IMG/VR virus record: IMGVR_UViG_3300035034_003394
Location: 1-64,000 of that record
Reading direction: 5' to 3' (one strand)
Origin: a virus
Length of the DNA stretch: 64,000 nucleotides
The notes beneath the pieces were generated by a model. It was not told the DNA's origin and searched no databases. It saw only the letters and a program-made list of their open reading frames with translations. The first letter of the stretch is position 1. Each line of letters begins with the position of its first letter. The position numbers were made by a program, and so were the translations under genes. Positions 1-64,000 of this stretch are shown here, one piece after another.

Positions 1-69
1 AATGTAAAGGCGAAAACGATAGGAGAAGATTTAAAACCAGTTAAACCTTTTGAAAAATACAGAAAATGA
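1..69 (+). CDS. 3' end of an unidentified gene
   Basis: An open frame enters from the left edge and ends at a TGA whose bases overlap the ATG of the RNase H gene (ATGA). Only 22 codons are visible, ending in a basic lysine- and arginine-containing tail. The overlap suggests translational coupling with RNase H. Too little remains to assign a function. Confidence 0.5.
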   Translation, partial: NVKAKTIGEDLKPVKPFEKYRK

Positions 70-548
70 ATATATACACAGATGGAGCCTGCAAAGACAA
101 TAACAGGCAAGAAGATGGAACTGCAGAAGGAAAAGGTGGATGGGCTTTTCTAATTTTAGAAAATGAACCAGGCAAAAATATGGAGATAACACTTCAAGGT
201 TCTGGGCACGTTGCAGGAACAACAAATCAAGAAATGGAAATAATTGCTGTAGCTCAAGCGTTTGAGGCTCTGAATGGAAAAGGCAGTGAAATGATAAATC
301 TTTACTCAGACAGTGCTTATGTTATAAATTGCCTGAAGGATAGGTGGTATGATAAATGGGTAGCTAACGGGTGGCTTAACAACAAAAAAAAACCTGTAGA
401 AAATCAACAGGCTTGGGAAAGATTAATTGAAGTGGTTGAAAACCATACAGTCAATTTCTTTCATGTAAAACGCAATACTACAAAATTCATAAGAATGGTT
501 GATGGTATGGCTAAAAAAGCTTCTAAGACAGATACCAACCAAGAATAG
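66..548 (+). CDS. rnhA: Ribonuclease HI
   Basis: Cleaves the RNA strand of RNA-DNA hybrids, and in a phage would remove replication primers and R-loops. The 160-residue length is normal for bacterial RNase HI. The four acidic catalytic residues can be placed: D6 in YTDGAC, E58 in the NQEME helix, D82 in YSDSAYV and D146 in VDGMAKKA. The His-containing loop near residue 133 is degenerate. The ATG overlaps the stop of the preceding gene. The gene ends TAG followed directly by TAA, a tandem stop. It converges on the leftward gene that ends at 523, with a 26-base overlap. Confidence 0.93.
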   Translation: MNIYTDGACKDNNRQEDGTAEGKGGWAFLILENEPGKNMEITLQGSGHVAGTTNQEMEIIAVAQAFEALNGKGSEMINLYSDSAYVINCLKDRWYDKWVANGWLNNKKKPVENQQAWERLIEVVENHTVNFFHVKRNTTKFIRMVDGMAKKASKTDTNQE

Positions 549-951
549 TAATTGCTGTAGTTAGAATGAAAAAAGAAATGACTCCAGCCGTAACTACTTT
601 TGTTTTAAAAGTTCTAAGGTCATCAATGTCTTTTTTGTTGGCATCTTTTTCTTTGTCAACTTCTGTTATTTTGCCTTTATTTTTCTCAATATTTTCTGTG
701 TTTGTCTTAATTTCTGCAACACTTTTTTTCATTTCCTTGAGGTCTGTCTCATTAACAACTTTTTCGACATCCTTCTTCCATTCTTTAAGTTCATTAAGAG
801 CGTACCTCATTCCAGAAGTCTTAACTAATTCTTGATTTGTTTTAATAACTTCATCTTTAAGGTTTTCATAGTTGCTATTCAAACGCTCAAGTTCTTTAAG
901 GACGTGGTTAGACCATTCTTTCCACCCTTGGTTTTCATCTTTTTCTGCCAT
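523..951 (-). CDS. Coiled-coil protein with C-terminal membrane anchor
   Basis: 142 residues, very rich in Lys and Glu. Heptad-like spacing from about residue 15 to 115 predicts a long coiled coil. One hydrophobic segment at about 118-140 would be a C-terminal (tail) anchor, leaving the coil in the cytoplasm. It ends with TAG. Its ATG overlaps the TAA of the PAS-domain gene (TTACAT arrangement on the plus strand), so the leftward genes at 523-1651 form one tightly coupled operon. No family recognised; membrane scaffold or spanin-like roles are possible but unsupported. Confidence 0.75.
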   Translation of the reverse strand: MAEKDENQGWKEWSNHVLKELERLNSNYENLKDEVIKTNQELVKTSGMRYALNELKEWKKDVEKVVNETDLKEMKKSVAEIKTNTENIEKNKGKITEVDKEKDANKKDIDDLRTFKTKVVTAGVISFFILTTAITILGWYLS

Positions 952-1475
952 TACTTATTGTTTTTTGAATTCATTATTTCAGTAACGTCAGTGTGAGTGC
1001 CAATCATTCTTGATGCACTACCATCTTCGTTCCATTTTACAACCGCTCCCTTGCAAAGTACCCAAACCGTACTTCCGTCTTTATGTGTGTACCTTACTGT
1101 TTGTTTATAAGGCGTTTTTCCTTTTGATTTTATGTGCTTATTAAGATTTTCTACAGCAGCCTCTCCATCTTCTTTGTTAATCATGTCCATCCACGCTTTA
1201 ACTTTGTGTTCTTTTTCTTCTGGCGAGTATCCAAATATTTCCCAAAATCTTGGAGACATATATTCATATTGCTCTTCAAAAGGTATGTCTTTATCCATTT
1301 TCCAGTCCCAATAGCCATCGTTAGAATTTTCTGCTAAGAATTTATAAACTTCTCTTTCTTCTTCTAAATCTTTATCTCTGTTGTTTAGTTTTTCAGTTAA
1401 AGCTTTCAGGCTTTTTGGGCTATTTAGTCCGCTGTCTAATTTTCCTTTTATGTCTTTATTTTCATCAGAATTCAT
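951..1475 (-). CDS. Stand-alone PAS-domain protein
   Basis: 174 residues. After a charged N-terminal helix, residues about 50-168 read as a PAS_3-type fold: YWDWKMDK, the FGYSPEEKEH segment, a KDGSTVWV strand and a terminal GTHTDVTE motif that usually links PAS to a downstream helix. PAS domains bind small ligands or mediate signalling. Here no kinase, cyclase or DNA-binding output domain follows, so it may act by protein-protein contact, perhaps on host two-component signalling (inference). It is coupled to both neighbours by overlapping stop and start codons. Unusual in a phage. Confidence 0.85.
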   Translation of the reverse strand: MNSDENKDIKGKLDSGLNSPKSLKALTEKLNNRDKDLEEEREVYKFLAENSNDGYWDWKMDKDIPFEEQYEYMSPRFWEIFGYSPEEKEHKVKAWMDMINKEDGEAAVENLNKHIKSKGKTPYKQTVRYTHKDGSTVWVLCKGAVVKWNEDGSASRMIGTHTDVTEIMNSKNNK

Positions 1476-1651
1476 TAGCTTTTGTTTTTAATACTTGTTT
1501 TTAAGGCTTCTATGGGTTCGTGTTTTTTTATAAATTTGTTTCTGGCCTGTTGTAATTTTTTGATAACTTTTTCAAAGTTTTCGTTAGCCTCAGTCAATTC
1601 TTTTATGATTAATTTTGCATTATCATCAAAATCTGTGTCCATTATTTCCAT
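1475..1651 (-). CDS. Small leftward protein, first gene of PAS operon
   Basis: A 58-residue frame, ATG at 1651 and TAA at 1477-1475, the latter overlapping the ATG of the PAS gene. The product is acidic at the N-terminus and lysine-rich at the C-terminus, with alternating charged and Leu/Ile residues that predict one long helix. The stop/start overlap with the next gene is the same arrangement seen between the next two genes, which supports it being real. A second in-frame ATG lies three codons downstream. No family recognised. Confidence 0.6.
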   Translation of the reverse strand: MEIMDTDFDDNAKLIIKELTEANENFEKVIKKLQQARNKFIKKHEPIEALKTSIKNKS

Positions 1652-1749
1652 TGTGCTGTTGTGTTTAAAGAGTTTTGTTCCTTTTATGTAAATATGGTTT
1701 TTTTTTGCATAAAATACGTTTTTTAGTAATTGAACACCTTTTTATTTCA

Positions 1750-1763
1750 TATTTATAATAAAG
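1750..1763 (+). promoter_or_regulatory. Putative late promoter box
   Basis: TATTTATAATAAAG, one of the best matches to the recurrent TATTTATA box. It ends eight bases before the ATG at 1772. Confidence 0.6.
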
Positions 1764-1771
1764 TTATACGC

Positions 1772-2566
1772 ATGAATAATAAAAAGAAAATAGTAGAGGA
1801 ATCTTTTAATAAAATGAAAACTTTATTAGAATCAAAAATTAATGAAGCACAGGTTGCTCCTGCAGCACCCGCTGCGCCTGCGCAAGCTCAAAAACCTGCT
1901 GTAGACCCACAGAGAGACCAAAAGATAGGTCAAAACATTGATGCAACTATGGACCAGGCAATGGCTAAGTTAGTACAAGGTCTTCCTTCTGTTCTTGCTA
2001 AGTTTGCAAAATCTGGAGGAGATAAGGATGGTGCATTGGATGCTCCAGGCGTTTATGACAACAATGCTCAAGCGCAGCCAGCACAAACTGGGGCTCAACC
2101 AATTCAAGAAGGAATGATTAGTGAAATAACATTCAATGAGTCTATGTTCATGGGAGCAATAGGAGAAGGGTTAAATGAAGAAGACCTAAATGAAGGTGGT
2201 ATTCTTGGTTTAGCTATGGCAGTTCCAGCTATCTTAAAGTATGGCGGAAAAGCTGCAGAATGGACAGGGAAGAAAATGAATTCACAGTGGCTTCAGAAGT
2301 GGGGTGGAAAAACAGCAAAGGCTGGAGAAAAAATACATCACAAGTATATTGCTATTATAGAAAAGGCTATTGCTCCATTTATGCCTAATGCTGACAAGGC
2401 GCAAATTCACAAGGCTGCAAATGGTATTTTCATGGGAGGAGTTGCTATTATGTTCGCAGGCGGATTGGCGCACCCAGGTATTTTAACAGGAGCAAAAGGC
2501 GCAGAGCTTGGAGAGTTTAGTCTTGCAAATATAGGCAATATACTTCCTAAATTAGGATTTGCTTAA
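1772..2566 (+). CDS. Putative virion-associated protein with Ala/Pro linker
   Basis: 264 residues from the ATG directly after a late promoter box; an ATG 14 codons upstream lies before the box and is unlikely. Residues 1-25 form a charged amphipathic helix (VEESFNKMKTLLESKINEA) of the type shared by several late genes here. An Ala/Pro/Gln-rich linker follows at about 26-45, and a second low-complexity segment near 95. The C-terminal half contains hydrophobic, glycine-rich stretches (about 140-160 and 215-255) that could insert into membrane. Late promoter and position before tail genes suggest a packaged or injected protein (inference). No family recognised. Confidence 0.7.
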   Translation: MNNKKKIVEESFNKMKTLLESKINEAQVAPAAPAAPAQAQKPAVDPQRDQKIGQNIDATMDQAMAKLVQGLPSVLAKFAKSGGDKDGALDAPGVYDNNAQAQPAQTGAQPIQEGMISEITFNESMFMGAIGEGLNEEDLNEGGILGLAMAVPAILKYGGKAAEWTGKKMNSQWLQKWGGKTAKAGEKIHHKYIAIIEKAIAPFMPNADKAQIHKAANGIFMGGVAIMFAGGLAHPGILTGAKGAELGEFSLANIGNILPKLGFA

Positions 2567-3045
2567 TGGCTAAGAAAAGAAAGAAGTTGACATATGCTCA
2601 AATGGTCAAGAAGGCGATGGCAAAAGCCAGAAGGGAAGCAAGCCCTGAAGCTGCTAAGTTGATGAAAAAAAAGAAACTGGAGTCACAAGCCAAGAAAATG
2701 GCAAATAAAATGACGGCTCCTGAGAGAATTTTTTCTGATATGATGGAAGAGCTTGACATTAAATTTGAAACACAAAAAGTTCTTGGAAACAAGATATATG
2801 ACTTTTACATACCATCAAAGAATATGATGGTTGAGGTTGATGGGGATTATTATCACGCAAACCCATTAATATACGAGTCAAAGGATTTGAATAAAATGCA
2901 AATTAGAAACGTAAAGAACGACAAGTTTAAAGACGTACTTGCAAAGGGAAATGGTTTTAGTATTGAGAGAGTGTGGGAGCATGACCTTAATAATGATTAC
3001 AAAACACAAAGGAAGAGATTTAAAAAATTATTGAAAGATGAATAA
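2566..3045 (+). CDS. Vsr/DUF559-like endonuclease-fold protein
   Basis: 159 residues. The first 55 are strongly basic (Lys/Arg/Ala helix), probably DNA-binding. From about residue 50 the sequence follows the very-short-patch-repair/DUF559 nuclease pattern: PERIF (helix with Glu), a strand ending DFYIP, then MVEVDGDYYH. These supply the acidic residues of a PD-(D/E)XK site. The ATG overlaps the stop of the previous gene, and the next gene overlaps its end, so it belongs to the late operon. It differs from the homing genes elsewhere in the window in having no zinc repeats and no promoter of its own; a DNA repair or packaging-related nuclease is possible. Confidence 0.7.
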   Translation: MAKKRKKLTYAQMVKKAMAKARREASPEAAKLMKKKKLESQAKKMANKMTAPERIFSDMMEELDIKFETQKVLGNKIYDFYIPSKNMMVEVDGDYYHANPLIYESKDLNKMQIRNVKNDKFKDVLAKGNGFSIERVWEHDLNNDYKTQRKRFKKLLKDE

Positions 3046-3397
3046 GCAACTAAGAGAAATAATCAAAGAGGAAGTCTACAAGGTTATGATGGAAATAGGG
3101 GAAGAAGACCCAATGCAACTAAGTCAGGATATGATTAAATCTGATGAGGAATATATTAAAGACCTTGAGATTGAACTTAAATATAGAGAAGCTGACTCAA
3201 GAGTTTCTGGATTACCAAGAGACGAGAGAGATGCGAGAGTTGCTCAGGCTAAAGTTGTAAAAGATAGGCTTGAAATGAAAAAGAAAGAGCTTGATATGTC
3301 TAAGCAGTCAGAAATAAATGCTGTCAAGTTTTCTCAAATGCAAAGTCAGATACAAACTCAAACTGATGGTCAGTCACAAACGAGCCCTCAAATCTAA
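3038..3397 (+). CDS. Small late protein with targeting-like N-terminal helix
   Basis: 119 residues, overlapping the preceding gene by eight bases (GATGAATAA). The N-terminus LREIIKEEVYKVMMEI is an amphipathic helix like those of six other late genes here. The rest is highly charged and helical, with a Gln/Ser/Thr-rich tail (about 95-119) containing repeated SQxQ steps. No catalytic motif. Likely a virion or assembly protein by context. Confidence 0.65.
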   Translation: MNKQLREIIKEEVYKVMMEIGEEDPMQLSQDMIKSDEEYIKDLEIELKYREADSRVSGLPRDERDARVAQAKVVKDRLEMKKKELDMSKQSEINAVKFSQMQSQIQTQTDGQSQTSPQI

Positions 3398-3446
3398 GAG
3401 AAACAAAAAATAATTTTTTATTTAGTTTAACTTTTTTATTGCTTAT

Positions 3447-3459
3447 TATTTATTAGAAA
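3447..3459 (+). promoter_or_regulatory. Putative late promoter box
   Basis: TATTTATTAGAAA in the 80-base gap before the baseplate assembly genes; ATG follows at 3478. Confidence 0.55.
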
Positions 3460-3477
3460 TCATAAAACTGATAAGTA

Positions 3478-4407
3478 ATGGCCGATGACCAAATAAGATT
3501 AGGAGGAACTAACTCCAACACACAACCTTCAGGGAAAGAAATTCCAGGAAGAGAAACTGCTGGAACAAACATTCCAACAAATCAAAACGAGCAAGCTCCA
3601 ATTGAAAAAAAGCAAGAAGTTGCTAAGGAGCACAATATCCCAGATGAATATCTTGACATGGAATTTCAAGTTCCAACCGAAGAGGTAGAATTACCATCAG
3701 GTGGAGCATTCTATGCAAATGGTAAAAAAACAGTTACAATTAAGTATCTTACAGCAGAGGAAGATGATATTCTTTATTCTCCAGACCTTATTAAGTCAGG
3801 AAAAGTATTAGATGTACTTCTTGACAAAGCTGTTATGGATAAAGACCTTAGACCTGAAAGCATGCTTTCTGGTGACAGAAACTTTCTTCTTGTTGAAATA
3901 AGAAAGACTGGACTTGGAAACGATTATGTTCCAGGAGAAATTACTTGCCCTTCTTGTGGACAAGTGCATGAGCCAACAATTAATCTTTCTAAGCTTAAAT
4001 CAAAGCCTCTTGAGATTATGCCAGACTCAGATGGAGAATACGAAGTAGAACTTCCTCTTATGAAAATGAGAATAAGATTTAGATTGCTTACTGGAACTGA
4101 TGAAAAAAGGTTAGCAAAACTTTCTGAAGTAAAAGGTGGAAAAAGTGGTGGAATTAGAGTTTCTAAGCTTGTAACTGAAAAGTACATTATGCAAATAATG
4201 GAAGTAAATGGAAATAGAGATAAGCTTTATATTAAAAAGTTTATCGCTGCAATGCCAATGAAGGATTCTGGATTCTTTAGAGAATACGTAAGAAGAATTG
4301 AGCCAGGATTAGACCTTTCTTATGAGTTCGAGTGTCCAGTGTGCGGAGAATTAGATATTAAAGATATTCCAATTACTCCTAAATTGTTCTACCCAGACTT
4401 AGATTAA
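3478..4407 (+). CDS. T4-type baseplate assembly protein (gp26/gp51-like), first copy
   Basis: 309 residues. After a disordered N-terminus of about 60 residues comes the T4_baseplate family signature: VELPSGGAFY, an xxTAEEDDIL turn and a KSGKVLDVLL helix. A CPSCGQ pair near residue 155 and a CPVCGE pair near 290 probably bind zinc. This family helps assemble the baseplate hub of T4-like phages. It is followed after one base by a diverged second copy, so the pair may form a heteromer. Behind a late promoter box. Exact T4 counterpart uncertain. Confidence 0.75.
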   Translation: MADDQIRLGGTNSNTQPSGKEIPGRETAGTNIPTNQNEQAPIEKKQEVAKEHNIPDEYLDMEFQVPTEEVELPSGGAFYANGKKTVTIKYLTAEEDDILYSPDLIKSGKVLDVLLDKAVMDKDLRPESMLSGDRNFLLVEIRKTGLGNDYVPGEITCPSCGQVHEPTINLSKLKSKPLEIMPDSDGEYEVELPLMKMRIRFRLLTGTDEKRLAKLSEVKGGKSGGIRVSKLVTEKYIMQIMEVNGNRDKLYIKKFIAAMPMKDSGFFREYVRRIEPGLDLSYEFECPVCGELDIKDIPITPKLFYPDLD

Positions 4408-4408
4408 T

Positions 4409-5482
4409 ATGTCAGAGAATCATCAAGATAAGGTAATAAAGTCAATTGATGATTTAAAAGAGGTTGTAGAAAAAAATAAGGATACTAACATTTTAGTTTC
4501 TCTTGATGAACTGAAGCAAAAGTTTAGTGAGAACACAGATGAAGTAAGAAATCTTTCAGCTCTAATTCAACAAGAGAAAAAAGACAAAAATATAGAGAGG
4601 CCTTTTGAGATGTTATTCATACCCTCAAGAGGCCTTTTTTATCCAAGCAAAGAAAACCACCTTCTTTTAAATCAATTGACTTACGTTGAGGAAAATCTTC
4701 TCACCAGCGAGTTCCTTGTGGAGTCTGGAAAGGCAATGGAGTTTGTTCTTAAGAATATTCTTGTGGAGCAAAATATAGACCCAAAAGATTTATTAGCTGG
4801 AGACGTTCAAGCTATTGGGTTGTTCTTGCGTTCATATGCTTATGGCGACACTCTTGAGCTTGAACTTAATTGTCATCACTGCAGCTTTGAAGAGGAAGTT
4901 CCAATTAGGTTGTCATCATTTCAGATGAAAGATATAGTCGCTCCTCCAGAGAATGGTCTAATACCAATGTTGCTGGCTGACACTGAGCTTATATTTATGT
5001 TTAAGCCGCTTACTTACTTTGAAGAAGTTGGGATGGAAAAAGCAAATCTAAGTAGTTTGGATAAGTTAATTTACATGACACATTCAATAAATGACTGCGA
5101 AGACAAAATGGTTATATCTCAAGTGTGCAGAAAGCTTACTATTCCTCAAATAAGGAGAGTTAAGAAGTTTGTTGAAAAAGCAACTCCAGGAGTAGACACT
5201 GTTATTAAGCATAGGTGTGGTTCTTGCGGTAAAGAGAATGCGATAAACTTTGGGGGAACACATAGCTTCCTTGCATTTCCGCCAACATTTAGAGAAAACG
5301 TTCAAGAAGAGTGTTTTCTTGTTTCATATTATGGAAAAGGAATTAGTCATGAGAGTGCAAAGAAAATGCCAGTTACAGAAAGGCGATGGTTGCTAAATAG
5401 AATTAACGAAGAGCTTACTAAGAAAAAAGAAGCTGAAGAAAAAGCGCACAGAGCAGCTAAATCAAAGTCAAAGAGTAGATAA
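4409..5482 (+). CDS. T4-type baseplate assembly protein, second copy
   Basis: 357 residues. Same core as its upstream neighbour: FIPSRGLFYPS, an acidic turn before NLLTSEFL, then VESGKAMEFVLKNIL. It has CHHC near residue 155 and a CGSC pair near 272, again probable zinc ligands. It differs in a coiled-coil N-terminus of about 70 residues and a Lys/Ala-rich tail after residue 335. The two genes are spaced by one base (TAATATG) and must be co-transcribed. Family membership is fairly clear; the division of labour between copies is not. Confidence 0.72.
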   Translation: MSENHQDKVIKSIDDLKEVVEKNKDTNILVSLDELKQKFSENTDEVRNLSALIQQEKKDKNIERPFEMLFIPSRGLFYPSKENHLLLNQLTYVEENLLTSEFLVESGKAMEFVLKNILVEQNIDPKDLLAGDVQAIGLFLRSYAYGDTLELELNCHHCSFEEEVPIRLSSFQMKDIVAPPENGLIPMLLADTELIFMFKPLTYFEEVGMEKANLSSLDKLIYMTHSINDCEDKMVISQVCRKLTIPQIRRVKKFVEKATPGVDTVIKHRCGSCGKENAINFGGTHSFLAFPPTFRENVQEECFLVSYYGKGISHESAKKMPVTERRWLLNRINEELTKKKEAEEKAHRAAKSKSKSR

Positions 5483-5511
5483 TGATTAGGTGTTTATTTA
5501 AAAAAATAACC

Positions 5512-5525
5512 TATTTATTATTAAA
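5512..5525 (+). promoter_or_regulatory. Putative late promoter box
   Basis: TATTTATTATTAAA, 12 bases before the ATG at 5538. Confidence 0.5.
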
Positions 5526-5537
5526 CTATTCTTTGAA

Positions 5538-7055
5538 ATGGAAGAACAATCAAATAAACTACAAAATTTAAGAGAGAGCGCAAATCAAGCGTTTGAAGAG
5601 GTTTTTAGTAACCCTTTTAAGAAAAAAGAAACGGGTTCATCTGAGGCTTTATATCATGATGATGTGATTGTAATATCTCCTGACCATAAAATTATTTTCC
5701 CTAATACAAAAAGTATGATTGCCAACCCTTTGCCTAATTATGGTGCATGGACTAAGTTGGACTGGTCAAACAAAAACATAAATTGGTTATCTAATTCTAC
5801 TTTTAAGGCGGACGCAATCCAAATAGAGGGAAAAGGAAGTAGTAGAGCAATAACTTCTGTTAAGAATTGTCTTTTTGAATCTGGAAACTTTAGAGGTGGA
5901 AAATTCATTAGAGGTAAGTTTGCTGGAGATTCGTTTGTTGGTCAATTTGGACCAGGAGCTGAGTGGTTAACTACGCCATTTGCTTTTGTAGACGGGACAA
6001 CTAAGGAGTCTGAAACAATTCTTGGGCAAAAAAACATGAAAATATTCAATCAGAATAAGTTCGAATTTAACATTATTAGAGTGCTGCCAGGCAGTAAAAT
6101 CACCATTCAATTAAAAGATGGAACTGTTCATGAAATAGCTGTCATAAAGAGGTTGGATGATAAAAATTCTATTTTCCAATTCCAAGTTAAAAATGGAATA
6201 ACAAAAGAGGTGTTTAAGCTTGCTGTTAAGTGGCCTTATTTGAGAGGTAATACAAAAGGAGAGTTTGTAAGCAATACTGTTTTTAGTAACACACAGATAC
6301 CAGTTTTATTTAAAGAAAAGTTTAAGCTTGATTTTACATCTTCTGTAATAAAAGTTGTGGTTGATGAAAACACTTCTTATGAGCCAGAGGTTGTTACGGC
6401 TGGTGGAGAAAAAGAAATGTCTCCAGAAGAGCTTGCTGCTCACCAAGAGAGTTTTGAGCTGATTAAAGCTCCTTTGTTCGGAATCAAAGATATTCCAGGA
6501 CAACCTATTGCCATAAAAGGAAAGAGAGGTCAATATAAAAATAATTTAGGTAAAGTATTTTTTAACTTTACAAACAATGACCAACTAAAAGGGTATAAGG
6601 ATACTGTAAAAAATCTTGAGAATAAAATATTAAGAGCAGACCTTACAACTCTTAAGTCTGCTCTTAAAAATAACGTGTTAGATGGCGCTCCAGCTAAATA
6701 TCCATATCTTTCAAATTTAATAGGACCAGCATCAAAAGAAAAAGAAAAGTCTGTATTAGACCAAAATCTTGACGGCTCAATGTTTCGTATTGAATCTATG
6801 CTTAAAAACTTCGTAGACACTATGGTTCTTAAGGTTAGGAAGAAGGATGGAATTCATGATGTTTCTAATGATGAGGTGAAAAATATGGCTAAGTCTGGAA
6901 TTAAGAGGTTTTTAGGAATTGAAGATGAAAATCAACCTGTTGTACCAGGCGCAAGCTCTGCTGCGTCAAATAAAACAAACCCAGTAAAAAAGAAAGCAAG
7001 AACCCTTCAAGAGGCTGTTCGTGAAATTATTTCACAAAATTTAGAACATTTTTAA
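5538..7055 (+). CDS. Putative virion protein with C-terminal EIIxxN helix
   Basis: 505 residues. It is beta-rich in the middle (about 60-290) with several Gly/Phe-rich repeats such as FRGGKFIRGKF near residue 115, and helical from 340 onward. The last 16 residues, LQEAVREIISQNLEHF, resemble the charged helix found at the N-termini of other late proteins here, but at the opposite end. Located between baseplate assembly genes and the tape measure, behind a late promoter. No family recognised; baseplate or tail completion protein is a reasonable guess. Confidence 0.65.
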   Translation: MEEQSNKLQNLRESANQAFEEVFSNPFKKKETGSSEALYHDDVIVISPDHKIIFPNTKSMIANPLPNYGAWTKLDWSNKNINWLSNSTFKADAIQIEGKGSSRAITSVKNCLFESGNFRGGKFIRGKFAGDSFVGQFGPGAEWLTTPFAFVDGTTKESETILGQKNMKIFNQNKFEFNIIRVLPGSKITIQLKDGTVHEIAVIKRLDDKNSIFQFQVKNGITKEVFKLAVKWPYLRGNTKGEFVSNTVFSNTQIPVLFKEKFKLDFTSSVIKVVVDENTSYEPEVVTAGGEKEMSPEELAAHQESFELIKAPLFGIKDIPGQPIAIKGKRGQYKNNLGKVFFNFTNNDQLKGYKDTVKNLENKILRADLTTLKSALKNNVLDGAPAKYPYLSNLIGPASKEKEKSVLDQNLDGSMFRIESMLKNFVDTMVLKVRKKDGIHDVSNDEVKNMAKSGIKRFLGIEDENQPVVPGASSAASNKTNPVKKKARTLQEAVREIISQNLEHF

Positions 7056-7098
7056 AGTTTTATCGTATAAGAATATAGAACCAATAATTAAAAATGTT

Positions 7099-7587
7099 AT
7101 GAATACTATTAAAAATATATTACTTACAATTGCTAAAGTGCTTATGTACTGGTTTTATGTAATTCCTTTTAATCTTACAATAATTGCTTTTATTGGATAT
7201 AATTTAATGATTTATTTTATATTCGGAGCTATTGACCCAAAGGTTATCCAATCAGTACTTGAAGATAATGGTATTGGCATGACTTTAGGTTTTCTTTTGC
7301 CATTTGGAATTCCTTACTTTATTTCTTTCTTCAGAATGTTTGGAGATTCAGAAAATAGAGCAGACACTAATTCTTTAGATAGAGTTATTGCTCATAGAGA
7401 CAATATCATGTCTCACAAAGACGACAAGGAAGCTTTTAATATTTACCAAAAAACAGCTAACCTTGACGTTATGAGGGATGGCGCTAAGTCTGGAAGTCCA
7501 GTGTTTAAAAAAGCGGTAACAGGTTTTAACGCCACAGTTGGAAACAGCAACCCAGCTAAAGTGTATAAAGGTTTTATGAATTCTTAA
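7099..7587 (+). CDS. Membrane protein with two to three transmembrane segments
   Basis: 162 residues. Hydrophobic segments at about 8-30, 32-48 and 62-78 are followed by a hydrophilic cytoplasmic tail of about 85 residues rich in Asp, Lys and Asn. It begins MNTIKNILLTIAKVL. No late box lies directly upstream, so it may be read through from the previous gene. A strong terminator follows. Position just before the tape measure suggests a structural or injection-related role, but this is only context. Confidence 0.65.
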   Translation: MNTIKNILLTIAKVLMYWFYVIPFNLTIIAFIGYNLMIYFIFGAIDPKVIQSVLEDNGIGMTLGFLLPFGIPYFISFFRMFGDSENRADTNSLDRVIAHRDNIMSHKDDKEAFNIYQKTANLDVMRDGAKSGSPVFKKAVTGFNATVGNSNPAKVYKGFMNS

Positions 7588-7609
7588 AAAATATAAATAT
7601 AATATAGTC

Positions 7610-7640
7610 AGCTGCCCTTTAATTTGGGCAGCTTTTTTTT
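7610..7640 (+). terminator. Rho-independent terminator
   Basis: Perfect eight-pair hairpin AGCTGCCC / GGGCAGCT with an 8-base loop, then eight Ts. Separates the membrane protein gene from the tape measure gene. Confidence 0.9.
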
Positions 7641-7647
7641 TATTATT

Positions 7648-7660
7648 TATTTATAATAAA
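7648..7660 (+). promoter_or_regulatory. Putative late promoter box
   Basis: TATTTATAATAAA, directly after the terminator, eight bases before the ATG at 7669. Confidence 0.65.
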
Positions 7661-7668
7661 AGAAGAGC

Positions 7669-10600
7669 ATGGCTGACAATATGGACGATAATCTGAAAAA
7701 GGCAAAAGCCTATCAAGATTCACTCGATGCAATAAACAAAAGAATTCAATCTCAAGAGCAGGCCGCTTCGAGTCTTGCTAATGAAATGGGTATTGCTTTT
7801 AGCGGTTTCATGACTCAAACCAAAAAGACTCAAGAAGAAAGATTAAAAGAAATTAAATTAATCAATGACGCTAAGAAGTCAATAGAAGGTCAAAAAGCTG
7901 CCATATCTGAAGCGGCAAATCAAATTCTAAATTTAGAAGGCGCATTTAAGACTGTTAAATCATCTTCTGATTTATTTGCCGCATCTCTTAATTCTATTGA
8001 CGCATCAAAACTTTCTCAAGAGTTTACTAATATATCAGAAGTTCAAGATAGAATGAAAACTCTTGGGGGTGATATAAACAAATTACAAGGAGACCAAAAG
8101 GATGAATTCGAACAGCTGGTAAAACTTCATGATGATTTTCATAAAAACAAAGAGGATTTTAATAGTAAAAATGAAACCCATTTTAACGATTGGCTTGATG
8201 CAAACAAAGAAATAAGCGATATATTAGACGAATTACCTCTTAGTTCTATTGCAGATAAGATGTCTATGATAGAAAGTCTTAGAAACGGAGAGCTTGATGC
8301 TGTAGAGCAAATACTTGCAACCGACTCTCTTGATGCTAAGGCAAAACAAGAATTGCTTGGATTGACTCAACAAATGTCTGACGGACAAGCTGTGTTAAAT
8401 AATTTACAAGCTGAGTCTGCAAATCAAATGAAGACCGAAACAAGCATTAGAAAGAACATGTGGAGCATGGTCGAAAAAAACTCTGGAAATGCGTTTAAGT
8501 CTATATTTGACCACATGAAACAAACCAATCAAGCATTTAAGGATGCTCAAAAGGATTTTGGTCTTGTATTCGATAGTTCCAATGTAGTTCAGATGACAGA
8601 GCTTACCAGTAAGGCTGCTGAGTTTAATATGTCAACTAAAGATACAGTCGCATTAATGGGAGCTCTTGGTGAAGAACTTAGAACAATTGATACTCAATAT
8701 TTAGCTTCGGCAACTGAGCACTTTGTAGCAATTCAAAAGGCTACTGGAATTTCTTCTGAAGAGGTTTCTAAGATTGCAGGAGAGATGATGAGAGCTGGGC
8801 AGTCTGCAGGAGAAGTGGAAGAATATATGGAAGGTTCAAATAAGATGGCTAAGTTGTTTGGAGTTAATACCAAAAAAGTCCTGCAAGGTGTTGCAAGAAA
8901 TATTGATAAAATGCGTCAGATGGGATTCCAGGGTGGCGAAGAGTCTTTGACAAGAATGGTTGCAACTGCTGAAAGGCTTCGTATGAATGTTGATGAGATA
9001 TTTGATGTTGCAGCTAAGGCAAGAAATATAGAAGGAGCCATGGATATGGCATCACAACTTCAGCTTGCTGGTGGTTCGTTTGCGGCTATTAATCCAATGG
9101 ATTTGCTTTCTGCAGCTCGTAAAGGCCCAGAAGAGCTTCAAAAGATTCTTACTACAATGGGTGATGACATAGGTTCGTTTGCAGAAGATGGAACATTCTC
9201 TTTTGATGCAATTGATGTTGACCGTCTTCAAATAGTTGCTGACGCAACAGGTCAGTCAATGGATTCTATTCAGAAGATGATTCAAAAGAATGCGGAAGAT
9301 AATAAGAAAATGGATTTCTTACCAGATATGCAGCTGGAAGAAGTTATGGGTCCAGACGGAAAGCCTCTTGACCAAGATATGATGAATAATATGCTTCTTG
9401 ATTCTGTAGATGTTAATGGTAAAGCTCTTGAAGGCGGTATGCTTGATGAAATGGGAATAGCAAGTCTTGAAGATTTGACAGCAGACCAGGCACAACAGCT
9501 TATTCAGAAAAAAATGGATGACACCAAAACGCTTGAAGAGCAAGCTAAAGCAAATCAATCGTTCCAAGAGAGTATAGATGCGTTTAAAAATACTATAATG
9601 AATATGTTTACTTTGTTTCAGCCAGTGCTGGACGTTTTGACATCGTTCATTCAAGGTATTATGGGAATGCCAGGGCCTCTTAAGTATGTGGCCGCAGCTC
9701 TTCTTGCGTTTGTAGCCGCAGCTCCTATGCTTGGAAAATCTCTTGATGGATTTAAAGCTATGGCATCTGGCGGAAAAAGTCTTATGGGTAAATTGGGAAT
9801 CGGAAAAGGAAAAGAGATGGCGCAAAGTGCGGCTCCTGAGGTTCCTGGCGCTGGCGCTACAGATTCTGCACCACAAGGAAAAGGTGAGACAGGATTAGAA
9901 AGGCTTGCTAAAGGTCTTAAAGCAATGGGTACAGATTTTGGAACTGTAATGAAAGGTGTGCTTGCTACAGCGCTTGCTGGGCCAGCATTGTTAATGATGC
10001 TTCCAGGTATGCCAACTCTTTTTCTTATGGCTGCTGTTGGAGCGTTAGGTAAATTGGTGGTATTCGGATTTCAATCTCTCGCAAGAGGTATATCAACGCT
10101 TGGTAGGGCTAAGGGTATTATGAAAGGGGCACTTATGATGGTCTTAATTGGAGCGTCTTTGATTCCGTTTGCATTTGCTCTTGGGTTATTTACAGAAGTT
10201 AACTGGAGTGCTGTTGGTATGGCGGTGTTAATGTTATTAGGAACAGTTGTCACCTTGATAGGTCTTGGTCTATTATTATCAACTCCAGCTGGAATGTTTT
10301 TATTAATTGGAGCTCTTGGTTTAGTCGCTGTTGGTATTGCTTTGATGGCGTTTGGAGCTTCTCTTATGGTATTTTCTGCTGCAGCTGCAGCAATGCAGGG
10401 AATGGAGTTCGGGTGGCTTGGTGACCTTGGTTGGAATTTATTATTAGCAGCGCCAGGTTTATTGCTTGGTGGGCTTGCTCTTATGATGGCAGCTCCAGCG
10501 TTGATGCTTGGTTCTTTAGGGCTTATGGGCATTGCTGTTGCGGCTACTATGGTTTCTGCTGTGGATTGGACAGCTTTCTCAAAAATGGGAGACGCTCTTC

Positions 10601-11049
10601 TCGGCATAGTTCCAGGTTTAATTGGATTTGGATTTGCTGGGCTTATGTTCCTTAATCCAATATTACTTCTTGGTATGCTTATGATGATTGGAACCCTTTC
10701 TGGTCTTGCCGCTGTAATGGCTCCGCTTGGAGAAACGCTTCCTGCTGCTGCAGATGGGTTGGATAGGATGGCTGAAGGTCTTGAAAGGTTGATGTCTGCA
10801 ACAAGCAGTCTTGACCTTGAAAAACTTGAGATGCTTAGAAATCTTTCTTGGTCTATGGCAATTGGCGCTATAGGAGGAGGTCTTATGGGAGACTCAATTA
10901 ATAAAATCGCTGAAGCTCTTGCTAAACTTAGTAAAGTTGGAGAAGGTGGCGGAAAGAGCGGTGGAACTCAAAAGATTCAAATTGACCTTAAGCTTAATGG
11001 TAGAGACCTTCAGAGTATTATTGTTGATGATACAACGATTGTTACATAA
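7669..11049 (+). CDS. Tail tape measure protein
   Basis: 1126 residues. It sets tail length and is thought to pass into the cell envelope on injection. The first 600 residues are helical and coiled-coil-like with few aromatics. Residues about 640-1000 form a series of long Ala/Gly/Leu/Met-rich hydrophobic helices (for example around 665-690, 760-800, 825-940), typical of the membrane-inserting part of tape measures. A short hydrophilic tail ends in a beta-like LKLNGRDLQ segment. Length, position before baseplate genes and composition support the call. At about 1.5 Å per residue it would span roughly 170 nm (a family-based estimate). Confidence 0.88.
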   Translation: MADNMDDNLKKAKAYQDSLDAINKRIQSQEQAASSLANEMGIAFSGFMTQTKKTQEERLKEIKLINDAKKSIEGQKAAISEAANQILNLEGAFKTVKSSSDLFAASLNSIDASKLSQEFTNISEVQDRMKTLGGDINKLQGDQKDEFEQLVKLHDDFHKNKEDFNSKNETHFNDWLDANKEISDILDELPLSSIADKMSMIESLRNGELDAVEQILATDSLDAKAKQELLGLTQQMSDGQAVLNNLQAESANQMKTETSIRKNMWSMVEKNSGNAFKSIFDHMKQTNQAFKDAQKDFGLVFDSSNVVQMTELTSKAAEFNMSTKDTVALMGALGEELRTIDTQYLASATEHFVAIQKATGISSEEVSKIAGEMMRAGQSAGEVEEYMEGSNKMAKLFGVNTKKVLQGVARNIDKMRQMGFQGGEESLTRMVATAERLRMNVDEIFDVAAKARNIEGAMDMASQLQLAGGSFAAINPMDLLSAARKGPEELQKILTTMGDDIGSFAEDGTFSFDAIDVDRLQIVADATGQSMDSIQKMIQKNAEDNKKMDFLPDMQLEEVMGPDGKPLDQDMMNNMLLDSVDVNGKALEGGMLDEMGIASLEDLTADQAQQLIQKKMDDTKTLEEQAKANQSFQESIDAFKNTIMNMFTLFQPVLDVLTSFIQGIMGMPGPLKYVAAALLAFVAAAPMLGKSLDGFKAMASGGKSLMGKLGIGKGKEMAQSAAPEVPGAGATDSAPQGKGETGLERLAKGLKAMGTDFGTVMKGVLATALAGPALLMMLPGMPTLFLMAAVGALGKLVVFGFQSLARGISTLGRAKGIMKGALMMVLIGASLIPFAFALGLFTEVNWSAVGMAVLMLLGTVVTLIGLGLLLSTPAGMFLLIGALGLVAVGIALMAFGASLMVFSAAAAAMQGMEFGWLGDLGWNLLLAAPGLLLGGLALMMAAPALMLGSLGLMGIAVAATMVSAVDWTAFSKMGDALLGIVPGLIGFGFAGLMFLNPILLLGMLMMIGTLSGLAAVMAPLGETLPAAADGLDRMAEGLERLMSATSSLDLEKLEMLRNLSWSMAIGAIGGGLMGDSINKIAEALAKLSKVGEGGGKSGGTQKIQIDLKLNGRDLQSIIVDDTTIVT

Positions 11050-11086
11050 AAGGCTTTAATTTAATGCCTGAATTTTTTTCTTTTAT

Positions 11087-11099
11087 TATTTATAAGAAA
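11087..11099 (+). promoter_or_regulatory. Putative late promoter box
   Basis: TATTTATAAGAAA, nine bases before the ATG at 11109. Confidence 0.6.
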
Positions 11100-11108
11100 C
11101 ACTAATTA

Positions 11109-14100
11109 ATGGAAGACGGATTCCCTTTATTTGACCCAAACGATGATGCTGCCAGACAAGAGGAGAAGCTAAGAGAATACTATGAAGAATTTTCGGCTAA
11201 CGCAAGACAAAGACTTCTTGCTAAAACTATTGTCAGACCATCCAGCGTTTATGATGTTCTTTATCCAAGAACAAGGGAAACTCTATTGTCTAAAAATACT
11301 CCATTTAAGTCAAATCTTGAAGAGGATGCAAAAATTATAAGAGATAAATTGATTGCTAAGTTGGTTACTGATGAAACTGACCTTGCAAAAATTTCTGAAG
11401 ATTTTAGAAACTCAATGCTTGCAAGAGCAAAAATACAAGATGACAAAAATAATCTAATGAGGTCTGGAGAGGCTTATAGAAATAATCTTATTGCAAAAAA
11501 CTCTCCTAAGAAATCTGATATTGAAAAAGATTCAGAACAATTAAGAAGAACCAATTTAGCGAAGAACAACCCTAATTTATCATTCAACGATGATATTGAT
11601 AAAAATAGCCAAGCTTTTAGAGAGAATGCTATTGCAAAAAATTCACCAAAGGACCAAGATTTACTTCAAGATTCTGAATCATTTAGAAATCAATATAGAA
11701 AGAATGATGTTCATAAGAACGTACCTATAGATACAGACCTTGAGAAGGACTCTGAATCATTTAGGTTAAGAAACCTTCATAAAAATGTTGAAGGTATTAA
11801 GAAGCAAGATATAGACGATATTTCTAAAGCTAAGAGAGACCAATCTATTGCAAAGAATACTCCTAATGATTCAGACCTTGAAAAAGACTCTGGTGCATTT
11901 AGAAAAGGTGATTTAAGTAAGAATCCACCAAAGGACCAAGACCTTCTTAGAGATACTGAAGATATTAGAAATCAGTATAGAGAGAAAGATTTGAACAGAA
12001 ATGTTCCAAACAAAACTGATATAGAAAGAGATAACGAACTTTACAGAAGAGATAATATTCATAAGAATGTTCCAAACGATTCTGACCTTAAAGCTGATTC
12101 TGAAATATATAGAAACAATAATCTTTCAAAAGGCGGAGAAGGCTCTATTGGATTAGATGAAATTGGTGATGAAAAAAGAATTGAACTACTTTCTAAAAAC
12201 GGACCTAATCCTACAAATTTAGAAACAGACTCAGCTCAGTTTAGAGAAGATGACCTGGCTTTAAATCCTAACAAAAATTCAGACCTTGAAAAAGATTCTG
12301 AGAGATTTAGAAGCGATGACCTTTCGGCAAACAAACCAAATACAAGCAATTTAGAATTTGACTCAGTTCCATTTAGAGATAGCGACCTGTCAGCAAATAA
12401 AGTTAATTTAAGCGATTTAGAAACAGACTCAGTTCAATTTAGAGCTGACGACCTTTCTGCAAACAAGCCGAGCGAAAGTAGTTTAGAAACAGACTCAGTT
12501 CAATTTAGAGCTGATGACCTGTCTGTAAACAAACCAATTCAATCAGACCTTGAAAAAGACTCAACTCAATTTAGAGCTGATGACTTGTCGTTAAATAAAC
12601 CAGTTCAAAGTAGTTTAGAAACAGATTCAATTCCATTTAGAAGCGATGACCTTTCTTTTAATACTCCAAGTTTTACAGATTTAGAAACAGACTCAGTTGT
12701 CTTCAGAGATGATGACTTGTCGTTGAACACTCCAAATTTAAGCGACCTTGAGATAGATTCAGCAAACTTTAGATTAGATGACCTTTCTGCTAATTCACCA
12801 ATTGATACGGATTTAGAAGTAGACTCAGTTCCATTTAGAGCTGATGACCTTTCTGCTAACTCGCCAAATTTTAGTGACCTGGAGGTAGATTCAGTTCCGT
12901 TTAGAAATGATGACTTAGCGACAAATGTACCAAACTTTAGTGACCTTTTAGATGACTCAGCTCCTTTTAGAACTGATGACCTTTCTGCTAATGTTCCTAA
13001 TAGTTCAAATCTTTTAACTGACTCAGAAGATTTTAGAGATGATGATTTATCAGCTAACGTCCCAAGTACAAGTGACCTTGGTGTTGATTCTGCTATTCAT
13101 AGAGCTACAGACCTTGCGGCTAACGTTCCAAATAATTCAAGTATACTTGCTGATTCTGTTGCATTTAGAGATAACGCTGTTTCTTCTAATGTTCCGTTGG
13201 CTCAAAATCTTCTTACAGATTCGTCAACATATAGAACAGATGCTATTGCAAAAAATGCTGGATATGGATTGCTTGGAGTAAATGTTAATGGAGCTGGGAC
13301 CAGCGCATTCTTGGGTATATCAAGAGTATTTACTCAAGGTATAATTTTAAGACAATTATTGCTTTCTAAGAATGTTTCTAAGAACACAAATTTAGAAACA
13401 GACTCAGAAGTATTTAGAGATAACAATAAGATTTCAAATAGATGGCAAGTTTCAAATAATGAATATACATCGAGCAATGAAAACTGGACTTTAGGAAGAA
13501 TTACTCAAGGTAGTATAAACACTAACAAAGTTGATTATACACGTCTTGACCCATACTACACGCCTACAGCAAAGGCTATTTTCTCAACTGACGATTATAT
13601 CGTCACGAAAGGTAACGAAATTCAAGGTTTATATGGAACCAGTCAAAAAGTAGATTTTCCAACTGGAAGAAGGCCAAGAGTGATTAGTGATGCTCTTTAT
13701 TCTGTTAATCCAATAGGAGAAAAAGGTGGTCAATTTGAAGATTCATTCTTTAAGAGACAAACATACGTACCATTTAAAGAGGGTCAAGTAACTTCAACTA
13801 TTAGAAATTATAGTTTAGAAAGAAGTGCGTTTAATTTATACAGACTTCAAGCGGGAGACCCTTCTTCTCTTGGAGAGTTAGAATCATTCAATCAAGATGG
13901 TTTCCAGGAGTTGATTTCAAATACAATTGGTTCATTTAGAGGGTTGTCTCAATTGAGAACAAATACAACTCCAGCTTCAGTAATACAAGCAAATGGAGGC
14001 GCCTACTATCAAGGTGGTGGTGGTAATATGGATTTATTGAGACCAACTGCAAACGATGCAGTACTTGGTAGTGCGCAATCAATGATGGCTAAGACATCTA

Positions 14101-15467
14101 TTGGAAACCCTTATGAGGATGAAGATTTCTTCCTTGGAAAAAGAGGTGTAAAACATATTGTGAACACTATTAAGGCAAGTAACGAACCTCTTGCTCCAAA
14201 CTTTGACCCACAAAACAATAGAGCTTACATAACAGGTGTTAAGAGAGATGGTAGCCCAAGAATCTCAAGACAAAGATATACAGTAGCGAATCCTTATGCG
14301 CCTTCAGATGCTGGTAAGCTTGTTTTCTTTATAAAAAATTATGCAAGTGAGGAACAGTTTCATTTTCCTCCTTATATTATGAGTATGCAAAATACTGAGA
14401 ACGCCAACTGGAATTCAGTTAATTTCCTTGGTAGACCAGAGGCTGTGTATACATACAACAATTCAAGTAGAGATGCGTCTATTTCTTTTTTCGTATTAAC
14501 AGATTACGCTCAAAGTGTTGATGTTGGTAGAGATTGGGACAGTGAAGGTATGGAAAAGGTTGCTGCAACTTTCGATAAACACTTTACTGATAGCGATAAG
14601 GCTCAAAACACAAATATAATAAATCAAATTGAAGCTCTTAAGGCTGAACAAAATAAGCAAAAAGATGATGCTATAGAGCTTTCTAAAAAAATTGACGAAA
14701 ATCAAAATGAAGGAGCAGCTATTGAATCAAAACAAGAAGAAATAGAGCAATCTACAGAACAAGACGATTTTTTCGGATGGTTTCAAACAAAGACTATTGC
14801 TGCTAAGAATAAGGCCAAAAATGCTCAAGATGCAATTTTTAATAAAGAGCAGAAGAAAAATAATGAGGTTGAGTCTGGTATTCTGGATAAAAGAGCTCAA
14901 GAACTTAAGACAGAAGCTGGAAAAGTTAATGATGCAATAGGGGAAGCTGATAATAAATTTAATGGTCTTACAGATTATTCTGAGAGTAACACGAATGCTG
15001 GAAACGTTTATAATATAGATGTAATAAAGAAAGAGTTTATTAATGGAGAGACAGCTTGTAAGCCTGAAGATACTATAAAGAGAATAAATACGATGAAAAA
15101 GAATCTGATGTTCCAGCCTGCCTATTTCTCTGGAGATAAGATTGACTTCGTAAGAAAAGTTGAGTTCTTGTCTAAACTTACAAGGCCAGCTGCAAATGAT
15201 AATGGTTCAGAAACTGGATTCTCATTTACTACTCCTCCTATTTGTCACATTCACCTTGGTGATTGGTGGAACCATGATATTGTTGTAAACAGCGTTAGTT
15301 TTGATTATGCAGATGCTCCATGGACACTTGAGGGTGGAAGAGTTCAGCCTATGTGGGTTCTTGTTTCTCTTAACTTCAATATGATTGGGCCATACAAGTC
15401 ATTCAATGCAGCTCCGCCTCTTGCAACTGATGCTGGAGGTATGTATAGTCCACTTCGTGGATTATAA
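11109..15467 (+). CDS. Tail/baseplate protein with about thirty 22-residue repeats
   Basis: 1452 residues. Residues about 45-790 consist of near-tandem repeats of consensus L-E-x-D-S-x-x-F-R-x-D-D-L-S-x-N-x-P-x-x-S-D, most regular in the middle. After a non-repetitive region (about 790-1130) the C-terminal third has a pattern seen in contractile-tail tube initiator or baseplate proteins: FHFPPYIMSMQNTENANW, then a tyrosine-rich YTYNNSS strand, SISFFVLTDY, a coiled-coil insertion (about 1175-1290), and a closing IHLGDWW...MWVLVSLNF strand. Its place between tape measure and LysM protein supports a tail-tip role. Exact counterpart unknown. The repeat array is probably an extended fibrous spacer. 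Confidence 0.72.
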   Translation: MEDGFPLFDPNDDAARQEEKLREYYEEFSANARQRLLAKTIVRPSSVYDVLYPRTRETLLSKNTPFKSNLEEDAKIIRDKLIAKLVTDETDLAKISEDFRNSMLARAKIQDDKNNLMRSGEAYRNNLIAKNSPKKSDIEKDSEQLRRTNLAKNNPNLSFNDDIDKNSQAFRENAIAKNSPKDQDLLQDSESFRNQYRKNDVHKNVPIDTDLEKDSESFRLRNLHKNVEGIKKQDIDDISKAKRDQSIAKNTPNDSDLEKDSGAFRKGDLSKNPPKDQDLLRDTEDIRNQYREKDLNRNVPNKTDIERDNELYRRDNIHKNVPNDSDLKADSEIYRNNNLSKGGEGSIGLDEIGDEKRIELLSKNGPNPTNLETDSAQFREDDLALNPNKNSDLEKDSERFRSDDLSANKPNTSNLEFDSVPFRDSDLSANKVNLSDLETDSVQFRADDLSANKPSESSLETDSVQFRADDLSVNKPIQSDLEKDSTQFRADDLSLNKPVQSSLETDSIPFRSDDLSFNTPSFTDLETDSVVFRDDDLSLNTPNLSDLEIDSANFRLDDLSANSPIDTDLEVDSVPFRADDLSANSPNFSDLEVDSVPFRNDDLATNVPNFSDLLDDSAPFRTDDLSANVPNSSNLLTDSEDFRDDDLSANVPSTSDLGVDSAIHRATDLAANVPNNSSILADSVAFRDNAVSSNVPLAQNLLTDSSTYRTDAIAKNAGYGLLGVNVNGAGTSAFLGISRVFTQGIILRQLLLSKNVSKNTNLETDSEVFRDNNKISNRWQVSNNEYTSSNENWTLGRITQGSINTNKVDYTRLDPYYTPTAKAIFSTDDYIVTKGNEIQGLYGTSQKVDFPTGRRPRVISDALYSVNPIGEKGGQFEDSFFKRQTYVPFKEGQVTSTIRNYSLERSAFNLYRLQAGDPSSLGELESFNQDGFQELISNTIGSFRGLSQLRTNTTPASVIQANGGAYYQGGGGNMDLLRPTANDAVLGSAQSMMAKTSIGNPYEDEDFFLGKRGVKHIVNTIKASNEPLAPNFDPQNNRAYITGVKRDGSPRISRQRYTVANPYAPSDAGKLVFFIKNYASEEQFHFPPYIMSMQNTENANWNSVNFLGRPEAVYTYNNSSRDASISFFVLTDYAQSVDVGRDWDSEGMEKVAATFDKHFTDSDKAQNTNIINQIEALKAEQNKQKDDAIELSKKIDENQNEGAAIESKQEEIEQSTEQDDFFGWFQTKTIAAKNKAKNAQDAIFNKEQKKNNEVESGILDKRAQELKTEAGKVNDAIGEADNKFNGLTDYSESNTNAGNVYNIDVIKKEFINGETACKPEDTIKRINTMKKNLMFQPAYFSGDKIDFVRKVEFLSKLTRPAANDNGSETGFSFTTPPICHIHLGDWWNHDIVVNSVSFDYADAPWTLEGGRVQPMWVLVSLNFNMIGPYKSFNAAPPLATDAGGMYSPLRGL
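11245..13440 (+). repeat. 66-bp in-frame repeat array
   Basis: Roughly 31 units of 66 bases inside the tail gene, encoding the 22-residue motif. Units between about 12,290 and 12,900 are the most alike at DNA level, for example recurring GACTCAGTTCAATTTAGAGC, which points to recent unit duplication. Outer units have diverged and vary slightly in length. Confidence 0.8.
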
Positions 15468-15505
15468 TCTGTAATAGGCTTTGTTTTCACTTTTTTTATT
15501 CTTAT

Positions 15506-15518
15506 TATTTATAGAAAA
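15506..15518 (+). promoter_or_regulatory. Putative late promoter box
   Basis: TATTTATAGAAAA, ten bases before the ATG at 15529. Confidence 0.6.
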
Positions 15519-15528
15519 GTAAATAATT

Positions 15529-15834
15529 ATGCCATTCAATTTCTACAGTCTATTAAAGTCAAACGACAAATTAAAAGATATGCCTCCTGTTTTAATAAAA
15601 AAGAGACATACCGATAGAGTCATTATATACAATCAACAAAAAAATAGGTTAGATACTATTGCTGGAGATATATATAGAGATGAAACGTTTTGGAGGTTAA
15701 TACTTTGGGCCAATCCAGAATACTTTATGGAGTTTGATATTCCAGACAATACTGCGATTAGGGTTCCGTTCCCGCTTCAGGATGTATTGAATGAAGTGAA
15801 TATAAAAATTGTTGCAACAAGAGATAGAGGATAA
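15529..15834 (+). CDS. LysM-type baseplate protein (gpX/gp53-like)
   Basis: 101 residues. The segment RLDTIAGDIYRDETFWRLILW, then NPEYF and a proline-terminated strand, is the LysM pattern of tail protein X, where the domain binds sheath or hub rather than necessarily peptidoglycan. Small size and position immediately before the hub gene fit a baseplate adaptor. Two bases separate its stop from the next ATG. Confidence 0.75.
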   Translation: MPFNFYSLLKSNDKLKDMPPVLIKKRHTDRVIIYNQQKNRLDTIAGDIYRDETFWRLILWANPEYFMEFDIPDNTAIRVPFPLQDVLNEVNIKIVATRDRG

Positions 15835-15836
15835 AT

Positions 15837-18800
15837 ATGGGAAGAGCACCAGTAAATCCACAGCCAGATGGTTTTCGTATGAAAGACCTCTTTATTGACG
15901 TTAGGCTTGAAGCTTGCGTTGGAGGGAGTACGTTTGATTTTCTTGGAAGAAAACTGTTTAGTGCAGAATTCTTCAGACAAAGCGTTGGTTTTGGTATCAC
16001 ATCAATTGATATTGAGATTAACACTTCACTACAACCTCTTGTAACAATTGTGTTTAAAGATTTGTATGGTCAAACTATTTTCGGAGGTCAAGACAGGCAT
16101 CCAACAGATAGCAATGTTTCTATTGACTATTCTGTATTATTCAACTGGCCACCACCAAAGTTCTTATTTTCCTACAAGGGATACCTTGGGGAGCCGTCTA
16201 CGTGGTTACTTAACCTAAAGAGGACATCTACTTCATTTAATGGAAGCGATGGCTCTTATGACGTTAAATGCGAGTTTGTACCAAATCAATGGGGATTCTT
16301 TGCTGATTTACCTTTCTTATATTTGCTTGCAGCAAAAAGATTAAGAAAAGATAGGCTTGGACCAGGAAATGATGATGCTGTAACAAGCATCTTTGACCTT
16401 ATTAAAATAGGTAAGCAGGTTGAGGTTAAAACACAGGATACAACAAAAGAGTTTGATGACCTGGTTAAGAAACTGGGTAGCATGAAGTCTAACTTAGGTA
16501 GAGCTCTTACTGTTACAAATATTTTAGAACCTGGAGAAGAAGTTATTGGCTCTGTAAACAATCAGTCGGTAGTAGGATTTCAAACTATTACAATTCCTAA
16601 TATAGCTGATTTTGGAGATGACGTAAATTCAATACCACTTATTGAGAGCAAGCTTAAAGAGGCAACAACCTTAAATGCATTAAATACTTATTTGTTATTA
16701 TCTCTTAAGATAAATGCAAACGGAGTAAATGTTAATGGATTTACGAGGTTTGGTGTTGTAACAAGTAATTTCGCTTCATTTAATAAGGCGTTTAATAATC
16801 CTACGCTTAGAATTCCAATTGATTCAGCTAAGACTCAAACTCTCGGTCTTATATCAGACAATCTTCAAAAGATTGATGATGAAATAAAAAGGAGAGTTTT
16901 TGCTTCATCAGAAAAGAAGCTTGAGAAAATTACTATAGGAGAAATATTTTCACAAATAGCAAAAGATTCTGCCTTTTTAATGGGAAGTATTCTTGATGCT
17001 GGACTTGATGGATACAGAGGGAGTAGTGACAGACAAGCGGCCAGAGATGAGTTGTTAGTAAATAAGCAAATTCTTATTGGAGAATCATTTCCTTTGGTTT
17101 TGAATGATGATGGAGATGAACTTCCAGCAACAAAGAAGAATTTAGAAGGAGCACAAGGTGCTGACGGTGTTGAAATTGGTGTTGACGAACACGAAATGGA
17201 GTTTGTAAAAAATTTTATCATTGCTATTAGTGAGGGTATTGCAAAAGATTTGCTTGTAAATAACGCTCAGTCTGGACAAGATGATGCAGCACTCAAGCAA
17301 AGGATTAATAACATTGAAATGTCATCCTCAAATCCTTATAAATCATATTATCCAAACATAGCATCAAACATACTTGTTAGGGGTGGCATTGTTGCTTATA
17401 TGACAAGAAGTAGTGACCCAAATTTACCAGGAGATTTTGGTGGAGATATTTGGAAAGTTGATAGAGATGATGTTTCGTCAATTGAAGAGCTTGCAGAGAG
17501 GGATATTCAGAACATAACTGATTCAATACTTGGAAACCTTTCTGATGTTGATTTTTTATTATTAAGAAGGTATTGCCTTTTTATGTCCAACGCATTTACT
17601 CAAGACGCAGCATCAATGGCGCATCCAAATGGGGATTCAGGCCTTCAAATAGTTCCAGGAGGATTTGGGTTTGCAGATGCAGCAGCTACAACAGCATTTC
17701 TTGGGTCTGGAATGAGTTATTTTGGAAACCAAAGCCCAGATGATTGGCAAGTAGTTTTACAAAGCCCTTCAGACCCTGCTGGAGATGATGGGTTTCCTAA
17801 TGTTTTAGACGCTTTTGAAGCCAGCGAAGATGATGAGATACAATTAAGAACAAAAGAAGAGAATGCAGCTCTTGGATATGAGACACTCACATTCAAGCAG
17901 ATATGGGGAGAGCTTGCTGTTCCTGAGGTTTTTTTAGGAGATAATGTGACTCTTGTAAATGGAAATCTTGTATTTAATACTTATGAGGAAGAAGAGTCTA
18001 AAAGAGAAGACCAAATACAGGCAGTTCAAAACGAAGCTCAAAATTTAGCAAACAATCAAAGTAATTCGCTGTCTGACGCTAAAAGTCTTTCTCCTTCTGG
18101 AATTAGAAATGCTCAAAATCCACTATCTTTTGTTGACAGTAAATATACAGCAACAAGAATAGTAAATAATAGAATTGGCTATACATTCCCGACATCAAAT
18201 GGCAATGAATACATGGCTGTGTTTTTTAGAGGAGAAGACAACAAAAGAGCTCAAGAGGCTAATTCTGCACCAACAGATGGTGAGTTTAAAAATTCAGATA
18301 AAGACATTACTGATGCTGGTCAAAATGAACCGCTTGGATATGTCCCTATTAATGCTAAATACGGAGATGAGGGAGATAAAACTACTGCTTTAGATAACTC
18401 TCCTAAGTTTATACTTAACAGAATAGGGTCTCTTGTGGGATATAGAGATGGTACGACTCAAAGTAGAGCTGGAAATGTAGTTGATTTTGATGAGATGAAA
18501 GACCCAGCTCCAGGTTTTTTCGGCTCTAAAGACCCTTTGGTTACGCTTTTTGCGGCAACAAATATTAAATGGAATAATTCTATTAAAGAAAATCCGCAAG
18601 ATAACCCAAACCAAACAACAAATCAAGACGGTGTTGATTACACTGGAAACATAGGGTATACAATTGCGGCACATAGTGGTACTGACCCAGATTCTGGTCT
18701 TGTATTTGGAATTTTTAGCCCAAGTCAAAGTGGGAGAAATCATAGAGCTTTTGTTAGAAAGGCGTGTGACGTTCTTCTTCAGAAGTTGGATGACATTATT

Positions 18801-20858
18801 GATAAGAGAAATCAAATTATTGGAGAAGTATTAGGTAAGGCTGGAGATAGCGAGGCTGCTATTTATAAGCAAATGCACGTATTGTTCCATCAATGGCAGT
18901 CGCTATCCTATAGCGATAACATAGATAGCAACGGAGCTTTATGTGGAGATGTTGATGAACACAAGGGGGCAGAAGGGGATGATGCCAAAGCTAAGGTGTT
19001 TAATGTAGCTGAAGCTCTTGAGGCAAGGTTTGGAGATAATCACGTAGACCTTTTAAGGGATGAAAAAGTTTGGGTAACTAAAGAAGAATATGCTGAGGGT
19101 ACAGATGCTACTGCAGAAGATTTAGTTGAACTATTTCCACCAGGAACAGACCAGGTTTCTGTAAACATAGGAAGTTCACAAAGCGCTCAAGGAGTTCCAA
19201 ACGGAACTTTTGTATATGATTATCCTATGCAAAGGATTAACAATCCAGGGGAGCCAATTGTTGTAAGAGATTCTATTATAAATTTAGAACCGCTTTATAA
19301 GCCAAATGCTAATACAAGTATTTTGAATATAATACAACAGGTGTGTTCCAAGAATAACTTTTTATTTATTCCAATTCCTGGAAATCCAGGATACTTGGAT
19401 GTTGCTAACATTTGGAGCCCAAGCTCAAAACTTGCAAATCTTCAGGTTAGAAATTTCTTTCACGTATTATTTACTCCAACCCCAGAATCAAGGACTAAGA
19501 CAAAGAATGCTGACGGAACTTCAATTGCTTTTAGTGATAAGCAAAAAGCCTACAATGTTGGTTCATATGTTATTAAGTATGGTCATCCAGATAATCAAAT
19601 CGTAAAAAACATATCAGTTGGAACTGAAGATAATAAAGTTACTGCCGAAAGCATCGTCAACCTTCAAAGGTTGGTTGACAATGAAAATCAGAACAAAAAA
19701 GTAACAACAGACTGTTCAATGCTTCCTGTTCTTGCTGGTCGTTCATACAAAGCGACTATTGATGTTCTTGGTAATTCTCAAGTTTATCCAATGCAATTTT
19801 TCTTCCTTGAAAATTCTCCATTGTTTGGAGGCCTTTATCAAGTTATGAAAGTTAAGCACTCTATATCACCAAATAATATGGACACATCTTTAGAGGGGAT
19901 TAGAATGAGATTCTCTCCTGGTAGTGGATATGGTTCTATTAAGCCAGTAACGCTTGATACATTTAGGGCGCTTGGAGAATCAGAAGCTCCTCTTGCTATT
20001 CCTCAAGGGTTTGACCAAGCTGCAAGAGATGCTTTAAAGAACTTTACAGAAGCTCTTGTTGCTGTGACTGGTAGTTTCTCTGCAAATGCAGCAGATTATC
20101 TTGGTCAAGAATTTGTAAATGGAAATTCAGGAGGACCAGTGGCTCTTTCTGTGCCAAAATTACCATTGAATGAATTGACATCTTCTTATGATACTTCTCT
20201 TGGGGTTAGAGACCTATGGTCGGGTGGTGCTGTTATCGGTTCTGAACAATTATATATTTTTGACAAATATCCATTAACCGCTCAGATATTGTCTGCATAT
20301 AAAGCTATGCAAATAGCTGCGGTAGCAGATGGAATTGACTTACATCTTAGTAGTGGGTATAGAGACCCTTTTAATAATGTTATAGATGGTAATGGAAGGT
20401 TTATATCTACTGCTCAGTATAATTTAAGAAAACAGAACGTAATAAATAAAAACAAAAAGAATGATGATAATTATCTAAGAACTGCAAGTTCTGGTAATTT
20501 CGACCCAGCAACAGCACGTCCAGGATATTCTAATCACAATTCAGGACTTGCAATTGACCTCAACTGTAAGGGTGCTAAATTTGGAGGTGTTATAATGCCT
20601 ATTTATGAATGGCTTGTTTTAAATGCTTATAAGTTTGGGTTCGTAAGAACTGTGACTTCTGAAGAATGGCACTGGGAATATAGACCAGGGAAAGCGCAAT
20701 TTCAATATGATAGCAGAAAAGGCTCTAAGTGGTACGGGCTTCCAGATAAGCTTGGAATACCTATTGATAAACCTACGGCAGCATCAGTTGCGGCAGGTGC
20801 AGCAGTGGCTCAAGGAACTAATGTAATGATTGACATTGAATCTGGATTAGATATATAA
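15837..20858 (+). CDS. Baseplate hub protein with C-terminal M15 D,D-carboxypeptidase-type peptidase
   Basis: 1673 residues. The middle and later parts (about 1120-1370) resemble tail hub proteins of the gp27/gpD type, including LPVLAGRSYKATIDVLGN, a YPMQFFFLEN strand and a VMKVKHSISP strand. Residues about 1500-1630 form a VanY/M15B peptidase: SGYRDP, SNHNSGLAIDLN and EEWHWEY supply the zinc ligands H1567, D1574 and H1612 with E1609 as base. It should cut cross-links in peptidoglycan during injection, as the lysozyme domain of T4 gp5 does. A disordered Ala-rich tail follows. Co-transcribed with the LysM protein. Confidence 0.85.
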   Translation: MGRAPVNPQPDGFRMKDLFIDVRLEACVGGSTFDFLGRKLFSAEFFRQSVGFGITSIDIEINTSLQPLVTIVFKDLYGQTIFGGQDRHPTDSNVSIDYSVLFNWPPPKFLFSYKGYLGEPSTWLLNLKRTSTSFNGSDGSYDVKCEFVPNQWGFFADLPFLYLLAAKRLRKDRLGPGNDDAVTSIFDLIKIGKQVEVKTQDTTKEFDDLVKKLGSMKSNLGRALTVTNILEPGEEVIGSVNNQSVVGFQTITIPNIADFGDDVNSIPLIESKLKEATTLNALNTYLLLSLKINANGVNVNGFTRFGVVTSNFASFNKAFNNPTLRIPIDSAKTQTLGLISDNLQKIDDEIKRRVFASSEKKLEKITIGEIFSQIAKDSAFLMGSILDAGLDGYRGSSDRQAARDELLVNKQILIGESFPLVLNDDGDELPATKKNLEGAQGADGVEIGVDEHEMEFVKNFIIAISEGIAKDLLVNNAQSGQDDAALKQRINNIEMSSSNPYKSYYPNIASNILVRGGIVAYMTRSSDPNLPGDFGGDIWKVDRDDVSSIEELAERDIQNITDSILGNLSDVDFLLLRRYCLFMSNAFTQDAASMAHPNGDSGLQIVPGGFGFADAAATTAFLGSGMSYFGNQSPDDWQVVLQSPSDPAGDDGFPNVLDAFEASEDDEIQLRTKEENAALGYETLTFKQIWGELAVPEVFLGDNVTLVNGNLVFNTYEEEESKREDQIQAVQNEAQNLANNQSNSLSDAKSLSPSGIRNAQNPLSFVDSKYTATRIVNNRIGYTFPTSNGNEYMAVFFRGEDNKRAQEANSAPTDGEFKNSDKDITDAGQNEPLGYVPINAKYGDEGDKTTALDNSPKFILNRIGSLVGYRDGTTQSRAGNVVDFDEMKDPAPGFFGSKDPLVTLFAATNIKWNNSIKENPQDNPNQTTNQDGVDYTGNIGYTIAAHSGTDPDSGLVFGIFSPSQSGRNHRAFVRKACDVLLQKLDDIIDKRNQIIGEVLGKAGDSEAAIYKQMHVLFHQWQSLSYSDNIDSNGALCGDVDEHKGAEGDDAKAKVFNVAEALEARFGDNHVDLLRDEKVWVTKEEYAEGTDATAEDLVELFPPGTDQVSVNIGSSQSAQGVPNGTFVYDYPMQRINNPGEPIVVRDSIINLEPLYKPNANTSILNIIQQVCSKNNFLFIPIPGNPGYLDVANIWSPSSKLANLQVRNFFHVLFTPTPESRTKTKNADGTSIAFSDKQKAYNVGSYVIKYGHPDNQIVKNISVGTEDNKVTAESIVNLQRLVDNENQNKKVTTDCSMLPVLAGRSYKATIDVLGNSQVYPMQFFFLENSPLFGGLYQVMKVKHSISPNNMDTSLEGIRMRFSPGSGYGSIKPVTLDTFRALGESEAPLAIPQGFDQAARDALKNFTEALVAVTGSFSANAADYLGQEFVNGNSGGPVALSVPKLPLNELTSSYDTSLGVRDLWSGGAVIGSEQLYIFDKYPLTAQILSAYKAMQIAAVADGIDLHLSSGYRDPFNNVIDGNGRFISTAQYNLRKQNVINKNKKNDDNYLRTASSGNFDPATARPGYSNHNSGLAIDLNCKGAKFGGVIMPIYEWLVLNAYKFGFVRTVTSEEWHWEYRPGKAQFQYDSRKGSKWYGLPDKLGIPIDKPTAASVAAGAAVAQGTNVMIDIESGLDI

Positions 20859-20870
20859 AAAAATTTTATT

Positions 20871-21440
20871 ATGATTAAAAGTGAAGTAAACTTTTCTAAA
20901 TTAACTACAATTATAAAACAAGAAGCGTTAAAATGGAAAAACGGCAATTTAAACGAAAAAGTTCCAGAGGCGTACCCAATGTTGAAAAATTATTGGGATA
21001 ATTTGGGTCTTAACATGTCAGAAGAGCAGATGAGTGATACTGCCACTCAAAATAAGTGGCCATGGTCAGCTGCTTACATATCTTATGTTATGACGAGAGT
21101 TGATTCTACTTTCCCAAAATCCTCTGCGCACAGAGAGTATTTTTTAAAAGCAAAAGAAAATAGGAATAAAAACGGCTCATTATCATATAAAGCTTATTCA
21201 CTCTCAAGAGAGAGGGAGCCTATATTATCTCAGATTGGAGATATTCTTGGAAAACCAAGAAGCGGTTCATATACAGACACTCACAGCGATGTGGTTTATG
21301 AAGTAATTGGAAATGTAGCAAAGCTTGCTGGTGGAAACTTAGAAAATACAAATAAAGTTGATATTCGTATAAATCTTAATACAGATGGTTCATATCCTAA
21401 AAATCCAAATAATTACATAGTAGTTATAAAAAAGAGATAA
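20871..21440 (+). CDS. DUF2272-like protein, probable peptidoglycan-acting tail protein
   Basis: 189 residues. Residues 58-80 read WPWSAAYISYVMTRV and residue 100 onward SAHREYFLKAKENR, then a THSDVVYEV strand around residue 140; this order matches DUF2272, a family thought to have a papain-like hydrolase fold. The usual Cys next to the conserved His (HCDVV in other members) is Ser here. Thirteen bases after the hub gene, so probably part of the same transcript. Role in cell-wall breakdown is inferred from family and position. Confidence 0.65.
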   Translation: MIKSEVNFSKLTTIIKQEALKWKNGNLNEKVPEAYPMLKNYWDNLGLNMSEEQMSDTATQNKWPWSAAYISYVMTRVDSTFPKSSAHREYFLKAKENRNKNGSLSYKAYSLSREREPILSQIGDILGKPRSGSYTDTHSDVVYEVIGNVAKLAGGNLENTNKVDIRINLNTDGSYPKNPNNYIVVIKKR

Positions 21441-21447
21441 TTTTTAC

Positions 21448-21455
21448 TATATTTG
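21448..21455 (+). promoter_or_regulatory. Host-type promoter -7 box, leaderless
   Basis: TATATTTG matches the Bacteroidota TAnnTTTG element. The polymerase ATG begins five bases after it, so transcription should start at or next to the start codon. No TTTG is seen at -33. Confidence 0.6.
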
Positions 21456-21460
21456 CAAAT

Positions 21461-23098
21461 ATGTTTAGGATTTGCAAAATTATAGTAGACACGATAGAAT
21501 CAGCTAATGACTTAAAACAGTTCTTAGGCGGTTATCCTGTTGAAATTACCACAAAAATACCAGATGATGGATATTATGAAGTTGCTACACTAATGGTGGG
21601 GTGGAATTTTATGAAGAGTAATTTTCCTAATCAGAAAATAAGTGACAGTGAAGTTTCTGAAAATCTATATTGGACCTATAATTCTGTTGAAGCTTCAGAA
21701 ATACAAGGTCAAAACTTTCATAGAAATATTGAAGAATTTGTAAACAAAAACTTATACGCATGGCTTCCATCGGATTATGATTTGTTTGATTCACTTGTTC
21801 ATGGTAGCTTTAGTAAGTTTGTTGATGATGTTATAGATGAGAAAATTATAACTTACATACACTTCAATGAAGGAGCTTTATACATGCGGAATGGAAACAA
21901 AAATTACATTGTAAATGTAAAAAATATGTTTCTTACAGAAGGTAATTATAGATTAGAGCTATCAAAGGTTTTTAATAGCATGAATTGTTTAATTTATTCT
22001 CATGATGGAATAGAGGATTATGTTGACCTTGATTCTCTTGGAGACATCAGAACTCTTGATATTATCAGGTGGATTAAATTTGGAGTAGAGACTCCTTTGA
22101 AATATTTTCAAATAATTACAAATGTAAACATCAGTAAATATGTCCCGTTTCTAATGAGCAAAATACCTCTTGATGATTTAAGTCTTGATGATGATGAAGA
22201 AGTCTTTTTTAAAAGAATGTGCGTTAGAGACAAAATAACAAGATGGATGTCTACAAGATACATACCTTTTGTGTATGATTTTGATAAAAATCTTGATTTC
22301 ATTTATCGTGAAAACGCAAAGCTTGCCAAAATAAACTATTCAAACAAAAGAACAATTACAGGAAGGATAACAAGCAAGGACAGGTATAATCCTCAAAACC
22401 TTTCAAAAAGCAACGAAGAAAGAACAAAGATAATTTCTAAATTTAGAAATGGTAGGATATATCAATTTGACTACACTTCTTTTGAGGTGAGAATTGCGTT
22501 GTACCTTAGTGAAGACGAGGAGTTTATTCAAAGGTTTTATGATAAAGATTTGCACTCTGAGACTGCCAGGATTATTTTTGAATCAATGGAGTTTACGCCA
22601 GAGCAAAGAGATGTTGCAAAACTCGTAAATCACTCTATACTTTATGGAGCAAGCGAGGCTACTGTATTAAAAAAGCTTAAAGGAGAAGAATATCCAATTG
22701 AGAAGATGCTAAGGGTCAAAGAATTCTTGAGCCCATTATTCTCCAAATCTAAGGAGTTAATGCTTCAAGCGGAAGCTGACGGGTATATAATCAACAAATG
22801 GGGTTCAATAATAAATCCAGAAAAATCTTATGCTGGATTTAACAATTACATTCAATCTACAGCTTCTGAAATAGTAATTGATAAAGTTTGTGAGATAAAA
22901 GAATTACTAAAAGGCTATTCAAGCAGCTTTCTGTTTCAAGTTCATGATTCTCTTGTTTTTGACATGCATCCAGATGAAAAATTTCTTGTCGAAGAAATAG
23001 CTAAAATTCTTTCATTTCATAGAGGCATGATGTTCTCAATTGACTACAAATCTGGTGTAAATTATAAAGATTTATCATCAGAAGGGGTTTATTTCTAA
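21461..23098 (+). CDS. polA: Family A DNA polymerase
   Basis: 545 residues; the replicative polymerase of this phage. The polymerase domain starts near residue 285. Motif A FDYTSFEVRIAL places D337; motif B R383-D-V-A-K387-L-V-N-H391-S-I-L-Y395-G; motif C QVHDS places D496. Two features are odd: the residue equivalent to E. coli Phe762 is His391, and motif C reads VHDS instead of VHDE. The first 280 residues show neither a 5' nuclease nor the DxE signature of a 3'-5' proofreading domain. A separate FEN nuclease and a dead DnaQ homologue are encoded elsewhere. Expressed from a leaderless host-type promoter. Confidence 0.92.
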   Translation: MFRICKIIVDTIESANDLKQFLGGYPVEITTKIPDDGYYEVATLMVGWNFMKSNFPNQKISDSEVSENLYWTYNSVEASEIQGQNFHRNIEEFVNKNLYAWLPSDYDLFDSLVHGSFSKFVDDVIDEKIITYIHFNEGALYMRNGNKNYIVNVKNMFLTEGNYRLELSKVFNSMNCLIYSHDGIEDYVDLDSLGDIRTLDIIRWIKFGVETPLKYFQIITNVNISKYVPFLMSKIPLDDLSLDDDEEVFFKRMCVRDKITRWMSTRYIPFVYDFDKNLDFIYRENAKLAKINYSNKRTITGRITSKDRYNPQNLSKSNEERTKIISKFRNGRIYQFDYTSFEVRIALYLSEDEEFIQRFYDKDLHSETARIIFESMEFTPEQRDVAKLVNHSILYGASEATVLKKLKGEEYPIEKMLRVKEFLSPLFSKSKELMLQAEADGYIINKWGSIINPEKSYAGFNNYIQSTASEIVIDKVCEIKELLKGYSSSFLFQVHDSLVFDMHPDEKFLVEEIAKILSFHRGMMFSIDYKSGVNYKDLSSEGVYF

Positions 23099-23209
23099 TT
23101 ACTTATAAAAAACTTTACTTTTTTTTCATTTTTTACTTGATTTTAGTAATCTAATTTTCTATATTATATTATAATAATTTAAAGAAAATAATAGAAATTA
23201 TGGGAAATT

Positions 23210-23626
23210 ATGGGAAATTTCAAAATGAAAATAGAAAAAAAAGTAGGTAAGAGAACCTATGAATTTACTGTTGAAGGTGGCAATCTTCATGAAGCGGTAA
23301 TGGAATCAAAAAAGTTGTCATTCTATGATGTTCACAAATGTGGATGTTGCGGTAGCGATGACCTTGTGTTAGATGCGCACGTAGCTCAGGGGAAATTCAA
23401 ATACACTACAGTTAAGTGTAATGGATGTAAAGCTTCTGTTAACTTTGGGCAACAACAAGAAAATCCAGACGTATTTTACCTTAGAACAAGAAATAAGGCT
23501 GATAACTCTGGTAAGGAAATTGAATGGAATGCAGCTCCTGCTTCAGAACAAGCTCCTCAACAAGTTGCTCAACAACAAGCACAAAACTATACCCAACAAC
23601 CGAACAACGGTCAGCAAGGTCAATAA
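23210..23626 (+). CDS. Zinc-ribbon protein with Gln-rich tail
   Basis: 138 residues. A small alpha/beta domain is followed by a four-cysteine zinc ribbon, CGCCGSDD near residue 44 and CNGC near 73. After residue 100 the tail is Gln/Ala/Pro-rich and disordered, like an SSB tail but without the acidic tip. It lies between polymerase and recombinase genes, so a single-strand DNA or recombination accessory role is likely (inference). The 5' end has a direct repeat ATGGGAAATTATGGGAAATT that creates two ATGs in different frames; only the second opens this protein. An ATG five codons further in is an alternative. Confidence 0.75.
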   Translation: MGNFKMKIEKKVGKRTYEFTVEGGNLHEAVMESKKLSFYDVHKCGCCGSDDLVLDAHVAQGKFKYTTVKCNGCKASVNFGQQQENPDVFYLRTRNKADNSGKEIEWNAAPASEQAPQQVAQQQAQNYTQQPNNGQQGQ

Positions 23627-23646
23627 TCAGTTAACATTTTATAAGC

Positions 23647-24765
23647 ATGGCAAAAAAGAAGAACTCTCTTCCTGAGGGGTTCGAGGACGTGGATGGTAAA
23701 ATCATCCACTCCTCTTCTAAGGAAGAGTACACAAAAGAAGGAGATGATTTAATCTGCATCTCTACTGGAGAAGTATTTGAAGAGGTTAAAAAAACCAAAG
23801 AAGAAGCTCCTAAACTAAAGAAAAAGTTTCCAAAATTAAGTGACTACAAAAAGAAAGTTAATCATAAATCTGTTGAGTATAAACCTCAAGAGTGGATTGG
23901 GATGAGCTCTGCTTTTAAAGAGGTTACAAAATTGCCTGGAATTCCAACTGGTCACGTAATAATGAACTATGGGAAATCAGATACAGGTAAGAGTACAATG
24001 GCTCTGGAAGCTGCTGCATTCGCTCAGAAACAAGGTATAGTTCCAGTATTTATTATCACTGAAAATAAATTTAGCTTTGAAAGAGGCGAAAAGATGGGTG
24101 TTAATTTTGACGAAGCTATTGTGCATAATGGCGTTGCAACTATTGAGGAAGGTTGTAAGTATGTGAAAGAAATTCTTGATGCGCAGGAAAAAGGAGACCT
24201 ACCATATGATGTTTTATTTCTTTGGGATTCTATCGGAGGTACGCCTTCTGAAAAAGAACTTGGAAAAATGGAAGATGGTTCAGGTGGTGGAGGTATGATG
24301 GTTACTGCCAGAGTTCTTCGTGAGGAAATAACAAGATACCTTGGGCCAAGAATAAATGCTACAAGGAATGCAAGTTTTCCTTATACGTCTACTTTGATTG
24401 TAATTAATCACGCTTACACTGCGCCTCCAACATTTCCAGGTGGACAGTCGTCTTTGGTTCCTTATGGTGGAGATGGTGTTTATTATGTATCTACTCTTGT
24501 GTTTAGAACTGGAGGAATACTTGGAAGGTCAAGTAAGATTAAAGCTGTCAGCAAGAAGGTTGAATATGGATTTGGTCTTTTAACAGATTTGATTGTTATG
24601 AAAAACCATATTACAAACGCCACGCCTACAAAAGGTAAAATTGTTTGTACTGACGATGGGTTCATTTTAAACGAAAAGGCAGATAAAGATGCTTATAAAG
24701 CTGCTCACGCACATGAGTGGGGAATGGAAGTTGAAGATATATCTGAAGAAACAGAAGAAATGTAA
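23647..24765 (+). CDS. uvsX: RecA/UvsX-like recombinase
   Basis: 372 residues. Catalyses strand exchange in recombination-dependent replication and repair. Walker A GKSDTGKST at 109-117; Walker B DVLFLWDS near residue 196; a polymerisation and nucleotide-binding core continues to about 330. The first 75 residues are a charged extension, and the C-terminus is acidic, as in RecA. The Ser-Asp-Thr-Gly-Lys form of Walker A and the FPGGQSSLVPYGG loop are closer to phage UvsX-like proteins than to host RecA. Followed by a strong terminator. Confidence 0.9.
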   Translation: MAKKKNSLPEGFEDVDGKIIHSSSKEEYTKEGDDLICISTGEVFEEVKKTKEEAPKLKKKFPKLSDYKKKVNHKSVEYKPQEWIGMSSAFKEVTKLPGIPTGHVIMNYGKSDTGKSTMALEAAAFAQKQGIVPVFIITENKFSFERGEKMGVNFDEAIVHNGVATIEEGCKYVKEILDAQEKGDLPYDVLFLWDSIGGTPSEKELGKMEDGSGGGGMMVTARVLREEITRYLGPRINATRNASFPYTSTLIVINHAYTAPPTFPGGQSSLVPYGGDGVYYVSTLVFRTGGILGRSSKIKAVSKKVEYGFGLLTDLIVMKNHITNATPTKGKIVCTDDGFILNEKADKDAYKAAHAHEWGMEVEDISEETEEM

Positions 24766-24770
24766 AAAGA

Positions 24771-24802
24771 AAAAGCCAAGTATTAACACTTGGCTTTTTT
24801 TT
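24771..24802 (+). terminator. Rho-independent terminator after recombinase gene
   Basis: AAAAGCCAAG / CTTGGCTTTT hairpin with an eight-base loop and a run of eight Ts. Confidence 0.9.
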
Positions 24803-24852
24803 GCTTAAATATATGAAAACGTTTATTATATATTTTGTAAATTTTTTATTGG

Positions 24853-24866
24853 TATTTATAATAAAA
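24853..24866 (+). promoter_or_regulatory. Putative late promoter box of a homing gene
   Basis: TATTTATAATAAAA, seven bases before the ATG at 24874. It sits inside an early replication cluster, so it serves only the inserted gene. Confidence 0.6.
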
Positions 24867-24873
24867 AGATAAA

Positions 24874-25767
24874 ATGAATAGAAAAAACAGAAATTATTGG
24901 ACAAAAGAAAAATGTGAAAAAGAGGCGTTGAAGTATAAATTAAGGTCTAAATTTAAAACAAACTCAGGAGGAGCTTATAACGCTTCTAATAAAAATGGTT
25001 GGTTGAATGAAATTTGTTCTCACATGTCAGTTGTTGGCAATAAATACAGAAGACTTGTTTATGTATATGAATTTGGCGATAAATCTGTATATGTAGGGTT
25101 AACTTATAATATTGAAGAAAGAGACAACAAACACAGGAGAGATGGTAGAAGTAGGGTTTTTAAGTACATAAAAAAAACTGGAATGAATCCAATATTATCT
25201 TATTCAGATTATATAGACGTTGAAGATGCTAAAATTTTGGAGGGAGATAAAATCGAGTTTTATAAAAAAAATGGATATAATGTTTTAAATTTAGCAGATG
25301 CTGGAGCTATTGGTGGAGGAAATTTGAAGTGGACAAAAGAAAAGTGTATAGAAGAGTCTATAAATTATAAAAAAAGAACTATATTCGCAAAAGAGAGCGG
25401 TAGCGCATATAATTCTGCAAGAAAAAATGGATGGCTCGATGATGTTTGTGTTCATATGAATAAAATCATCAAAAAACACAAAGGTTATTGGACGAAAGAT
25501 AAGTGCAAAAAAGAGGCCTTGAAGTATAAAGCAAAGAAAGAGTTGTACAAAAAAAGCCCAGGAGCATATATGTCAATGTTTAAAAATAATTGGCTTGATG
25601 AGCTTTGTCCTCACATGAAGACAAAAAAACCAAATGGATATTGGACCATAGAAAGATGTTTTGTTGAAGCTGAAAAATTTGAAACAAAAGGAGAGTTTCA
25701 AAAAAATAGCGAAAGTGCTTATAAAGCCTCTTTAAGTAATGGTTGGATAAATAAATTTTTTAAATAA
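24874..25767 (+). CDS. GIY-YIG homing endonuclease with four DNA-binding repeats
   Basis: 297 residues. A GIY-YIG-type nuclease at about 55-145 (LVYVYEFGDKSVYVGLT, an R on the following helix and a late Glu in LEGDKIEFYKK). It is embedded between repeats of about 45 residues of the form W-T-x-E-x-C-x-x-E-A-x-x-Y with an AYNASxKNGWLDE-C-HM ending: one before the nuclease and three after, the last truncated. Such repeats usually bind DNA. It has its own late promoter and lies between the recombinase and FEN genes, nine bases before the latter. Free-standing homing element is the best reading. Confidence 0.8.
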   Translation: MNRKNRNYWTKEKCEKEALKYKLRSKFKTNSGGAYNASNKNGWLNEICSHMSVVGNKYRRLVYVYEFGDKSVYVGLTYNIEERDNKHRRDGRSRVFKYIKKTGMNPILSYSDYIDVEDAKILEGDKIEFYKKNGYNVLNLADAGAIGGGNLKWTKEKCIEESINYKKRTIFAKESGSAYNSARKNGWLDDVCVHMNKIIKKHKGYWTKDKCKKEALKYKAKKELYKKSPGAYMSMFKNNWLDELCPHMKTKKPNGYWTIERCFVEAEKFETKGEFQKNSESAYKASLSNGWINKFFK

Positions 25768-25775
25768 TTAAAAAA

Positions 25776-26807
25776 ATGGATAATAATAAAAATTTTAGAA
25801 CTCTTTTGATAGATGGGCAATGGAATCTTAAAAGGAACTTTTATAAAAGAAAAGACCTAATGGGTGCCAATCGCAAGCTTTGTGGTGGCACCTTTGGTTT
25901 TTTAGATAGTACCAAATCTGTTATAAACAGATTGATGCCAGACAGGGTTATAGTTTTTTGGGACGGATTTCACGCAGGAAAACTAAGGTACAACATCTAC
26001 AAGCCATACAAGGCTAATAGAAAAAAGAATTGGGAGAACGAGACGAGAGTCATTGCAACTGAGGGTCATGGTATAACCAATGAAAAAGATGCTGAAGACT
26101 TTCAATTATTATCTCAAAAGATAGACGTTCAAGTTTATCTGGAAGAACTATTTGTAAGGCAGGCGGAGTTAGATTATATTGAGGCCGATGACCTTATCGC
26201 TTATTATATACTTGGTTGCAAAAATCCTGACGAACATATCTACATCTACAGTAGAGACCAAGATTTCTTTCAACTTATATCAGATAATGTGTCAATGGTT
26301 AATCCAGACAGTATGGATATAATCACAAAGACCAACTTTAAAGAAAAGTATGGCTACGTTGTTGACAATGCTTTGCTTTTAAAATGTTTTTCAGGAGATA
26401 GTTCAGATGGTATTTCTGGAGTTCACGGAGTCGGTGTGCCAACTCTTCTTAAGCATTTTCCAGATATGATTACTGAAAAGTATACTTATGGTAGATTGGT
26501 AGAAGAATGTTATGAGAAGCAGAAAAAGAAGAAGTTAAAAACTTATGAGAAAATAATTCAAGCTCAAGATACTTTGTATAGAAACGCAGAGTTAATGAAC
26601 CTTAAAAAACCTTTCTTAAACCAAGAAGCTATTGATGAAGTAGATAAAATCAGAGTCAGTACATTCAATGATGAAGGTTCTATTGAAAATGCTATGAAGA
26701 TGTTTGCAAAAGACGGATTCAATCAATTTTTTGGAACAGATAATTTCTTTGGACCATTCTATAATCTGATGGCCAAAGAGAAAGAGTACGAAGAAAGTTT
26801 GAAATAA
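25776..26807 (+). CDS. FEN/5'-3' exonuclease (T4 RNase H-like)
   Basis: 343 residues. Removes RNA primers and flaps, supplying the 5' nuclease that the phage polymerase lacks. PIN-like fold: LLIDGQWN near residue 12, VIVFWDG near 63, YIEADDLIAYY near 140, SRDQDFFQLI near 165 and GDSSDGISGVHGVG near 215, the last being the H3TH region that grips DNA. All acidic metal ligands appear present. The C-terminal 100 residues are helical and unassigned. Separated from the recombinase gene by a homing endonuclease. Confidence 0.88.
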   Translation: MDNNKNFRTLLIDGQWNLKRNFYKRKDLMGANRKLCGGTFGFLDSTKSVINRLMPDRVIVFWDGFHAGKLRYNIYKPYKANRKKNWENETRVIATEGHGITNEKDAEDFQLLSQKIDVQVYLEELFVRQAELDYIEADDLIAYYILGCKNPDEHIYIYSRDQDFFQLISDNVSMVNPDSMDIITKTNFKEKYGYVVDNALLLKCFSGDSSDGISGVHGVGVPTLLKHFPDMITEKYTYGRLVEECYEKQKKKKLKTYEKIIQAQDTLYRNAELMNLKKPFLNQEAIDEVDKIRVSTFNDEGSIENAMKMFAKDGFNQFFGTDNFFGPFYNLMAKEKEYEESLK

Positions 26808-26844
26808 TTTAAAACTTCTTTGCTTACTTTAGAAAAATAAGTGC

Positions 26845-26852
26845 TATATTTG
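26845..26852 (+). promoter_or_regulatory. Host-type promoter -7 box
   Basis: TATATTTG, with TTTG at 26819-26822 (22 bases between). The helicase ATG lies 22 bases downstream. Confidence 0.6.
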
Positions 26853-26874
26853 CACGGAGAGAGAAAGACAACTT

Positions 26875-28269
26875 ATGAGTAATATGAACAGCAATGTATT
26901 CAATTCCTTTGCACAAGAGGACGAAGGGGATAGCGCCCTAAACTCAAATTATCAGAACAAATTTATTCACGTTTTTTGTGAAGATAGGACTGGTTTTTCT
27001 GAGACTATTGTTGACATTCTCGAAAGTAGTTATTTTGACGGCTACCAAAAAATTCTTGTTGATTACTGTATACAATACTACAACGATAGAGGAACTATTA
27101 TCAGATTTGGAACTCTGAGAGATAGAGTATCCTTCAAAGAAAGAGGTATTCCAAGAGAGCATATTCTTGGTCTTATTGATAAAATAGAAGCCTTAAAAGT
27201 TGAAGACAAAGTAGAAGTTCAAGAGTCATCGAGGGAGTTTTTTGTAAAAAGAAATGTTAGAGAAGTAATTCTTAGGGCAGCAGAAAATTGGAAGAAAAAT
27301 AAGTGGGATAGCATCTTAAAAGATTTTGAAGAAGCATTAAAGGCTGGTCAGCCAAAAGACTCTGGTCACGATTATTTTAAGGATGTAAACAAAAGGCTTA
27401 GTAAAGACTTTAGAATGCCGATTCCATTCATGAGAGACCTTGATGAATATATTGGGGGCGGATTGTCCCCAGGAGAGCTTGGAGTTGTGATTGCGCCTCC
27501 AGGAGGGGGTAAGTCGATGATGCTTGTAAAAGGGGCTGCAACAGCTCTTCTTGAAGGTAAGAATGTTGTCTACTATTCTATGGAGTTATCAGAAGACGTG
27601 GTAGGGCAGAGGTTTGATGCGTGTATTAATGACATTAAGTTAAAGCATGTTTGGGAGTATCCAGAATACATTACAGAAAAGCTTGAAGATGTTGCAAAGC
27701 TTGGTGGTGGATTAAAGATTAAAGAGTTTCTTGAAGGCGGTGTTACAGTTAATACAATTAAGGCGCATCTTAAAACTCTTGAACTTGAAGGTTTCGTTCC
27801 AGATATTATATTTGTAGATTACCTTGGTCTTATGAAACCTCTTGGTTCTTATGCTGAAATGAGACATGCTTTAACAGATGTTGCAGAGGGGTTAAGGAAT
27901 ATTGCTAATAATTACAGAATACCAGTTTGGACAGCTCACCAAACAAATCGTTCTGCGATTCAGGAGGAGAAAATTAATACTGGACACATTGGGGAGTCGT
28001 TGGGTATTATTGCAACGGTTGACCTTGCTTTTGGGCTTGGTAGGCCAGATGAAATGAAAGAGATAAGTAGAGCTATGCTTGGGATAATTAAGAACAGAAA
28101 CGGTCAAGATGGGCTTTATAAACTACTGTTGTTTGATACGAGCAGAGTTTTGATTGAAATGGCAAACGAAAACGAAGAAGGGGTTGTTGCAAGTAGGCCA
28201 GCAGAAAACGAACAATCTCTCGATGAGATTGCGTTATTTTTAGATAACGGAGCGTCAAATTCTGGCTAA
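26875..28269 (+). CDS. dnaB: DnaB-like replicative helicase (T4 gp41-like)
   Basis: 464 residues. Hexameric 5'-3' helicase unwinding DNA at the fork. Walker A APPGGGKS at 207-214, followed by VVYYSMELSEDVVGQR (motif 1a region); Walker B IIFVDYLGLM near 310; WTAHQTNRS near 347 and a late IIKNRNGQDG segment match motifs H3 and H4. The N-terminal 180 residues form the smaller helical domain that would bind primase. An early host-type promoter lies upstream. No primase gene was recognised in the window. Confidence 0.9.
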   Translation: MSNMNSNVFNSFAQEDEGDSALNSNYQNKFIHVFCEDRTGFSETIVDILESSYFDGYQKILVDYCIQYYNDRGTIIRFGTLRDRVSFKERGIPREHILGLIDKIEALKVEDKVEVQESSREFFVKRNVREVILRAAENWKKNKWDSILKDFEEALKAGQPKDSGHDYFKDVNKRLSKDFRMPIPFMRDLDEYIGGGLSPGELGVVIAPPGGGKSMMLVKGAATALLEGKNVVYYSMELSEDVVGQRFDACINDIKLKHVWEYPEYITEKLEDVAKLGGGLKIKEFLEGGVTVNTIKAHLKTLELEGFVPDIIFVDYLGLMKPLGSYAEMRHALTDVAEGLRNIANNYRIPVWTAHQTNRSAIQEEKINTGHIGESLGIIATVDLAFGLGRPDEMKEISRAMLGIIKNRNGQDGLYKLLLFDTSRVLIEMANENEEGVVASRPAENEQSLDEIALFLDNGASNSG

Positions 28270-28336
28270 ACCTCTTAAGTATAGGAGGTGTTAAAAACTA
28301 ATTTGACATCTTTCTTGGATAAAGAATTTTGTTATT

Positions 28337-28350
28337 TATTTATTATAAAG
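28337..28350 (+). promoter_or_regulatory. Putative late promoter box
   Basis: TATTTATTATAAAG, ten bases before a short frame starting at 28361. Confidence 0.45.
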
Positions 28351-28360
28351 ATTGTAGTTT

Positions 28361-28489
28361 ATGAAAAAGATTTTAGAAAAAAGAGCCAGACCCGTTCAAG
28401 AGCCAATTTCAAAAAGTCAATCACTACATCTTTTAATTTACAAATCAATTTTCTTAAACAAAAAGGAAGATTTTAGTAAAAGTAATTAG
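28361..28489 (+). CDS. Small basic protein, possibly extended by amber readthrough
   Basis: A 42-residue Lys/Ser/Leu-rich frame starting just after a TATTTATT box. It stops at TAG, but the same frame then stays open for 24 more codons to TAA at 28562-28564, with residues such as [10 protein letters not shown]. Because the phage encodes an amber suppressor tRNA, the longer 67-residue product is possible. This small gene is the only content found in the 308-base gap between the helicase and NrdB genes. No family recognised. Confidence 0.4.
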   Translation: MKKILEKRARPVQEPISKSQSLHLLIYKSIFLNKKEDFSKSN

Positions 28490-28577
28490 TTTTTTGCTGA
28501 AACCATTTATTTATTCAGTGTAACCCATTGTTATGCTGCAGGGAATTGTCACCTAAAAAATTAAAAAAAAACAAAAA

Positions 28578-29585
28578 ATGAAAGAAAAAAAAGAAGAAAA
28601 AGGAAGTGAATTTATGGAGCCAATATTAAGAGAGAATGATGGTAGATTTGTTCTGTTTCCTATTGAGCATGATGACATTTGGGAGTTTTACAAAAAGTCT
28701 CAAGCAAGCATTTGGACAGCAGAAGAGATAGACCTTGAGCAGGATATAAAAGATTGGGAAACGCTTAGTGAAAATGAAAAGTATTTCATTAAAAATGTGT
28801 TAGCATTTTTTGCAGCATCAGATGGTATAGTAAATGAAAATCTTGCTGAGAATTTTGTAAACGAAGTTCAGTATACAGAAGCAAAGTTCTTCTACGGATT
28901 TCAAATTATGATGGAGAACGTTCACTCTGAAACTTACTCTTTATTGATAGATACTTATGTTAAAGATAGCGCTGAACAAAAGAGGTTGTTTAATGCGATT
29001 GATACTATTGATGCAGTTAAGAAAAAAGCTGAGTGGGCTTTGAAGTGGATTGATTCAGATAGTTTTGCTGAAAGACTTATTGCATTTGCTGCGGTTGAGG
29101 GAATATTTTTCTCAGGTTCATTCTGTTCTATATTTTGGTTGAAGAAAAGAAATTTAATGCCTGGACTTAGTTTTTCTAATGAATTGATTTCAAGAGACGA
29201 AGCTCTTCATTGTGATTTTGCAGTCCACCTTCACAATCACCACGTTGTTGATAAGGTGCCTAAAGAAAGAATTAGAGAGATTATAGAATCTGCTCTTGAT
29301 ATTGAAAAAGAATTTATTTTAGAGTCATTACCAGTTAGTTTGATTGGTATGAATTCAGCTCTTATGTCTGAGTACCTTGAGTATGTTACTGATAGATTGT
29401 TGTTAGATTTAAAGTGTCCTGTAGTTTATGGAACTAAGAATCCATTTGACTTTATGTCTAATATTGCATTAGAAAATAAGACTAACTTTTTTGAAAAAAG
29501 AGTTGGTGACTACGCAAAATCTGGTGTTGGTAATTCAGCTGAAGATAACTCATTATCATTCGATGGTGACGAAGATGATTTTTAA
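28578..29585 (+). CDS. nrdB: Ribonucleotide reductase, small subunit (class Ia-like)
   Basis: 335 residues. Houses the di-iron tyrosyl radical for ribonucleotide reduction. The metal-site helices are visible: [17 protein letters not shown] near residue 90, then [17 protein letters not shown] with the His and the radical-forming Tyr, an EGIFFSGSF helix near 175 and [15 protein letters not shown] near 210 with the last Glu/His ligands. The C-terminus is acidic (SFDGDEDDF), the part that docks on the large subunit. Nineteen bases separate it from nrdA. Start at 28578 or at the Met 12 codons in (FMEPILREN). Confidence 0.93.
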
Positions 29586-29603
29586 AAAATAATAAGTTAA
29601 AAT

Positions 29604-32165
29604 ATGAAAGTAATAAAAAGAGACGGCTCAGAAGAGACGGTGAAGTTTGATAAAATTTCAGCAAGAATAAAAAAGCAAACATACGGATTAGATTCTGAGC
29701 ATGTTGATTATATGGAAATAGCCAAGAAGGTTATTTCTGGTGTTTATGATGGAGTAACATCTAAAGAGCTTGATGAGCTTGCAGCAGAAACTGCAGCGGC
29801 AATGACAAGAGTCCATCCAGACTATTCTATATTAGCAGCGAGAATAGCATTGACTTCTTTGAAAAAAGAAACTAAGAAGAGTTTCAAAGAGACTGTTGAA
29901 GATTTGTATAACTATATAAGTCCAGAGACTGGAGAGGCAGCGCCTCTTGTTTCAGAAGAGTTATATAACCTGGTTCAAAATAATGGTAAAAAAATTGAAT
30001 CAATGATTGTTCATGATAGAGACCTTGATTTCGAATATTTCGGATTTAAGACTCTTGAGAGGTCCTATTTATTGAAGATAGCTGGTAACATAGCTGAAAC
30101 ACCTCAACACATGTATATGAGGGTTGCGTTGGGTATCTGGGGAGATAACTTTGAACAAGTTCAAAATACATATGAGTTATTGTCAACTGGTCAATTTACG
30201 CACGCAACACCTACTTTGTTTAACTCTGGAACTCCGAAGCCTCAATTGTCTTCATGTTTCTTGGTTGCAAACAAAGGTGACGATATTAATTCTTTGTTTG
30301 ATACTGTTAAGGATGTTGCAAACATTTCTAAGTGGGCTGGAGGAATAGGTCTTCATATCCATAATGTTAGAGCAAAAGGTTCTTACATAAAAGGTACTGG
30401 AGGATATGCTGATGGTATACTTCCAATGCTTAAAACATACAATGAAGTTGCTAAGTGGATAAATCAAGGTGGTAAAAGAAAAGGCTCTTTTGCTATTTAT
30501 CTTGAACCATGGCATGCTGATGTTGAACAGTTTATTGACCTTAGAAAAAATCATGGTAAAGAAGAGCTTAGGGCGAGAGACTTATTTTTAGCACTTTGGG
30601 TTCCTGATTTGTTTATGCAGAGAGTTGAAGAAGATAAAAGCTGGTCTTTAATGTGTCCAAATGAATGCCAAGGGCTTTCTGATGTTTTTGATTCACATGA
30701 CAATAAAGCGTTTACAGCTTTGTATGAGAAATATGAATCAGAAGGTAAAGTTAGAAAAACAATGCCAGCAAGGGAATTGTGGGCAAAAATACTTGAGGCT
30801 CAGATTGAAACTGGAACTCCTTACATTCTATATAAAGATGCGGCCAACAACAAGTCAAATCAAAAAAACATAGGTACAATCAAATCTTCTAACTTGTGTA
30901 CAGAAATTTTAGAGGTTTCGACTCCAGATGAATCCGCTGTATGTAACCTGGCTTCAATAGCGCTTCCAAAAATGGTTACAATACCAAGTGGTAGAGTTAA
31001 ATCGAAAGAAAAGGATTTGAGAGAATATGATTTTGAAAAACTTTATGATGTCGCATATCAAACTACACTAAACCTTAATCAGGTTATTGATGTTAATTGG
31101 TATCCAACTAAGGAAACTAAGAAATCGAATATGAGACACAGGCCAATTGGTATTGGAGTGCAGGGTCTTGCGGATACGTTTGCTCTTATGGGTATTCCTT
31201 TTGAATCAGATGAAGCTAAAAAGTTAAATAAAGATATTTTTGAGACCATTTACTTTGCATCTATGACAGCATCTAACGATATATCTAAGAAAGTTAGAAA
31301 AGAAGCAATGAAATTAACTCTTCAAGATTCTGAAGAGTTTGAAGATGCATATGGAGCATATAAAACATTTAGTGGCTCTCCTCTTTCTGAGGGTCAATTT
31401 CAATTTAACCTATGGGGCGTGAATGAGGAAACGCTTTCTGGAATGTGGGATTGGTCTAAACTTAGAAAGTCAGTAATGAAATATGGTGTTCGTAATTCAC
31501 TTTTACTTGCTCCTATGCCAACTGCCTCTACTGCTCAGATACTTGGAAACAATGAGTGTTTTGAACCTTACACAAACAATTTATACAAGAGAAATACCTT
31601 GTCTGGAGAATTTGTTGTTGTAAACAGACATTTGGTTGAGGACTTAATAAACCTTGGCCTTTGGGGTGATGAGATGAGAGTTAAGTTGATACAAAATAGC
31701 GGCTCAATTCAAACTATAAGCAACATTCCAGACCAAATTAAGTCTGTTTACAAAACTGTTTGGGAAATGAAAGCAAGCAATTTGATTGATATGTCGGCTG
31801 ATAGAGGTGCTTTTATCTGTCAATCACAATCAATGAATTTATTTATTCGTGATGCAAATGCTGGAAAACTAAACAAAGCATTGTTCTATGGTTGGAAAAA
31901 AGGGCTTAAAACTGGTATGTACTACTTAAGAAGCAATGCTAAAGCTGAAGCAAGAAAATCTCTTGGAGTTGACACAGAATCTTCTGAAAAATTAGAAGAG
32001 GTTGTAGTAATTCCTGAAGTAATGGCTCCAGTGGTGCCTCAGGTTTCTCAAGTTGCAGTTATAGAAAAACCCACTGTTGACTTATCAGACGCAGAAGAAG
32101 AGGCTTTAAAAGGCTTAAACTGCAGCCTGGATAATCCAGATGATTGTTTGATGTGTGGAAGCTAA
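29604..32165 (+). CDS. nrdA: Ribonucleotide reductase, large subunit
   Basis: 853 residues. Reduces ribonucleotides to deoxyribonucleotides. An ATP-cone (allosteric activity) domain occupies about 1-95, starting KVIKRDGSEETVKFD. The catalytic barrel includes SSCFLV (first active-site Cys), the NLCTEI loop with NxCxE radical residues and a PMPTASTAQILGN turn. The C-terminal tail ends with two Cys (NCSLDNPDDCLMCGS region) that pass electrons from thioredoxin or glutaredoxin. The presence of a full-length class I enzyme shows heavy demand for dNTPs. Co-transcribed with nrdB. Confidence 0.95.
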   Translation: MKVIKRDGSEETVKFDKISARIKKQTYGLDSEHVDYMEIAKKVISGVYDGVTSKELDELAAETAAAMTRVHPDYSILAARIALTSLKKETKKSFKETVEDLYNYISPETGEAAPLVSEELYNLVQNNGKKIESMIVHDRDLDFEYFGFKTLERSYLLKIAGNIAETPQHMYMRVALGIWGDNFEQVQNTYELLSTGQFTHATPTLFNSGTPKPQLSSCFLVANKGDDINSLFDTVKDVANISKWAGGIGLHIHNVRAKGSYIKGTGGYADGILPMLKTYNEVAKWINQGGKRKGSFAIYLEPWHADVEQFIDLRKNHGKEELRARDLFLALWVPDLFMQRVEEDKSWSLMCPNECQGLSDVFDSHDNKAFTALYEKYESEGKVRKTMPARELWAKILEAQIETGTPYILYKDAANNKSNQKNIGTIKSSNLCTEILEVSTPDESAVCNLASIALPKMVTIPSGRVKSKEKDLREYDFEKLYDVAYQTTLNLNQVIDVNWYPTKETKKSNMRHRPIGIGVQGLADTFALMGIPFESDEAKKLNKDIFETIYFASMTASNDISKKVRKEAMKLTLQDSEEFEDAYGAYKTFSGSPLSEGQFQFNLWGVNEETLSGMWDWSKLRKSVMKYGVRNSLLLAPMPTASTAQILGNNECFEPYTNNLYKRNTLSGEFVVVNRHLVEDLINLGLWGDEMRVKLIQNSGSIQTISNIPDQIKSVYKTVWEMKASNLIDMSADRGAFICQSQSMNLFIRDANAGKLNKALFYGWKKGLKTGMYYLRSNAKAEARKSLGVDTESSEKLEEVVVIPEVMAPVVPQVSQVAVIEKPTVDLSDAEEEALKGLNCSLDNPDDCLMCGS

Positions 32166-32420
32166 TCAACCAGTTTTTTTTAATAGACTTTCCAAGGAAG
32201 GGGTGGTGTCACTTAGTTGCTGATACTATCTCTTCTTTGCATGAGTTTGCAGAAGAGATAGGGTTAAATAGATGCTGGTTTGAAAAATAAGCGAGGTAAG
32301 AATAGGCCTCATTATGATGTCAAAGGAGATGTGATTAAGAGAGCTATTGATAACGGAGCGGTTCAGGTGCCATCGAGAGAAATAGTAAAGTTTCTTAAAG
32401 AACATTATGAGAAAATTTGA
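32153..32420 (+). pseudogene. DUF4031 protein split by a +1 frame break
   Basis: Two reading frames together give one DUF4031-like protein. The first (IDFPRKGWCHLVADT, then LHEFAEEIGLNRCWFE) ends at TAA 32288-32290. The second, in the +1 frame, continues with RPHYDVKGDVIKRAI, then GAVQVPSREIVKFL. The break lies in GAAAAATAAG: one A fewer would restore the frame. No ATG precedes it; GTG at 32153, inside the end of nrdA, is the likeliest start. It may be a decayed gene, a sequencing indel in the A run, or programmed +1 frameshifting. The preserved sequence on both sides argues against old decay. Confidence 0.65.
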
Positions 32421-32462
32421 TTTATTAAAATGAGTTTCTTATATTTTATAAAAATAGAAAAG

Positions 32463-32660
32463 ATGAAAAAACCTAAGAGTAGAGTAAAAAGACAGGCAGA
32501 GGCAAAAAGAGGCTTAAAAAGAAATAAGCGTTTAAGAGAGTCTCGTATCAAAGTTGCTAAAGCAAGAGAAGCTGTAATCAACAAGAGACGTGCTGAAAAG
32601 AAAAAGTACGAAGAATTCATGAAGAAGATGATGGAGGCCAGGTTAAAAGGTGAATTCTAA
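32463..32660 (+). CDS. Small, highly basic protein
   Basis: 65 residues, about half Lys and Arg (KKPKSRVKRQAEAKRGLKRN at the N-terminus), one long helix predicted. Probably binds DNA or RNA; phage internal or nucleoid-associated proteins look like this. An ATG 11 codons upstream (32430) is in frame, but TATATTTTATAAAAATAG lies between the two, resembling a promoter, so the inner start is preferred. A terminator follows. Confidence 0.6.
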   Translation: MKKPKSRVKRQAEAKRGLKRNKRLRESRIKVAKAREAVINKRRAEKKKYEEFMKKMMEARLKGEF

Positions 32661-32690
32661 AATTAGAATTTCTAATAAAATTGTTAAAAA

Positions 32691-32724
32691 AAGGTGTTTA
32701 AAATAGTTAAACACCTTTTTTTTT
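32691..32724 (+). terminator. Rho-independent terminator
   Basis: AAGGTGTTTAA / TTAAACACCTT hairpin and a run of nine Ts; ends the nrd transcript region. Confidence 0.9.
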
Positions 32725-32728
32725 GGAC

Positions 32729-32741
32729 TATTTATTAGAAA
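32729..32741 (+). promoter_or_regulatory. Putative late promoter box
   Basis: TATTTATTAGAAA, right after the terminator, 11 bases before the ATG at 32753. Confidence 0.6.
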
Positions 32742-32752
32742 GTATTTCTGCA

Positions 32753-33061
32753 ATGGACGAATTAAGAGAAGAGATTTCAAGCATTTTAAAAGGCGCATTA
32801 TTGAGCGAGGAGTTTCCTCCTATGCAAGCTCCAGCACCAAAGGTTAAGATGAAGCCAAAAGCAGTCAGGTTTAATGGCGGCACAGAATCTGAATATGTTA
32901 TCACATTTTCAGAGAGAGGTTTCTTGGTTGATGACACCAGATTGAGTTTCGAAGAGATTCAAAATGCAATATCTAAAGAATACACAATGACTCTTAAAGG
33001 AGGTACTGTATTGGATGCTGTTAAAATGCAGCAAATCTTAAAATATAAAGACACTTTTTAA
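32753..33061 (+). CDS. Small late protein with targeting-like N-terminal helix
   Basis: 102 residues. The N-terminus MDELREEISSILKGALL is an amphipathic helix resembling those of other late genes here. A short Pro/Ala/Lys linker follows (about 22-36), then a compact alpha/beta domain. An in-frame TTG upstream at 32723 would place the promoter inside the gene, so the ATG at 32753 is chosen. The stop overlaps the next ATG (TAATG). Confidence 0.65.
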   Translation: MDELREEISSILKGALLSEEFPPMQAPAPKVKMKPKAVRFNGGTESEYVITFSERGFLVDDTRLSFEEIQNAISKEYTMTLKGGTVLDAVKMQQILKYKDTF

Positions 33062-33717
33062 TGGACATTCAACAAGAAATAAGAAACATAATAATGGAAG
33101 TGTTTAATGAAGCAGCGCCATCAACTCACTTTAAAGATAGAGTTCATGACAGGCTTTCAAGCACTATGTATACAAGACCTAAGTTTAATTACGATGAAAT
33201 AAAAGGTGCTGTAGATTTGATTAAGAGAGTTAATTTTCCTGAATATGAATCAGCATCAATACAGATAAAGAAATATCCAGTTGTATATTCATCTAAAGAC
33301 CCAGAGACTGGGCATGTTTCTGTTGGGGATGAGCTTTGGGCAGTTGTGAGAGATAATGTTATTACGACAATATTTTTTAGAAACTCAAACCAATTGCAGC
33401 AAGATACCAGGACCGACCATCAAATGTCAATTTCTCAATTAAAGAAATTTTACGATACAGCAGATAAAAATGCTGATGGGACTGTTGATTTTGATACTTT
33501 AGAAAAAAAATCTCACAGACAAGGTAAGGGTCAGAGAAAGAAGGTGAAGCTCGATTTTCCAACTGTTGAGATTGGTAATGCAAAATGGTATATTGACGAA
33601 CCAAATGAGGAGTTGATATATGCAAAGAATACAAAAAAGAGATTATCTTTTGATGACTTAAAAGAAGAAATATTAGAACAAGTCATTGACGCTGTAACGG
33701 TTCAAAGTGCAGTGTAG
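33061..33717 (+). CDS. Late protein with targeting-like N-terminal helix
   Basis: 218 residues. Starts MDIQQEIRNIIMEVFNEA, the same helix type as its upstream neighbour. The body mixes charged helices and strands (about 60-110 strand-rich, SVGDELWAVVRDNVITTIFF). It contains HFKDRVHDRL near residue 22 and several aromatic/basic pairs. No catalytic motif recognised. Translationally coupled to the preceding gene and ended by TAG, with an in-frame TAA three codons later, then a terminator. Confidence 0.62.
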   Translation: MDIQQEIRNIIMEVFNEAAPSTHFKDRVHDRLSSTMYTRPKFNYDEIKGAVDLIKRVNFPEYESASIQIKKYPVVYSSKDPETGHVSVGDELWAVVRDNVITTIFFRNSNQLQQDTRTDHQMSISQLKKFYDTADKNADGTVDFDTLEKKSHRQGKGQRKKVKLDFPTVEIGNAKWYIDEPNEELIYAKNTKKRLSFDDLKEEILEQVIDAVTVQSAV

Positions 33718-33755
33718 AAAAAATAAATTTATAATTTTATAAAAAATAAGAGATT

Positions 33756-33788
33756 AGAGCGTTCCAATTTGGAATCCGCTCTTTTTTT
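33756..33788 (+). terminator. Rho-independent terminator
   Basis: Interrupted hairpin AGAGCG / CGCTCT plus inner TTCCAA / TTGGAA pairing, then seven Ts. Its loop overlaps the TTTG of the next promoter. Confidence 0.8.
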
Positions 33789-33810
33789 GACTATATTTGT
33801 TTATAATAAA
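33768..33810 (+). promoter_or_regulatory. Composite host-type and late-type promoter
   Basis: TTTG (33768-33771), 20 bases, TATATTTG (33792-33799): a full Bacteroidota promoter. It is fused to TTTATAATAAAA, most of the late box. The gene could be read both early and late. Confidence 0.6.
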
Positions 33811-33823
33811 AAATTGTGGAATA

Positions 33824-34264
33824 ATGGAAAATAATAACAACAACAGAGGAGTGTTTCCTGGCAATGCAATCCCATCGCAGGGAAGCATACAAACGGGGCC
33901 TCCAGTACAAGAAGTACAAGAAGAACAAAAGATTACAGCAATACCTGCAGTGGCACCTACGGCACCTACGGCACCTGCTACTAATTTATCACATCATGAA
34001 TCTGCGGACAACGTTCTCACAGAGGAAGGTAGTAATACTTTTATAAGACTTGAAACAAAAAACCCTGAAGGGCAAATTTCTGGTATTATAGAAGTTGATT
34101 TGATTAGCTTTAGAGAAAGAGGGCAAGAAAGCAGGTTCCTTCAAGTACATACCACTGGAGCTGACTCAGAAGGTAATGAAAGCACAACTGCTATAAACAT
34201 TGACAACGAAGAGGACTTTAATAAGTTCAAAAAATTCATTTCCCAGCTTAACTGGAATGATTAA
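33824..34264 (+). CDS. Hypothetical protein with Asn- and Pro/Ala-rich N-terminus
   Basis: 146 residues from the first ATG after the promoter. Residues 2-6 are Asn repeats, 25-60 a Pro/Ala/Gln low-complexity stretch containing three APT steps, and about 70-140 a strand-rich domain (FIRLETKNPEGQISGIIEVDLISF) ending in a helix. Twelve bases before the sigma-factor gene, so probably co-transcribed with it. No family recognised. Confidence 0.6.
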   Translation: MENNNNNRGVFPGNAIPSQGSIQTGPPVQEVQEEQKITAIPAVAPTAPTAPATNLSHHESADNVLTEEGSNTFIRLETKNPEGQISGIIEVDLISFRERGQESRFLQVHTTGADSEGNESTTAINIDNEEDFNKFKKFISQLNWND

Positions 34265-34275
34265 TAAATAATAGG

Positions 34276-35172
34276 ATGAATATGTTGAAAGGAGATGAAA
34301 CAATGCAAAGAGACAACTTGTCGCTTAAGTGCTATTACAAAGAAGTTAGAAGGTATGACCAGGTTGATGGAAAGGAGCAAGTAAAATTAGCTATAAAAGC
34401 CAGAGACGGAGACCAAAGGGCTTTAAAAGAATTGATTGAGAGTAATTTAAGATTTGTTCTATCAGTTGCAAAAGAATACACATATACTGGGATGCCGCTG
34501 GAAGATTTAATTCAAGAAGGTAACTTAGGTTTAATAAAAGCCGTAGAGCGTTTTGATGACACTAAGGGGTTTATGTTTATTTCTTATGCGGTTTGGTGGA
34601 TTAGACAATCTATATTGCAATCAGCATACGAAAATGGAAGTTCAGTTAGATTGCCAGTGAATAGAATCAATGCAATCAATAAGGTGATAAAGGCTACGGA
34701 AGCGCTTTCTAAAGAGCTTAGTAGGGAGCCGACTATAAAAGAGATTAGTAATTTTTATTACAATGAAGAAGAAGGGAAGTCAACTTTGTCTGAAAAAGAG
34801 GTTAGGAATGCTTATACCGATAATGGCATAGAGATTTCTCTTAACACAACTGTGTCAGATGAGTCTGCTACAGAACTTCACGAGTCAATGGCTGGAGATG
34901 GATTAAGAGAGATGGAAAACGGAATGAATAAACATGCTCTTCAGACTGAAATAGAAGACGTTTTAGATGAGTTGACAGAAAGAGAAGGTGTTATCTTAAA
35001 GATGTATTTTGGACTTGATGGAGGAGAAGAGATGACTCTTGCTGAAATAGGAAATAAAATTGGTCTAACAAACGAAAGAGTTAGACAGATTAAAGAATTT
35101 GCTCTTAAAAAGTTAAGAACGTTTAATAATAGTTCAAAACTAAAAGAGTTTTTAAATTGTGAAATTAGATAA
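34276..35172 (+). CDS. RpoD-like sigma-70 factor
   Basis: 298 residues. Directs RNA polymerase to promoters. Region 1.2 starts near residue 12 (SLKCYYKEVRRYD), region 2 holds NLRFVLSVAKEY, DLIQEGNLGLIKAVERFDDTK and FISYAVWWIRQSIL, region 3 has EPTIKEISNFY, a region 3.2 linker SLNTTVSDES, and region 4 contains LTEREGVILKMYFGLDGGEE and an NERVRQIKEFALKKLR helix. All parts needed for core and DNA binding are present. The order and wording resemble the short Bacteroidota RpoD. An ATG nine codons in follows AAAGGAGA, a rare Shine-Dalgarno-like sequence here, and may be the true start. Confidence 0.92.
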   Translation: MNMLKGDETMQRDNLSLKCYYKEVRRYDQVDGKEQVKLAIKARDGDQRALKELIESNLRFVLSVAKEYTYTGMPLEDLIQEGNLGLIKAVERFDDTKGFMFISYAVWWIRQSILQSAYENGSSVRLPVNRINAINKVIKATEALSKELSREPTIKEISNFYYNEEEGKSTLSEKEVRNAYTDNGIEISLNTTVSDESATELHESMAGDGLREMENGMNKHALQTEIEDVLDELTEREGVILKMYFGLDGGEEMTLAEIGNKIGLTNERVRQIKEFALKKLRTFNNSSKLKEFLNCEIR

Positions 35173-35435
35173 TGAAAGAAGTTAATGTAGATTATTATAT
35201 ATTAGTTAAAAACAAAGAGATGGGTGATGGCGAAGTTATTCCACATAGCCAAGAGCTCATCTTAATAAAAGAAGACGAGGACGGTCTTCTTTTTTTTGAA
35301 ACATATAATAGTGATTATAAAAAGTTGTTTTGGACCTCAAAAACGGAGGTTAATTTTGTCAAATCTGTACAAGAAAATTGGAGTGATGAAAAAATAAAAG
35401 AAAGAAATAATTACATCAATGGTGAGTTTGTGTAA
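35172..35435 (+). CDS. Hypothetical protein coupled to sigma factor
   Basis: 87 residues. ATG overlaps the stop of the sigma gene (TAATG), so the two are translated together; a sigma partner or regulator is conceivable but unsupported. The sequence alternates strands and acidic turns (ELILIKEDEDGLLFFETY) and ends in a charged helix. No membrane segment, no known motif. Confidence 0.6.
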   Translation: MKEVNVDYYILVKNKEMGDGEVIPHSQELILIKEDEDGLLFFETYNSDYKKLFWTSKTEVNFVKSVQENWSDEKIKERNNYINGEFV

Positions 35436-35480
35436 TATTTTCACTATATTCGCTTTATAAATAACAAAAATTTAGAAGAG

Positions 35481-36320
35481 ATGAGTTTAGATTTAAAATT
35501 AAACCTTAAGAAACCTTTGGTATTTTTAAAGGTTGCTACAACTGGATTAGAACCAGTTCAAAAAAGAGACAGCGACAAACCAGCTGATAGAATCATAGAA
35601 ATTTCTATAATTAAAGTTGACACTGAAAGGCAAGTTCAAATTGCTACTAAGTTGGTGAATCCAGGAATGTCAATTCCAGACGAAGCTTCATTGTTGAATG
35701 GTTTGACAGATGCAGATGTTGCAGGTGCCCAATCTTTCAAAGAAATTGCGGCAGCTTTATATTCGTTTATAGGAGATGCTGATTTTGCTGGATTTAGCCT
35801 TACAAATTTTGACCTTAAATTCTTAACAGAAGAGTTTAATAATGCTGGTATAGAATTTACAATTGTTGGTAGAAACATTATTGACTTAAGTTCAATATAT
35901 CACAATATGGAGAGAAGAGATTTCAGAGCAGCTATCGAAAGATATACTGGAAAAACTCTTGAGGATACTCCAATTAAATCAGAGCAAGCAAATATTGAGT
36001 CTGTAAACATTTTTAATGGAATGGTTGCCGCTTATCCTGAGGATGCAAGGTTTATAAATACAAACCCAAACACTCTTCATGACAACTTCAATAGAAACAA
36101 AAAAGCTCTTGATGTACGTGGTAATATCATTTTAAATAATGACGGAAGACCAGTGTTTAATTTTGGTAAGTACAAAAACAATCTTATTGGCGATATGATG
36201 CTTGCTGATGCAAGTTACTATGATTGGTGTGTTAATGCTTCAGATATGCCTGGAGACACTAAGTTGTTGCTTAGAAAAATCACAGAAAAAGCAAAACAAG
36301 CTCAGGCTCAAAACGTTTAA
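35481..36320 (+). CDS. DnaQ-like protein lacking exonuclease catalytic residues
   Basis: 279 residues. It has the layout of the Bacteroidota DnaQ-family 3'-5' exonuclease: N-terminal DEDDh domain (about 8-185) and a C-terminal DUF3820-like NFGKYKNN segment near 227. In exonuclease motif I the usual D-x-E-T-T-G is K17-V-A19-T-T-G. Motif II keeps D111 (NFDLKFL). Motif III, normally H-x(4)-D, reads TPIKSEQANIE. Three of four acidic metal ligands and the His are gone, so it should not cut DNA. It may bind polymerase or DNA ends, or interfere with the host protein (inference). Confidence 0.85.
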   Translation: MSLDLKLNLKKPLVFLKVATTGLEPVQKRDSDKPADRIIEISIIKVDTERQVQIATKLVNPGMSIPDEASLLNGLTDADVAGAQSFKEIAAALYSFIGDADFAGFSLTNFDLKFLTEEFNNAGIEFTIVGRNIIDLSSIYHNMERRDFRAAIERYTGKTLEDTPIKSEQANIESVNIFNGMVAAYPEDARFINTNPNTLHDNFNRNKKALDVRGNIILNNDGRPVFNFGKYKNNLIGDMMLADASYYDWCVNASDMPGDTKLLLRKITEKAKQAQAQNV

Positions 36321-36326
36321 TATATT

Positions 36327-36371
36327 ATGGCCAAGAAAAAGATAAACTTAGTGGTTGACCCTATAAATTAA
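36327..36371 (+). pseudogene. 5' stub of the helicase gene
   Basis: ATG opens 14 codons encoding MAKKKINLVVDPIN and then TAA. The helicase gene downstream of the homing endonuclease begins MGKKKEITIDRGQVD, which matches in the first residues and general pattern. The stub is probably the original start of the helicase gene, separated by the homing insertion. Confidence 0.45.
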
Positions 36372-36425
36372 CCTTCATAGTTGCGCACTAAAAAGTTTTT
36401 TCGGCTCTTTTAAAATCTTTTATCC

Positions 36426-36438
36426 TATTTATAGAAAA
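36426..36438 (+). promoter_or_regulatory. Putative late promoter box of a homing gene
   Basis: TATTTATAGAAAA, eight bases before the ATG at 36447. Confidence 0.6.
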
Positions 36439-36446
36439 GGATAAAG

Positions 36447-37283
36447 ATGAAAAAAGTTAGAACAAGAAAGTGTAAACTACATCCAGATGGAGGTAGGATA
36501 ATTATCCCAAACAATGGAACCAGATGTAAGATATGTTACGAAAAATCAAAAAAAGATAGGGTTGAGAAAAATATAAACAAAGCCATTGAAGTCCATAGCG
36601 GCAGATATGACTATTCTTTGGTTTGGTATGAAAAAGTTAAAGATAAGGCTAAGATAATTTGTAAAAAACATGGAGTTTTTGAGCAATGTATATGGAATCA
36701 TTTAAAAGGTATAGGATGTCCTTGTTGTGCAAAAGAAGAGAAAACAGACGATAAATCTGATGCTATAAAAAGGTTTGCAGAAGTACATGGAGATAATTAT
36801 AATTATTCATTAGTTGAATATGTTGGTGATAAAACTAAAGTTAAAATAATTTGTGAAAATCATGGCGTTTTTGAACAGTCTCCAGGGAAACATAAAGCTG
36901 GACAAGGGTGTCCAAGGTGTAGATTGTCTCACGGAGAAAGGGAGGTCAAAAGATTCTTGGATAACAAAAGGGTTTTATATGAATCTCAAAAGAAATTTGA
37001 TGAATGTAAGAATATTAACTACCTTCCATTTGACTTTTACCTTCCAAATTATGATATGTGCATTGAATATGATGGAGAGCAGCATTTTGAGCCCAGATTC
37101 ACAATTTCAAAAAAGAGTGATTCGAACTTTAAAAAGATTAAAGAAAATGATTCTATAAAAAATGAATTTTGCAAAAAAACAAATAAAAAGCTTTTAAGAA
37201 TACCATATTATGATAAGAAAAATATTGAAGCGATTTTAGAAAAAGAAATTTTAAAATGGGAAAAAAGAAAGAAATTACAATAG
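36447..37283 (+). CDS. Homing endonuclease with zinc repeats and Vsr-like nuclease
   Basis: 278 residues. An N-terminal basic segment is followed by two repeats of about 65 residues, each with a YDYSL strand, a KIICKKHGVFEQ strand and a GCPCC or GCPRC knuckle (DUF723-type, zinc-binding). Residues about 165-270 form a Vsr/DUF559-like nuclease: SHGEREVKRFLD helix with Glu, DFYLPNYDMCIEYDGEQHF core, LLRIPYYD strand. It overlaps the helicase gene by 28 bases and has its own late promoter. The closest relative in the window is the gene at 54216. Confidence 0.85.
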   Translation: MKKVRTRKCKLHPDGGRIIIPNNGTRCKICYEKSKKDRVEKNINKAIEVHSGRYDYSLVWYEKVKDKAKIICKKHGVFEQCIWNHLKGIGCPCCAKEEKTDDKSDAIKRFAEVHGDNYNYSLVEYVGDKTKVKIICENHGVFEQSPGKHKAGQGCPRCRLSHGEREVKRFLDNKRVLYESQKKFDECKNINYLPFDFYLPNYDMCIEYDGEQHFEPRFTISKKSDSNFKKIKENDSIKNEFCKKTNKKLLRIPYYDKKNIEAILEKEILKWEKRKKLQ

Positions 37284-38770
37284 ACAGAGGTCAAGTTGAT
37301 TTATTCGAAGGTACATCGCACGCAAAAAAATCAGAGATTCAATATACAGATGAGCAGAGTGCATTTATAAATTATTCAGAAAAAGATTCTTTAATACTTG
37401 CGGCAACAGCTGGTTCAGGAAAGTCATTCAGTTGTGTTCAAAGGTTAAAGTCTCTTGTTGATAGAGGTGTTGACCCAAACAAGATTATATTTTTCAGTTT
37501 CACAAAAGCTGCCACTGATGAGCTTAGAGAAAGGGTTGCGTCTGCAGGGATTCAAGTTCGTGAGAAAGTAAGTTCTCATGGACAGGGTTGTACGATTACT
37601 ACTATACATGCATTCTCTAATAGTTTGCTTGCCAGTATGAAAAAGTATAAAGCGATAGCGTCATTTTATGAGTTTTTAAACTGGTTCAGACAAGAGCATA
37701 AACCAAGTAGTCACGCTACTAAAGAACAAAAAGAGGCTCACTTTGAACTTATTGCAAACATGTATGAAGATGCTGAACAGCTGTCTTCAGCTATAGGTTC
37801 ATTTAAGTTGCAGTCTGCTGATAATGTAAAGGCTCCAGTTCCTCAGTTTTATAATGATTACAGAAAATTCTTAAGAGTAACAAAGAAAAGAGATTTTTCT
37901 GACATGCTTATTGAGGTTCGTGATTTATTAAGAGAGAATAAGTGGCTTAAGATGTTTAGAGATAAGTATGATTACATATTTGTAGATGAGTATCAAGATA
38001 CGAGTACTATACAGCTTCAAACACTTCTTTCGTTAAATGCTAAGTATTACTATTTAATTGGTGACCGTAATCAAAGTATTTATGGATACTCTGGAGCAAA
38101 CTGTAGCAAACTTGAGTCAATGCTAAAGAAAAGGCGTGATGTTACCGAAATGAGCCTCTCTGTCAACTTTAGAAGTGATGAGTTGATTGTAGAGAACTCA
38201 AATAAGTATTCGTCTCTTACAGCGACTGCAAATAGCGCAGACAAAGGTGATGTTGACAGGAAAGTGATGCTTAGGTTAGATGAGCTTGTTGAATTGTTGA
38301 AACAACCAGGAGAAGTTGTTGTGCTGGTTAGGACAAATGCTACAATTAGAAAACTTGAGAAAGAACTGCTAAAGAGGAAGGTTCCAATGAAGTACTTCAA
38401 TTTCATCAACGATGCTGATATTAAGAAATACAAAGGAGGAGATGTAGATTCTCACCTTAGAGGTAAAATGAATAACTTCAAGGGTCACTTCGAAAATGAT
38501 GCCCAATTAATGACGTTCATAGAGCAGTTCAAAAAGTCTAAGAAATTTATTACTACAATACACAAGAGTAAAGGGCGTGAGTTTGATGAGTGTGTTGTTG
38601 TTAATTCTGTTTCTCCAGAAGTTCTTCAGGAGTGCGGAATTTACGACAAGCTTGGAAAAAAACGCCTGGAGAGAGTTTCTTTTACTGAAAAAGATGAAGA
38701 GTCTAAGAATATTCATTACGTAGCTGTTAGTCGCTCAAAGCATAAACTATATTTTATGATTTATGAATAA
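37256..38770 (+). CDS. UvrD/Rep-type SF1 helicase
   Basis: 504 residues. Translocates 3'-5' on single-stranded DNA in repair or recombination. Walker A AATAGSGKSF near residue 45; motif Ia FFSFTKAATDEL; motif II YIFVDEYQDTS near 240; motif III LIGDRNQSIYGYSG; motif IV/V HKSKGREFDECVVV near 435; motif VI VAVSRSKHKLYF at the C-terminus. It is shorter than UvrD, lacking much of the 1B/2B insertions. Its first codons are inside the homing gene and differ from the stub at 36327, implying the start was replaced when the element inserted. Confidence 0.9.
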   Translation: MGKKKEITIDRGQVDLFEGTSHAKKSEIQYTDEQSAFINYSEKDSLILAATAGSGKSFSCVQRLKSLVDRGVDPNKIIFFSFTKAATDELRERVASAGIQVREKVSSHGQGCTITTIHAFSNSLLASMKKYKAIASFYEFLNWFRQEHKPSSHATKEQKEAHFELIANMYEDAEQLSSAIGSFKLQSADNVKAPVPQFYNDYRKFLRVTKKRDFSDMLIEVRDLLRENKWLKMFRDKYDYIFVDEYQDTSTIQLQTLLSLNAKYYYLIGDRNQSIYGYSGANCSKLESMLKKRRDVTEMSLSVNFRSDELIVENSNKYSSLTATANSADKGDVDRKVMLRLDELVELLKQPGEVVVLVRTNATIRKLEKELLKRKVPMKYFNFINDADIKKYKGGDVDSHLRGKMNNFKGHFENDAQLMTFIEQFKKSKKFITTIHKSKGREFDECVVVNSVSPEVLQECGIYDKLGKKRLERVSFTEKDEESKNIHYVAVSRSKHKLYFMIYE

Positions 38771-38787
38771 TTTAATTGACTTAATAT

Positions 38788-38934
38788 ATGACAGACAAGA
38801 CTAAAGAATTTTTACAGAAACTGAAAGACTCTGGTAACTGGAATAATAGGAATGATAGGAATGATAGGAATGATGGGTATGATTATTCTAATGTTGTGCA
38901 TGTCAATACTAAAACTAAAGATAATAAATTTTGA
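38788..38934 (+). CDS. Small protein with Asn-Asp-Arg repeats
   Basis: 48 residues in the gap after the helicase gene. Residues about 20-30 are a threefold RND repeat encoded by near-identical AGGAATGAT units, flanked by charged sequence. No family; it may be a tail of the helicase operon. The remaining 120 bases before the next gene hold a promoter box only. Confidence 0.4.
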   Translation: MTDKTKEFLQKLKDSGNWNNRNDRNDRNDGYDYSNVVHVNTKTKDNKF

Positions 38935-38959
38935 ATTATTCGTTTAATTAAAAATTTAT

Positions 38960-38967
38960 TATCTTTG
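38960..38967 (+). promoter_or_regulatory. Host-type promoter -7 box
   Basis: TATCTTTG matches TAnnTTTG. The nearest TTTG upstream (38930) is 26 bases away, too far for the usual spacing. The next gene starts at 39054, leaving a leader of about 80 bases. Confidence 0.45.
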
Positions 38968-39053
38968 TAAACTGATTTTTTAGAAATCATGAAACATTTC
39001 TTTAAATTTAACGTATAAATAAGTAATAATAATTTAAAAACAAAAAAGTAAAA

Positions 39054-39602
39054 ATGATTAGCATTCTAAATCCAAAGAAAGAAATCACAATTGATTTCCC
39101 AATAGAAAAAGTAAAATCATCTATTTCTAAAATTTATATCACATCCGATGGTAAATATAGAATTCATGATGAGAATGACATTCTTAACCAAGTTATTCTT
39201 GAATGCTTTGAGGGTTTATCATTAGGTGTCTATATTGACTTTAATATGACTAAAATTTCAGATATAAGCACGAAAATTACAATTGAGATTAGACGTAAGC
39301 TTGGCTCTTTTGATAACTCAATTGAGGTCCAAAATGCGAATTATCATCTCCAAGATTTAACAAAATACTTATCTGAAATTGTTAAATTATCCGATGTTGA
39401 ATTTGAGGTTAAATATGCACAGAATATGCAAAAAATTAAAGAAGATGAGATGGATGCATCAAAACCTTGGTATGCACAAAGATATGTCGCTAATGCGTGG
39501 TTAATTTTAGGCATCTGTACTTTACCATTGATTATTGGTATTATAATTTTACCGATTGGTATTTACGCAAAAGCTAAAAAATCAAAATACGATAATAAAT
39601 AA
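39054..39602 (+). CDS. Hypothetical protein with C-terminal membrane hairpin
   Basis: 182 residues. Residues 1-125 look like a small soluble alpha/beta domain (FPIEKVKSSISKIY, long strands, an amphipathic helix), reminiscent of bacterial accessory proteins that start with a conserved lipid-binding-like domain. Residues about 145-172 hold one long or two short hydrophobic segments with a central Pro (ILGICTLPLIIGIIILPIGI). Composition resembles host chromosomal proteins, so recent acquisition is possible. Early host-type promoter. Confidence 0.6.
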   Translation: MISILNPKKEITIDFPIEKVKSSISKIYITSDGKYRIHDENDILNQVILECFEGLSLGVYIDFNMTKISDISTKITIEIRRKLGSFDNSIEVQNANYHLQDLTKYLSEIVKLSDVEFEVKYAQNMQKIKEDEMDASKPWYAQRYVANAWLILGICTLPLIIGIIILPIGIYAKAKKSKYDNK

Positions 39603-39619
39603 ATTTAGTACATTAACTT

Positions 39620-39838
39620 ATGAATAAAGAATTTCACGATAAAGTTGATAAAATGTTTGCGTCAAGACTCAAGAGGCACATCGTGAGAATTAAGGATATG
39701 GAGAATGACAAAATTCTTACAGAAGAAGATATGAATTATGATTTAGTTCTATTTGATTCAGACCTTAATATTTATAAACTTGTCGATGGGGTTCCTCAGC
39801 AGATAGACAATCAAAACTTTAAAGCATTGTTGTTATAA
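39620..39838 (+). CDS. Small hypothetical protein
   Basis: 72 residues, 17 bases after the preceding gene, before a terminator shared with the leftward gene beyond. Charged N-terminal helix (VDKMFASRLKRHIVRIKDME) then a strand-rich acidic part. No family recognised. Confidence 0.55.
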   Translation: MNKEFHDKVDKMFASRLKRHIVRIKDMENDKILTEEDMNYDLVLFDSDLNIYKLVDGVPQQIDNQNFKALLL

Positions 39839-39842
39839 CAAA

Positions 39843-39868
39843 AAAAGACACCCAATGAGGTGTCTTTT
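39843..39868. terminator. Bidirectional terminator
   Basis: AAAAGACACC / GGTGTCTTTT hairpin with A and T runs on both sides, between convergent genes. Confidence 0.88.
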
Positions 39869-39888
39869 CTAATTTTATAAAATTAAGT

Positions 39889-41289
39889 TTATTTTGATAA
39901 TCTTTGCATAACTCTGTTCATAAGAATTTCTATATCGAAACCATCATAGACATCAAGTCCTTCAAACATTCCTGCGATACCGCTTTCATCTACTTTGTCG
40001 GCATAGTTAGTTACTTTACCATAATCAGCTGAGGCATCTCTTGTTCTTTTAACATCAGCCCAAGCATCTTCAATATCACGAACCTCACTTTCCAATCCAA
40101 GGACAGTAAGTTTGTTTATAATTTTTGAAATTTGAGCTCCATTTTGGAAATCAATTTTATCTTTAACTCCAAGTTTGCTTAAAACATCTGGACCAAGTTC
40201 ATACATTGAATCGCTCAAATCTTTAAGAGCCGCTTTTGTTTCAGGAGAAGATACGTAAGAACGTTTTCCATCCCCAGAGAAGCTTGGGTCTTGAGAGATA
40301 GTTTGTCTAAGATTTTTAAGAACTATGTTTTTCAAGTCAATATCTCTTTTCTTTGCATAAGAAAGCATGTCGCTAAGTCTGTCAAGCGTAAGGGCAGTGT
40401 TTCCATCTTCATCTTTTTCTTTTCTCGAAAGTAATTGTGCGAAATTTCTTGAAACATCTTTACCAATTCCAAAATGCTCTGGGAAATCTTCAGCAACTTC
40501 ATTTGGAGTAAATCCTTTTGTAAGTTCTCTAAAGGCGATGTATTGTTTTTCTGAAACATTATTCTTAAGCCATCCATTAACGATTGCCAATAAATCTTGG
40601 TCTTCCGATATTGATGCTTCAGTGTCATTGTCTGCTCCTAATGAGTTTGGGTCAGCCATTGTCGCTCCAAGTGTGCTATCGTCTCCATAAGGGTCATCCA
40701 TAGAGCCCATGCTGTTTCCAGCTCTTGAATAAGTATCCTGAGTTCCACCAAGGCCTTTTCCTCTAAATCCTTTTTGAATTACATCATACATTTTAGAATT
40801 CAAGTTGTTTAAAACAATTCCACCAAAACTACTTCCAGCTCCAGGTGTGTATTTGTCTATAAACCCATCAAAGTTTTTCATGAATGATTCATACGCTGAA
40901 GCTGCAGCATCTTGAACTGCATCTCTATCTTTTCCTGGCCATTTTCCCATAAGTACATTTAATGTCTTGTTGGGTCTTCCATCTGCATTCATTGCTGGGA
41001 AAAAAGCTCCCTGGATACCATTTTTAATTTTTTGCTTAGTATTTTGGTCTTCTGTACTTTTGTATTCAGAAATAAGCGCATCTAATATGTAGTTAAAAAC
41101 ATCATTCTGCTTTGTGTTTGCTCCATTGTTTGAGAACCCACTTGCATCTCCATAAGTTTTAACTCTTGCAATCATTTTATCTGCTGCTGCTTTGTCTGCA
41201 GGATTCATACCAGCTTCTGCTTCAGAAATCAAATCTTTATATAGTTCATTGAATGCTTCTGAAATTATTTTTTTAACGTCTTTGTTCAT
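39889..41289 (-). CDS. Divergent sigma-70-like protein with targeting-like N-terminus
   Basis: 466 residues. Residues 1-26 form an amphipathic helix ending in ISEAEAG, like the late packaged-protein candidates. Residues about 62-172 resemble sigma region 2 (RDAVQDAAASAYESFMKNF, then FGGIVLNNLNSKMYD). Residues 196-215 read SMDDPYGDDSTLGATMADP, the hallmark wording of the sigma region 3.2 finger. Residues 231-290 resemble region 4 (VSEKQYIAFRELTKGFTPNEVAE). The last 175 residues are unassigned. Transcribed leftward from a late box. It may be the late sigma factor (T4 gp55 role) or a sigma carried in the virion (inference). Confidence 0.6.
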   Translation of the reverse strand: MNKDVKKIISEAFNELYKDLISEAEAGMNPADKAAADKMIARVKTYGDASGFSNNGANTKQNDVFNYILDALISEYKSTEDQNTKQKIKNGIQGAFFPAMNADGRPNKTLNVLMGKWPGKDRDAVQDAAASAYESFMKNFDGFIDKYTPGAGSSFGGIVLNNLNSKMYDVIQKGFRGKGLGGTQDTYSRAGNSMGSMDDPYGDDSTLGATMADPNSLGADNDTEASISEDQDLLAIVNGWLKNNVSEKQYIAFRELTKGFTPNEVAEDFPEHFGIGKDVSRNFAQLLSRKEKDEDGNTALTLDRLSDMLSYAKKRDIDLKNIVLKNLRQTISQDPSFSGDGKRSYVSSPETKAALKDLSDSMYELGPDVLSKLGVKDKIDFQNGAQISKIINKLTVLGLESEVRDIEDAWADVKRTRDASADYGKVTNYADKVDESGIAGMFEGLDVYDGFDIEILMNRVMQRLSK

Positions 41290-41312
41290 TGTTTGGTAAT
41301 GTTAATGAGTTG

Positions 41313-41325
41313 TTTCTAATAAATA
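41313..41325 (-). promoter_or_regulatory. Putative late promoter box
   Basis: TATTTATTAGAAA on the minus strand, 23 bases before the ATG at 41289. Confidence 0.6.
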
Positions 41326-41346
41326 CATCAAAAAAGTCAAAATAAA

Positions 41347-41378
41347 TTTGGATGTTAACTAAAAGTGACATAGATTTG
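41347..41378 (+). promoter_or_regulatory. Host-type promoter of the SSB gene
   Basis: TTTG (41347-41350), exactly 20 bases, TAGATTTG (41371-41378): a consensus Bacteroidota promoter. ATG at 41423 leaves a leader of about 38 bases. Confidence 0.8.
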
Positions 41379-41422
41379 TAGTCTAATTAAGTGAAACAAA
41401 TAATAATTTAAAATTAAAAATC

Positions 41423-41932
41423 ATGAATGGATTAAACGATGTTACTATCATGGGTACTTTAGGTGCTGATGCAGAAGTAAAACAATTAGATGGTGATAAG
41501 GCTGTTGCAAACATGTCTATCGCAATTAACGACTCTTATGCGCCTAAAGCTGGTGGAGATAGAGTTCAAACTACTGAATGGGTTAAGGTTGAGGCTTGGA
41601 ATGGTCTTGCTAATTTCTTAGGAAGTTATGGAAAAAAAGGAACTGGGTTTATCGTAAAAGGTAAATTAAAGACTGATAGCTACGTAAAAGAAGTTAATGG
41701 TCAAGAGGTTACTTTTTATTCTACTAAAGTAGTTGCTGACAAAATTTTGTTCACTGGAACAAAAGCTAACGGTACTGACGCTGCTCCAGCACAAAACTCT
41801 GCTCCAGCACAAAACTCTGCTCCAGCACAAAAAGCTAATGCACCAGTTGCAGAGGCTCAAGCGCAAACTAAGGAGTATGTTGCAACAAATGATTTTGCTA
41901 ACGCAAAAGCACAGGATGATTTACCATTCTAA
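41423..41932 (+). CDS. ssb: Single-stranded DNA-binding protein, bacterial type
   Basis: 169 residues. OB-fold at about 1-112 (VTIMGTLGADAEVKQL, WVKVEAWNGLANFL, GFIVKGKLKTDSY) and a disordered tail with three tandem APAQNS-like units at about 120-138. The tail ends DDLPF, the acidic tip with a terminal Phe that in bacteria recruits recombination and repair proteins. It is of the bacterial Ssb type rather than T4 gp32, and may bind host SSB partners. Strong host-type promoter; followed by a terminator. Confidence 0.95.
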   Translation: MNGLNDVTIMGTLGADAEVKQLDGDKAVANMSIAINDSYAPKAGGDRVQTTEWVKVEAWNGLANFLGSYGKKGTGFIVKGKLKTDSYVKEVNGQEVTFYSTKVVADKILFTGTKANGTDAAPAQNSAPAQNSAPAQKANAPVAEAQAQTKEYVATNDFANAKAQDDLPF

Positions 41933-41959
41933 ATTAAGTTTTGTTTATTAAATTAAAAG

Positions 41960-41989
41960 AACCTTTCAGCAATGCTGGAGGGTTTTTTT
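41960..41989 (+). terminator. Rho-independent terminator after ssb
   Basis: Hairpin with CAGC / GCTG core extended by AACC / GGTT, loop AAT, then seven Ts. Confidence 0.85.
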
Positions 41990-42629
41990 ATTTATCTAAT
42001 TTTGGATAAGACTTGACGTAAAGTTCTGGGTATTTTTTTCTAACCTCTTTGACGATTTGCATGATAGAAACATATGTTCCCTCGGCATACACCCTCTTGA
42101 GGTAAGCGACATAATCTTCTCTGGTCTTCAAATCTCTTGCGTAGGCATCCTGCCACATAGCATAGTCAATAACACTTTCTCTCCAGTGACTATAATAAGC
42201 GTGACCATTTTGCTCTCCCTTGTGAGTTGTTGTTCTTGAGGTCGCACACTTCATTCCAAAAAGGTTATTGTTTTTCTCAAACATATTAGCGCCAGGATTG
42301 GTCCCCCAGTTTCCGCTTTCATATCTCGCTTGTGCAAACGCAATGTCTGGAAATTTAATATTTAACTCAAGAATATAGTTTTTAAGTTTTTCTTCAGAGA
42401 ATTCATCAGCGTTATTGACAACGACTATAATTTCCTCTGGCTCCATTGAGGATAGGTTGATAATGTTCGGATTTTCATTAATTTTCTTCTCAACTCTTTT
42501 ATTAGCCATTAGCGAGCTTATAAAGAGTACAGCAACTGCAATTAGCAATAGAGTTGATGTGACAATTATTGCTAATGATTTTTTAGCAAATCTATATTCA
42601 AGTTTTTCTTTATCAAAATAGTATAGCAT
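41988..42629 (-). CDS. Membrane-anchored glucosaminidase, candidate endolysin
   Basis: 213 residues. A basic start then one transmembrane segment at about 17-41 (signal anchor, periplasmic C-terminus), a linker, and a glucosaminidase domain at about 85-200. The domain shows FAQARYESGNWGTN with the catalytic Glu, NNLFGMKC, and late YAMWQDAY and YAEGTYVSIMQIV segments, as in FlgJ/Bax-type enzymes that cut peptidoglycan. A single uncleaved anchor on a lytic enzyme recalls SAR endolysins, though this segment is more hydrophobic than typical ones. It converges on ssb. Confidence 0.8.
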   Translation of the reverse strand: MLYYFDKEKLEYRFAKKSLAIIVTSTLLLIAVAVLFISSLMANKRVEKKINENPNIINLSSMEPEEIIVVVNNADEFSEEKLKNYILELNIKFPDIAFAQARYESGNWGTNPGANMFEKNNNLFGMKCATSRTTTHKGEQNGHAYYSHWRESVIDYAMWQDAYARDLKTREDYVAYLKRVYAEGTYVSIMQIVKEVRKKYPELYVKSYPKLDK

Positions 42630-42691
42630 AACTTAATGTTCTATTGGTTCAATTAAGTTATACGTAAACAAAAAGAAAATGTTTGGAAAAT

Positions 42692-43087
42692 TTAAGATTC
42701 TTTATTTTTTAGATTATCTTTTATGGTGTCTAAATTCTCTTTTACCATAGAATCAATTTGGCAATCAATTGCATTAAATCTTCTTGTTAGTTTTTCGTAG
42801 AATTTTTCTGTAATATGGTCATGAATCCTGTCATCAATAGGTACATCATAAGGGTATCCTCCATTAATAATAGTTAATTTATGTCTTCTAATGCAGATGA
42901 ATGAGTCTTTATTTTTAACGCCTTTTCTTGAATTTTTGGGGTCCATGATTAATTCGCTACTGCTACTGTTAATCATTTGAATAACAACTGCAATAGCTTT
43001 TTCTTGAACGTCATCCAAAGCTAAGTCTTTATCTTTAGATTTTTTGAGCCTTACTCGTAGTTTTCTAAGTTTGTATTTTAGTCCCAT
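42692..43087 (-). CDS. Basic hypothetical protein
   Basis: 131 residues. The first 25 are very basic (KYKLRKLRVRLKKSKDKD); the rest is a mixed helical and strand domain including a repeated HDHITEKFYEKLTRRF helix. No membrane segment. Sixty-two bases separate it from the glucosaminidase gene, to which it is upstream on the same strand. No family recognised. Confidence 0.6.
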   Translation of the reverse strand: MGLKYKLRKLRVRLKKSKDKDLALDDVQEKAIAVVIQMINSSSSELIMDPKNSRKGVKNKDSFICIRRHKLTIINGGYPYDVPIDDRIHDHITEKFYEKLTRRFNAIDCQIDSMVKENLDTIKDNLKNKES

Positions 43088-43178
43088 ATTACTTTAAAGG
43101 TATATATTATATACGTAAATTTAAAAATAATGTTGCCTTTTTTATAGAATAACGGCTTATGACACCTTTTTTTTAGAC

Positions 43179-43191
43179 TATTTATATTAAA
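43179..43191 (+). promoter_or_regulatory. Putative late promoter box
   Basis: TATTTATATTAAA, ten bases before the ATG at 43202. Confidence 0.58.
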
Positions 43192-43201
43192 TGATTTTTG
43201 T

Positions 43202-43630
43202 ATGAAAAAGCTTACAGACATAGTAAACGAAGAGTTTTCGAAAGTTTTCAAAGAAGAACTTTATAAGGAAGAAAGAATTTCCAATAAAGATGCTGCAGAG
43301 GAAGTTGCGAATAGACAAAACTTCGTTGGCTCACACACTTATGGTGAAGATTTGGGAGACCTTGGTCAAATGTATGCAGCGTATTCTTATGGAGAACAAC
43401 ATCCTTTGTATGTATGGGATGGTCAAAGATGGTATCATAATAATGAACAATACATACTTCCAGATGGAAGACCGAATAAGTGGACAATGAAACACTTAGA
43501 TAACCTTAGGCCTAATGGCGAAACTCAAGGTAGGCCAACATCATTTCTTATAAAAATACTTAGCAACTTCAAGCGCAAGCACGGGATAGGAGACAACTCT
43601 CACACTGACCTTGCTCCAGGGGAAAAATAA
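43202..43630 (+). CDS. Late protein with targeting-like N-terminal helix
   Basis: 142 residues. Begins MKKLTDIVNEEFSKVFKEEL, one of the clearest members of the shared N-terminal helix set. The middle is Gly/Tyr/Asn-rich with many aromatic residues (YVWDGQRWYHNNEQYILPDG), suggesting a small compact or surface-binding domain. The C-terminus is basic and Gly/Pro-rich. No family recognised. Confidence 0.65.
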   Translation: MKKLTDIVNEEFSKVFKEELYKEERISNKDAAEEVANRQNFVGSHTYGEDLGDLGQMYAAYSYGEQHPLYVWDGQRWYHNNEQYILPDGRPNKWTMKHLDNLRPNGETQGRPTSFLIKILSNFKRKHGIGDNSHTDLAPGEK

Positions 43631-43640
43631 GTTATTTTTA

Positions 43641-43672
43641 TTTGATTTTTATGTTTAAAAATCTTAAATTTG
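43641..43672 (+). promoter_or_regulatory. Host-type promoter, leaderless
   Basis: TTTG (43641-43644), 20 bases, TAAATTTG (43665-43672). The ATG is only three bases further on (43676), so the transcript should start at about the start codon. Confidence 0.75.
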
Positions 43673-43675
43673 CAT

Positions 43676-45073
43676 ATGAAAAAATTCTTTAATAAGTACT
43701 TTTGGACGCTACTTATAGTGTTGGCGGCTCTTGGTCTCGCTGGTTCTGCAGCGTACTTTTCTATTTCAGGATTGTCTAAATTATTTGGTGGTGCCGCTCT
43801 TGAGGTTATCATTATGGCATCCTTTATAGAGTTTGGTAAGCTTGCTACTACAGCAGCGCTTCACAGATATTGGACCAAGACAAAGTGGTGGATGAAATAC
43901 ACGCTAACAGCTATGGTGTTGGCTGTAATGCTTATTACCAGTTCAGGTATTTATGGGTTCCTGGCAGGAGCTTACTCTGAAACGTCAATTCAATTAGACA
44001 AAATTCAAGGTAAAATAGAGTTGATAGAGAAGCAACAAGAGCAGAAGCAAACTCAAATCGCTGGTATTGACGAAATCAAGACATCAAAATCTGATAGAGT
44101 TACTTTACTTAATGACACAAGGGTTCAGCAGGAGGCTCGTCTTGATTCGCTTTATAATAAAGGCTGGAGCAGTAGTGCTAAAAAAACACAAATTCTTATA
44201 GAGCAGTCAACAGAGGAGATTCAAAAGCTTCAAGCTGAACTGGATACTATTGCTTTAAAAGTAAATGTGATAAATCAAGAGATTGGAGATTTAGACATCG
44301 AAATACTCGACCTTCAAAATTCAGACATAGCTACAGAAATAGGGCCACTTAAATATATGTCAACAGTTCTTGATAGGCCTATGGATGATATTATAAACTG
44401 GTTCATATTAATGCTTATATTTGTATTTGACCCATTGGCTGTGTTGTTGGTTATATTTGCCAGCAACATATATGATGCTAACAATGAAGGAAACAGGCTG
44501 CCAGAAGATGATAAAAAAAGGTTTTTAGGCCGTCTAAGAGACAGATTCAAAAAACATGAACCAGAAGAGGTGATAGAAGAATTGGTTGAAGAAACCGATT
44601 TAGATGAGGCAATAGAAAACTCTGATGAAAGGCAGAAAAAAATTGTTGATGCAATTAATAGCGTGGATGCTGACTCTGAAATTCTTGATTTTGGTCATGA
44701 TTTCCCAGAAGAAAAAAGCGAAGAAGTAGCTGAGTATGTTGAAGGTGAAAATGGTGAATTCGAAAAAAAAGATGAACCAAAGAAAAGTTTTGCAGCAATA
44801 CTTCAGGGTATAGAGTCAAATCCTATTTACATGAGCTTATTGGATACTTTGTTCTTAGATGGTAAAAGAGTTATTGGAGATACTATACCTCCAATAAAAG
44901 GTTTGATTAAAGATATTGAGTCAAGAAATATCGTATATGATAAGAGGGTTGTAGATAATTTCCTTACCGTTTGTAATCTATTATCAATTACTGACATGAA
45001 TGACAAGGATAATGTAAAAATTACAATGAGCTATGAGCAAGCTAAGAACGTTGTTTCCTTGGTGTCAAAATAA
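43676..45073 (+). CDS. Polytopic membrane protein with central coiled coil
   Basis: 465 residues. Transmembrane segments at about 8-30, 38-58 and 75-100, a long coiled coil at about 105-215, then a fourth segment at about 240-265 (FILMLIFVFDPLAVLLVIFA), and an acidic cytoplasmic tail. The FDPLAVLLVI wording resembles DUF4407-type membrane proteins. Early host-type promoter suggests action at takeover, for example superinfection exclusion or membrane remodelling, but nothing in the sequence proves this. Start is ATG 43676; a TTG two codons upstream lies within the promoter. Confidence 0.75.
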   Translation: MKKFFNKYFWTLLIVLAALGLAGSAAYFSISGLSKLFGGAALEVIIMASFIEFGKLATTAALHRYWTKTKWWMKYTLTAMVLAVMLITSSGIYGFLAGAYSETSIQLDKIQGKIELIEKQQEQKQTQIAGIDEIKTSKSDRVTLLNDTRVQQEARLDSLYNKGWSSSAKKTQILIEQSTEEIQKLQAELDTIALKVNVINQEIGDLDIEILDLQNSDIATEIGPLKYMSTVLDRPMDDIINWFILMLIFVFDPLAVLLVIFASNIYDANNEGNRLPEDDKKRFLGRLRDRFKKHEPEEVIEELVEETDLDEAIENSDERQKKIVDAINSVDADSEILDFGHDFPEEKSEEVAEYVEGENGEFEKKDEPKKSFAAILQGIESNPIYMSLLDTLFLDGKRVIGDTIPPIKGLIKDIESRNIVYDKRVVDNFLTVCNLLSITDMNDKDNVKITMSYEQAKNVVSLVSK

Positions 45074-45099
45074 GAAATAGTTTTAGTTTAAAAATATTA

Positions 45100-45130
45100 A
45101 AGGTAGGCAATGTGTCTACCTTTTTTTTTT
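45100..45130 (+). terminator. Rho-independent terminator
   Basis: AAGGTAG / CTACCTT hairpin with a short loop, then ten Ts. Confidence 0.88.
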
Positions 45131-45134
45131 GCCA

Positions 45135-45146
45135 TATTTATATAGG
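45135..45146 (+). promoter_or_regulatory. Putative late promoter box
   Basis: TATTTATATAGG, only two bases before the ATG at 45149; a near-leaderless transcript would result. Confidence 0.5.
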
Positions 45147-45148
45147 TA

Positions 45149-45496
45149 ATGGAAGAAAAAGAAATAAGAGAAGAAATAAGGCGAGCGTTGCATGAGGCGA
45201 TGCAGCAGGAACACCCATCTCATTCGGTAGTTGGTGGTCACAATAGTTTTCCTTATCACAAGAAAGATGACATCGTAAGGCTTCCAGAGGAAATAGACAC
45301 TAAAGAAGATTATTTGATGAATTGGGATGAAGTTTCTGAAAACAATGACCTATACGGATTTCCAATGGAGGAATTTGTTAAAGGTATTTATGTGGAAAAA
45401 GCAAAGAGAAGTCTCTTTAATATTCTCGACATAGCAGAAATAGTTATCAACAATTTGAAAGAAAATCATCAATTTTATTCAAATTTAGGAGTTTAG
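45149..45496 (+). CDS. Late protein with targeting-like N-terminal helix
   Basis: 115 residues. N-terminal helix EKEIREEIRRALHEAMQQE matches the shared late motif. A His/Ser/Gly-rich stretch follows (about 22-35) and a helical acidic C-terminal half. Ends TAG with nine sense codons before the next in-frame stop. No family recognised. Confidence 0.6.
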   Translation: MEEKEIREEIRRALHEAMQQEHPSHSVVGGHNSFPYHKKDDIVRLPEEIDTKEDYLMNWDEVSENNDLYGFPMEEFVKGIYVEKAKRSLFNILDIAEIVINNLKENHQFYSNLGV

Positions 45497-45542
45497 CCAT
45501 TTTTTAGTTTGCTTATACAGTGATTTATTGGTTTCTTCTGAT

Positions 45543-45555
45543 TATTTATAGGAAA
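45543..45555 (+). promoter_or_regulatory. Putative late promoter box
   Basis: TATTTATAGGAAA, ten bases before the ATG at 45566. Confidence 0.58.
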
Positions 45556-45565
45556 CTTAGAAATT

Positions 45566-45769
45566 ATGGATTTAGTATTAAAAACGATGGAAAAGGTGGT
45601 AATCTCAATTACTACAAATGAGATAGAGAAAAAAGGTTTCGAATTCTTTTGGGACAAAATCAGAAGAACATATCCAACAGAAAAATACGATGTACAATCT
45701 ATAGGTGCTCTAAAAGATAATGAAAAGATAATCTTTATAGAGCTGGTATATAAAAGGTTAAAGGAGTAA
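45566..45769 (+). CDS. Small hypothetical protein
   Basis: 67 residues, alternating strands and one helix (beta-alpha-beta-like: KVVISITTNEIEKKGFEFFW, IRRTYP, then IIFIELVYKRL). Late promoter box upstream. It does not carry the charged N-terminal helix of its neighbours. No family recognised. Confidence 0.6.
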   Translation: MDLVLKTMEKVVISITTNEIEKKGFEFFWDKIRRTYPTEKYDVQSIGALKDNEKIIFIELVYKRLKE

Positions 45770-45854
45770 TTTAAAAAATATACAGAACCTTTTGTTTTCT
45801 CTTGGTTTTTTGGATTAAAATTCTTAAATTTTACAAACATTTAAAGAGATAATT

Positions 45855-47870
45855 ATGGACAGAAGAGCTTTTGGACCAGAAGACGATGATTCTAATACAG
45901 ATAGAATCAAAAAGAATAGTAAGAGCAAAACTCCAATCCTTGACCATTATGGAAAGGATTTAACAGCGTTGGCCACTAAAGGTGGACTTGACCCTGTTGT
46001 TGGTAGAGATGCAGAGGTTGACAAGTTAGTTCAAATCCTCAATAAGAGAAAGAAAAATAACCCTGTACTTGTAGGAGAGGCTGGAGTTGGTAAAACTGCT
46101 ATCGCAGAAGGTCTTGCTTTAAGAATCGCTAACAAGCAAGTTGATAGATGGCTTTTTAACAAAAGAATAGTTGAGATTAATTTTACCTCACTTGTATCTG
46201 GAACTAAATATAGAGGCGAATTTGAGCAACGCATGGAAGACCTTTTAAAAGAAGTAAAAGGAAGTCCAGATGTAATTATATTCATTGATGAGCTTCATAA
46301 TGTAGTTGGAGCAGGTGGAGCATCTGGCTCTATGGATGCATCAAACATCATCAAGCCAGCGCTTGCCAGAGGTGAGATTAAGGTAATCGGTGCTACAACG
46401 GTTGATGAGTACAAGAAGATTATTGAGAGCGATTCCGCTCTTGAAAGAAGATTTCAAAAAATTTATGTAGACATCCCTTCGCCAGAAGAGACTTTACAGA
46501 TTCTAAAGCAGCTTAGAGAAAGGTATGAGAATTATCACAATGTGATTTATTCTGATGAAGTTCTTGAGAAGTGTGTTGAATTTACTGATAGGTATGTTAA
46601 TTACAGAAACTTTCCAGATAAAGCTATTGACGCATTGGACGAAGTAGGTTCAAGAGTTAAGTTGAATAACACGCCAGTTCCAGAAGGAATCAAGAAACTT
46701 GAAAAAGAGCTTGAAGGAATCCAGGAAAAGAAGAGCGATGCTGCAAAGAGTCAAAAATACGAAGATGCAGCAAAGTTTAGAGACAAAGAGAGAGCAATGC
46801 TCGTGAAGATAGAAGAAGAAACTATTAAGTGGGAAGAAAAGCTTAGAGAAACAAGAGTGGTTGTAACCGTTCAGGATGTCGCAGAAGTAATCGCTAATCA
46901 CGTTGGAGTTCCTATTACAAAGATGACAGATAATGAAAACGAGAGATTAATCAACATGAAGAGCTATCTTGAAAAAACAGTTATTGGTCAAAATGAAGCA
47001 GTTGAAAAAGTTTGCGAAGCAATACAACGTTCGAGGTTGGGTATTCAAGACCCTAATAAGCCAATTGCATCATTTTTATTATTAGGTTCAACAGGTGTTG
47101 GTAAAACACACTTAGCGAAGCAATTGTCTAATTTTATGTTTGACAGCGAAGATGCGTTTATTAGATTTGATATGAGTGAGTACATGGAGAAATTCAATGT
47201 AACTAAACTTATTGGTTCACCTCCAGGATATGTAGGTCACGAAGATAGAGGTATACTTACTGAGGCTGTTAAAAACAAGCCATACTCTATTTTGCTTTTT
47301 GATGAGATTGAAAAGGCGCATCCAGATATTTTTAACATCTTCCTTCAAATTCTTGATGATGGTATTTTAACTGATGCTACAGGAAGAGAAATTAATTTTA
47401 AGAACACTATTATCATCATGACATCAAATATTGGTACTGATAAGATAATGGGCAAGAAAACTCTTGGTTTTGGAGTTAACAATGATGAGCATGCAAATAT
47501 TGCTGAAATAGTTGGTATTGAACTTAAAAAACACCTTAGACCAGAGTTGATAAATAGAATTGATGAAAAAATTGTATTCAACCCTCTTAGCGAAGAAGAT
47601 ATTGCTAAAATCGTAGAGCTTGAAATCAAGAAAACAATTGATAGAATCTCAGAAAAAGGTTACGAAATCACTATCGCTAAAGCTGCTAAGGATTATTTGG
47701 TAGAGATAGGTTACGATAGAGAATATGGAGCAAGACCTCTTAAGAGAGCTATTACTCAAAACGTGGAGAATGTGATTGCAAAAGCTATTCTTAACGACAA
47801 TCTTCCTGAGGGAACTAAAATTAAGTTATCATTCGATAAGAAGAATAATAAAATAGTAGCTAAATCATGA
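45855..47870 (+). CDS. clpC: ClpC/ClpA-like AAA+ unfoldase lacking N domain
   Basis: 671 residues. Two AAA+ modules: Walker A VGEAGVGKT at 73-81 and GSTGVGKTH near 420, with Walker B IIFIDELHN and ILLFDEIEKAH. Between them lies a coiled UVR-like segment (SQKYEDAAKFRDKER near 310), typical of ClpC rather than ClpA. The double Clp_N adaptor domain at the N-terminus is missing, replaced by a charged 35-residue extension. A hydrophobic tripeptide LGF follows the second module at the position of the ClpP-binding loop (KKTLGFGV), so docking to host ClpP is plausible. It may redirect host proteolysis. Confidence 0.92.
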   Translation: MDRRAFGPEDDDSNTDRIKKNSKSKTPILDHYGKDLTALATKGGLDPVVGRDAEVDKLVQILNKRKKNNPVLVGEAGVGKTAIAEGLALRIANKQVDRWLFNKRIVEINFTSLVSGTKYRGEFEQRMEDLLKEVKGSPDVIIFIDELHNVVGAGGASGSMDASNIIKPALARGEIKVIGATTVDEYKKIIESDSALERRFQKIYVDIPSPEETLQILKQLRERYENYHNVIYSDEVLEKCVEFTDRYVNYRNFPDKAIDALDEVGSRVKLNNTPVPEGIKKLEKELEGIQEKKSDAAKSQKYEDAAKFRDKERAMLVKIEEETIKWEEKLRETRVVVTVQDVAEVIANHVGVPITKMTDNENERLINMKSYLEKTVIGQNEAVEKVCEAIQRSRLGIQDPNKPIASFLLLGSTGVGKTHLAKQLSNFMFDSEDAFIRFDMSEYMEKFNVTKLIGSPPGYVGHEDRGILTEAVKNKPYSILLFDEIEKAHPDIFNIFLQILDDGILTDATGREINFKNTIIIMTSNIGTDKIMGKKTLGFGVNNDEHANIAEIVGIELKKHLRPELINRIDEKIVFNPLSEEDIAKIVELEIKKTIDRISEKGYEITIAKAAKDYLVEIGYDREYGARPLKRAITQNVENVIAKAILNDNLPEGTKIKLSFDKKNNKIVAKS

Positions 47871-48400
47871 GAATGTTAAAAATAGATTCTGGAGGCAGAG
47901 TATCTATTGGAGGAGAACTTGCTGACTTGTCTAAATTAGAAGACAAGTCAGAATTTCTTTCAAGCATACTTATGTTGGATGTAGAGCTTGGAGAGAGTAT
48001 AACTTGCGCTGATTTAATTCACTTTTTCTATGATGCCAAAGGTTTGGTTAGGAGCGTTTTTTCTGAAGAATACGAAGTTGTTAGAGCGCTTGTATCAGCA
48101 ACACAGTTACCAATAGAGTATAAAGCAATTAGAGTCTATAAGAAATTTAGAATTGAGTTAGAAGACGATAAAGAGTTTGTGTATATGACTCCAGAGATTG
48201 AGTTTGTTAAAACTGCAGCTGGAGATGGCATCAAAAACATTTCAGGACTTCCTGTTTATATTGATGAAAGCATAGAATTTATTAGCGAAGGCGCATCAAT
48301 AAAATCAAACGCTAAATTAAGCTTGTTTGATTTGCTAAATTGTTTGTTTGATGAATTGCCAGCTTTGATTAAGAGTGGCGCTCTATTGTTACCTCAATAA
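47867..48400 (+). CDS. Hypothetical protein coupled to Clp unfoldase
   Basis: 177 residues. Its ATG overlaps the stop of the Clp gene (ATGA), so the two are made together; an adaptor or substrate-delivery protein for the unfoldase, which lacks its own adaptor domain, is an attractive guess. The sequence is acidic, with a glycine-rich start (SGGRVSIGGELADLSKLE) and alternating strands and helices. No family recognised. Its 3' end overlaps the convergent PrsW gene by 12 bases. Confidence 0.65.
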   Translation: MRMLKIDSGGRVSIGGELADLSKLEDKSEFLSSILMLDVELGESITCADLIHFFYDAKGLVRSVFSEEYEVVRALVSATQLPIEYKAIRVYKKFRIELEDDKEFVYMTPEIEFVKTAAGDGIKNISGLPVYIDESIEFISEGASIKSNAKLSLFDLLNCLFDELPALIKSGALLLPQ

Positions 48401-49216
48401 ACCTTTGTTGTTGTAGTCAACTTTTAGAAGATGTTTTCCCATGAACCAAGAAACAATAAGAGCTCCTATAATCATAATGTTGTTAACAATATGGAAGTCA
48501 AGACCTAAGATGCTTACAAAATCTGCATCAGTAACCCCTTTCATAAGATTGAAGTCATAGAGTCCATGAAATAGAGTGGCCGCTAATAGTCCCAGCATCG
48601 TATATCCTGCATGTTTGAATATATTCTTACATCTTCTACCAAGAGCGATGAAGTATCCCATAAATAGACCGCTAAGCATGTGTACCACAACTGAGTTGAT
48701 TGACCTAATCATTAACATCTCGTTCGGGTCAACTCCTTGAAGGTCACCCCAAAGAACTCTGCTAACGTAGTGAATGTTTTCGAATACTGCGAATCCTACT
48801 GCAATCATAACAGAATAGAACATTACAGCAAATGCTGAATCTCTACCATCTCTGGTATCTCCTCTTACTGCATTACCTACTCTGAATGCAAACCACTTAG
48901 ATATTTCTTCAAAGAATGCAACCTGGAAGAATGCAAATACAAATATTGCCCATATAGTAGGTTCTTCTGATAATATAAGTCTACCCCCACCAAGGTCGTG
49001 TGCGACTGCGTGGTATTCAATGTGTTTGTGAATGTGAGGGAATAAGAAATGAATAGTTTTGAGTATTTGAATAGACAAGAGTCCAATAATTATGTAACTC
49101 CACATTGGTCTTTTTTTAACAACACCCTTTGGCGCTCTGTGATAAATGAACAGAGAGTATAATATTGCTGGTACTACAGCGAATAAGAAAAACCATAGGT
49201 TATTGTCCTCAAACAT
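48389..49216 (-). CDS. PrsW-family intramembrane metalloprotease
   Basis: 275 residues with about eight hydrophobic segments. The family's conserved residues sit within membrane helices: E103-E104 in FFEEISKW, E146-N147 in FAVFENIHY, H179 in VVHMLSGLFMGY and H217/D221 in HGLYDF. PrsW of Bacillus cleaves an anti-sigma factor; relatives belong to the CAAX-like protease clan. In this phage it could process a membrane protein of host or phage, perhaps releasing a regulator. Four bases separate it from the next leftward gene. Confidence 0.85.
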   Translation of the reverse strand: MFEDNNLWFFLFAVVPAILYSLFIYHRAPKGVVKKRPMWSYIIIGLLSIQILKTIHFLFPHIHKHIEYHAVAHDLGGGRLILSEEPTIWAIFVFAFFQVAFFEEISKWFAFRVGNAVRGDTRDGRDSAFAVMFYSVMIAVGFAVFENIHYVSRVLWGDLQGVDPNEMLMIRSINSVVVHMLSGLFMGYFIALGRRCKNIFKHAGYTMLGLLAATLFHGLYDFNLMKGVTDADFVSILGLDFHIVNNIMIIGALIVSWFMGKHLLKVDYNNKGLLR

Positions 49217-49219
49217 ATT

Positions 49220-49495
49220 TTACTTTTGAAATTTTTTAATTTGAACTATAAAGGCTTTTTTTATTTCTGCGTTTAAATCAGCAGGAATTTCTACTCCTTT
49301 TTTTCTTTTGTCATGCTCGCTTCCAGCCTTCCAACCTTCTCCTTCATCAAATCCTTCAGTTGCTGTTGTTTCATAATAGTCAAGAATTGCGGTTGTTAAA
49401 TAACCTAATTCCATAGCGCTTCCACCATCTGACTCTCGCTCTTGCATTAACTCTTCGTTTTCTGAGTTTTCTGAGTTTTTTTCTTCTTCTGACAT
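49220..49495 (-). CDS. Small acidic hypothetical protein
   Basis: 91 residues from the ATG that follows the late box; a longer frame would start inside the promoter. N-terminus is Glu/Ser/Asn-rich and disordered (SEEEKNSENSENEELMQERE), then a short helical domain with Trp and a basic C-terminus. Upstream partner of the PrsW gene on the same transcript. No family recognised. Confidence 0.58.
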   Translation of the reverse strand: MSEEEKNSENSENEELMQERESDGGSAMELGYLTTAILDYYETTATEGFDEGEGWKAGSEHDKRKKGVEIPADLNAEIKKAFIVQIKKFQK

Positions 49496-49513
49496 ATATT
49501 GTTTTTTTAGATT

Positions 49514-49526
49514 CTTATTATAAATA
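49514..49526 (-). promoter_or_regulatory. Putative late promoter box
   Basis: TATTTATAATAAG on the minus strand, 18 bases before the ATG at 49495; reads the small acidic gene and the PrsW gene. Confidence 0.6.
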
Positions 49527-49643
49527 GTAAGCATTTTTCTGGAGCTTTCCAATTTGGTTAAAATTTTTTTAACAAATCCTATATTGCCGCAAACGCCCTG
49601 GCTGTCTGGGTTTTTAAAAAAAAATAAAAAACTTTAAAATAAA

Positions 49644-49675
49644 TTTGATTTATCAATTATGATTTTGTATTTTTG
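49644..49675 (+). promoter_or_regulatory. Host-type promoter
   Basis: TTTG (49644-49647), 20 bases, TATTTTTG (49668-49675). Transcription would start near 49681. Confidence 0.6.
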
Positions 49676-49850
49676 TTTCATATTTACAATATCACAAGAG
49701 GACGAAGATGGAAGAGAGCTTCAGGGAGAGTTTTTTTCACTATCTTTTGATGACAGGAAGATGTTTTTAGAGCATTGTCAGAATACCGAAAACATGTTTC
49801 TAATTTTAGAAAACAACACTTACCTACAAGACAAAAAAAAGACTCGATAA
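49659..49850 (+). CDS. Small protein of uncertain start
   Basis: Up to 63 residues, charged, with a DGRELQGEFFSLSFDDRK core. The only upstream ATG (49659) lies inside a consensus promoter, before the expected transcription start, so the real start may be a non-ATG codon such as ATA near 49689, or the ATG at 49761. The stop codon lies in the loop of the terminator that follows. Low certainty that it is a gene. Confidence 0.35.
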   Translation: MILYFCFIFTISQEDEDGRELQGEFFSLSFDDRKMFLEHCQNTENMFLILENNTYLQDKKKTR

Positions 49851-49863
49851 TTCGAGTCTTTTT
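49836..49863. terminator. Bidirectional terminator
   Basis: AAAAAGACTCG / CGAGTCTTTTT hairpin, loop ATAATT, between convergent genes. Confidence 0.88.
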
Positions 49864-49866
49864 AAT

Positions 49867-50280
49867 TTATTCCATATTAGAGTCGCTTGGACCTTCCTCT
49901 ATATCTTTTGGAGAGTCAGGAACTTCTGTGGGTATGTCTCTTGGGTTAATTTGGTTATGAGACCTAAGTTTGTCTTGTGTAGCAACATCCACTTTTCTTT
50001 CTGCATATTTGTTAATACCAAGAAGAGTAAGGTGATGAGCCAGGACCATACCAAATATTGTTATGTGTTCTCCTGGTATAACATACCCAAGCCCTTGCTT
50101 CCACATAATAATAGCATTAATGAGCTCTATTCCAACAAGGAGAAGCATTGATGTCAATATACCTCCAAGTATAAAATAAGATGCCATTCTTGTAGATGAA
50201 ACCTTTCCACCTTTCTTGTCATATACAGATTCGCCTATGTAAGCAAGCATTCTATATATGATGTTTTGTTGTCTTTTCAT
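49867..50280 (-). CDS. Membrane protein with two transmembrane segments
   Basis: 137 residues. Hydrophobic segments at about 33-55 and 70-90, short basic N-terminus, hydrophilic C-terminal tail of 45 residues rich in Pro, Asp and Ser. Size and topology fit class II or III holins, and a second small membrane protein lies directly upstream on the same strand, with the membrane-bound glucosaminidase 7 kb away. Holin function is only a suggestion. Confidence 0.6.
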   Translation of the reverse strand: MKRQQNIIYRMLAYIGESVYDKKGGKVSSTRMASYFILGGILTSMLLLVGIELINAIIMWKQGLGYVIPGEHITIFGMVLAHHLTLLGINKYAERKVDVATQDKLRSHNQINPRDIPTEVPDSPKDIEEGPSDSNME

Positions 50281-50303
50281 ATTATGTTTTGTTATTTGTT
50301 TTG

Positions 50304-50570
50304 TTATCTGCTTCTTCCGTTTTTAAGGTCGTTCCAGAATTGCCAAAATCCCTTATAAGCAATAAGGCTCATGCCAAGAACGCCAAATCCAGCCATAAAC
50401 CAGTTCCAATTTTCTTCTGGGTCAAATTCAAATCGTTCAGAGAAAAATGCTCCCACTATTGTTATTGCTAAAAAGCAAAAAAACAAGAATATGTAACCGT
50501 TTTTCCACATTATTGAAAACCATTTCTTGAAAGAATGGTCTCCGTCTAAAAAGTCTTTTTTGTTTTTCAT
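50304..50570 (-). CDS. Small membrane protein, holin candidate
   Basis: 88 residues. Two hydrophobic segments at about 24-44 and 56-76, charged termini (KNKKDFLDGDHSFKKWF start, DLKNGRSR end), a typical two-segment holin layout. Paired with the membrane gene immediately downstream. Late promoter box upstream on the minus strand, as expected for lysis genes. Confidence 0.58.
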   Translation of the reverse strand: MKNKKDFLDGDHSFKKWFSIMWKNGYIFLFFCFLAITIVGAFFSERFEFDPEENWNWFMAGFGVLGMSLIAYKGFWQFWNDLKNGRSR

Positions 50571-50583
50571 AAGTCTACTATTT

Positions 50584-50596
50584 TTTTTAATAAATA
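50584..50596 (-). promoter_or_regulatory. Putative late promoter box
   Basis: TATTTATTAAAAA on the minus strand, 13 bases before the ATG at 50570. Confidence 0.52.
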
Positions 50597-50645
50597 GTTA
50601 TTAAAAAAGCGGTACAACATGCTTATAATTAAAAAACATCATATT

Positions 50646-51296
50646 ATGAAAAGAGTAGATAAAGTAAAAGAGTGGTTTAATAAAACATTTATGAAACCAG
50701 AAGAAGGAAAAGAAGGGGAATTTAGAAGAATACATCAAAGTTCAGATACTGGTAAAATAAATTGGACTAAAGGGAAAAAACCTTTCACAGAAGGTCCAGA
50801 TGAAGAGCCAGAAGTAAAATACTTTAAGTTTGAAGATGATAAAAAAAAGGGAACAAGATTATTTGAGCCAGTGCCTGAGTATGAGCCTTATAGAAAAAAT
50901 AGATTTAAAGTAGAATTTCCAGGCATACCACCTTATTTCTTTCAGTCGTATAAATATGTTGGAACAGATGTTCACTCTGAAAAAAAATTAGCCCATTCAA
51001 AAAAGATTATAAAAGATGATTATTCTTCTTTTAGAGTTTTGATGCTGTTTCCTAATGCTGAAATTGATATTTGTGAAAAACTTAAAGAACTCGAAGGGTC
51101 TCCTAAAGTTGGAGAAGTTAAAATTCATATTCTTGACCCAACTGGAGTTACAGTTAAGACTATATTAATACCAGAGTGTGAGGTGACTGAAATTAAAGCC
51201 TTTAGAGATTTTGATTATGGAGATTGCGGAGATAAGAGTGATGCTCTACTTTATGGAGAGATAACAATTAAACACAAGCAGCGTAGGTTGTTTTAA
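50646..51296 (+). CDS. Possible tail-tube-like (Hcp-fold) protein
   Basis: 216 residues from the first suitable ATG; one nine codons upstream is weaker. Residues about 85-216 resemble phage tail tube proteins: RFKVEFPGIPPYFFQSYKY, then KVGEVKIHILDPTG, ECEVTEIKAFRDFDYG and a final LLYGEITIKHKQRRL strand. The first 85 residues are basic and disordered. It stands alone, far from the tail cluster, with a terminator behind it. Could be a baseplate tube paralogue; similarity judged by eye only. Confidence 0.5.
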   Translation: MKRVDKVKEWFNKTFMKPEEGKEGEFRRIHQSSDTGKINWTKGKKPFTEGPDEEPEVKYFKFEDDKKKGTRLFEPVPEYEPYRKNRFKVEFPGIPPYFFQSYKYVGTDVHSEKKLAHSKKIIKDDYSSFRVLMLFPNAEIDICEKLKELEGSPKVGEVKIHILDPTGVTVKTILIPECEVTEIKAFRDFDYGDCGDKSDALLYGEITIKHKQRRLF

Positions 51297-51302
51297 AATT
51301 AG

Positions 51303-51334
51303 AAAGCGAATTATTAGATGATTCGCTTTTTTTT
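51303..51334 (+). terminator. Rho-independent terminator
   Basis: AAAGCGAAT / ATTCGCTTT hairpin with an eight-base loop and eight Ts. Confidence 0.88.
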
Positions 51335-51337
51335 GTT

Positions 51338-51345
51338 TACATTTG
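51338..51345 (+). promoter_or_regulatory. Host-type promoter -7 box, leaderless
   Basis: TACATTTG with the ATG five bases later at 51351, so the mRNA should begin at the start codon. No TTTG at -33. Confidence 0.55.
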
Positions 51346-51350
51346 TGCTT

Positions 51351-51842
51351 ATGGAGCATGAAATTAAATATACAAAAGGAGACCTTGTAAGAGATGCGGA
51401 AAGAGATTTTGACGTAATAGCACATGGCTGTAATTGTTATTGTGTTTTTGGAGCGGGTATCGCCCTTACAGTCAAGCGAAAGTATCCACAGGCTTATTCT
51501 GCAGATAAAGCTTCTGCTTTTGCAGATAAAGGTAAGCTTGGAACTTATACTCAATGGTCTAATGATAATATCACAATTCTAAACATGTACACTCAGTGGG
51601 ACTACAAAGGTAGAAACATAAATGCTGATTATGATGCAATTAGAGGGTGTATGAAAGCGATGAAGTCTGAATTTTCTGGAAAGAAAATTGGCTTACCTCT
51701 TATAGGCTCTGGGCTTGCGGGTGGTGATTTTTATGTTATAGAAAAAATAATATCAGAAGAACTACTTAATGAAGATGTGACTATTGTGGTGTGGGAAAAT
51801 GACTTTAAAAATATAGAAAAATATAAATCTAAATTCTCTTAA
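51351..51842 (+). CDS. Macro-domain protein
   Basis: 163 residues. Binds ADP-ribose or removes it from proteins or ADP-ribose-phosphate. Signature elements: IAHGCNCYCVFGAGIALTV near residue 23 (Asn/Gly-rich loop binding the nucleotide), a long helix, and LPLIGSGLAGGD near 118 (second phosphate-binding loop). An upstream ATG at 51318 precedes the promoter and terminator end, so it is not used. In phages such proteins may counter host ADP-ribose signalling or recycle tRNA-splicing by-products (family knowledge). Confidence 0.9.
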   Translation: MEHEIKYTKGDLVRDAERDFDVIAHGCNCYCVFGAGIALTVKRKYPQAYSADKASAFADKGKLGTYTQWSNDNITILNMYTQWDYKGRNINADYDAIRGCMKAMKSEFSGKKIGLPLIGSGLAGGDFYVIEKIISEELLNEDVTIVVWENDFKNIEKYKSKFS

Positions 51843-52542
51843 AATAATATCCCTTGTATTTTCTATCAGCAGCTACAGCTGCAATTGCGTTTCTTGGGTT
51901 AAGGTCGTTTTCTTTGCAAAATTTTGTTAAATTTACAATAGTAAACATAGTACCGCTTGGTGTTGTGACTGAAAATTCTTTAGCTCCCCTTGTGTTTCCT
52001 TTTTGTTTATCTAAAAATGATTCAGGCATTTTTCTTCCTTTAAGAGAATTTGACATTTTTTCTTTAGACTCCTTGGTGTGGTGCTTGCCATAAAATGGGT
52101 TTTTATCTCCAGTTTGAGATTTTCCTATATTTCTAATTATTTCTATTGATTCTTTTGAAGGAGTTTTGCCATAAAATGGGTTTTTATCTCCAGTTTTCAT
52201 CTTTCCAAGCTCACTTAAAATTTTTTTTGTTTTTTCAGAGTGCTTGTAGCCATAACTTGCGTATGCTTTGCTAAGTATGTTATATTTGTTTTTTGTGTTA
52301 TCTAAATAGAATTGCTCTCTTTCTAATAGTAACTCAAAACTATCAACAGTTTCTACGACTTCAAATTTAAAATTATCTTCTCCGTATTTATTCCATGAGT
52401 TTTGTAGATGACTGTTTTTGTGTTTGTTATTTCTTAATTGCGATTTGTGTTTAGATATTCTTGCTTTTATATTCATAGAACTTCCTATGTATATTTTTTT
52501 ATTTAATTTGTTTGTAATTTTGTAAATCCCTATATTTCCCAT
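51829..52542 (-). CDS. GIY-YIG homing endonuclease with NUMOD3 repeats
   Basis: 237 residues. GIY-YIG core at about 1-85: IGIYKITNKLNKKIYIGSS, R on the next helix, and LLLEREQFYLD with the catalytic Glu. Residues about 95-165 hold repeated GDKNPFYGK motifs (NUMOD3), followed by an RGAKEFSVTTPSG strand and a small helix-turn-helix-like end. Own late promoter. It overlaps the macro gene tail to tail by 14 bases. Ends TAG. Confidence 0.9.
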   Translation of the reverse strand: MGNIGIYKITNKLNKKIYIGSSMNIKARISKHKSQLRNNKHKNSHLQNSWNKYGEDNFKFEVVETVDSFELLLEREQFYLDNTKNKYNILSKAYASYGYKHSEKTKKILSELGKMKTGDKNPFYGKTPSKESIEIIRNIGKSQTGDKNPFYGKHHTKESKEKMSNSLKGRKMPESFLDKQKGNTRGAKEFSVTTPSGTMFTIVNLTKFCKENDLNPRNAIAAVAADRKYKGYYFKRI

Positions 52543-52556
52543 AATTTAATTTGTTT

Positions 52557-52569
52557 TTTATTATAAATA
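52557..52569 (-). promoter_or_regulatory. Putative late promoter box of a homing gene
   Basis: TATTTATAATAAA on the minus strand, 14 bases before the ATG at 52542. Confidence 0.6.
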
Positions 52570-52584
52570 GTTAAAATTTTTTAT

Positions 52585-52592
52585 TATATTTG
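52585..52592 (+). promoter_or_regulatory. Host-type promoter -7 box
   Basis: TATATTTG, 45 bases before the ATG of the nucleotidase gene at 52638. Confidence 0.5.
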
Positions 52593-52637
52593 CTGGTGGA
52601 GATTGGAATGTGATAATTTATAAAAAAGAGAATAGAT

Positions 52638-53207
52638 ATGGTAGACGGAAAACCAACAGTATACATAGACATGGATGATACAGCGGTCCAATTCAGTAAG
52701 CAGTTGAATAAATATAAAGCTAAGTATCCAGATTATCAATACCCTCAATCAATTATAGGCTTCTTCTCAAGTATGGAGCCAATGCCAGGTTTTTTAGAAG
52801 CTTGGAAAGTTCTTGGAGAGCATTATGATATGGCGTTCTGCACAAGGCCTTCTGTTTACAATCTTGGTTCTTATACAGAAAAAGCGGTCTGGGTTAGGGA
52901 TAACGTTGGCTTTGAGGCTCTTGAGAATTTAAACTTGGTTCCAAAGAAAGAGAGAATTGGAGAAGAAGGTGATTACCTTATTGATGACTGGGACATTCAT
53001 GGACAAACAAAGTTTAGAGGAGAATTCATGAGGTTCGGACATCAAGGGAAATTTAAAACCTGGAAGCAAGTAACAGAGTATTTGCTTGAAAAAGCTGGAG
53101 TTAAAAGTAATGGTAAGAACGGGCTTGGTTATTGCAAATCATGCGGAACTGATTTATTGCACAGAACGGAGTTTATTTCAGAGATGTGTGAAGATTGTAA
53201 TATATAA
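52638..53207 (+). CDS. HAD-type 5'(3')-deoxyribonucleotidase with C-terminal zinc ribbon
   Basis: 189 residues. NT5C-like HAD fold: motif I VYIDMDDT (nucleophile and acid Asp), FCTRPS motif II with Thr, KKERIG Lys, and DYLIDDW motif IV. It would dephosphorylate nucleoside monophosphates, adjusting pools during phage DNA synthesis. Residues about 165-189 add a four-Cys zinc ribbon (CKSCG and CEDC), not part of the usual enzyme. Followed after three bases by a paralogue. Confidence 0.85.
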   Translation: MVDGKPTVYIDMDDTAVQFSKQLNKYKAKYPDYQYPQSIIGFFSSMEPMPGFLEAWKVLGEHYDMAFCTRPSVYNLGSYTEKAVWVRDNVGFEALENLNLVPKKERIGEEGDYLIDDWDIHGQTKFRGEFMRFGHQGKFKTWKQVTEYLLEKAGVKSNGKNGLGYCKSCGTDLLHRTEFISEMCEDCNI

Positions 53208-53210
53208 GAT

Positions 53211-53738
53211 ATGATTAAAAGTTATTTAAGTAAAGAGACTGTTGAAGAAATCATGGATGCACTAACAAAAGTGCATGGTGGAAAAGAGATGGTATGGATT
53301 GATATGGATGGTGTTGTTGCAGATTTTGTTCCTAAAGCAACAGAAGAGGCTAAAAAAATGGGACTTACATTTAGAGAGTTTGCTGACAGGAGTGAATACA
53401 GGCATATTAAAGGTTTTTATAAAGACCTGCCTCTATATCCAGGAGCAAAAGAGGCGATTGAGATACTTGAAAACTCAGGTAAATATGAGTTATGTTTTGT
53501 GTCTGCACCATCTTGGGGGAATATAAGTTGTTTCTCTGATAAGAGAAAGTGGGTTGAAGAACATTTCCCTACCTTCTATAAGAAAATGGACCTATCCTTC
53601 CATAAAGGTCACTACATGGGGCATTATTTAATTGATGACAGAGTTAAGTATGGAGCTGGAGAGTTCATTGGTGAGCACATAATGTTTGGAAATGAGGAGT
53701 ATCCAGATTGGGATGCGGTACTAAAAAGATTGCTTTAA
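53211..53738 (+). CDS. HAD-type 5'(3')-deoxyribonucleotidase, second copy
   Basis: 175 residues. Same fold as its upstream neighbour: motif I WIDMDGVVAD near residue 28, SAPSW motif II, KMDLSFHKG Lys, and HYLIDDR motif IV near 145. It carries a 20-residue N-terminal helical extension instead of a C-terminal zinc ribbon. The two may differ in substrate. Its stop overlaps the next ATG (TAATG). Confidence 0.85.
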   Translation: MIKSYLSKETVEEIMDALTKVHGGKEMVWIDMDGVVADFVPKATEEAKKMGLTFREFADRSEYRHIKGFYKDLPLYPGAKEAIEILENSGKYELCFVSAPSWGNISCFSDKRKWVEEHFPTFYKKMDLSFHKGHYMGHYLIDDRVKYGAGEFIGEHIMFGNEEYPDWDAVLKRLL

Positions 53739-53980
53739 TGACGTTATTACTATTATTCAGTTTGTTCTTTCCAAGGATAAGTTTATTTATAGCTTATCTT
53801 GCTGGAGGAATTCCGCATAACAATGTCCCTTTGTTTTTTGATGTATTGGGTTCGTTAGTGTTTCCAAGGCTGCTTATAATGTATTATATTGTTTATGCAG
53901 ACCTTGGAATTGGATGGTTGATTGCTCATATAATTGCGTTCATCATCAAAATGATTGCAAACGGGAGCAGTGAAGACTAA
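53738..53980 (+). CDS. Small hydrophobic membrane protein
   Basis: 80 residues, ATG overlapping the stop of the nucleotidase gene. Hydrophobic segments at about 1-20, 28-45 and 52-75 with few charges, ending in a short NGSSED tail. It could be a holin or membrane accessory protein. An earlier ATG ten codons upstream is out of the likely coupling position. No family recognised. Confidence 0.55.
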   Translation: MTLLLLFSLFFPRISLFIAYLAGGIPHNNVPLFFDVLGSLVFPRLLIMYYIVYADLGIGWLIAHIIAFIIKMIANGSSED

Positions 53981-54040
53981 AAAAATTTTACTCTACAGTC
54001 CCAGTAAAATAAGGGATTTGTAAAAAAAGATTAAAAAAGA

Positions 54041-54073
54041 TTTGCATTTATAGAACATTTTGTCTTATATTTG
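54041..54073 (+). promoter_or_regulatory. Host-type promoter of the PTH2 locus
   Basis: TTTG (54041-54044), 21 bases, TATATTTG (54066-54073). It would read the PTH2 stub at 54114, with a leader of about 35 bases. Confidence 0.65.
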
Positions 54074-54113
54074 CGTATATATAATTGAAAGAAACAAATT
54101 ATAAAAACAAGTT

Positions 54114-54194
54114 ATGAAAAACTTATAGATTAATAATTCAAAATTAAGAATAGTCACAATACGTGATATTCATCCTGGCGCACAACTTGTTGAA
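54114..54194 (+). pseudogene. 5' stub of a PTH2 gene with in-frame amber codon
   Basis: ATG-AAA-AAC-TTA-TAG then a frame reading KLRIVTIRDIHPGAQLVE, nearly the same as the start of the PTH2 gene 1.3 kb downstream (KLRIVVTRDLHPGAQIAQ). The frame runs on without a stop into the homing endonuclease ATG at 54216. Probably the original 5' end of PTH2, cut off by the homing insertion. Codon 5 is TAG, at the equivalent place to the TAG in the downstream copy. Confidence 0.65.
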
Positions 54195-54215
54195 AATTTT
54201 TTACTACTTATTAGT

Positions 54216-55328
54216 ATGAAAGAAAAAAACAAAAACATCTTCATTAAAAAGGCGCAAAAAATTCATAATAATTTTTACGATTATAGTCTTGTAGAATATA
54301 AAAATGCAAGAACTAAAATAGATATAAAATGTCCAGTTCATGGAGTGTTTAATCAATTGCCTTTTCATCACGCTAATGGGGTTGGTTGTCCAGGTTGTGG
54401 AAACTTAAAAAAATCATACAAACAATCCTTATCAAAAGAAGAATTTGTAAAAAAAGCAATATCAATTCATGGTGATTGCTACAATTATAGCAAAGTAAAT
54501 TATAAGAATTATAAAACTCCAGTTACAATAATTTGTCAAAATCATGGAGAATTTAATCAAATGCCTTTGAATCACCTATCTAATAGGGGTTGTCCATCGT
54601 GTGGGAATGATAGAATGAAGTTAACTCTCGAAGATTTCAAAGTAAGAGCTCAAAGTGTCCATTCAAATAAATATGATTACTCTTTTACGGAATATAACAA
54701 TTCAAAAAAACCAATTGTAATAATTTGTCCAAATCATGGACAATTTCAACAAACTCCTCATGACCATTTATCTGGGCGTGGTTGTAATAAATGCGCTATA
54801 ATAGAGCGTGCTGATAAGCTTAAAAAATCACAAGAATATTTTATAATGGAGTCACATTTGATTCATGAGAATAAATATGATTATTCTTTTGTTAAATATA
54901 TTAACTCTAAAACAAAAATAAAAATAATTTGCCCAGTTCACGATGAATTTGAGCAGGTGCCAACACATCACATTAGAGGTATTGGTTGTCCACATTGCAA
55001 TGAGTCAAAGGGAGAAAAAAGGATTTCAAAATTATTAAAAGAAAATTTAATAAAATTTGAAAGGCAGAAGAAATTTAAAGAATGTAGGAATATAATGGAG
55101 TTACCATTTGATTTTTACTTGCCTGATTACAATATTTGTATTGAATTTGATGGTAGGCAACATTTTAAGTCTATTGATTATTTTGGGGGAGAAAAAGCAT
55201 TGGAATTAACGCAAATAAACGATAGCATTAAAACTGATTACTGTAGTAAAAGTGAAATTAAATTATTAAGAATTGCATATAATGAAGATTTGTTAAAGAA
55301 AATGAGTCAATTAATAGAAAGTTTATAA
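54216..55328 (+). CDS. Homing endonuclease with four zinc repeats and Vsr-like nuclease
   Basis: 370 residues. Four repeats of about 65 residues (starting near 12, 78, 143 and 208), each with a YDYS or YNYS strand, KIDIKCPVHGVFNQ-like strand and a GCPGC, GCPSC or GCNKC knuckle. The nuclease at about 265-365 has SKGEKRISKLLKEN, DFYLPDYNICIEFDGRQHF and LLRIAYNED. Same family as the gene at 36447. Upstream ACTTATTAGT is a weak late-box match. It is in frame with the PTH2 stub. Inserted within the 5' part of the PTH2 gene. Confidence 0.87.
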   Translation: MKEKNKNIFIKKAQKIHNNFYDYSLVEYKNARTKIDIKCPVHGVFNQLPFHHANGVGCPGCGNLKKSYKQSLSKEEFVKKAISIHGDCYNYSKVNYKNYKTPVTIICQNHGEFNQMPLNHLSNRGCPSCGNDRMKLTLEDFKVRAQSVHSNKYDYSFTEYNNSKKPIVIICPNHGQFQQTPHDHLSGRGCNKCAIIERADKLKKSQEYFIMESHLIHENKYDYSFVKYINSKTKIKIICPVHDEFEQVPTHHIRGIGCPHCNESKGEKRISKLLKENLIKFERQKKFKECRNIMELPFDFYLPDYNICIEFDGRQHFKSIDYFGGEKALELTQINDSIKTDYCSKSEIKLLRIAYNEDLLKKMSQLIESL

Positions 55329-55396
55329 TTATAGAAACATTTTATAAATTTTTACGTATAAAAATAAACACCAAAATAATTAAAAATAACTTAGAT

Positions 55397-55825
55397 ATGA
55401 AATAGGTAAAAAATAATGAAAAACTTAGAATAGTTGTTACAAGAGATTTGCATCCTGGAGCTCAAATTGCGCAATCGGCTCATGCAATGTCTCAATTTGC
55501 AGTCGAGTATCCAGACCAATTTAAGGAATGGTACGAAAATTCACAATACGTAGCATGTTTATCAATTGAAGACGAAGAGTCTTTATTGTCTCTTGTTGAA
55601 AAACTTCGACAAAGAGGAGTGTGTGTTTCTGTATTTCGTGAACCAGACTTAAATCATAAAGCAACATCTATGGCTATTGAAGCATGCGACCAAGCTCGTA
55701 GGTTAACAGGTAGCTTACGTCTTGCTCAAAAAGAATACTACGAACAGTGGGTTGATTCTCAAGGAATAAAAGAAGACCCTGTTAGTAATTTTCATATTAA
55801 TAACATTAAAAAAACAGCATCATAA
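55397..55825 (+). CDS. PTH2-type peptidyl-tRNA hydrolase, in-frame amber at codon 3
   Basis: Full reading is ATG-AAA-TAG-GTA then a 139-codon frame. The product resembles PTH2-family hydrolases that free tRNA from stalled peptides: KLRIVVTRDLHPGAQIAQSA, AHAMSQFAVEYP, SIEDEESLLSLVEKLR and FREPDLNHKATSMAIE. The fold begins at KLRIV, so the start must lie upstream, and the only in-frame ATG is before the TAG. A TTG at 55448 would delete the first strand. Readthrough by the amber suppressor tRNA encoded nearby is the simplest explanation; a non-ATG start is the alternative. Confidence 0.75.
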
Positions 55826-55849
55826 TGATGTGATGAAATATAAAAACAA

Positions 55850-55926
55850 CCTGGCGTAGCTCAGTTGGTTAGAGCGCTATCCTGATATTTGATAGAGGTC
55901 GTGAGTTCGAATCTCAGCCGCCAGGA
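55850..55926 (+). tRNA. Imperfect tRNA-Ile(GAT)-like gene
   Basis: Acceptor CCTGGCG / CGCCAGG pairs perfectly; D-stem GCTC/GAGC with loop AGTTGGTTA; T-loop TTCGAAT. Anticodon stem CTATC/GATAG encloses a nine-base loop CTGATATTT, two longer than normal; reading from the 5' side the anticodon is GAT. The T-stem has a G-G mismatch or a bulge. It may be a degraded tRNA or one with an altered loop. Confidence 0.6.
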
Positions 55927-55982
55927 GGTAACCAAAGTTAAAACACTTGCACGTAGTGGTTGCTGCACACTCAATGGAGTGA

Positions 55983-56684
55983 CTAAGATTTTAACATGTT
56001 CTTTGACTTATTGCTAATTAATTGACAAATGATGTCAAGGTATTTTTGAGCCTTTTTTGGCTTGAAATAATTCATTTGAGAAACATCAATTGATATTATT
56101 TCGATACCTTCATCAATACATGCTTGTAATTTATTTTGGTCATTTTTTATAATATTATTAAACTTATCTTCTCCGAATATAGGTTTGTAGTGAAAAATAC
56201 CATTTATTTCAATTGCAAGGTTAAAACTTGGTATGTATATATCTAACTCTGAATTTATTGCATCTTTTTGATTATAATGAATTTTAAGCTCTGGATACAG
56301 ATAGGCAAGTTGCTCCTCCAGCCATACTTCAAGTTTTGACCTACGAGTACCATGAGTCTTGTTTTTATTGTTGTGGGTTGCGCTGCAGGAGCGAGAGCAG
56401 AAGTTATTATTAGATTTTTTAATTTGACTTCTTGTTTTGGAGAACTCTTTATCGCAGTTTTCACATGTTACTAACTTTTGTTTATTGTGTGTTTTTGATT
56501 GCTGCTTAGCTTTGCATTCTTTTTTAGAACAAGACTTCAATGTTCTGGTAGAGTTTCCTTTTTTGAATTCTGTGATTCTTTTCTTGATTTCATAAAAAGC
56601 TTCTTCGCAATAATAACACTCGCATGATAATTTGTCCATTGATTTAGCAGAATTATATTCCTTGTCGGTGAATAGTGGTTTCAT
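55983..56684 (-). CDS. Zinc-finger endonuclease inserted in the tRNA island
   Basis: 233 residues. Three Cys-rich knuckles: CECYYC with a later CSKKEC, then CENC with CSRSC near residue 100. The C-terminal nuclease has SKLEVWLEEQL, then ELDIYIPSFNLAIEINGIFHY, the Vsr/DUF559-like core with acidic residues, and an IISIDVSQMN strand. Transcribed opposite to the tRNAs from its own late box. A tRNA 3'-half fragment lies directly beyond its start, so it has probably invaded a tRNA gene. Ends TAG. Confidence 0.82.
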   Translation of the reverse strand: MKPLFTDKEYNSAKSMDKLSCECYYCEEAFYEIKKRITEFKKGNSTRTLKSCSKKECKAKQQSKTHNKQKLVTCENCDKEFSKTRSQIKKSNNNFCSRSCSATHNNKNKTHGTRRSKLEVWLEEQLAYLYPELKIHYNQKDAINSELDIYIPSFNLAIEINGIFHYKPIFGEDKFNNIIKNDQNKLQACIDEGIEIISIDVSQMNYFKPKKAQKYLDIICQLISNKSKNMLKS

Positions 56685-56692
56685 ATTTTGTT

Positions 56693-56704
56693 TTTATATA
56701 AATA
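56693..56704 (-). promoter_or_regulatory. Putative late promoter box of a homing gene
   Basis: TATTTATATAAA on the minus strand, eight bases before the ATG at 56684. Confidence 0.55.
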
Positions 56705-56711
56705 GAAACAA

Positions 56712-56737
56712 TTTTCAAATCCCAGCCCCAAGGACAA
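56712..56737 (+). pseudogene. 3' fragment of a tRNA gene
   Basis: TTTTCAAATCCCAGCCCCAA followed by GGACA reads as a T-loop (TTCAAAT), the 3' half of a T-stem and an acceptor strand with a CA end. The matching 5' half is absent; instead the zinc-finger nuclease gene and its promoter lie there. Confidence 0.45.
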
Positions 56738-56740
56738 CAA

Positions 56741-56812
56741 GGTCTATTAGCTCAATGGTAGAGCAGCGGATTCTAACCCCGCAGGTTGTCGGTTCGAGCC
56801 CGATATGGACCA
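56741..56812 (+). tRNA. Amber suppressor tRNA, anticodon CTA
   Basis: A complete cloverleaf: acceptor GGTCTAT/ATGGACC (one G-U), D-stem GCTC/GAGC, anticodon arm GCGGA-TTCTAAC-CCCGC (four pairs plus an A-C mismatch at the loop), T-arm GTCGG-TTCGAGC-CCGAT, discriminator A. Canonical numbering gives anticodon CTA, which reads UAG. The alternative register (TCT, Arg) destroys the stem. The charging amino acid cannot be told by eye; related phages usually use glutamine. Confidence 0.78.
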
Positions 56813-56822
56813 CAAAACATAC

Positions 56823-56870
56823 GCAGTGACTCGGTTATAAAGCGGGAGGTCAAACTTCCCCACTGCACCA
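56823..56870 (+). ncRNA. tRNA-like element without anticodon arm (type 1)
   Basis: 48 bases: acceptor-like GCAGTG / CACTGC, a short D-arm-like GACTCGGTT, the linker ATAAAG, a T-arm-like GGGAG-GTCAAAC-TTCCC, and an encoded 3' ACCA. It abuts the next tRNA directly (ACCA then GGCG). A sister element lies at 57153-57203. Confidence 0.5.
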
Positions 56871-56946
56871 GGCGAATTAGCTCAGTTGGTAGAGCGCTAT
56901 CATCTTCGGATGGCAGAGGTCGGAGGTTCGAACCCTTCATTCGCCA
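56871..56946 (+). tRNA. tRNA with abnormal anticodon arm
   Basis: Acceptor GGCGAAT/ATTCGCC, D-stem GCTC/GAGC and T-arm GGAGG-TTCGAAC-CCTTC are regular. The anticodon arm CTATCATC-TTCG-GATGGCAG is three bases longer than usual and can close into a UUCG tetraloop. A five-pair stem with loop ATCTTCG would give CTT (Lys); reading CTTCGGA as loop gives TCG (Arg). Identity unresolved. Confidence 0.65.
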
Positions 56947-56951
56947 CAAAC

Positions 56952-57089
56952 GCCCGTGATGCAAGATTACAAGACGCAATGATAACGTTTAATTGTGAGG
57001 AGTAACAGTTGGTATATTCTTGCACTCGATTCCGAAACGTTGCAACAAAGTGGGAAAAGAGTTCTTTGGTTCGAATCCACTCACGGGCA
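56952..57089 (+). ncRNA. tRNA-like gene with large internal insertions
   Basis: Ends pair as a tRNA acceptor (GCCCGTGA/TCACGGGC, discriminator A) and contain TTCGAAT, but 138 bases separate the ends instead of about 73. A possible D-arm (GAGTA...TATTC around AGTTGGTA) and a TTGCA/TGCAA stem lie inside. The T-arm AGTGG...CCACT is interrupted by 16 bases. AACGTTT and AAACGTT could pair across the middle. Confidence 0.4.
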
Positions 57090-57094
57090 CAAAT

Positions 57095-57146
57095 GGGAGA
57101 AAGATATGTAAGGTATCAATCTCAGGTTCGAATCCTGGTTCTCCCA
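57095..57146 (+). ncRNA. tRNA-like element, truncated middle
   Basis: Perfect acceptor GGGAGAA/TTCTCCC, regular T-arm TCAGG-TTCGAAT-CCTGG, discriminator A. Only 20 bases replace the D-arm, anticodon arm and variable loop; they form one hairpin (GATAT/GTATC). It cannot decode. Confidence 0.5.
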
Positions 57147-57152
57147 CAACAC

Positions 57153-57203
57153 GCTGCAGCCATCAGGCTATAAAGTGGAGGGTCATTCCTCCCTGCGGCA
57201 CCA
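57153..57203 (+). ncRNA. tRNA-like element without anticodon arm (type 1)
   Basis: 51 bases: acceptor GCTGCAG/CTGCGGC (seven pairs), hairpin AGCC-ATCA-GGCT, linker ATAAAG, T-arm-like GGAGG-GTCATT-CCTCC, encoded ACCA. Same plan and same TATAAAG linker as 56823-56870, and also abuts a GGCG tRNA. Confidence 0.5.
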
Positions 57204-57351
57204 GGCGTAGTAGCTCAGTTGGTTAGAGCGCTGGAGATAAGGTTACCGAGCAAAAGCGTGAATTACGTAATAAGGCGAGTAGTATGTGTAAAGTGAAAAA
57301 GATTCACTCACCGTAACCCAGAGGTCGTTGGTTCGAGCCCACCCTGTGCCA
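57204..57351 (+). tRNA. tRNA gene with a 74-base insertion in the anticodon arm
   Basis: Acceptor GGCGTAG/CTGTGCC, D-arm GCTC-AGTTGGTTA-GAGC and T-loop TTCGAGC with variable loop AGGTC are tRNA-like. Where 17 bases of anticodon arm belong there are 91, starting CTGGAGATAA and ending GTAACCCAG. CTG/CAG and GGTTAC/GTAACC stack as a long stem, leaving about 65 bases enclosed. Too short for a typical group I intron. The anticodon cannot be read. Confidence 0.5.
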
Positions 57352-57367
57352 CTAAATATAAGTAAAA

Positions 57368-57877
57368 ATGAAAACAAAAAGAGAAACAACACAGTCAGTT
57401 ATTGACCACTTCATGTAGGTGGCTGATATACAAGATGGGCACAAAGTCCTTGAACCATCTGCAGGAGTTGGCTTATTAGCCGAAGGCATTCTTAAACATA
57501 ATCCAAACATTGATTTGGATTGTATTGAACTTAACTCGCAATGCAAAGAGGTATTGAGAGATAAGGGGTTCAATGTTATTTGGAGCAATTTTCTTGACTT
57601 CAAACCAAAGTATTTATATGACCGAGTAATTGGCGCACCAAACTTCAAAGACAACATCGACTGCGAACATGTCATGAAGATGTATGATTGCGTTAAAGAG
57701 GGTGGAAAAATCATTTCTATCATGTCTCCTTATTGGATGACTGGAAATTCGGAACTTCAAATTAAATTTCGTAAGTGGCTCGAAGATAAGAGTTACACAA
57801 TCACAGTCCTCCCAGATAATTCTTATATGGAGGATGGAAAAACTGTACCCACAATTCTTATAAATTTAGAAAAATGA
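57368..57877 (+). CDS. Methyltransferase-like protein, in-frame amber at codon 17
   Basis: ATG, 15 further codons (KTKRETTQSVIDHFM), TAG, then GTG and a 152-codon frame. The joined product matches class I SAM-dependent methyltransferases, whose first helix (TTQSVIDHFM) must precede VADIQDGHKVLEPSAG, motif I. The usual catalytic NPPF/Y is GAPNF here (near residue 100 of the full product), and HVMKMYDCVKEGGKIISI follows as in active members. So activity is doubtful. Starting at the GTG after the TAG would lose the first helix. Overlaps the next gene (ATGA). Confidence 0.75.
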
Positions 57878-58299
57878 AAAAGTTTAAGAAATACAGACCA
57901 ATTCAAGTAAGGTGGAATGAGGCTCTTGGAGAAAAAGAGTGCCCTTATGCGTATAGATGGATATTTAATTTTCACTTCTTCGCCATCAGAATTCATCATT
58001 TCATTAGAAGCGATGACAAGAGGTACATGCACGACCACGGATGGTCATTCCTAACATGTGTATTGAAAGGGAGTTATACAGATGTATCAAATGATGGAAG
58101 AGACTTGATGAAAGCAGGTTCTATCAGATACAGAAAAGCAACTCATGCTCATTATGTGGATGTACCAGAAGGAGGGTGTTGGACACTCGTATTCTCTGGA
58201 AGAAGTAAAAGGAAGTGGGGATTCTGGGTTGATGGTAAATTTAAAAGACCCTTGAAGTACTTTCACAAGTTTGGTCACCCACCATGCAGTGAACAATAA
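57874..58299 (+). CDS. Cupin-fold protein
   Basis: 141 residues. A small beta-barrel with MHDHGWSFLTCVLKGSYTD near residue 50 and later HAHYVDVPEGGCWTLVFSG and KWGFW, the wording of a phage/plasmid cupin family with conserved His residues (HDH, HAH) likely to bind metal. Substrate unknown. Coupled to the methyltransferase gene by a four-base overlap. Confidence 0.72.
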   Translation: MKKFKKYRPIQVRWNEALGEKECPYAYRWIFNFHFFAIRIHHFIRSDDKRYMHDHGWSFLTCVLKGSYTDVSNDGRDLMKAGSIRYRKATHAHYVDVPEGGCWTLVFSGRSKRKWGFWVDGKFKRPLKYFHKFGHPPCSEQ

Positions 58300-58312
58300 A
58301 AAATCAAAAACA

Positions 58313-58795
58313 ATGAAATCAATTAAAAATTTAAAAACAAAAATTATGAAAACGTTAGAAACAGTAAAAACAAAAGTTATGAAAAAAGAAAAATCAGTGA
58401 AGGTAATACCTACGCAAGAACAATTAGACAAGATGGTATCGGATTACCTAAAAGCTTCAGAGAAGCATTATTTCCAAACGAAATACGTGTGGGACAAGGA
58501 TTTTAAAGAAGATTACTGCAAAGTATTCTCAACAACATTTGATGGTAAACTACACTATGTAGCGGTTACGATTGAAGGTGGAAAGGTTAATGTCAAGGTG
58601 GCTGACACAAGTTGGGTTACAACAAAGAATCATCTTGGAATGCTTAAGAACAATGTGTTCCGTCAGGAGATGAAGCATAAGTCAGTTAAACCATCTGCAG
58701 AGATGAAAGTTAAGTGGGATATTGTCAAAAGGTTTATTGACGCAAGTTCTGATTCGGAAACATTGAAGTTAGAAATCAAAAAAATCTTACAGTAA
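58313..58795 (+). CDS. Hypothetical protein with Lys-rich leader
   Basis: 160 residues from the ATG 13 bases after the cupin gene. Residues 1-35 repeat K-x-K-x-M-K steps, basic and helical; the remainder is a mixed domain with conserved-looking SEKHYFQTKYVWDKDF and a C-terminal helix. Its stop overlaps the next ATG (TAATG). No family recognised. Confidence 0.6.
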   Translation: MKSIKNLKTKIMKTLETVKTKVMKKEKSVKVIPTQEQLDKMVSDYLKASEKHYFQTKYVWDKDFKEDYCKVFSTTFDGKLHYVAVTIEGGKVNVKVADTSWVTTKNHLGMLKNNVFRQEMKHKSVKPSAEMKVKWDIVKRFIDASSDSETLKLEIKKILQ

Positions 58796-59424
58796 TGACA
58801 ACATCAGAATTTATAAAAATGCTTCAAGAGGCAGACCCAGAAGGTAATGCTCATATAAGAATGGAGGGTGGAATCCCAGTTTTCGCAGAACACAAAGCTG
58901 GATACTGGGATGGCCCATACTCATACATTGATGAAGATGGAAACTACGTATATTCAACAAAAGGTTCTAAGATAGATTTGCATTGCAGAGATATTGATGG
59001 CTTTGTTGAACATCACTTTGATTTACATGACCCAGATAATTGGGATAACATTAAGAAGATGTTTAAGTTTGAACTTACATATTCATTCCCAGAGCAAAGA
59101 AAAGAAAGAGAGGATAGAATCTTGAAGATTGCAAAAGAAGCTTGGGATGAAGAGTATGAAATGGAAAAGAGATTTTTTGATGAAAACATAAAAAGAAATT
59201 CAGACAATGCAAAAGATGGTTGGACCTGGTTTCAAAACAAAGAGGTTGACAACAAAGAGTTAAAACCAAATATGCATCATTATTATACATGGAAGGTGTA
59301 TGATAAAGACGAAAAAGAGCAAGGCTCAAATCTGCATAACACACATGGTGTTTATAAGTCTGGTTTATTTGAAAGATTGGATAACAACAAAAAACCTGGA
59401 TACTATCAGTGGGTTTTAAAGTAA
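58795..59424 (+). CDS. Hypothetical acidic protein
   Basis: 209 residues. Starts TTSEFIKMLQEADPEGNAHIR, a pattern seen in small phage proteins with a helical N-terminus, then Gly/Tyr-rich segments, a charged helix (KEREDRILKIAKEAWDEEYE near 105) and a Trp/His-rich end. No catalytic motif. Translationally coupled to the gene before it; terminator follows. Confidence 0.62.
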   Translation: MTTSEFIKMLQEADPEGNAHIRMEGGIPVFAEHKAGYWDGPYSYIDEDGNYVYSTKGSKIDLHCRDIDGFVEHHFDLHDPDNWDNIKKMFKFELTYSFPEQRKEREDRILKIAKEAWDEEYEMEKRFFDENIKRNSDNAKDGWTWFQNKEVDNKELKPNMHHYYTWKVYDKDEKEQGSNLHNTHGVYKSGLFERLDNNKKPGYYQWVLK

Positions 59425-59461
59425 AAAAGAGTCCTGAGCAAATTGTTCAGGATTCTTTTTG
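59424..59461 (+). terminator. Rho-independent terminator
   Basis: GAGTCCTGA / TCAGGATTC hairpin with a short loop, flanked by A and T runs. Confidence 0.85.
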
Positions 59462-59488
59462 TTTATAGAATTGAATTGACTATCTTTA
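59458..59488 (+). promoter_or_regulatory. Host-type promoter of the Clp-M41 gene
   Basis: TTTG (59458-59461), 19 bases, TATCTTTA (59481-59488), one mismatch to TAnnTTTG. ATG at 59504. Confidence 0.55.
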
Positions 59489-59503
59489 CATAAAAAAAAG
59501 ACA

Positions 59504-61615
59504 ATGAAAATTTCAGCTGAAGATAAAAAGGGGTTTCTTAGAAGAAAAGAGGTATTAGAAAGTGCCAAAGTGGAATTGAAAAAGGAGTTCGTTGGGCTTG
59601 ATGACATCATTGATGAGGTGGTCGATTTAATGAGGCCTTGGTATCTTTTTCCTAATGGGCAGATTAGACCAACAATTATTAATCTCTGGGGAATGACTGG
59701 AGTAGGAAAGACAAGGTTGGTAAAAAGACTTTTCTTTCACATTGGCTTGGAAGACAGTCTTTATAAGTTTGATGTTGGAGATTATGCTTCACAAGATAAC
59801 ACAAAATTAGCTCATTCATTTTCAGAAGAGTTAAAAAACAGAGAAGGCCACCAGATAGGAATTGTGTTTGACGAATTCCAACTTGGAAGAACTATAAACG
59901 AAAATGGTGAAGAACTTGATAAATCAGGACTTAGAGCTATGTGGGATTTATTAGATTCTGGAAAGATTTCAATCCTTCAGAGTTCTTATTATGGAAGTAG
60001 AGTGTATCATCTTTACTTGAAGTTAAAAGACTGTGTAGACAGCGGAAAAGTTGAGTCTAAGATGGGAATTATATCATCAAACAAGAGTTATCACGAAAAG
60101 TACTTCAAAGAAGATGGCACGGATTCAAAAAACAAGAAAGAAAAAGAAGAAGAAAAAAAGGAAGACCTATTTGTTCCTTCAGTTTTCTATTGGTACATAC
60201 AGTCAATTTGGGAAACGAGATTTTTATCAGAGAGAGAGTTGAAGGAGTTCCTTAAGACGATGGACCACAATGAGTCTCTTACTTTTCTTGATGAAACAAT
60301 GCATAGAGCGTTTAAGCCAATGGAGTTCGATTATTCTAAGTCTTGTATTTTTGTTATTGGAAATGTTGATGAAGCATATCAAATGTCAAACAACTTTGAC
60401 CCAGATAGTGATGCTGATAGGTTTTATAAGCATTCTCTAAAGATTACGATGCCAAAAATAAAAGCTGCCTTACAAAAGAGGTTTAGAGCAGAACAAATTG
60501 CCAGGCTTGGAAATAGTCAAATAATATATCCTGCCTTCAGTTCTAAGGTTTATAGGCAACTTATATCTCTTGAGTTAGAAAAGCTTGTTGAAAAAATAAG
60601 TAGTGAATATGATATTGATATTGAATTTCACGAATCAGTAAACACAATTGTTTACAAAGAAGGTGTTTTGCCAACGCAAGGAGCAAGGCCAGTTTTTACA
60701 ACTATAAATTCTCTTGTAGAAAGTCATGTTGGAAAAGTAATTGAGCAAATAATTGAAACAAAAGGTTCGGTCAAAATAGTTTCGTGGAAATTTACCAGAG
60801 GAAAACATAAAATAGAGATGCTAAATAGTAGTAGAGAGATTTTGTCTACATCACAATTCCCAGTTAAATTAAAAATTGAAAGTCTAAGAAAATCTACTGG
60901 AGACGAAATGCAAGCTCACGTAGCAATACACGAAGCTGGACATGCTGTTGCAGCAATATATGGAGCTCAAATTCTTCCTACAGAAATACTTAGTAGAACA
61001 GCTAATATGTCTGAAGGGTACTGTGCAGCAGAGCTTCCAGCTATTGACACGAGAGATACTTTAAGAAAGTATATAATCATAGCTCTTGGCGGGTTTGTTG
61101 CTGAGAAAATGATTTTTGGAGAAGAAAATCTTGGAGTTGGTACTGGAGGAGATTTTGAAAGTGCAACTTCAGTTGCTTTAAATATGGCTAAGATTTTTGG
61201 TATGCTTGACGAGGTTCCAATGTTTTACGGACACAAGAGTTCAAGCACTAACACAATGTTCAATACAGAAAACGTAAAAGCTACCGAGCAAGCGGCAAGA
61301 AAACTTATCAGAGAGTGCGAAGAGGAGTGTACGAAAATACTTAGTGATAATAAATATCTTCTATTAAAGATTGGTGAATATTTGTCAACCCACTCAAGAA
61401 TGGATGCTAAGAAGGTTAAAAAATTCATTGATGAATATGGTAAACCAATAGCTCTTAGAGATAAAGACACTTATCACACATTTAAGCAAAGGATTGCAGA
61501 TGCTCTTTCAGAAGAAGATGCTAATGGAGGTCCAAGAAAAACTCTAACACAAAGGTATGGAGATAAGCAAGGGAACATAGTTATGCTTGAATCAAAAAAG
61601 AAAGATAGTGAATAA
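59504..61615 (+). CDS. Clp-type AAA+ ATPase fused to FtsH-type M41 peptidase
   Basis: 703 residues. Residues about 30-450 form one AAA+ module of Clp type: Walker A GMTGVGKT at 63-70, KFDVGDYASQ, Walker B IVFDEFQ with D123/E124, and a C-terminal small domain containing QGARPVFTTINSLVESHVG like ClpA/B. Residues about 465-660 are an M41 zinc peptidase: HEAGH at 476-480 and D550 in GTGGDFESAT. True FtsH has an N-terminal membrane anchor and a different AAA clade; no hydrophobic segment is seen here, so the enzyme should be cytosolic. It could degrade host or phage proteins. Confidence 0.85.
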   Translation: MKISAEDKKGFLRRKEVLESAKVELKKEFVGLDDIIDEVVDLMRPWYLFPNGQIRPTIINLWGMTGVGKTRLVKRLFFHIGLEDSLYKFDVGDYASQDNTKLAHSFSEELKNREGHQIGIVFDEFQLGRTINENGEELDKSGLRAMWDLLDSGKISILQSSYYGSRVYHLYLKLKDCVDSGKVESKMGIISSNKSYHEKYFKEDGTDSKNKKEKEEEKKEDLFVPSVFYWYIQSIWETRFLSERELKEFLKTMDHNESLTFLDETMHRAFKPMEFDYSKSCIFVIGNVDEAYQMSNNFDPDSDADRFYKHSLKITMPKIKAALQKRFRAEQIARLGNSQIIYPAFSSKVYRQLISLELEKLVEKISSEYDIDIEFHESVNTIVYKEGVLPTQGARPVFTTINSLVESHVGKVIEQIIETKGSVKIVSWKFTRGKHKIEMLNSSREILSTSQFPVKLKIESLRKSTGDEMQAHVAIHEAGHAVAAIYGAQILPTEILSRTANMSEGYCAAELPAIDTRDTLRKYIIIALGGFVAEKMIFGEENLGVGTGGDFESATSVALNMAKIFGMLDEVPMFYGHKSSSTNTMFNTENVKATEQAARKLIRECEEECTKILSDNKYLLLKIGEYLSTHSRMDAKKVKKFIDEYGKPIALRDKDTYHTFKQRIADALSEEDANGGPRKTLTQRYGDKQGNIVMLESKKKDSE

Positions 61616-61880
61616 ATTAGACATTTTCCAGAAAGTAATGGCCAAAGCTAAAGCTGGTGGCTACAAAGGTCCTGATGCTGAGTATGAATTGGGTAGAATA
61701 GTAAATGGAACAAATGTTTATGCAATTATTTTCAGAGAAGATTTTGCTAAGGCACTTTGGGGAGAGAAGGTTTACATTCATGGGTTGTCAGGAGATGAGA
61801 TTGAAGCATGGAGACATGCTCTTGTTTTGTTGGTAAAAGAGGAAGATAAATGGAAATTTCTTGAAGAAAACGCTCTCTAA
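61608..61880 (+). CDS. Small hypothetical protein with GTG start
   Basis: 90 residues if started at GTG 61608, overlapping the end of the protease gene; ATG 61638 is the alternative. Ala/Lys/Gly-rich start (FQKVMAKAKAGGYKGPDAEY), then a small alpha/beta domain (AIIFREDFAKALWGEKVYIH). The overlap suggests coupling with the protease. No family recognised. Confidence 0.6.
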   Translation: MNKLDIFQKVMAKAKAGGYKGPDAEYELGRIVNGTNVYAIIFREDFAKALWGEKVYIHGLSGDEIEAWRHALVLLVKEEDKWKFLEENAL

Positions 61881-61895
61881 TTTAAAATTTAAATT

Positions 61896-61909
61896 TATTT
61901 ATAATAAAG
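61896..61909 (+). promoter_or_regulatory. Putative late promoter box
   Basis: TATTTATAATAAAG, five bases before the ATG of a five-codon stub at 61914. Confidence 0.55.
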
Positions 61910-61913
61910 AAAC

Positions 61914-61948
61914 ATGAACGCAGAAGAATAATTATGAATGCAAAATAA
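61914..61948 (+). pseudogene. 5' stub of the gene now at 62796
   Basis: ATG-AAC-GCA-GAA-GAA-TAA, then a second ATG-AAT-GCA-AAA-TAA. The phage protein downstream of the homing gene begins MGSNEFAYWLQG; related phage proteins commonly begin MNAEEF or similar. The stub MNAEE is therefore the likely original start, severed by the homing insertion. Confidence 0.5.
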
Positions 61949-61967
61949 TTTATTTAATTTTTTAGCA

Positions 61968-61979
61968 TATTTATTTATA
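61968..61979 (+). promoter_or_regulatory. Putative late promoter box of a homing gene
   Basis: TATTTATTTATA immediately touching the ATG at 61979; a leaderless late transcript would result. Confidence 0.45.
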
Positions 61980-62791
61980 TGAGAAAGATTTTTATATATT
62001 GTTTAAAAGACCCAATTATTAATGATATTAGATATATTGGAAAAACTACTAATATGAAAAAAAGACTAAGGTCTCATATTAATAGGAGTAAGTATAACAA
62101 GTATCATTCAGCTATATGGATTAATTCAGTTATAAAAAAAGGATTAGTTCCAAAAATAGAGTTAATTGAAGAATGTGGCAAAAATAATTGGCAGGAGCGA
62201 GAAAGATATTGGATTAAATATTATAGTGGTTTGTTTGATTTAACTAATCATTTAGAAGGTGGAGAAGGTGGTGCAACCTATGGAAGAATTGGAATACCAT
62301 GGAGCAAACAGCAGTATATTAACAATAAAAAAGCAAGATTTGGTTTAAAAATAAATCAAAACGATAAAAATGGAAATAGGAAAAAGGCTATTAGAAAACA
62401 TTTTGATTCTATTAAAAAACCAATTTTGCAATATAATTTGGAGGGAAACTTTATTAAAGAATGGGAATCTGCTGTTGATGCTGGAGAAAAATTAAACTTA
62501 AGTCATTCTAATATAACTCAAGTTTGTAAAGGAAATGGTTATAGATGTAGTGAGTTTATGTGGATATATAAAGATGGAAAAGTTAAAATAAAAATTGATA
62601 AATATATTGAGCCTCCTAAACATAATATTTTAGAAGTAATTCAGTTTGATAATAGCAGTGAATTTATTAATGATTTCAAAAGCATTAGTGATGCATCTAA
62701 TTCAACTGGAATTAAAAAAACAAGTATTGTAAATTGTTTAAAAGGAAGAAGTAAAACTTCTGGTGGATTTATTTGGAAATATAAAAATTAA
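61979..62791 (+). CDS. GIY-YIG homing endonuclease with NUMOD1 repeats
   Basis: 270 residues. GIY-YIG nuclease at about 3-85 (FIYCLKDPIINDIRYIGKT, conserved R in KKRLRSHI, Glu in WQERERYWIKYY). Residues about 140-185 and 220-268 each form a NUMOD1-type module (ILQYNLEGNFIKEWESAVDA and VIQFDNSSEFINDFKSISDA) followed by a short helix and a GGFIW or SEFMWIY ending, binding DNA. It lies between a five-codon stub and a downstream gene that begins five bases after it. Confidence 0.9.
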   Translation: MRKIFIYCLKDPIINDIRYIGKTTNMKKRLRSHINRSKYNKYHSAIWINSVIKKGLVPKIELIEECGKNNWQERERYWIKYYSGLFDLTNHLEGGEGGATYGRIGIPWSKQQYINNKKARFGLKINQNDKNGNRKKAIRKHFDSIKKPILQYNLEGNFIKEWESAVDAGEKLNLSHSNITQVCKGNGYRCSEFMWIYKDGKVKIKIDKYIEPPKHNILEVIQFDNSSEFINDFKSISDASNSTGIKKTSIVNCLKGRSKTSGGFIWKYKN

Positions 62792-62795
62792 AAGA

Positions 62796-63146
62796 ATGGG
62801 AAGTAATGAGTTTGCATATTGGCTACAAGGAGCACTTGAGATGAATCCAGATATGCTTGAGAAAGGAATGACTCCTGAGCAGGTTAAAACTATTCAAGAC
62901 CATCTTGACTTAGTGTTTGACAAAGTGACTCCAGACAGGTTTAGCCAAGATGATGCTAAGCCTTTTATTTATGATAATACAAAAACAGTTCCATGGAACG
63001 TTCCTCTTTGTGAAGACAGTGGAACAATACCGCTTCAGCAACCAGGTTCAACTTCTTTATTTTGTGCCACATTAAATCAAGATACTAAAGTTAAAAAATT
63101 AAAAAGAACTTCGAAGCCAAGAAGAAATTCTGGTGTTAAATATTAA
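62796..63146 (+). CDS. Conserved phage protein with FAYWLQG motif
   Basis: 116 residues. Begins MGSNEFAYWLQGALEM, a motif widespread among large tailed phages, followed by LTPEQVKTIQDHLDLVF-like helices. The rest is polar, with a basic Arg/Lys-rich C-terminus. Function of the family unknown. A TTG 11 codons upstream lies within the homing gene; the ATG at 62796 is preferred. Its start replaces the stub at 61914. Confidence 0.7.
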   Translation: MGSNEFAYWLQGALEMNPDMLEKGMTPEQVKTIQDHLDLVFDKVTPDRFSQDDAKPFIYDNTKTVPWNVPLCEDSGTIPLQQPGSTSLFCATLNQDTKVKKLKRTSKPRRNSGVKY

Positions 63147-63149
63147 CTC

Positions 63150-63419
63150 ATGAGAATCAGGGGCAAATCAAATATTAAAAAGGAAGATATATTATTCTAC
63201 AATTGTGTTGCAAGTGTTGCAAAAGACATTAGTAAAAGAATTGCGAATGAATTAACTCCAACTTTTATTGTTGATGAGGCTATTTCCTATTTTCAAGATA
63301 AAGAAGAGTTTGAAATTTGTCAAATTATAAAAAAGTTTTATGATGACAATCCTACGTTTTTTATAGTAGTATCAAGGGCTGAGTGGTTTGGAACTATGAG
63401 GTCGATTGAAAAAAAATAA
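63150..63419 (+). CDS. Small hypothetical protein
   Basis: 89 residues, three bases after the preceding stop. Basic N-terminus (RIRGKSNIKKED) then helical with aromatic-rich C-terminal strand (NPTFFIVVSRAEWFG). No family recognised; probably in one operon with the FAYWLQG gene. Confidence 0.6.
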   Translation: MRIRGKSNIKKEDILFYNCVASVAKDISKRIANELTPTFIVDEAISYFQDKEEFEICQIIKKFYDDNPTFFIVVSRAEWFGTMRSIEKK

Positions 63420-63426
63420 AAAAAGA

Positions 63427-63458
63427 TTTGATTTATTGAAACATTTGTTATAGATTTG
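63427..63458 (+). promoter_or_regulatory. Host-type promoter
   Basis: TTTG (63427-63430), 20 bases, TAGATTTG (63451-63458), identical in layout to the ssb promoter. ATG at 63478. Confidence 0.78.
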
Positions 63459-63477
63459 CGTAGAAGAAAACAATTAG

Positions 63478-63594
63478 ATGTCAGTAAATAGCACACACGC
63501 AAATTTAGAAGCCTTAGAAGGTTGGATGAAACAACTTAAAAAAGAAAAAGGTAAAGACGATAATAAAAATAAAACACGAGGAAAGAAGAAATAA
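63478..63594 (+). CDS. 38-residue basic protein
   Basis: Short frame directly downstream of a consensus host-type promoter. The first 18 residues form a polar helix (ANLEALEGWMKQLKK) and the last 20 are Lys/Asp/Asn/Arg-rich. Strong early promoter suggests a small takeover or regulatory protein, but nothing identifies it. The next 140 bases up to the terminator show only a weak 30-codon frame (63622-63714). Confidence 0.5.
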   Translation: MSVNSTHANLEALEGWMKQLKKEKGKDDNKNKTRGKKK

Positions 63595-63737
63595 ACTTTT
63601 TTTCCTATATTTAGAAATAAGATGAAAACAGTAATAACAAATAGATGGTCCAGATGGAGTTCGAGTTCGAATAGAGCTACGGAAAGAACACTGGTATGTC
63701 AAAATGTTATGTAACTAAACTGTTATAAAAATATTTG

Positions 63738-63772
63738 AAACCCTGGTTCTTTTTGAATCAGGGTTTTTTTTG
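63738..63772 (+). terminator. Rho-independent terminator
   Basis: AACCCTG...CAGGGTT hairpin extended by TTC/GAA, five-base loop, then eight Ts. Confidence 0.9.
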
Positions 63773-63946
63773 TGCCAAAAAATACGGAGAGATGAGTATT
63801 CAGGAAAAATTCCAATTGAATTGGAGCATAAGGATGGAAATTTTAGAAACAATGACATAAAAAATTTGGAATTACTTTGCCCAAGTTGCCATTCGTTAAC
63901 GAAGACTTACAAGTCTTTAAATAATGGTAACGGTAGGCCAAGATAA
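63773..63946 (+). pseudogene. 3' remnant of an HNH endonuclease gene
   Basis: A 57-codon frame without a start codon, beginning right at the terminator. It reads GKIPIELEHKDGNFRNNDIK, then LELLCPSCHSL, the core and zinc Cys pair of HNH homing nucleases, ending GNGRPR. The first part of the gene is absent. It lies just before a tRNA gene, as other homing genes here do. Confidence 0.6.
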
Positions 63947-63949
63947 AAA

Positions 63950-64000
63950 GGAGGAGCAAGCCAATGGGTGGTGGCCGCAGTTTTGAAAGCTGTTAGGAGA
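63950..64000 (+). tRNA. tRNA-Ser(TGA), 5' part only
   Basis: Acceptor strand GGAGGAG, D-stem GCC/GGC with loop AATGGGTGGT, anticodon arm GCAGT-TTTGAAA-GCTGT giving anticodon TGA, then the start of a long variable arm. The gene runs off the right edge. Confidence 0.75.

Follow-up and report, generated by a model that had tools for sequence, protein, structure and literature searches.

An early in-frame stop codon in phage PTH2 genes and the CUA tRNAs that may read it

The PTH2 locus and its tRNAs

How could a phage express an enzyme gene that meets an in-frame stop codon within its first few codons, and might a tRNA of matching anticodon encoded nearby take part? The gene in question lies in a 64,000-nt window of a tailed-phage genome (IMG/VR record IMGVR_UViG_3300035034_003394), on the plus strand at 55397–55825. 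It opens ATG-AAA-TAG-GTA and, if the TAG is read, encodes 142 residues that match the peptidyl-tRNA hydrolase 2 domain (Pfam PTH2, PF01981, E 5.6e-10); the family profile (A3) also matched the solved archaeal Pth2 structure 2zv3 (E 1.5e-9). The lysine of the archaeal GKGK motif has a catalytic role, and the position aligned with it is not K in the phage family profile. The in-frame stop, hereafter the gate, is codon 3 (55403–55405, plus strand), just where the first-pass annotation had placed it, and no ATG, GTG or TTG occurs between it and strand beta-1.

A suppressor-type tRNA with anticodon CUA and the loop TTCTAAC is encoded on the plus strand 0.9 kb downstream of PTH2 (56741–56812). Its cloverleaf, already recognized as well formed in the first pass, was recovered both by ARAGORN (56741–56813) and by Rfam model RF00005 (56741–56812, 63.2 bits). 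Three other tRNAs share the plus strand: one with an enlarged anticodon loop at 55850–55926 (Ile GAT with a 2-nt insert when ARAGORN allowed introns), a tRNA-Lys (CTT) at 56871–56947, and one with an anticodon-arm insertion at 57204–57351 (Leu AAG with a 65-nt insert under the same setting). Between PTH2 and the CUA tRNA lies a minus-strand ORF of 233 aa (55983–56684), which is endonuclease-like by eye only and had no Pfam match. The DNA over 53001–59000 is identical in three further IMG/VR contigs, so the TAGs of the window are not the error of a single assembly, although these contigs are non-independent of the window as evidence.

One reading of the gate is that the phage uses genetic code 15, in which TAG encodes glutamine genome-wide, which would make PTH2 one of many recoded genes. 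CUA suppressor tRNAs are a hallmark of TAG-recoded phages (PMC10607447; PMC6784885). However, TAG terminates 7 of the 61 ORFs in the window and 25 of 222 on a 195-kb contig of the same phage (G003), and ORF 66–548 ends in TAG-TAA, which bears out the earlier remark that TAG still terminates several genes. Across 79 loci (39 of 118 having been removed by hand as repeats), 1177 ORFs terminated in TAA (861), TGA (202) or TAG (114). Counting TAG as sense added only 0 to 8 percentage points of coding cover per locus in 38 loci, and in the 79-locus scan early in-frame TAGs were concentrated in PTH2 and its neighbours. Since TAG is otherwise an ordinary terminator here, there is no genome-wide recoding in this phage; with so little gained in coding cover as well, the code 15 reading was rejected as very improbable.

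The early stop in PTH2 homologues

For comparison, 137 PTH2 loci were grouped into 90 clusters at 95% identity, with one representative counted per cluster; of 148 viral relatives in the scan, the best 80 were retained. Of the 90 clusters, 81 carry a stop in frame within codons 2–10 (80 TAG and 1 TAA), in a layout of start codon, 0–8 codons and in-frame stop, the stop being codon 3 in 46 clusters. Early stops of this kind go beyond chance: the 79-locus scan counted 87 starts of the form ATG, 0–4 codons, stop and open frame with TAG, versus 28 with TAA and 9 with TGA. The first-pass annotation had proposed to see whether homologues keep the TAG or replace it. The outcome strongly favours its reading for PTH2: TAG is there in 80 of the 90 clusters, and the TAA case is accompanied by a UUA tRNA. 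One placement among the 9 ungated clusters was made by hand: Lak-B7 (L179) has ATG, two codons and TAA with a TTA tRNA ~0.6 kb upstream, and was called ungated because a later ATG sits in a similar place in Lak-A1; counted as gated, it would bring the totals to 82 of 90 clusters and 2 TAA. The early stop is also common to the named isolates pT24, XacN1, BF, GAP32, ME3 and Arash and to mycobacteriophages; Arash, ME3 and GAP32, together with LR756511 and RaK2, stood outside the 90 clusters and were read later. Klebsiella phage RaK2 was rejected as a gated case on account of an ATG after its upstream TAG and the absence of a CUA tRNA from its 7.3-kb locus. Considered as a possible opal counterpart, Agrobacterium phage Atu_ph07, which has a UCA tRNA (PMC6102473), gave only a weak PTH2 match.

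Another reading is that the TAGs are assembly errors or mutations in dying genes. However, 81 of 90 clusters retain the early stop in PTH2 frames that are otherwise conserved, and the gated proteins are diverse, with a median pairwise identity of 42%; single linkage sorts them into 45 groups at 70% and 8 at 50%. The TAGs of the window are the same in all four assemblies, and the PTH2 stop recurs in isolates that were sequenced independently. Decay does fit the PTH2 frame of one locus (L091), which breaks in its C-terminal part, and the methyltransferase-like ORF of the window, which has lost its NPP[FYW] motif and carries its TAG in one phage only among the relatives kept. Decay is thus refuted for the PTH2 family and stands for the methyltransferase; as an account of the TAGs in general it has next to no chance of being right.

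The base following the gate was a purine in 80 of the 81 gated clusters, as against 64 of 118 genuine TAG terminators (Fisher p 4e-14), and in E. coli genetics a 3′ purine favours amber suppression. In 68 of the 81 clusters no ATG, GTG or TTG occurred from the stop to the fold. An ATG was present there in L072, L088, L113 and L137 and a TTG in L098, L101 and L132, and canonical start codons also follow the gate in XacN1 and RAS14. Some mycobacteriophages use GTG instead of ATG as the start codon, and in mycobacteriophages the TAG is directly followed by GTG. As this codon could itself serve as a start, passage through the gate is not obligatory in these phages.

Pairing of the early stop with a CUA tRNA

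A CUA tRNA was found within the locus of 71 of the 81 gated clusters (66 by ARAGORN and 5 added by a covariance model) and elsewhere in the genome in two more (XacN1 and RAS14). In LR756504 and L154 only enlarged-loop versions were present, which ARAGORN did not type as CTA. A search found no CUA tRNA in five gated clusters, four of which are 10–30 kb contigs (L083, L099, L106 and L158) and one of which is 635 kb long (LR745206). The sole TAA-gated gene (L091) has a tRNA with the UUA anticodon 1.8 kb away, on a contig in which no CUA tRNA was found; this TAA/UUA match is one case, in a gene whose frame is broken. Among 50 loci with at least three tRNAs including CUA, gated or not, the CUA tRNA was the nearest tRNA to PTH2 in 29 versus 9.4 expected, and in five loci (L086, L087, L088, L090 and L092) a CUA tRNA of 65–66 nt precedes the gated start by ~0.2 kb. 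A CUA tRNA can also exist without a PTH2 gate, since the ungated PTH2 genes of L163, L172 and L174 still have one 0.3–0.6 kb away. The tRNA and PTH2 were on the same strand in 69 of 69 cases, an observation dropped as evidence because the same holds for 522 of 527 other tRNAs.

The tRNAs themselves vary. The anticodon loop was CTCTAAA in 53 of 72 scored CUA-tRNA relatives, and position 73 was A in 44, T in 14 and G in 14 (5 of 77 tRNAs being left unscored). As position 73 and the 1:72 pair both vary, the attempt to name the inserted amino acid from the tRNA was abandoned.

An alternative is that the start codon and early stop form a short upstream leader, or minigene, after which PTH2 re-initiates at AUU, GUG or another codon. 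Start-proximal stops cause peptidyl-tRNA drop-off, as in the lambda bar minigenes, and the stop would then regulate through drop-off, and PTH2 would sense its own substrate. In keeping with this, the codon after the stop was ATT in 38 of the 81 clusters and GTG or ATG in 5, and mycobacteriophage annotators have chosen the GTG after the TAG as the start. However, the following codons also include GTA, GTT, ACA, AGC, AAA, AAC, CTT and GGC, which are implausible starts, and an AUU start was rejected as a general explanation on these grounds. A leader would also leave unexplained why the stop is nearly always TAG when TAA is the commonest terminator, why a CUA tRNA adjoins it and why the TAA-gated gene is paired with a UUA tRNA. 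Moreover, the TAG in the HD genes of BF-like phages is codon 47, far from the start. We consider re-initiation after a leader unlikely.

Companion genes and the proposed readthrough

The first pass had described a diverged PTH2 stub upstream with TAG at codon 5. The TAG is there (54126–54128, plus strand), and the stub is best read as a homing-endonuclease-like ORF (54114–55328, plus strand; DUF723/treble-clef by Pfam) whose beginning is a copy of the PTH2 start, joined to it in frame. Other phages have a like architecture, with NUMOD3/HNH at the same place.

The methyltransferase-like ORF (57368–57877, plus strand) had been named as a second readthrough target. It does carry TAG at codon 17 (57416–57418), and homologues align through it. 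The best 80 of its 195 relatives were kept, 3 of which are this phage; in the 77 others the 30 codons preceding the match are free of stops, all keep NPP[FYW] where the window copy has APNF, and no second phage has this TAG. One relative (L295) has a TAG elsewhere in the domain, at residue 61 of the match. The ORF was therefore rejected as a conserved second target and is probably decaying, outside the conserved module.

Other genes are candidate companions. In 13 loci the third codon of 'gene 2' is TAG, and in 4 loci its homologues start in place without a TAG. By eye, the HD gene has TAG in BF, SNUABM_19, GAP32 and XbC2 where Arash and ME3 have V. In XacN1 an HD-PTH2 gene has a Met-Lys-TAG start just upstream of the annotated start of ORF364, whose own ATG is an alternative start. 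A third candidate in the window's phage is a patatin-like ORF 3′ of a TAG (contig G003, 1155–2195).

Taken together, an early PTH2 stop and a tRNA that could read it, usually close by, in many unrelated phages point to a widespread, apparently unreported genetic switch. Quite probably, PTH2 is a stop-gated gene read through by a phage CUA tRNA, both in the window's phage and widely among others. The selective local readthrough suggested at first is thus well supported for PTH2, whereas the methyltransferase falls away. Translation would begin at ATG (GTG in some mycobacteriophages) and reach UAG within the first few codons, where release factor 1 would end it unless the phage's own CUA tRNA, as a rule encoded nearby, decoded it and allowed translation to continue into the PTH2 domain. 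The identity of the inserted amino acid probably hardly matters, which would explain why the suppressor tRNA bodies are so different. PTH2 output would then report working, charged suppressor tRNA relative to release factor, and peptidyl-tRNA rescue may be coupled to the infection phase of phage tRNA synthesis and stop-codon suppression, when drop-off and run-on ribosomes would presumably rise. A broader reading, to which we give about even chances, is that suppressor tRNA and codon-gated gene form a dedicated two-part module, widespread in standard-code phages, whose gated enzyme (PTH2, in many cases accompanied by an HD domain or neighbour, or else a small protein) would act in a feedback or feed-forward circuit from stop-codon reading state to the level of peptidyl-tRNA rescue, the gate having been captured by homing endonucleases for their own expression. 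Such a module would explain the 'orphan' CUA tRNAs of many jumbo phages.

Parallels exist in other systems. The release factor 2 gene prfB has an in-frame UGA passed by a +1 frameshift with no dedicated tRNA; there, as proposed here, an early in-frame stop ties the synthesis of a translation factor to termination capacity, whereas the PTH2 stop is UAG and would be read in frame by a phage tRNA. In pyrrolysine and selenocysteine insertion the stop codon of certain genes is decoded by a special tRNA, as we propose for PTH2, but acceptor stem and position 73 differ greatly among the phage CUA tRNAs, so no single special tRNA identity is evident. Code 15 phages likewise combine a phage-borne CUA tRNA, UAG inside phage genes and a standard-code host, and in crAss-like and Lak phages suppressor tRNAs have been proposed to time late genes (PMC10746230). 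Unlike those phages, with in-frame TAG throughout their structural genes, the present ones use TAG as a normal terminator and conserve it in frame near the start of a single enzyme gene that has few companions. A single gene put under stop-codon control in a genome that is not recoded should escape coding-density screens, such as that of PMC13037316.

The conserved TAG offers a concrete, testable target for orphan CUA tRNAs in cultured phages, among them mycobacteriophages of M. smegmatis. For RsoM2USA, the authors remarked only on UAG abundance in connection with its CUA suppressor tRNA. For Xanthomonas phage XacN1, two CUA tRNAs were reported, and the authors sought target genes but identified none (PMC5852040); the HD-PTH2 gene is now a candidate. 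Annotation is affected as well: PTH2 and HD genes in BF, SNUABM_19, GAP32, XbC2, pT24 and XacN1 are missing, begun downstream of the TAG or split there.

An early in-frame stop in phage PTH2 genes

The four elements described in the first-pass annotation lie where it placed them: a tRNA with anticodon CTA at 56741-56812, and in-frame TAG at codon 3 of the peptidyl-tRNA hydrolase 2 (PTH2) gene (55397-55825, + strand; TAG at 55403-55405), codon 17 of a methyltransferase-like ORF (57368-57877) and codon 5 of a stub with a copied PTH2 start (54114-55328). The window (the first 64000 positions of a virus record of 64.3 kb) matches phage protein families including baseplate hub, DnaB helicase and ribonucleotide reductase, and its positions 53001-59000 are identical in three other IMG/VR contigs (81, 117 and 195 kb).

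The first PTH2 relatives, found by tblastn in a phage collection, came from two huge phages, LR756500 (462 kb) and LR756501 (735 kb); in both, the gene begins ATG-NNN-TAG with CUA tRNAs close by. Further loci came from an alignment search of viral contigs (36), a broader one (80, the best of 148 relatives), the phage collection (19) and genome contigs (5, from MAGs). We scored 137 loci with one profile and collapsed them at 95% identity to 90 clusters. The TAG, whose retention in homologous phages had been proposed as a check, proved widely kept: in 81 of the 90 clusters a start codon, 0-8 codons and an in-frame stop (80 TAG, 1 TAA), hereafter the gate, precede the PTH2 (or fused HD) domain. 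The gate is codon 2 in 5 clusters, 3 in 46, 4 in 14, 5 in 14, 9 in 1 and 10 in 1, and in 68/81 the interval from stop to fold contains no ATG, GTG or TTG. Median pairwise identity among gated PTH2 proteins was 42%.

The nine ungated clusters are L080, L156, L163, L172, L173, L174, Aeromonas ZPAH1 and two Lak phages. One of the latter, Lak-B7, was assigned by hand; it has a short ATG-2 codons-TAA directly upstream of PTH2, in frame. In the TAG-recoded Lak phages a tRNA with anticodon TTA precedes PTH2 by about 0.6-0.75 kb (L179:4356, L183:4251). PTH2 is fused to an HD-like domain, in varying order, in L157, L175 (pT24), L176 (XacN1) and L178 (RAS14); a C-terminal extension of PTH2 in L086-L090 is related to this partner, and in BF-like phages a separate HD gene adjoins PTH2. 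One contig with a gated PTH2 also bears a GOLLD RNA (L065:12976-13382, 281.6 bits).

CUA tRNAs and stop context

ARAGORN placed a CUA tRNA within the locus in 66 of the 81 gated clusters. A covariance model trained on 22 CUA tRNAs, two of them with a short D-arm, added five (L065, L086/87, L088, L092, L115). The short-D-arm tRNAs, 65-66 nt long and preceding the gated start by about 0.2 kb (L086:9703-9768, L087:9699-9764, L088:9690-9755, L090:8736-8800, L092:9705-9770), received no ARAGORN call, and the two tried against Rfam, those of L087 and L088, fell below its gathering score. XacN1 (two) and RAS14 (one) have CUA tRNAs elsewhere in the genome; LR756504 and the L154 contig carry tRNAs whose enlarged loop contains TTCTAAC, and ARAGORN does not type these as CTA. 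No CUA tRNA was found for gated L083, L099, L106, L158 or LR745206. Among 50 loci, gated or ungated, with at least three tRNAs including CUA, the CUA tRNA was the one closest to PTH2 in 29, where 9.4 would be expected. Same-strand placement, also considered, was uninformative. The CUA tRNA bodies are diverse (N73 A/T/G = 44/14/14 of 72), which suggests that the residue inserted at UAG is not under selection.

The base 3' of the gate is A in 59 clusters, G in 21 and C in 1. By comparison, in the 90 representative loci a purine follows 64 of 118 true TAG terminators (Fisher p = 4e-14), and codons 4-6 of ORFs are purine-initial in 66%. Amber suppression is favoured by a 3' purine.

Most likely, UAG blocks PTH2 synthesis unless it is read by the phage CUA tRNA: translation would halt at the gate, and a tRNA that is presumably charged would permit readthrough. 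Its purpose may be to couple rescue to suppression or to a phase of infection, a reading we hold tentatively. A decoding link predicts that stop and anticodon change together, and the only counted TAA gate (L091) agrees, with a UUA-anticodon tRNA 1.8 kb downstream and no CUA tRNA found in a search of the contig, as a single case whose PTH2 frame is broken in its C-terminal part.

Cultured phages

Phage pT24 has the PTH2 start MK# (# denoting in-frame TAG) and a CUA tRNA, its annotated start lying downstream of the TAG; XacN1 and RAS14 have MK# ahead of the HD-PTH2 fusion. In BF, SNUABM_19, XbC2 and GAP32, PTH2 (MTH#/MAH#/MAQ#) is unannotated or annotated from a downstream start, and the HD gene, whose codon 47 is TAG, is divided between CDS. 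Arash and ME3, by eye, have V at that HD codon; both have a gated PTH2 (ML#, MT#) and a CUA tRNA, annotated in Arash as Phe. LR756511 starts MTH#, with no CUA tRNA within its 8.3-kb locus.

Six mycobacteriophages were read. PTH2 begins ATG-TAG-GTG in the Bixzunaviruses IkeLoa, NoodleTree and Alice and GTG-TAG-GTG in the Myrnaviruses Myrna, Phabba and ScoobyDoobyDoo; these are weaker evidence because the GTG is a possible start. An annotated CUA tRNA lies 180-250 bp downstream in IkeLoa, Alice and ScoobyDoobyDoo, and NoodleTree has an untyped tRNA at the corresponding place. ARAGORN identified a CUA tRNA in Myrna, where the annotation gives Ser, and another in the Phabba locus, where the annotation has none.

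The XacN1 authors found no target for its CUA tRNAs (PMC5852040), suppressor tRNAs are reported for RsoM2USA and Atu_ph07 (PMC6102473) with targets not demonstrated, and a jumbo-phage survey reports PTH2 without the term 'stop codon'. Titles and abstract openings, mostly of non-subscription literature, yielded no paper linking PTH2 to an in-frame stop.

Other early stops and TAG in the window phage

A scan of 79 loci gave 87 early-stop frames with TAG, 28 with TAA and 9 with TGA. By reading, 56 of the TAG frames belong to PTH2, 13 to 'gene 2' and 8 to endonuclease fusions, leaving 10 others. Lying directly downstream of PTH2 and about 85 aa long, 'gene 2' had no Pfam or PHROG match in three members tested; homologues in four loci have the start in place and no TAG. 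The fusions keep a copied PTH2 start with its TAG, followed in frame by a homing-endonuclease-like ORF; that of L090 is PTH2-like in its first codons only. The stub had been taken for a diverged PTH2: its TAG is indeed kept, and the ORF behind the copied start is homing-endonuclease-like, making it such a fusion.

The methyltransferase did not hold up as a gated gene. Homologues align through the window TAG; in none of the 77 other relatives examined do the 30 codons preceding the match contain a stop, and all of them keep NPP[FYW], where the window copy has APNF. From these alignments we read the window copy as decaying.

A recoded phage was ruled out, as TAG ends 7/61 window ORFs and 25/222 ORFs of the 195-kb contig. 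On this contig (L042-L051) TAG closes an ORF of 328 codons that continues in frame into a patatin-like domain (L042:165-2195), for which TTG is the nearest listed start. The contig also encodes an RNA ligase, a Hen1-like RNA repair protein and many tRNAs (46 Rfam matches, 44 by ARAGORN), several of which carry insertions around the anticodon. Among the real tRNAs of the window, four elements recognized by eye (56822-56870, 56954-57092, 57092-57150, 57150-57204), uncalled by ARAGORN or Rfam, combine acceptor-stem-like pairing, a T-arm-like hairpin and a CA/CCA end with no clear D or anticodon arms, and are possibly decayed tRNAs or tRNA-like RNAs.
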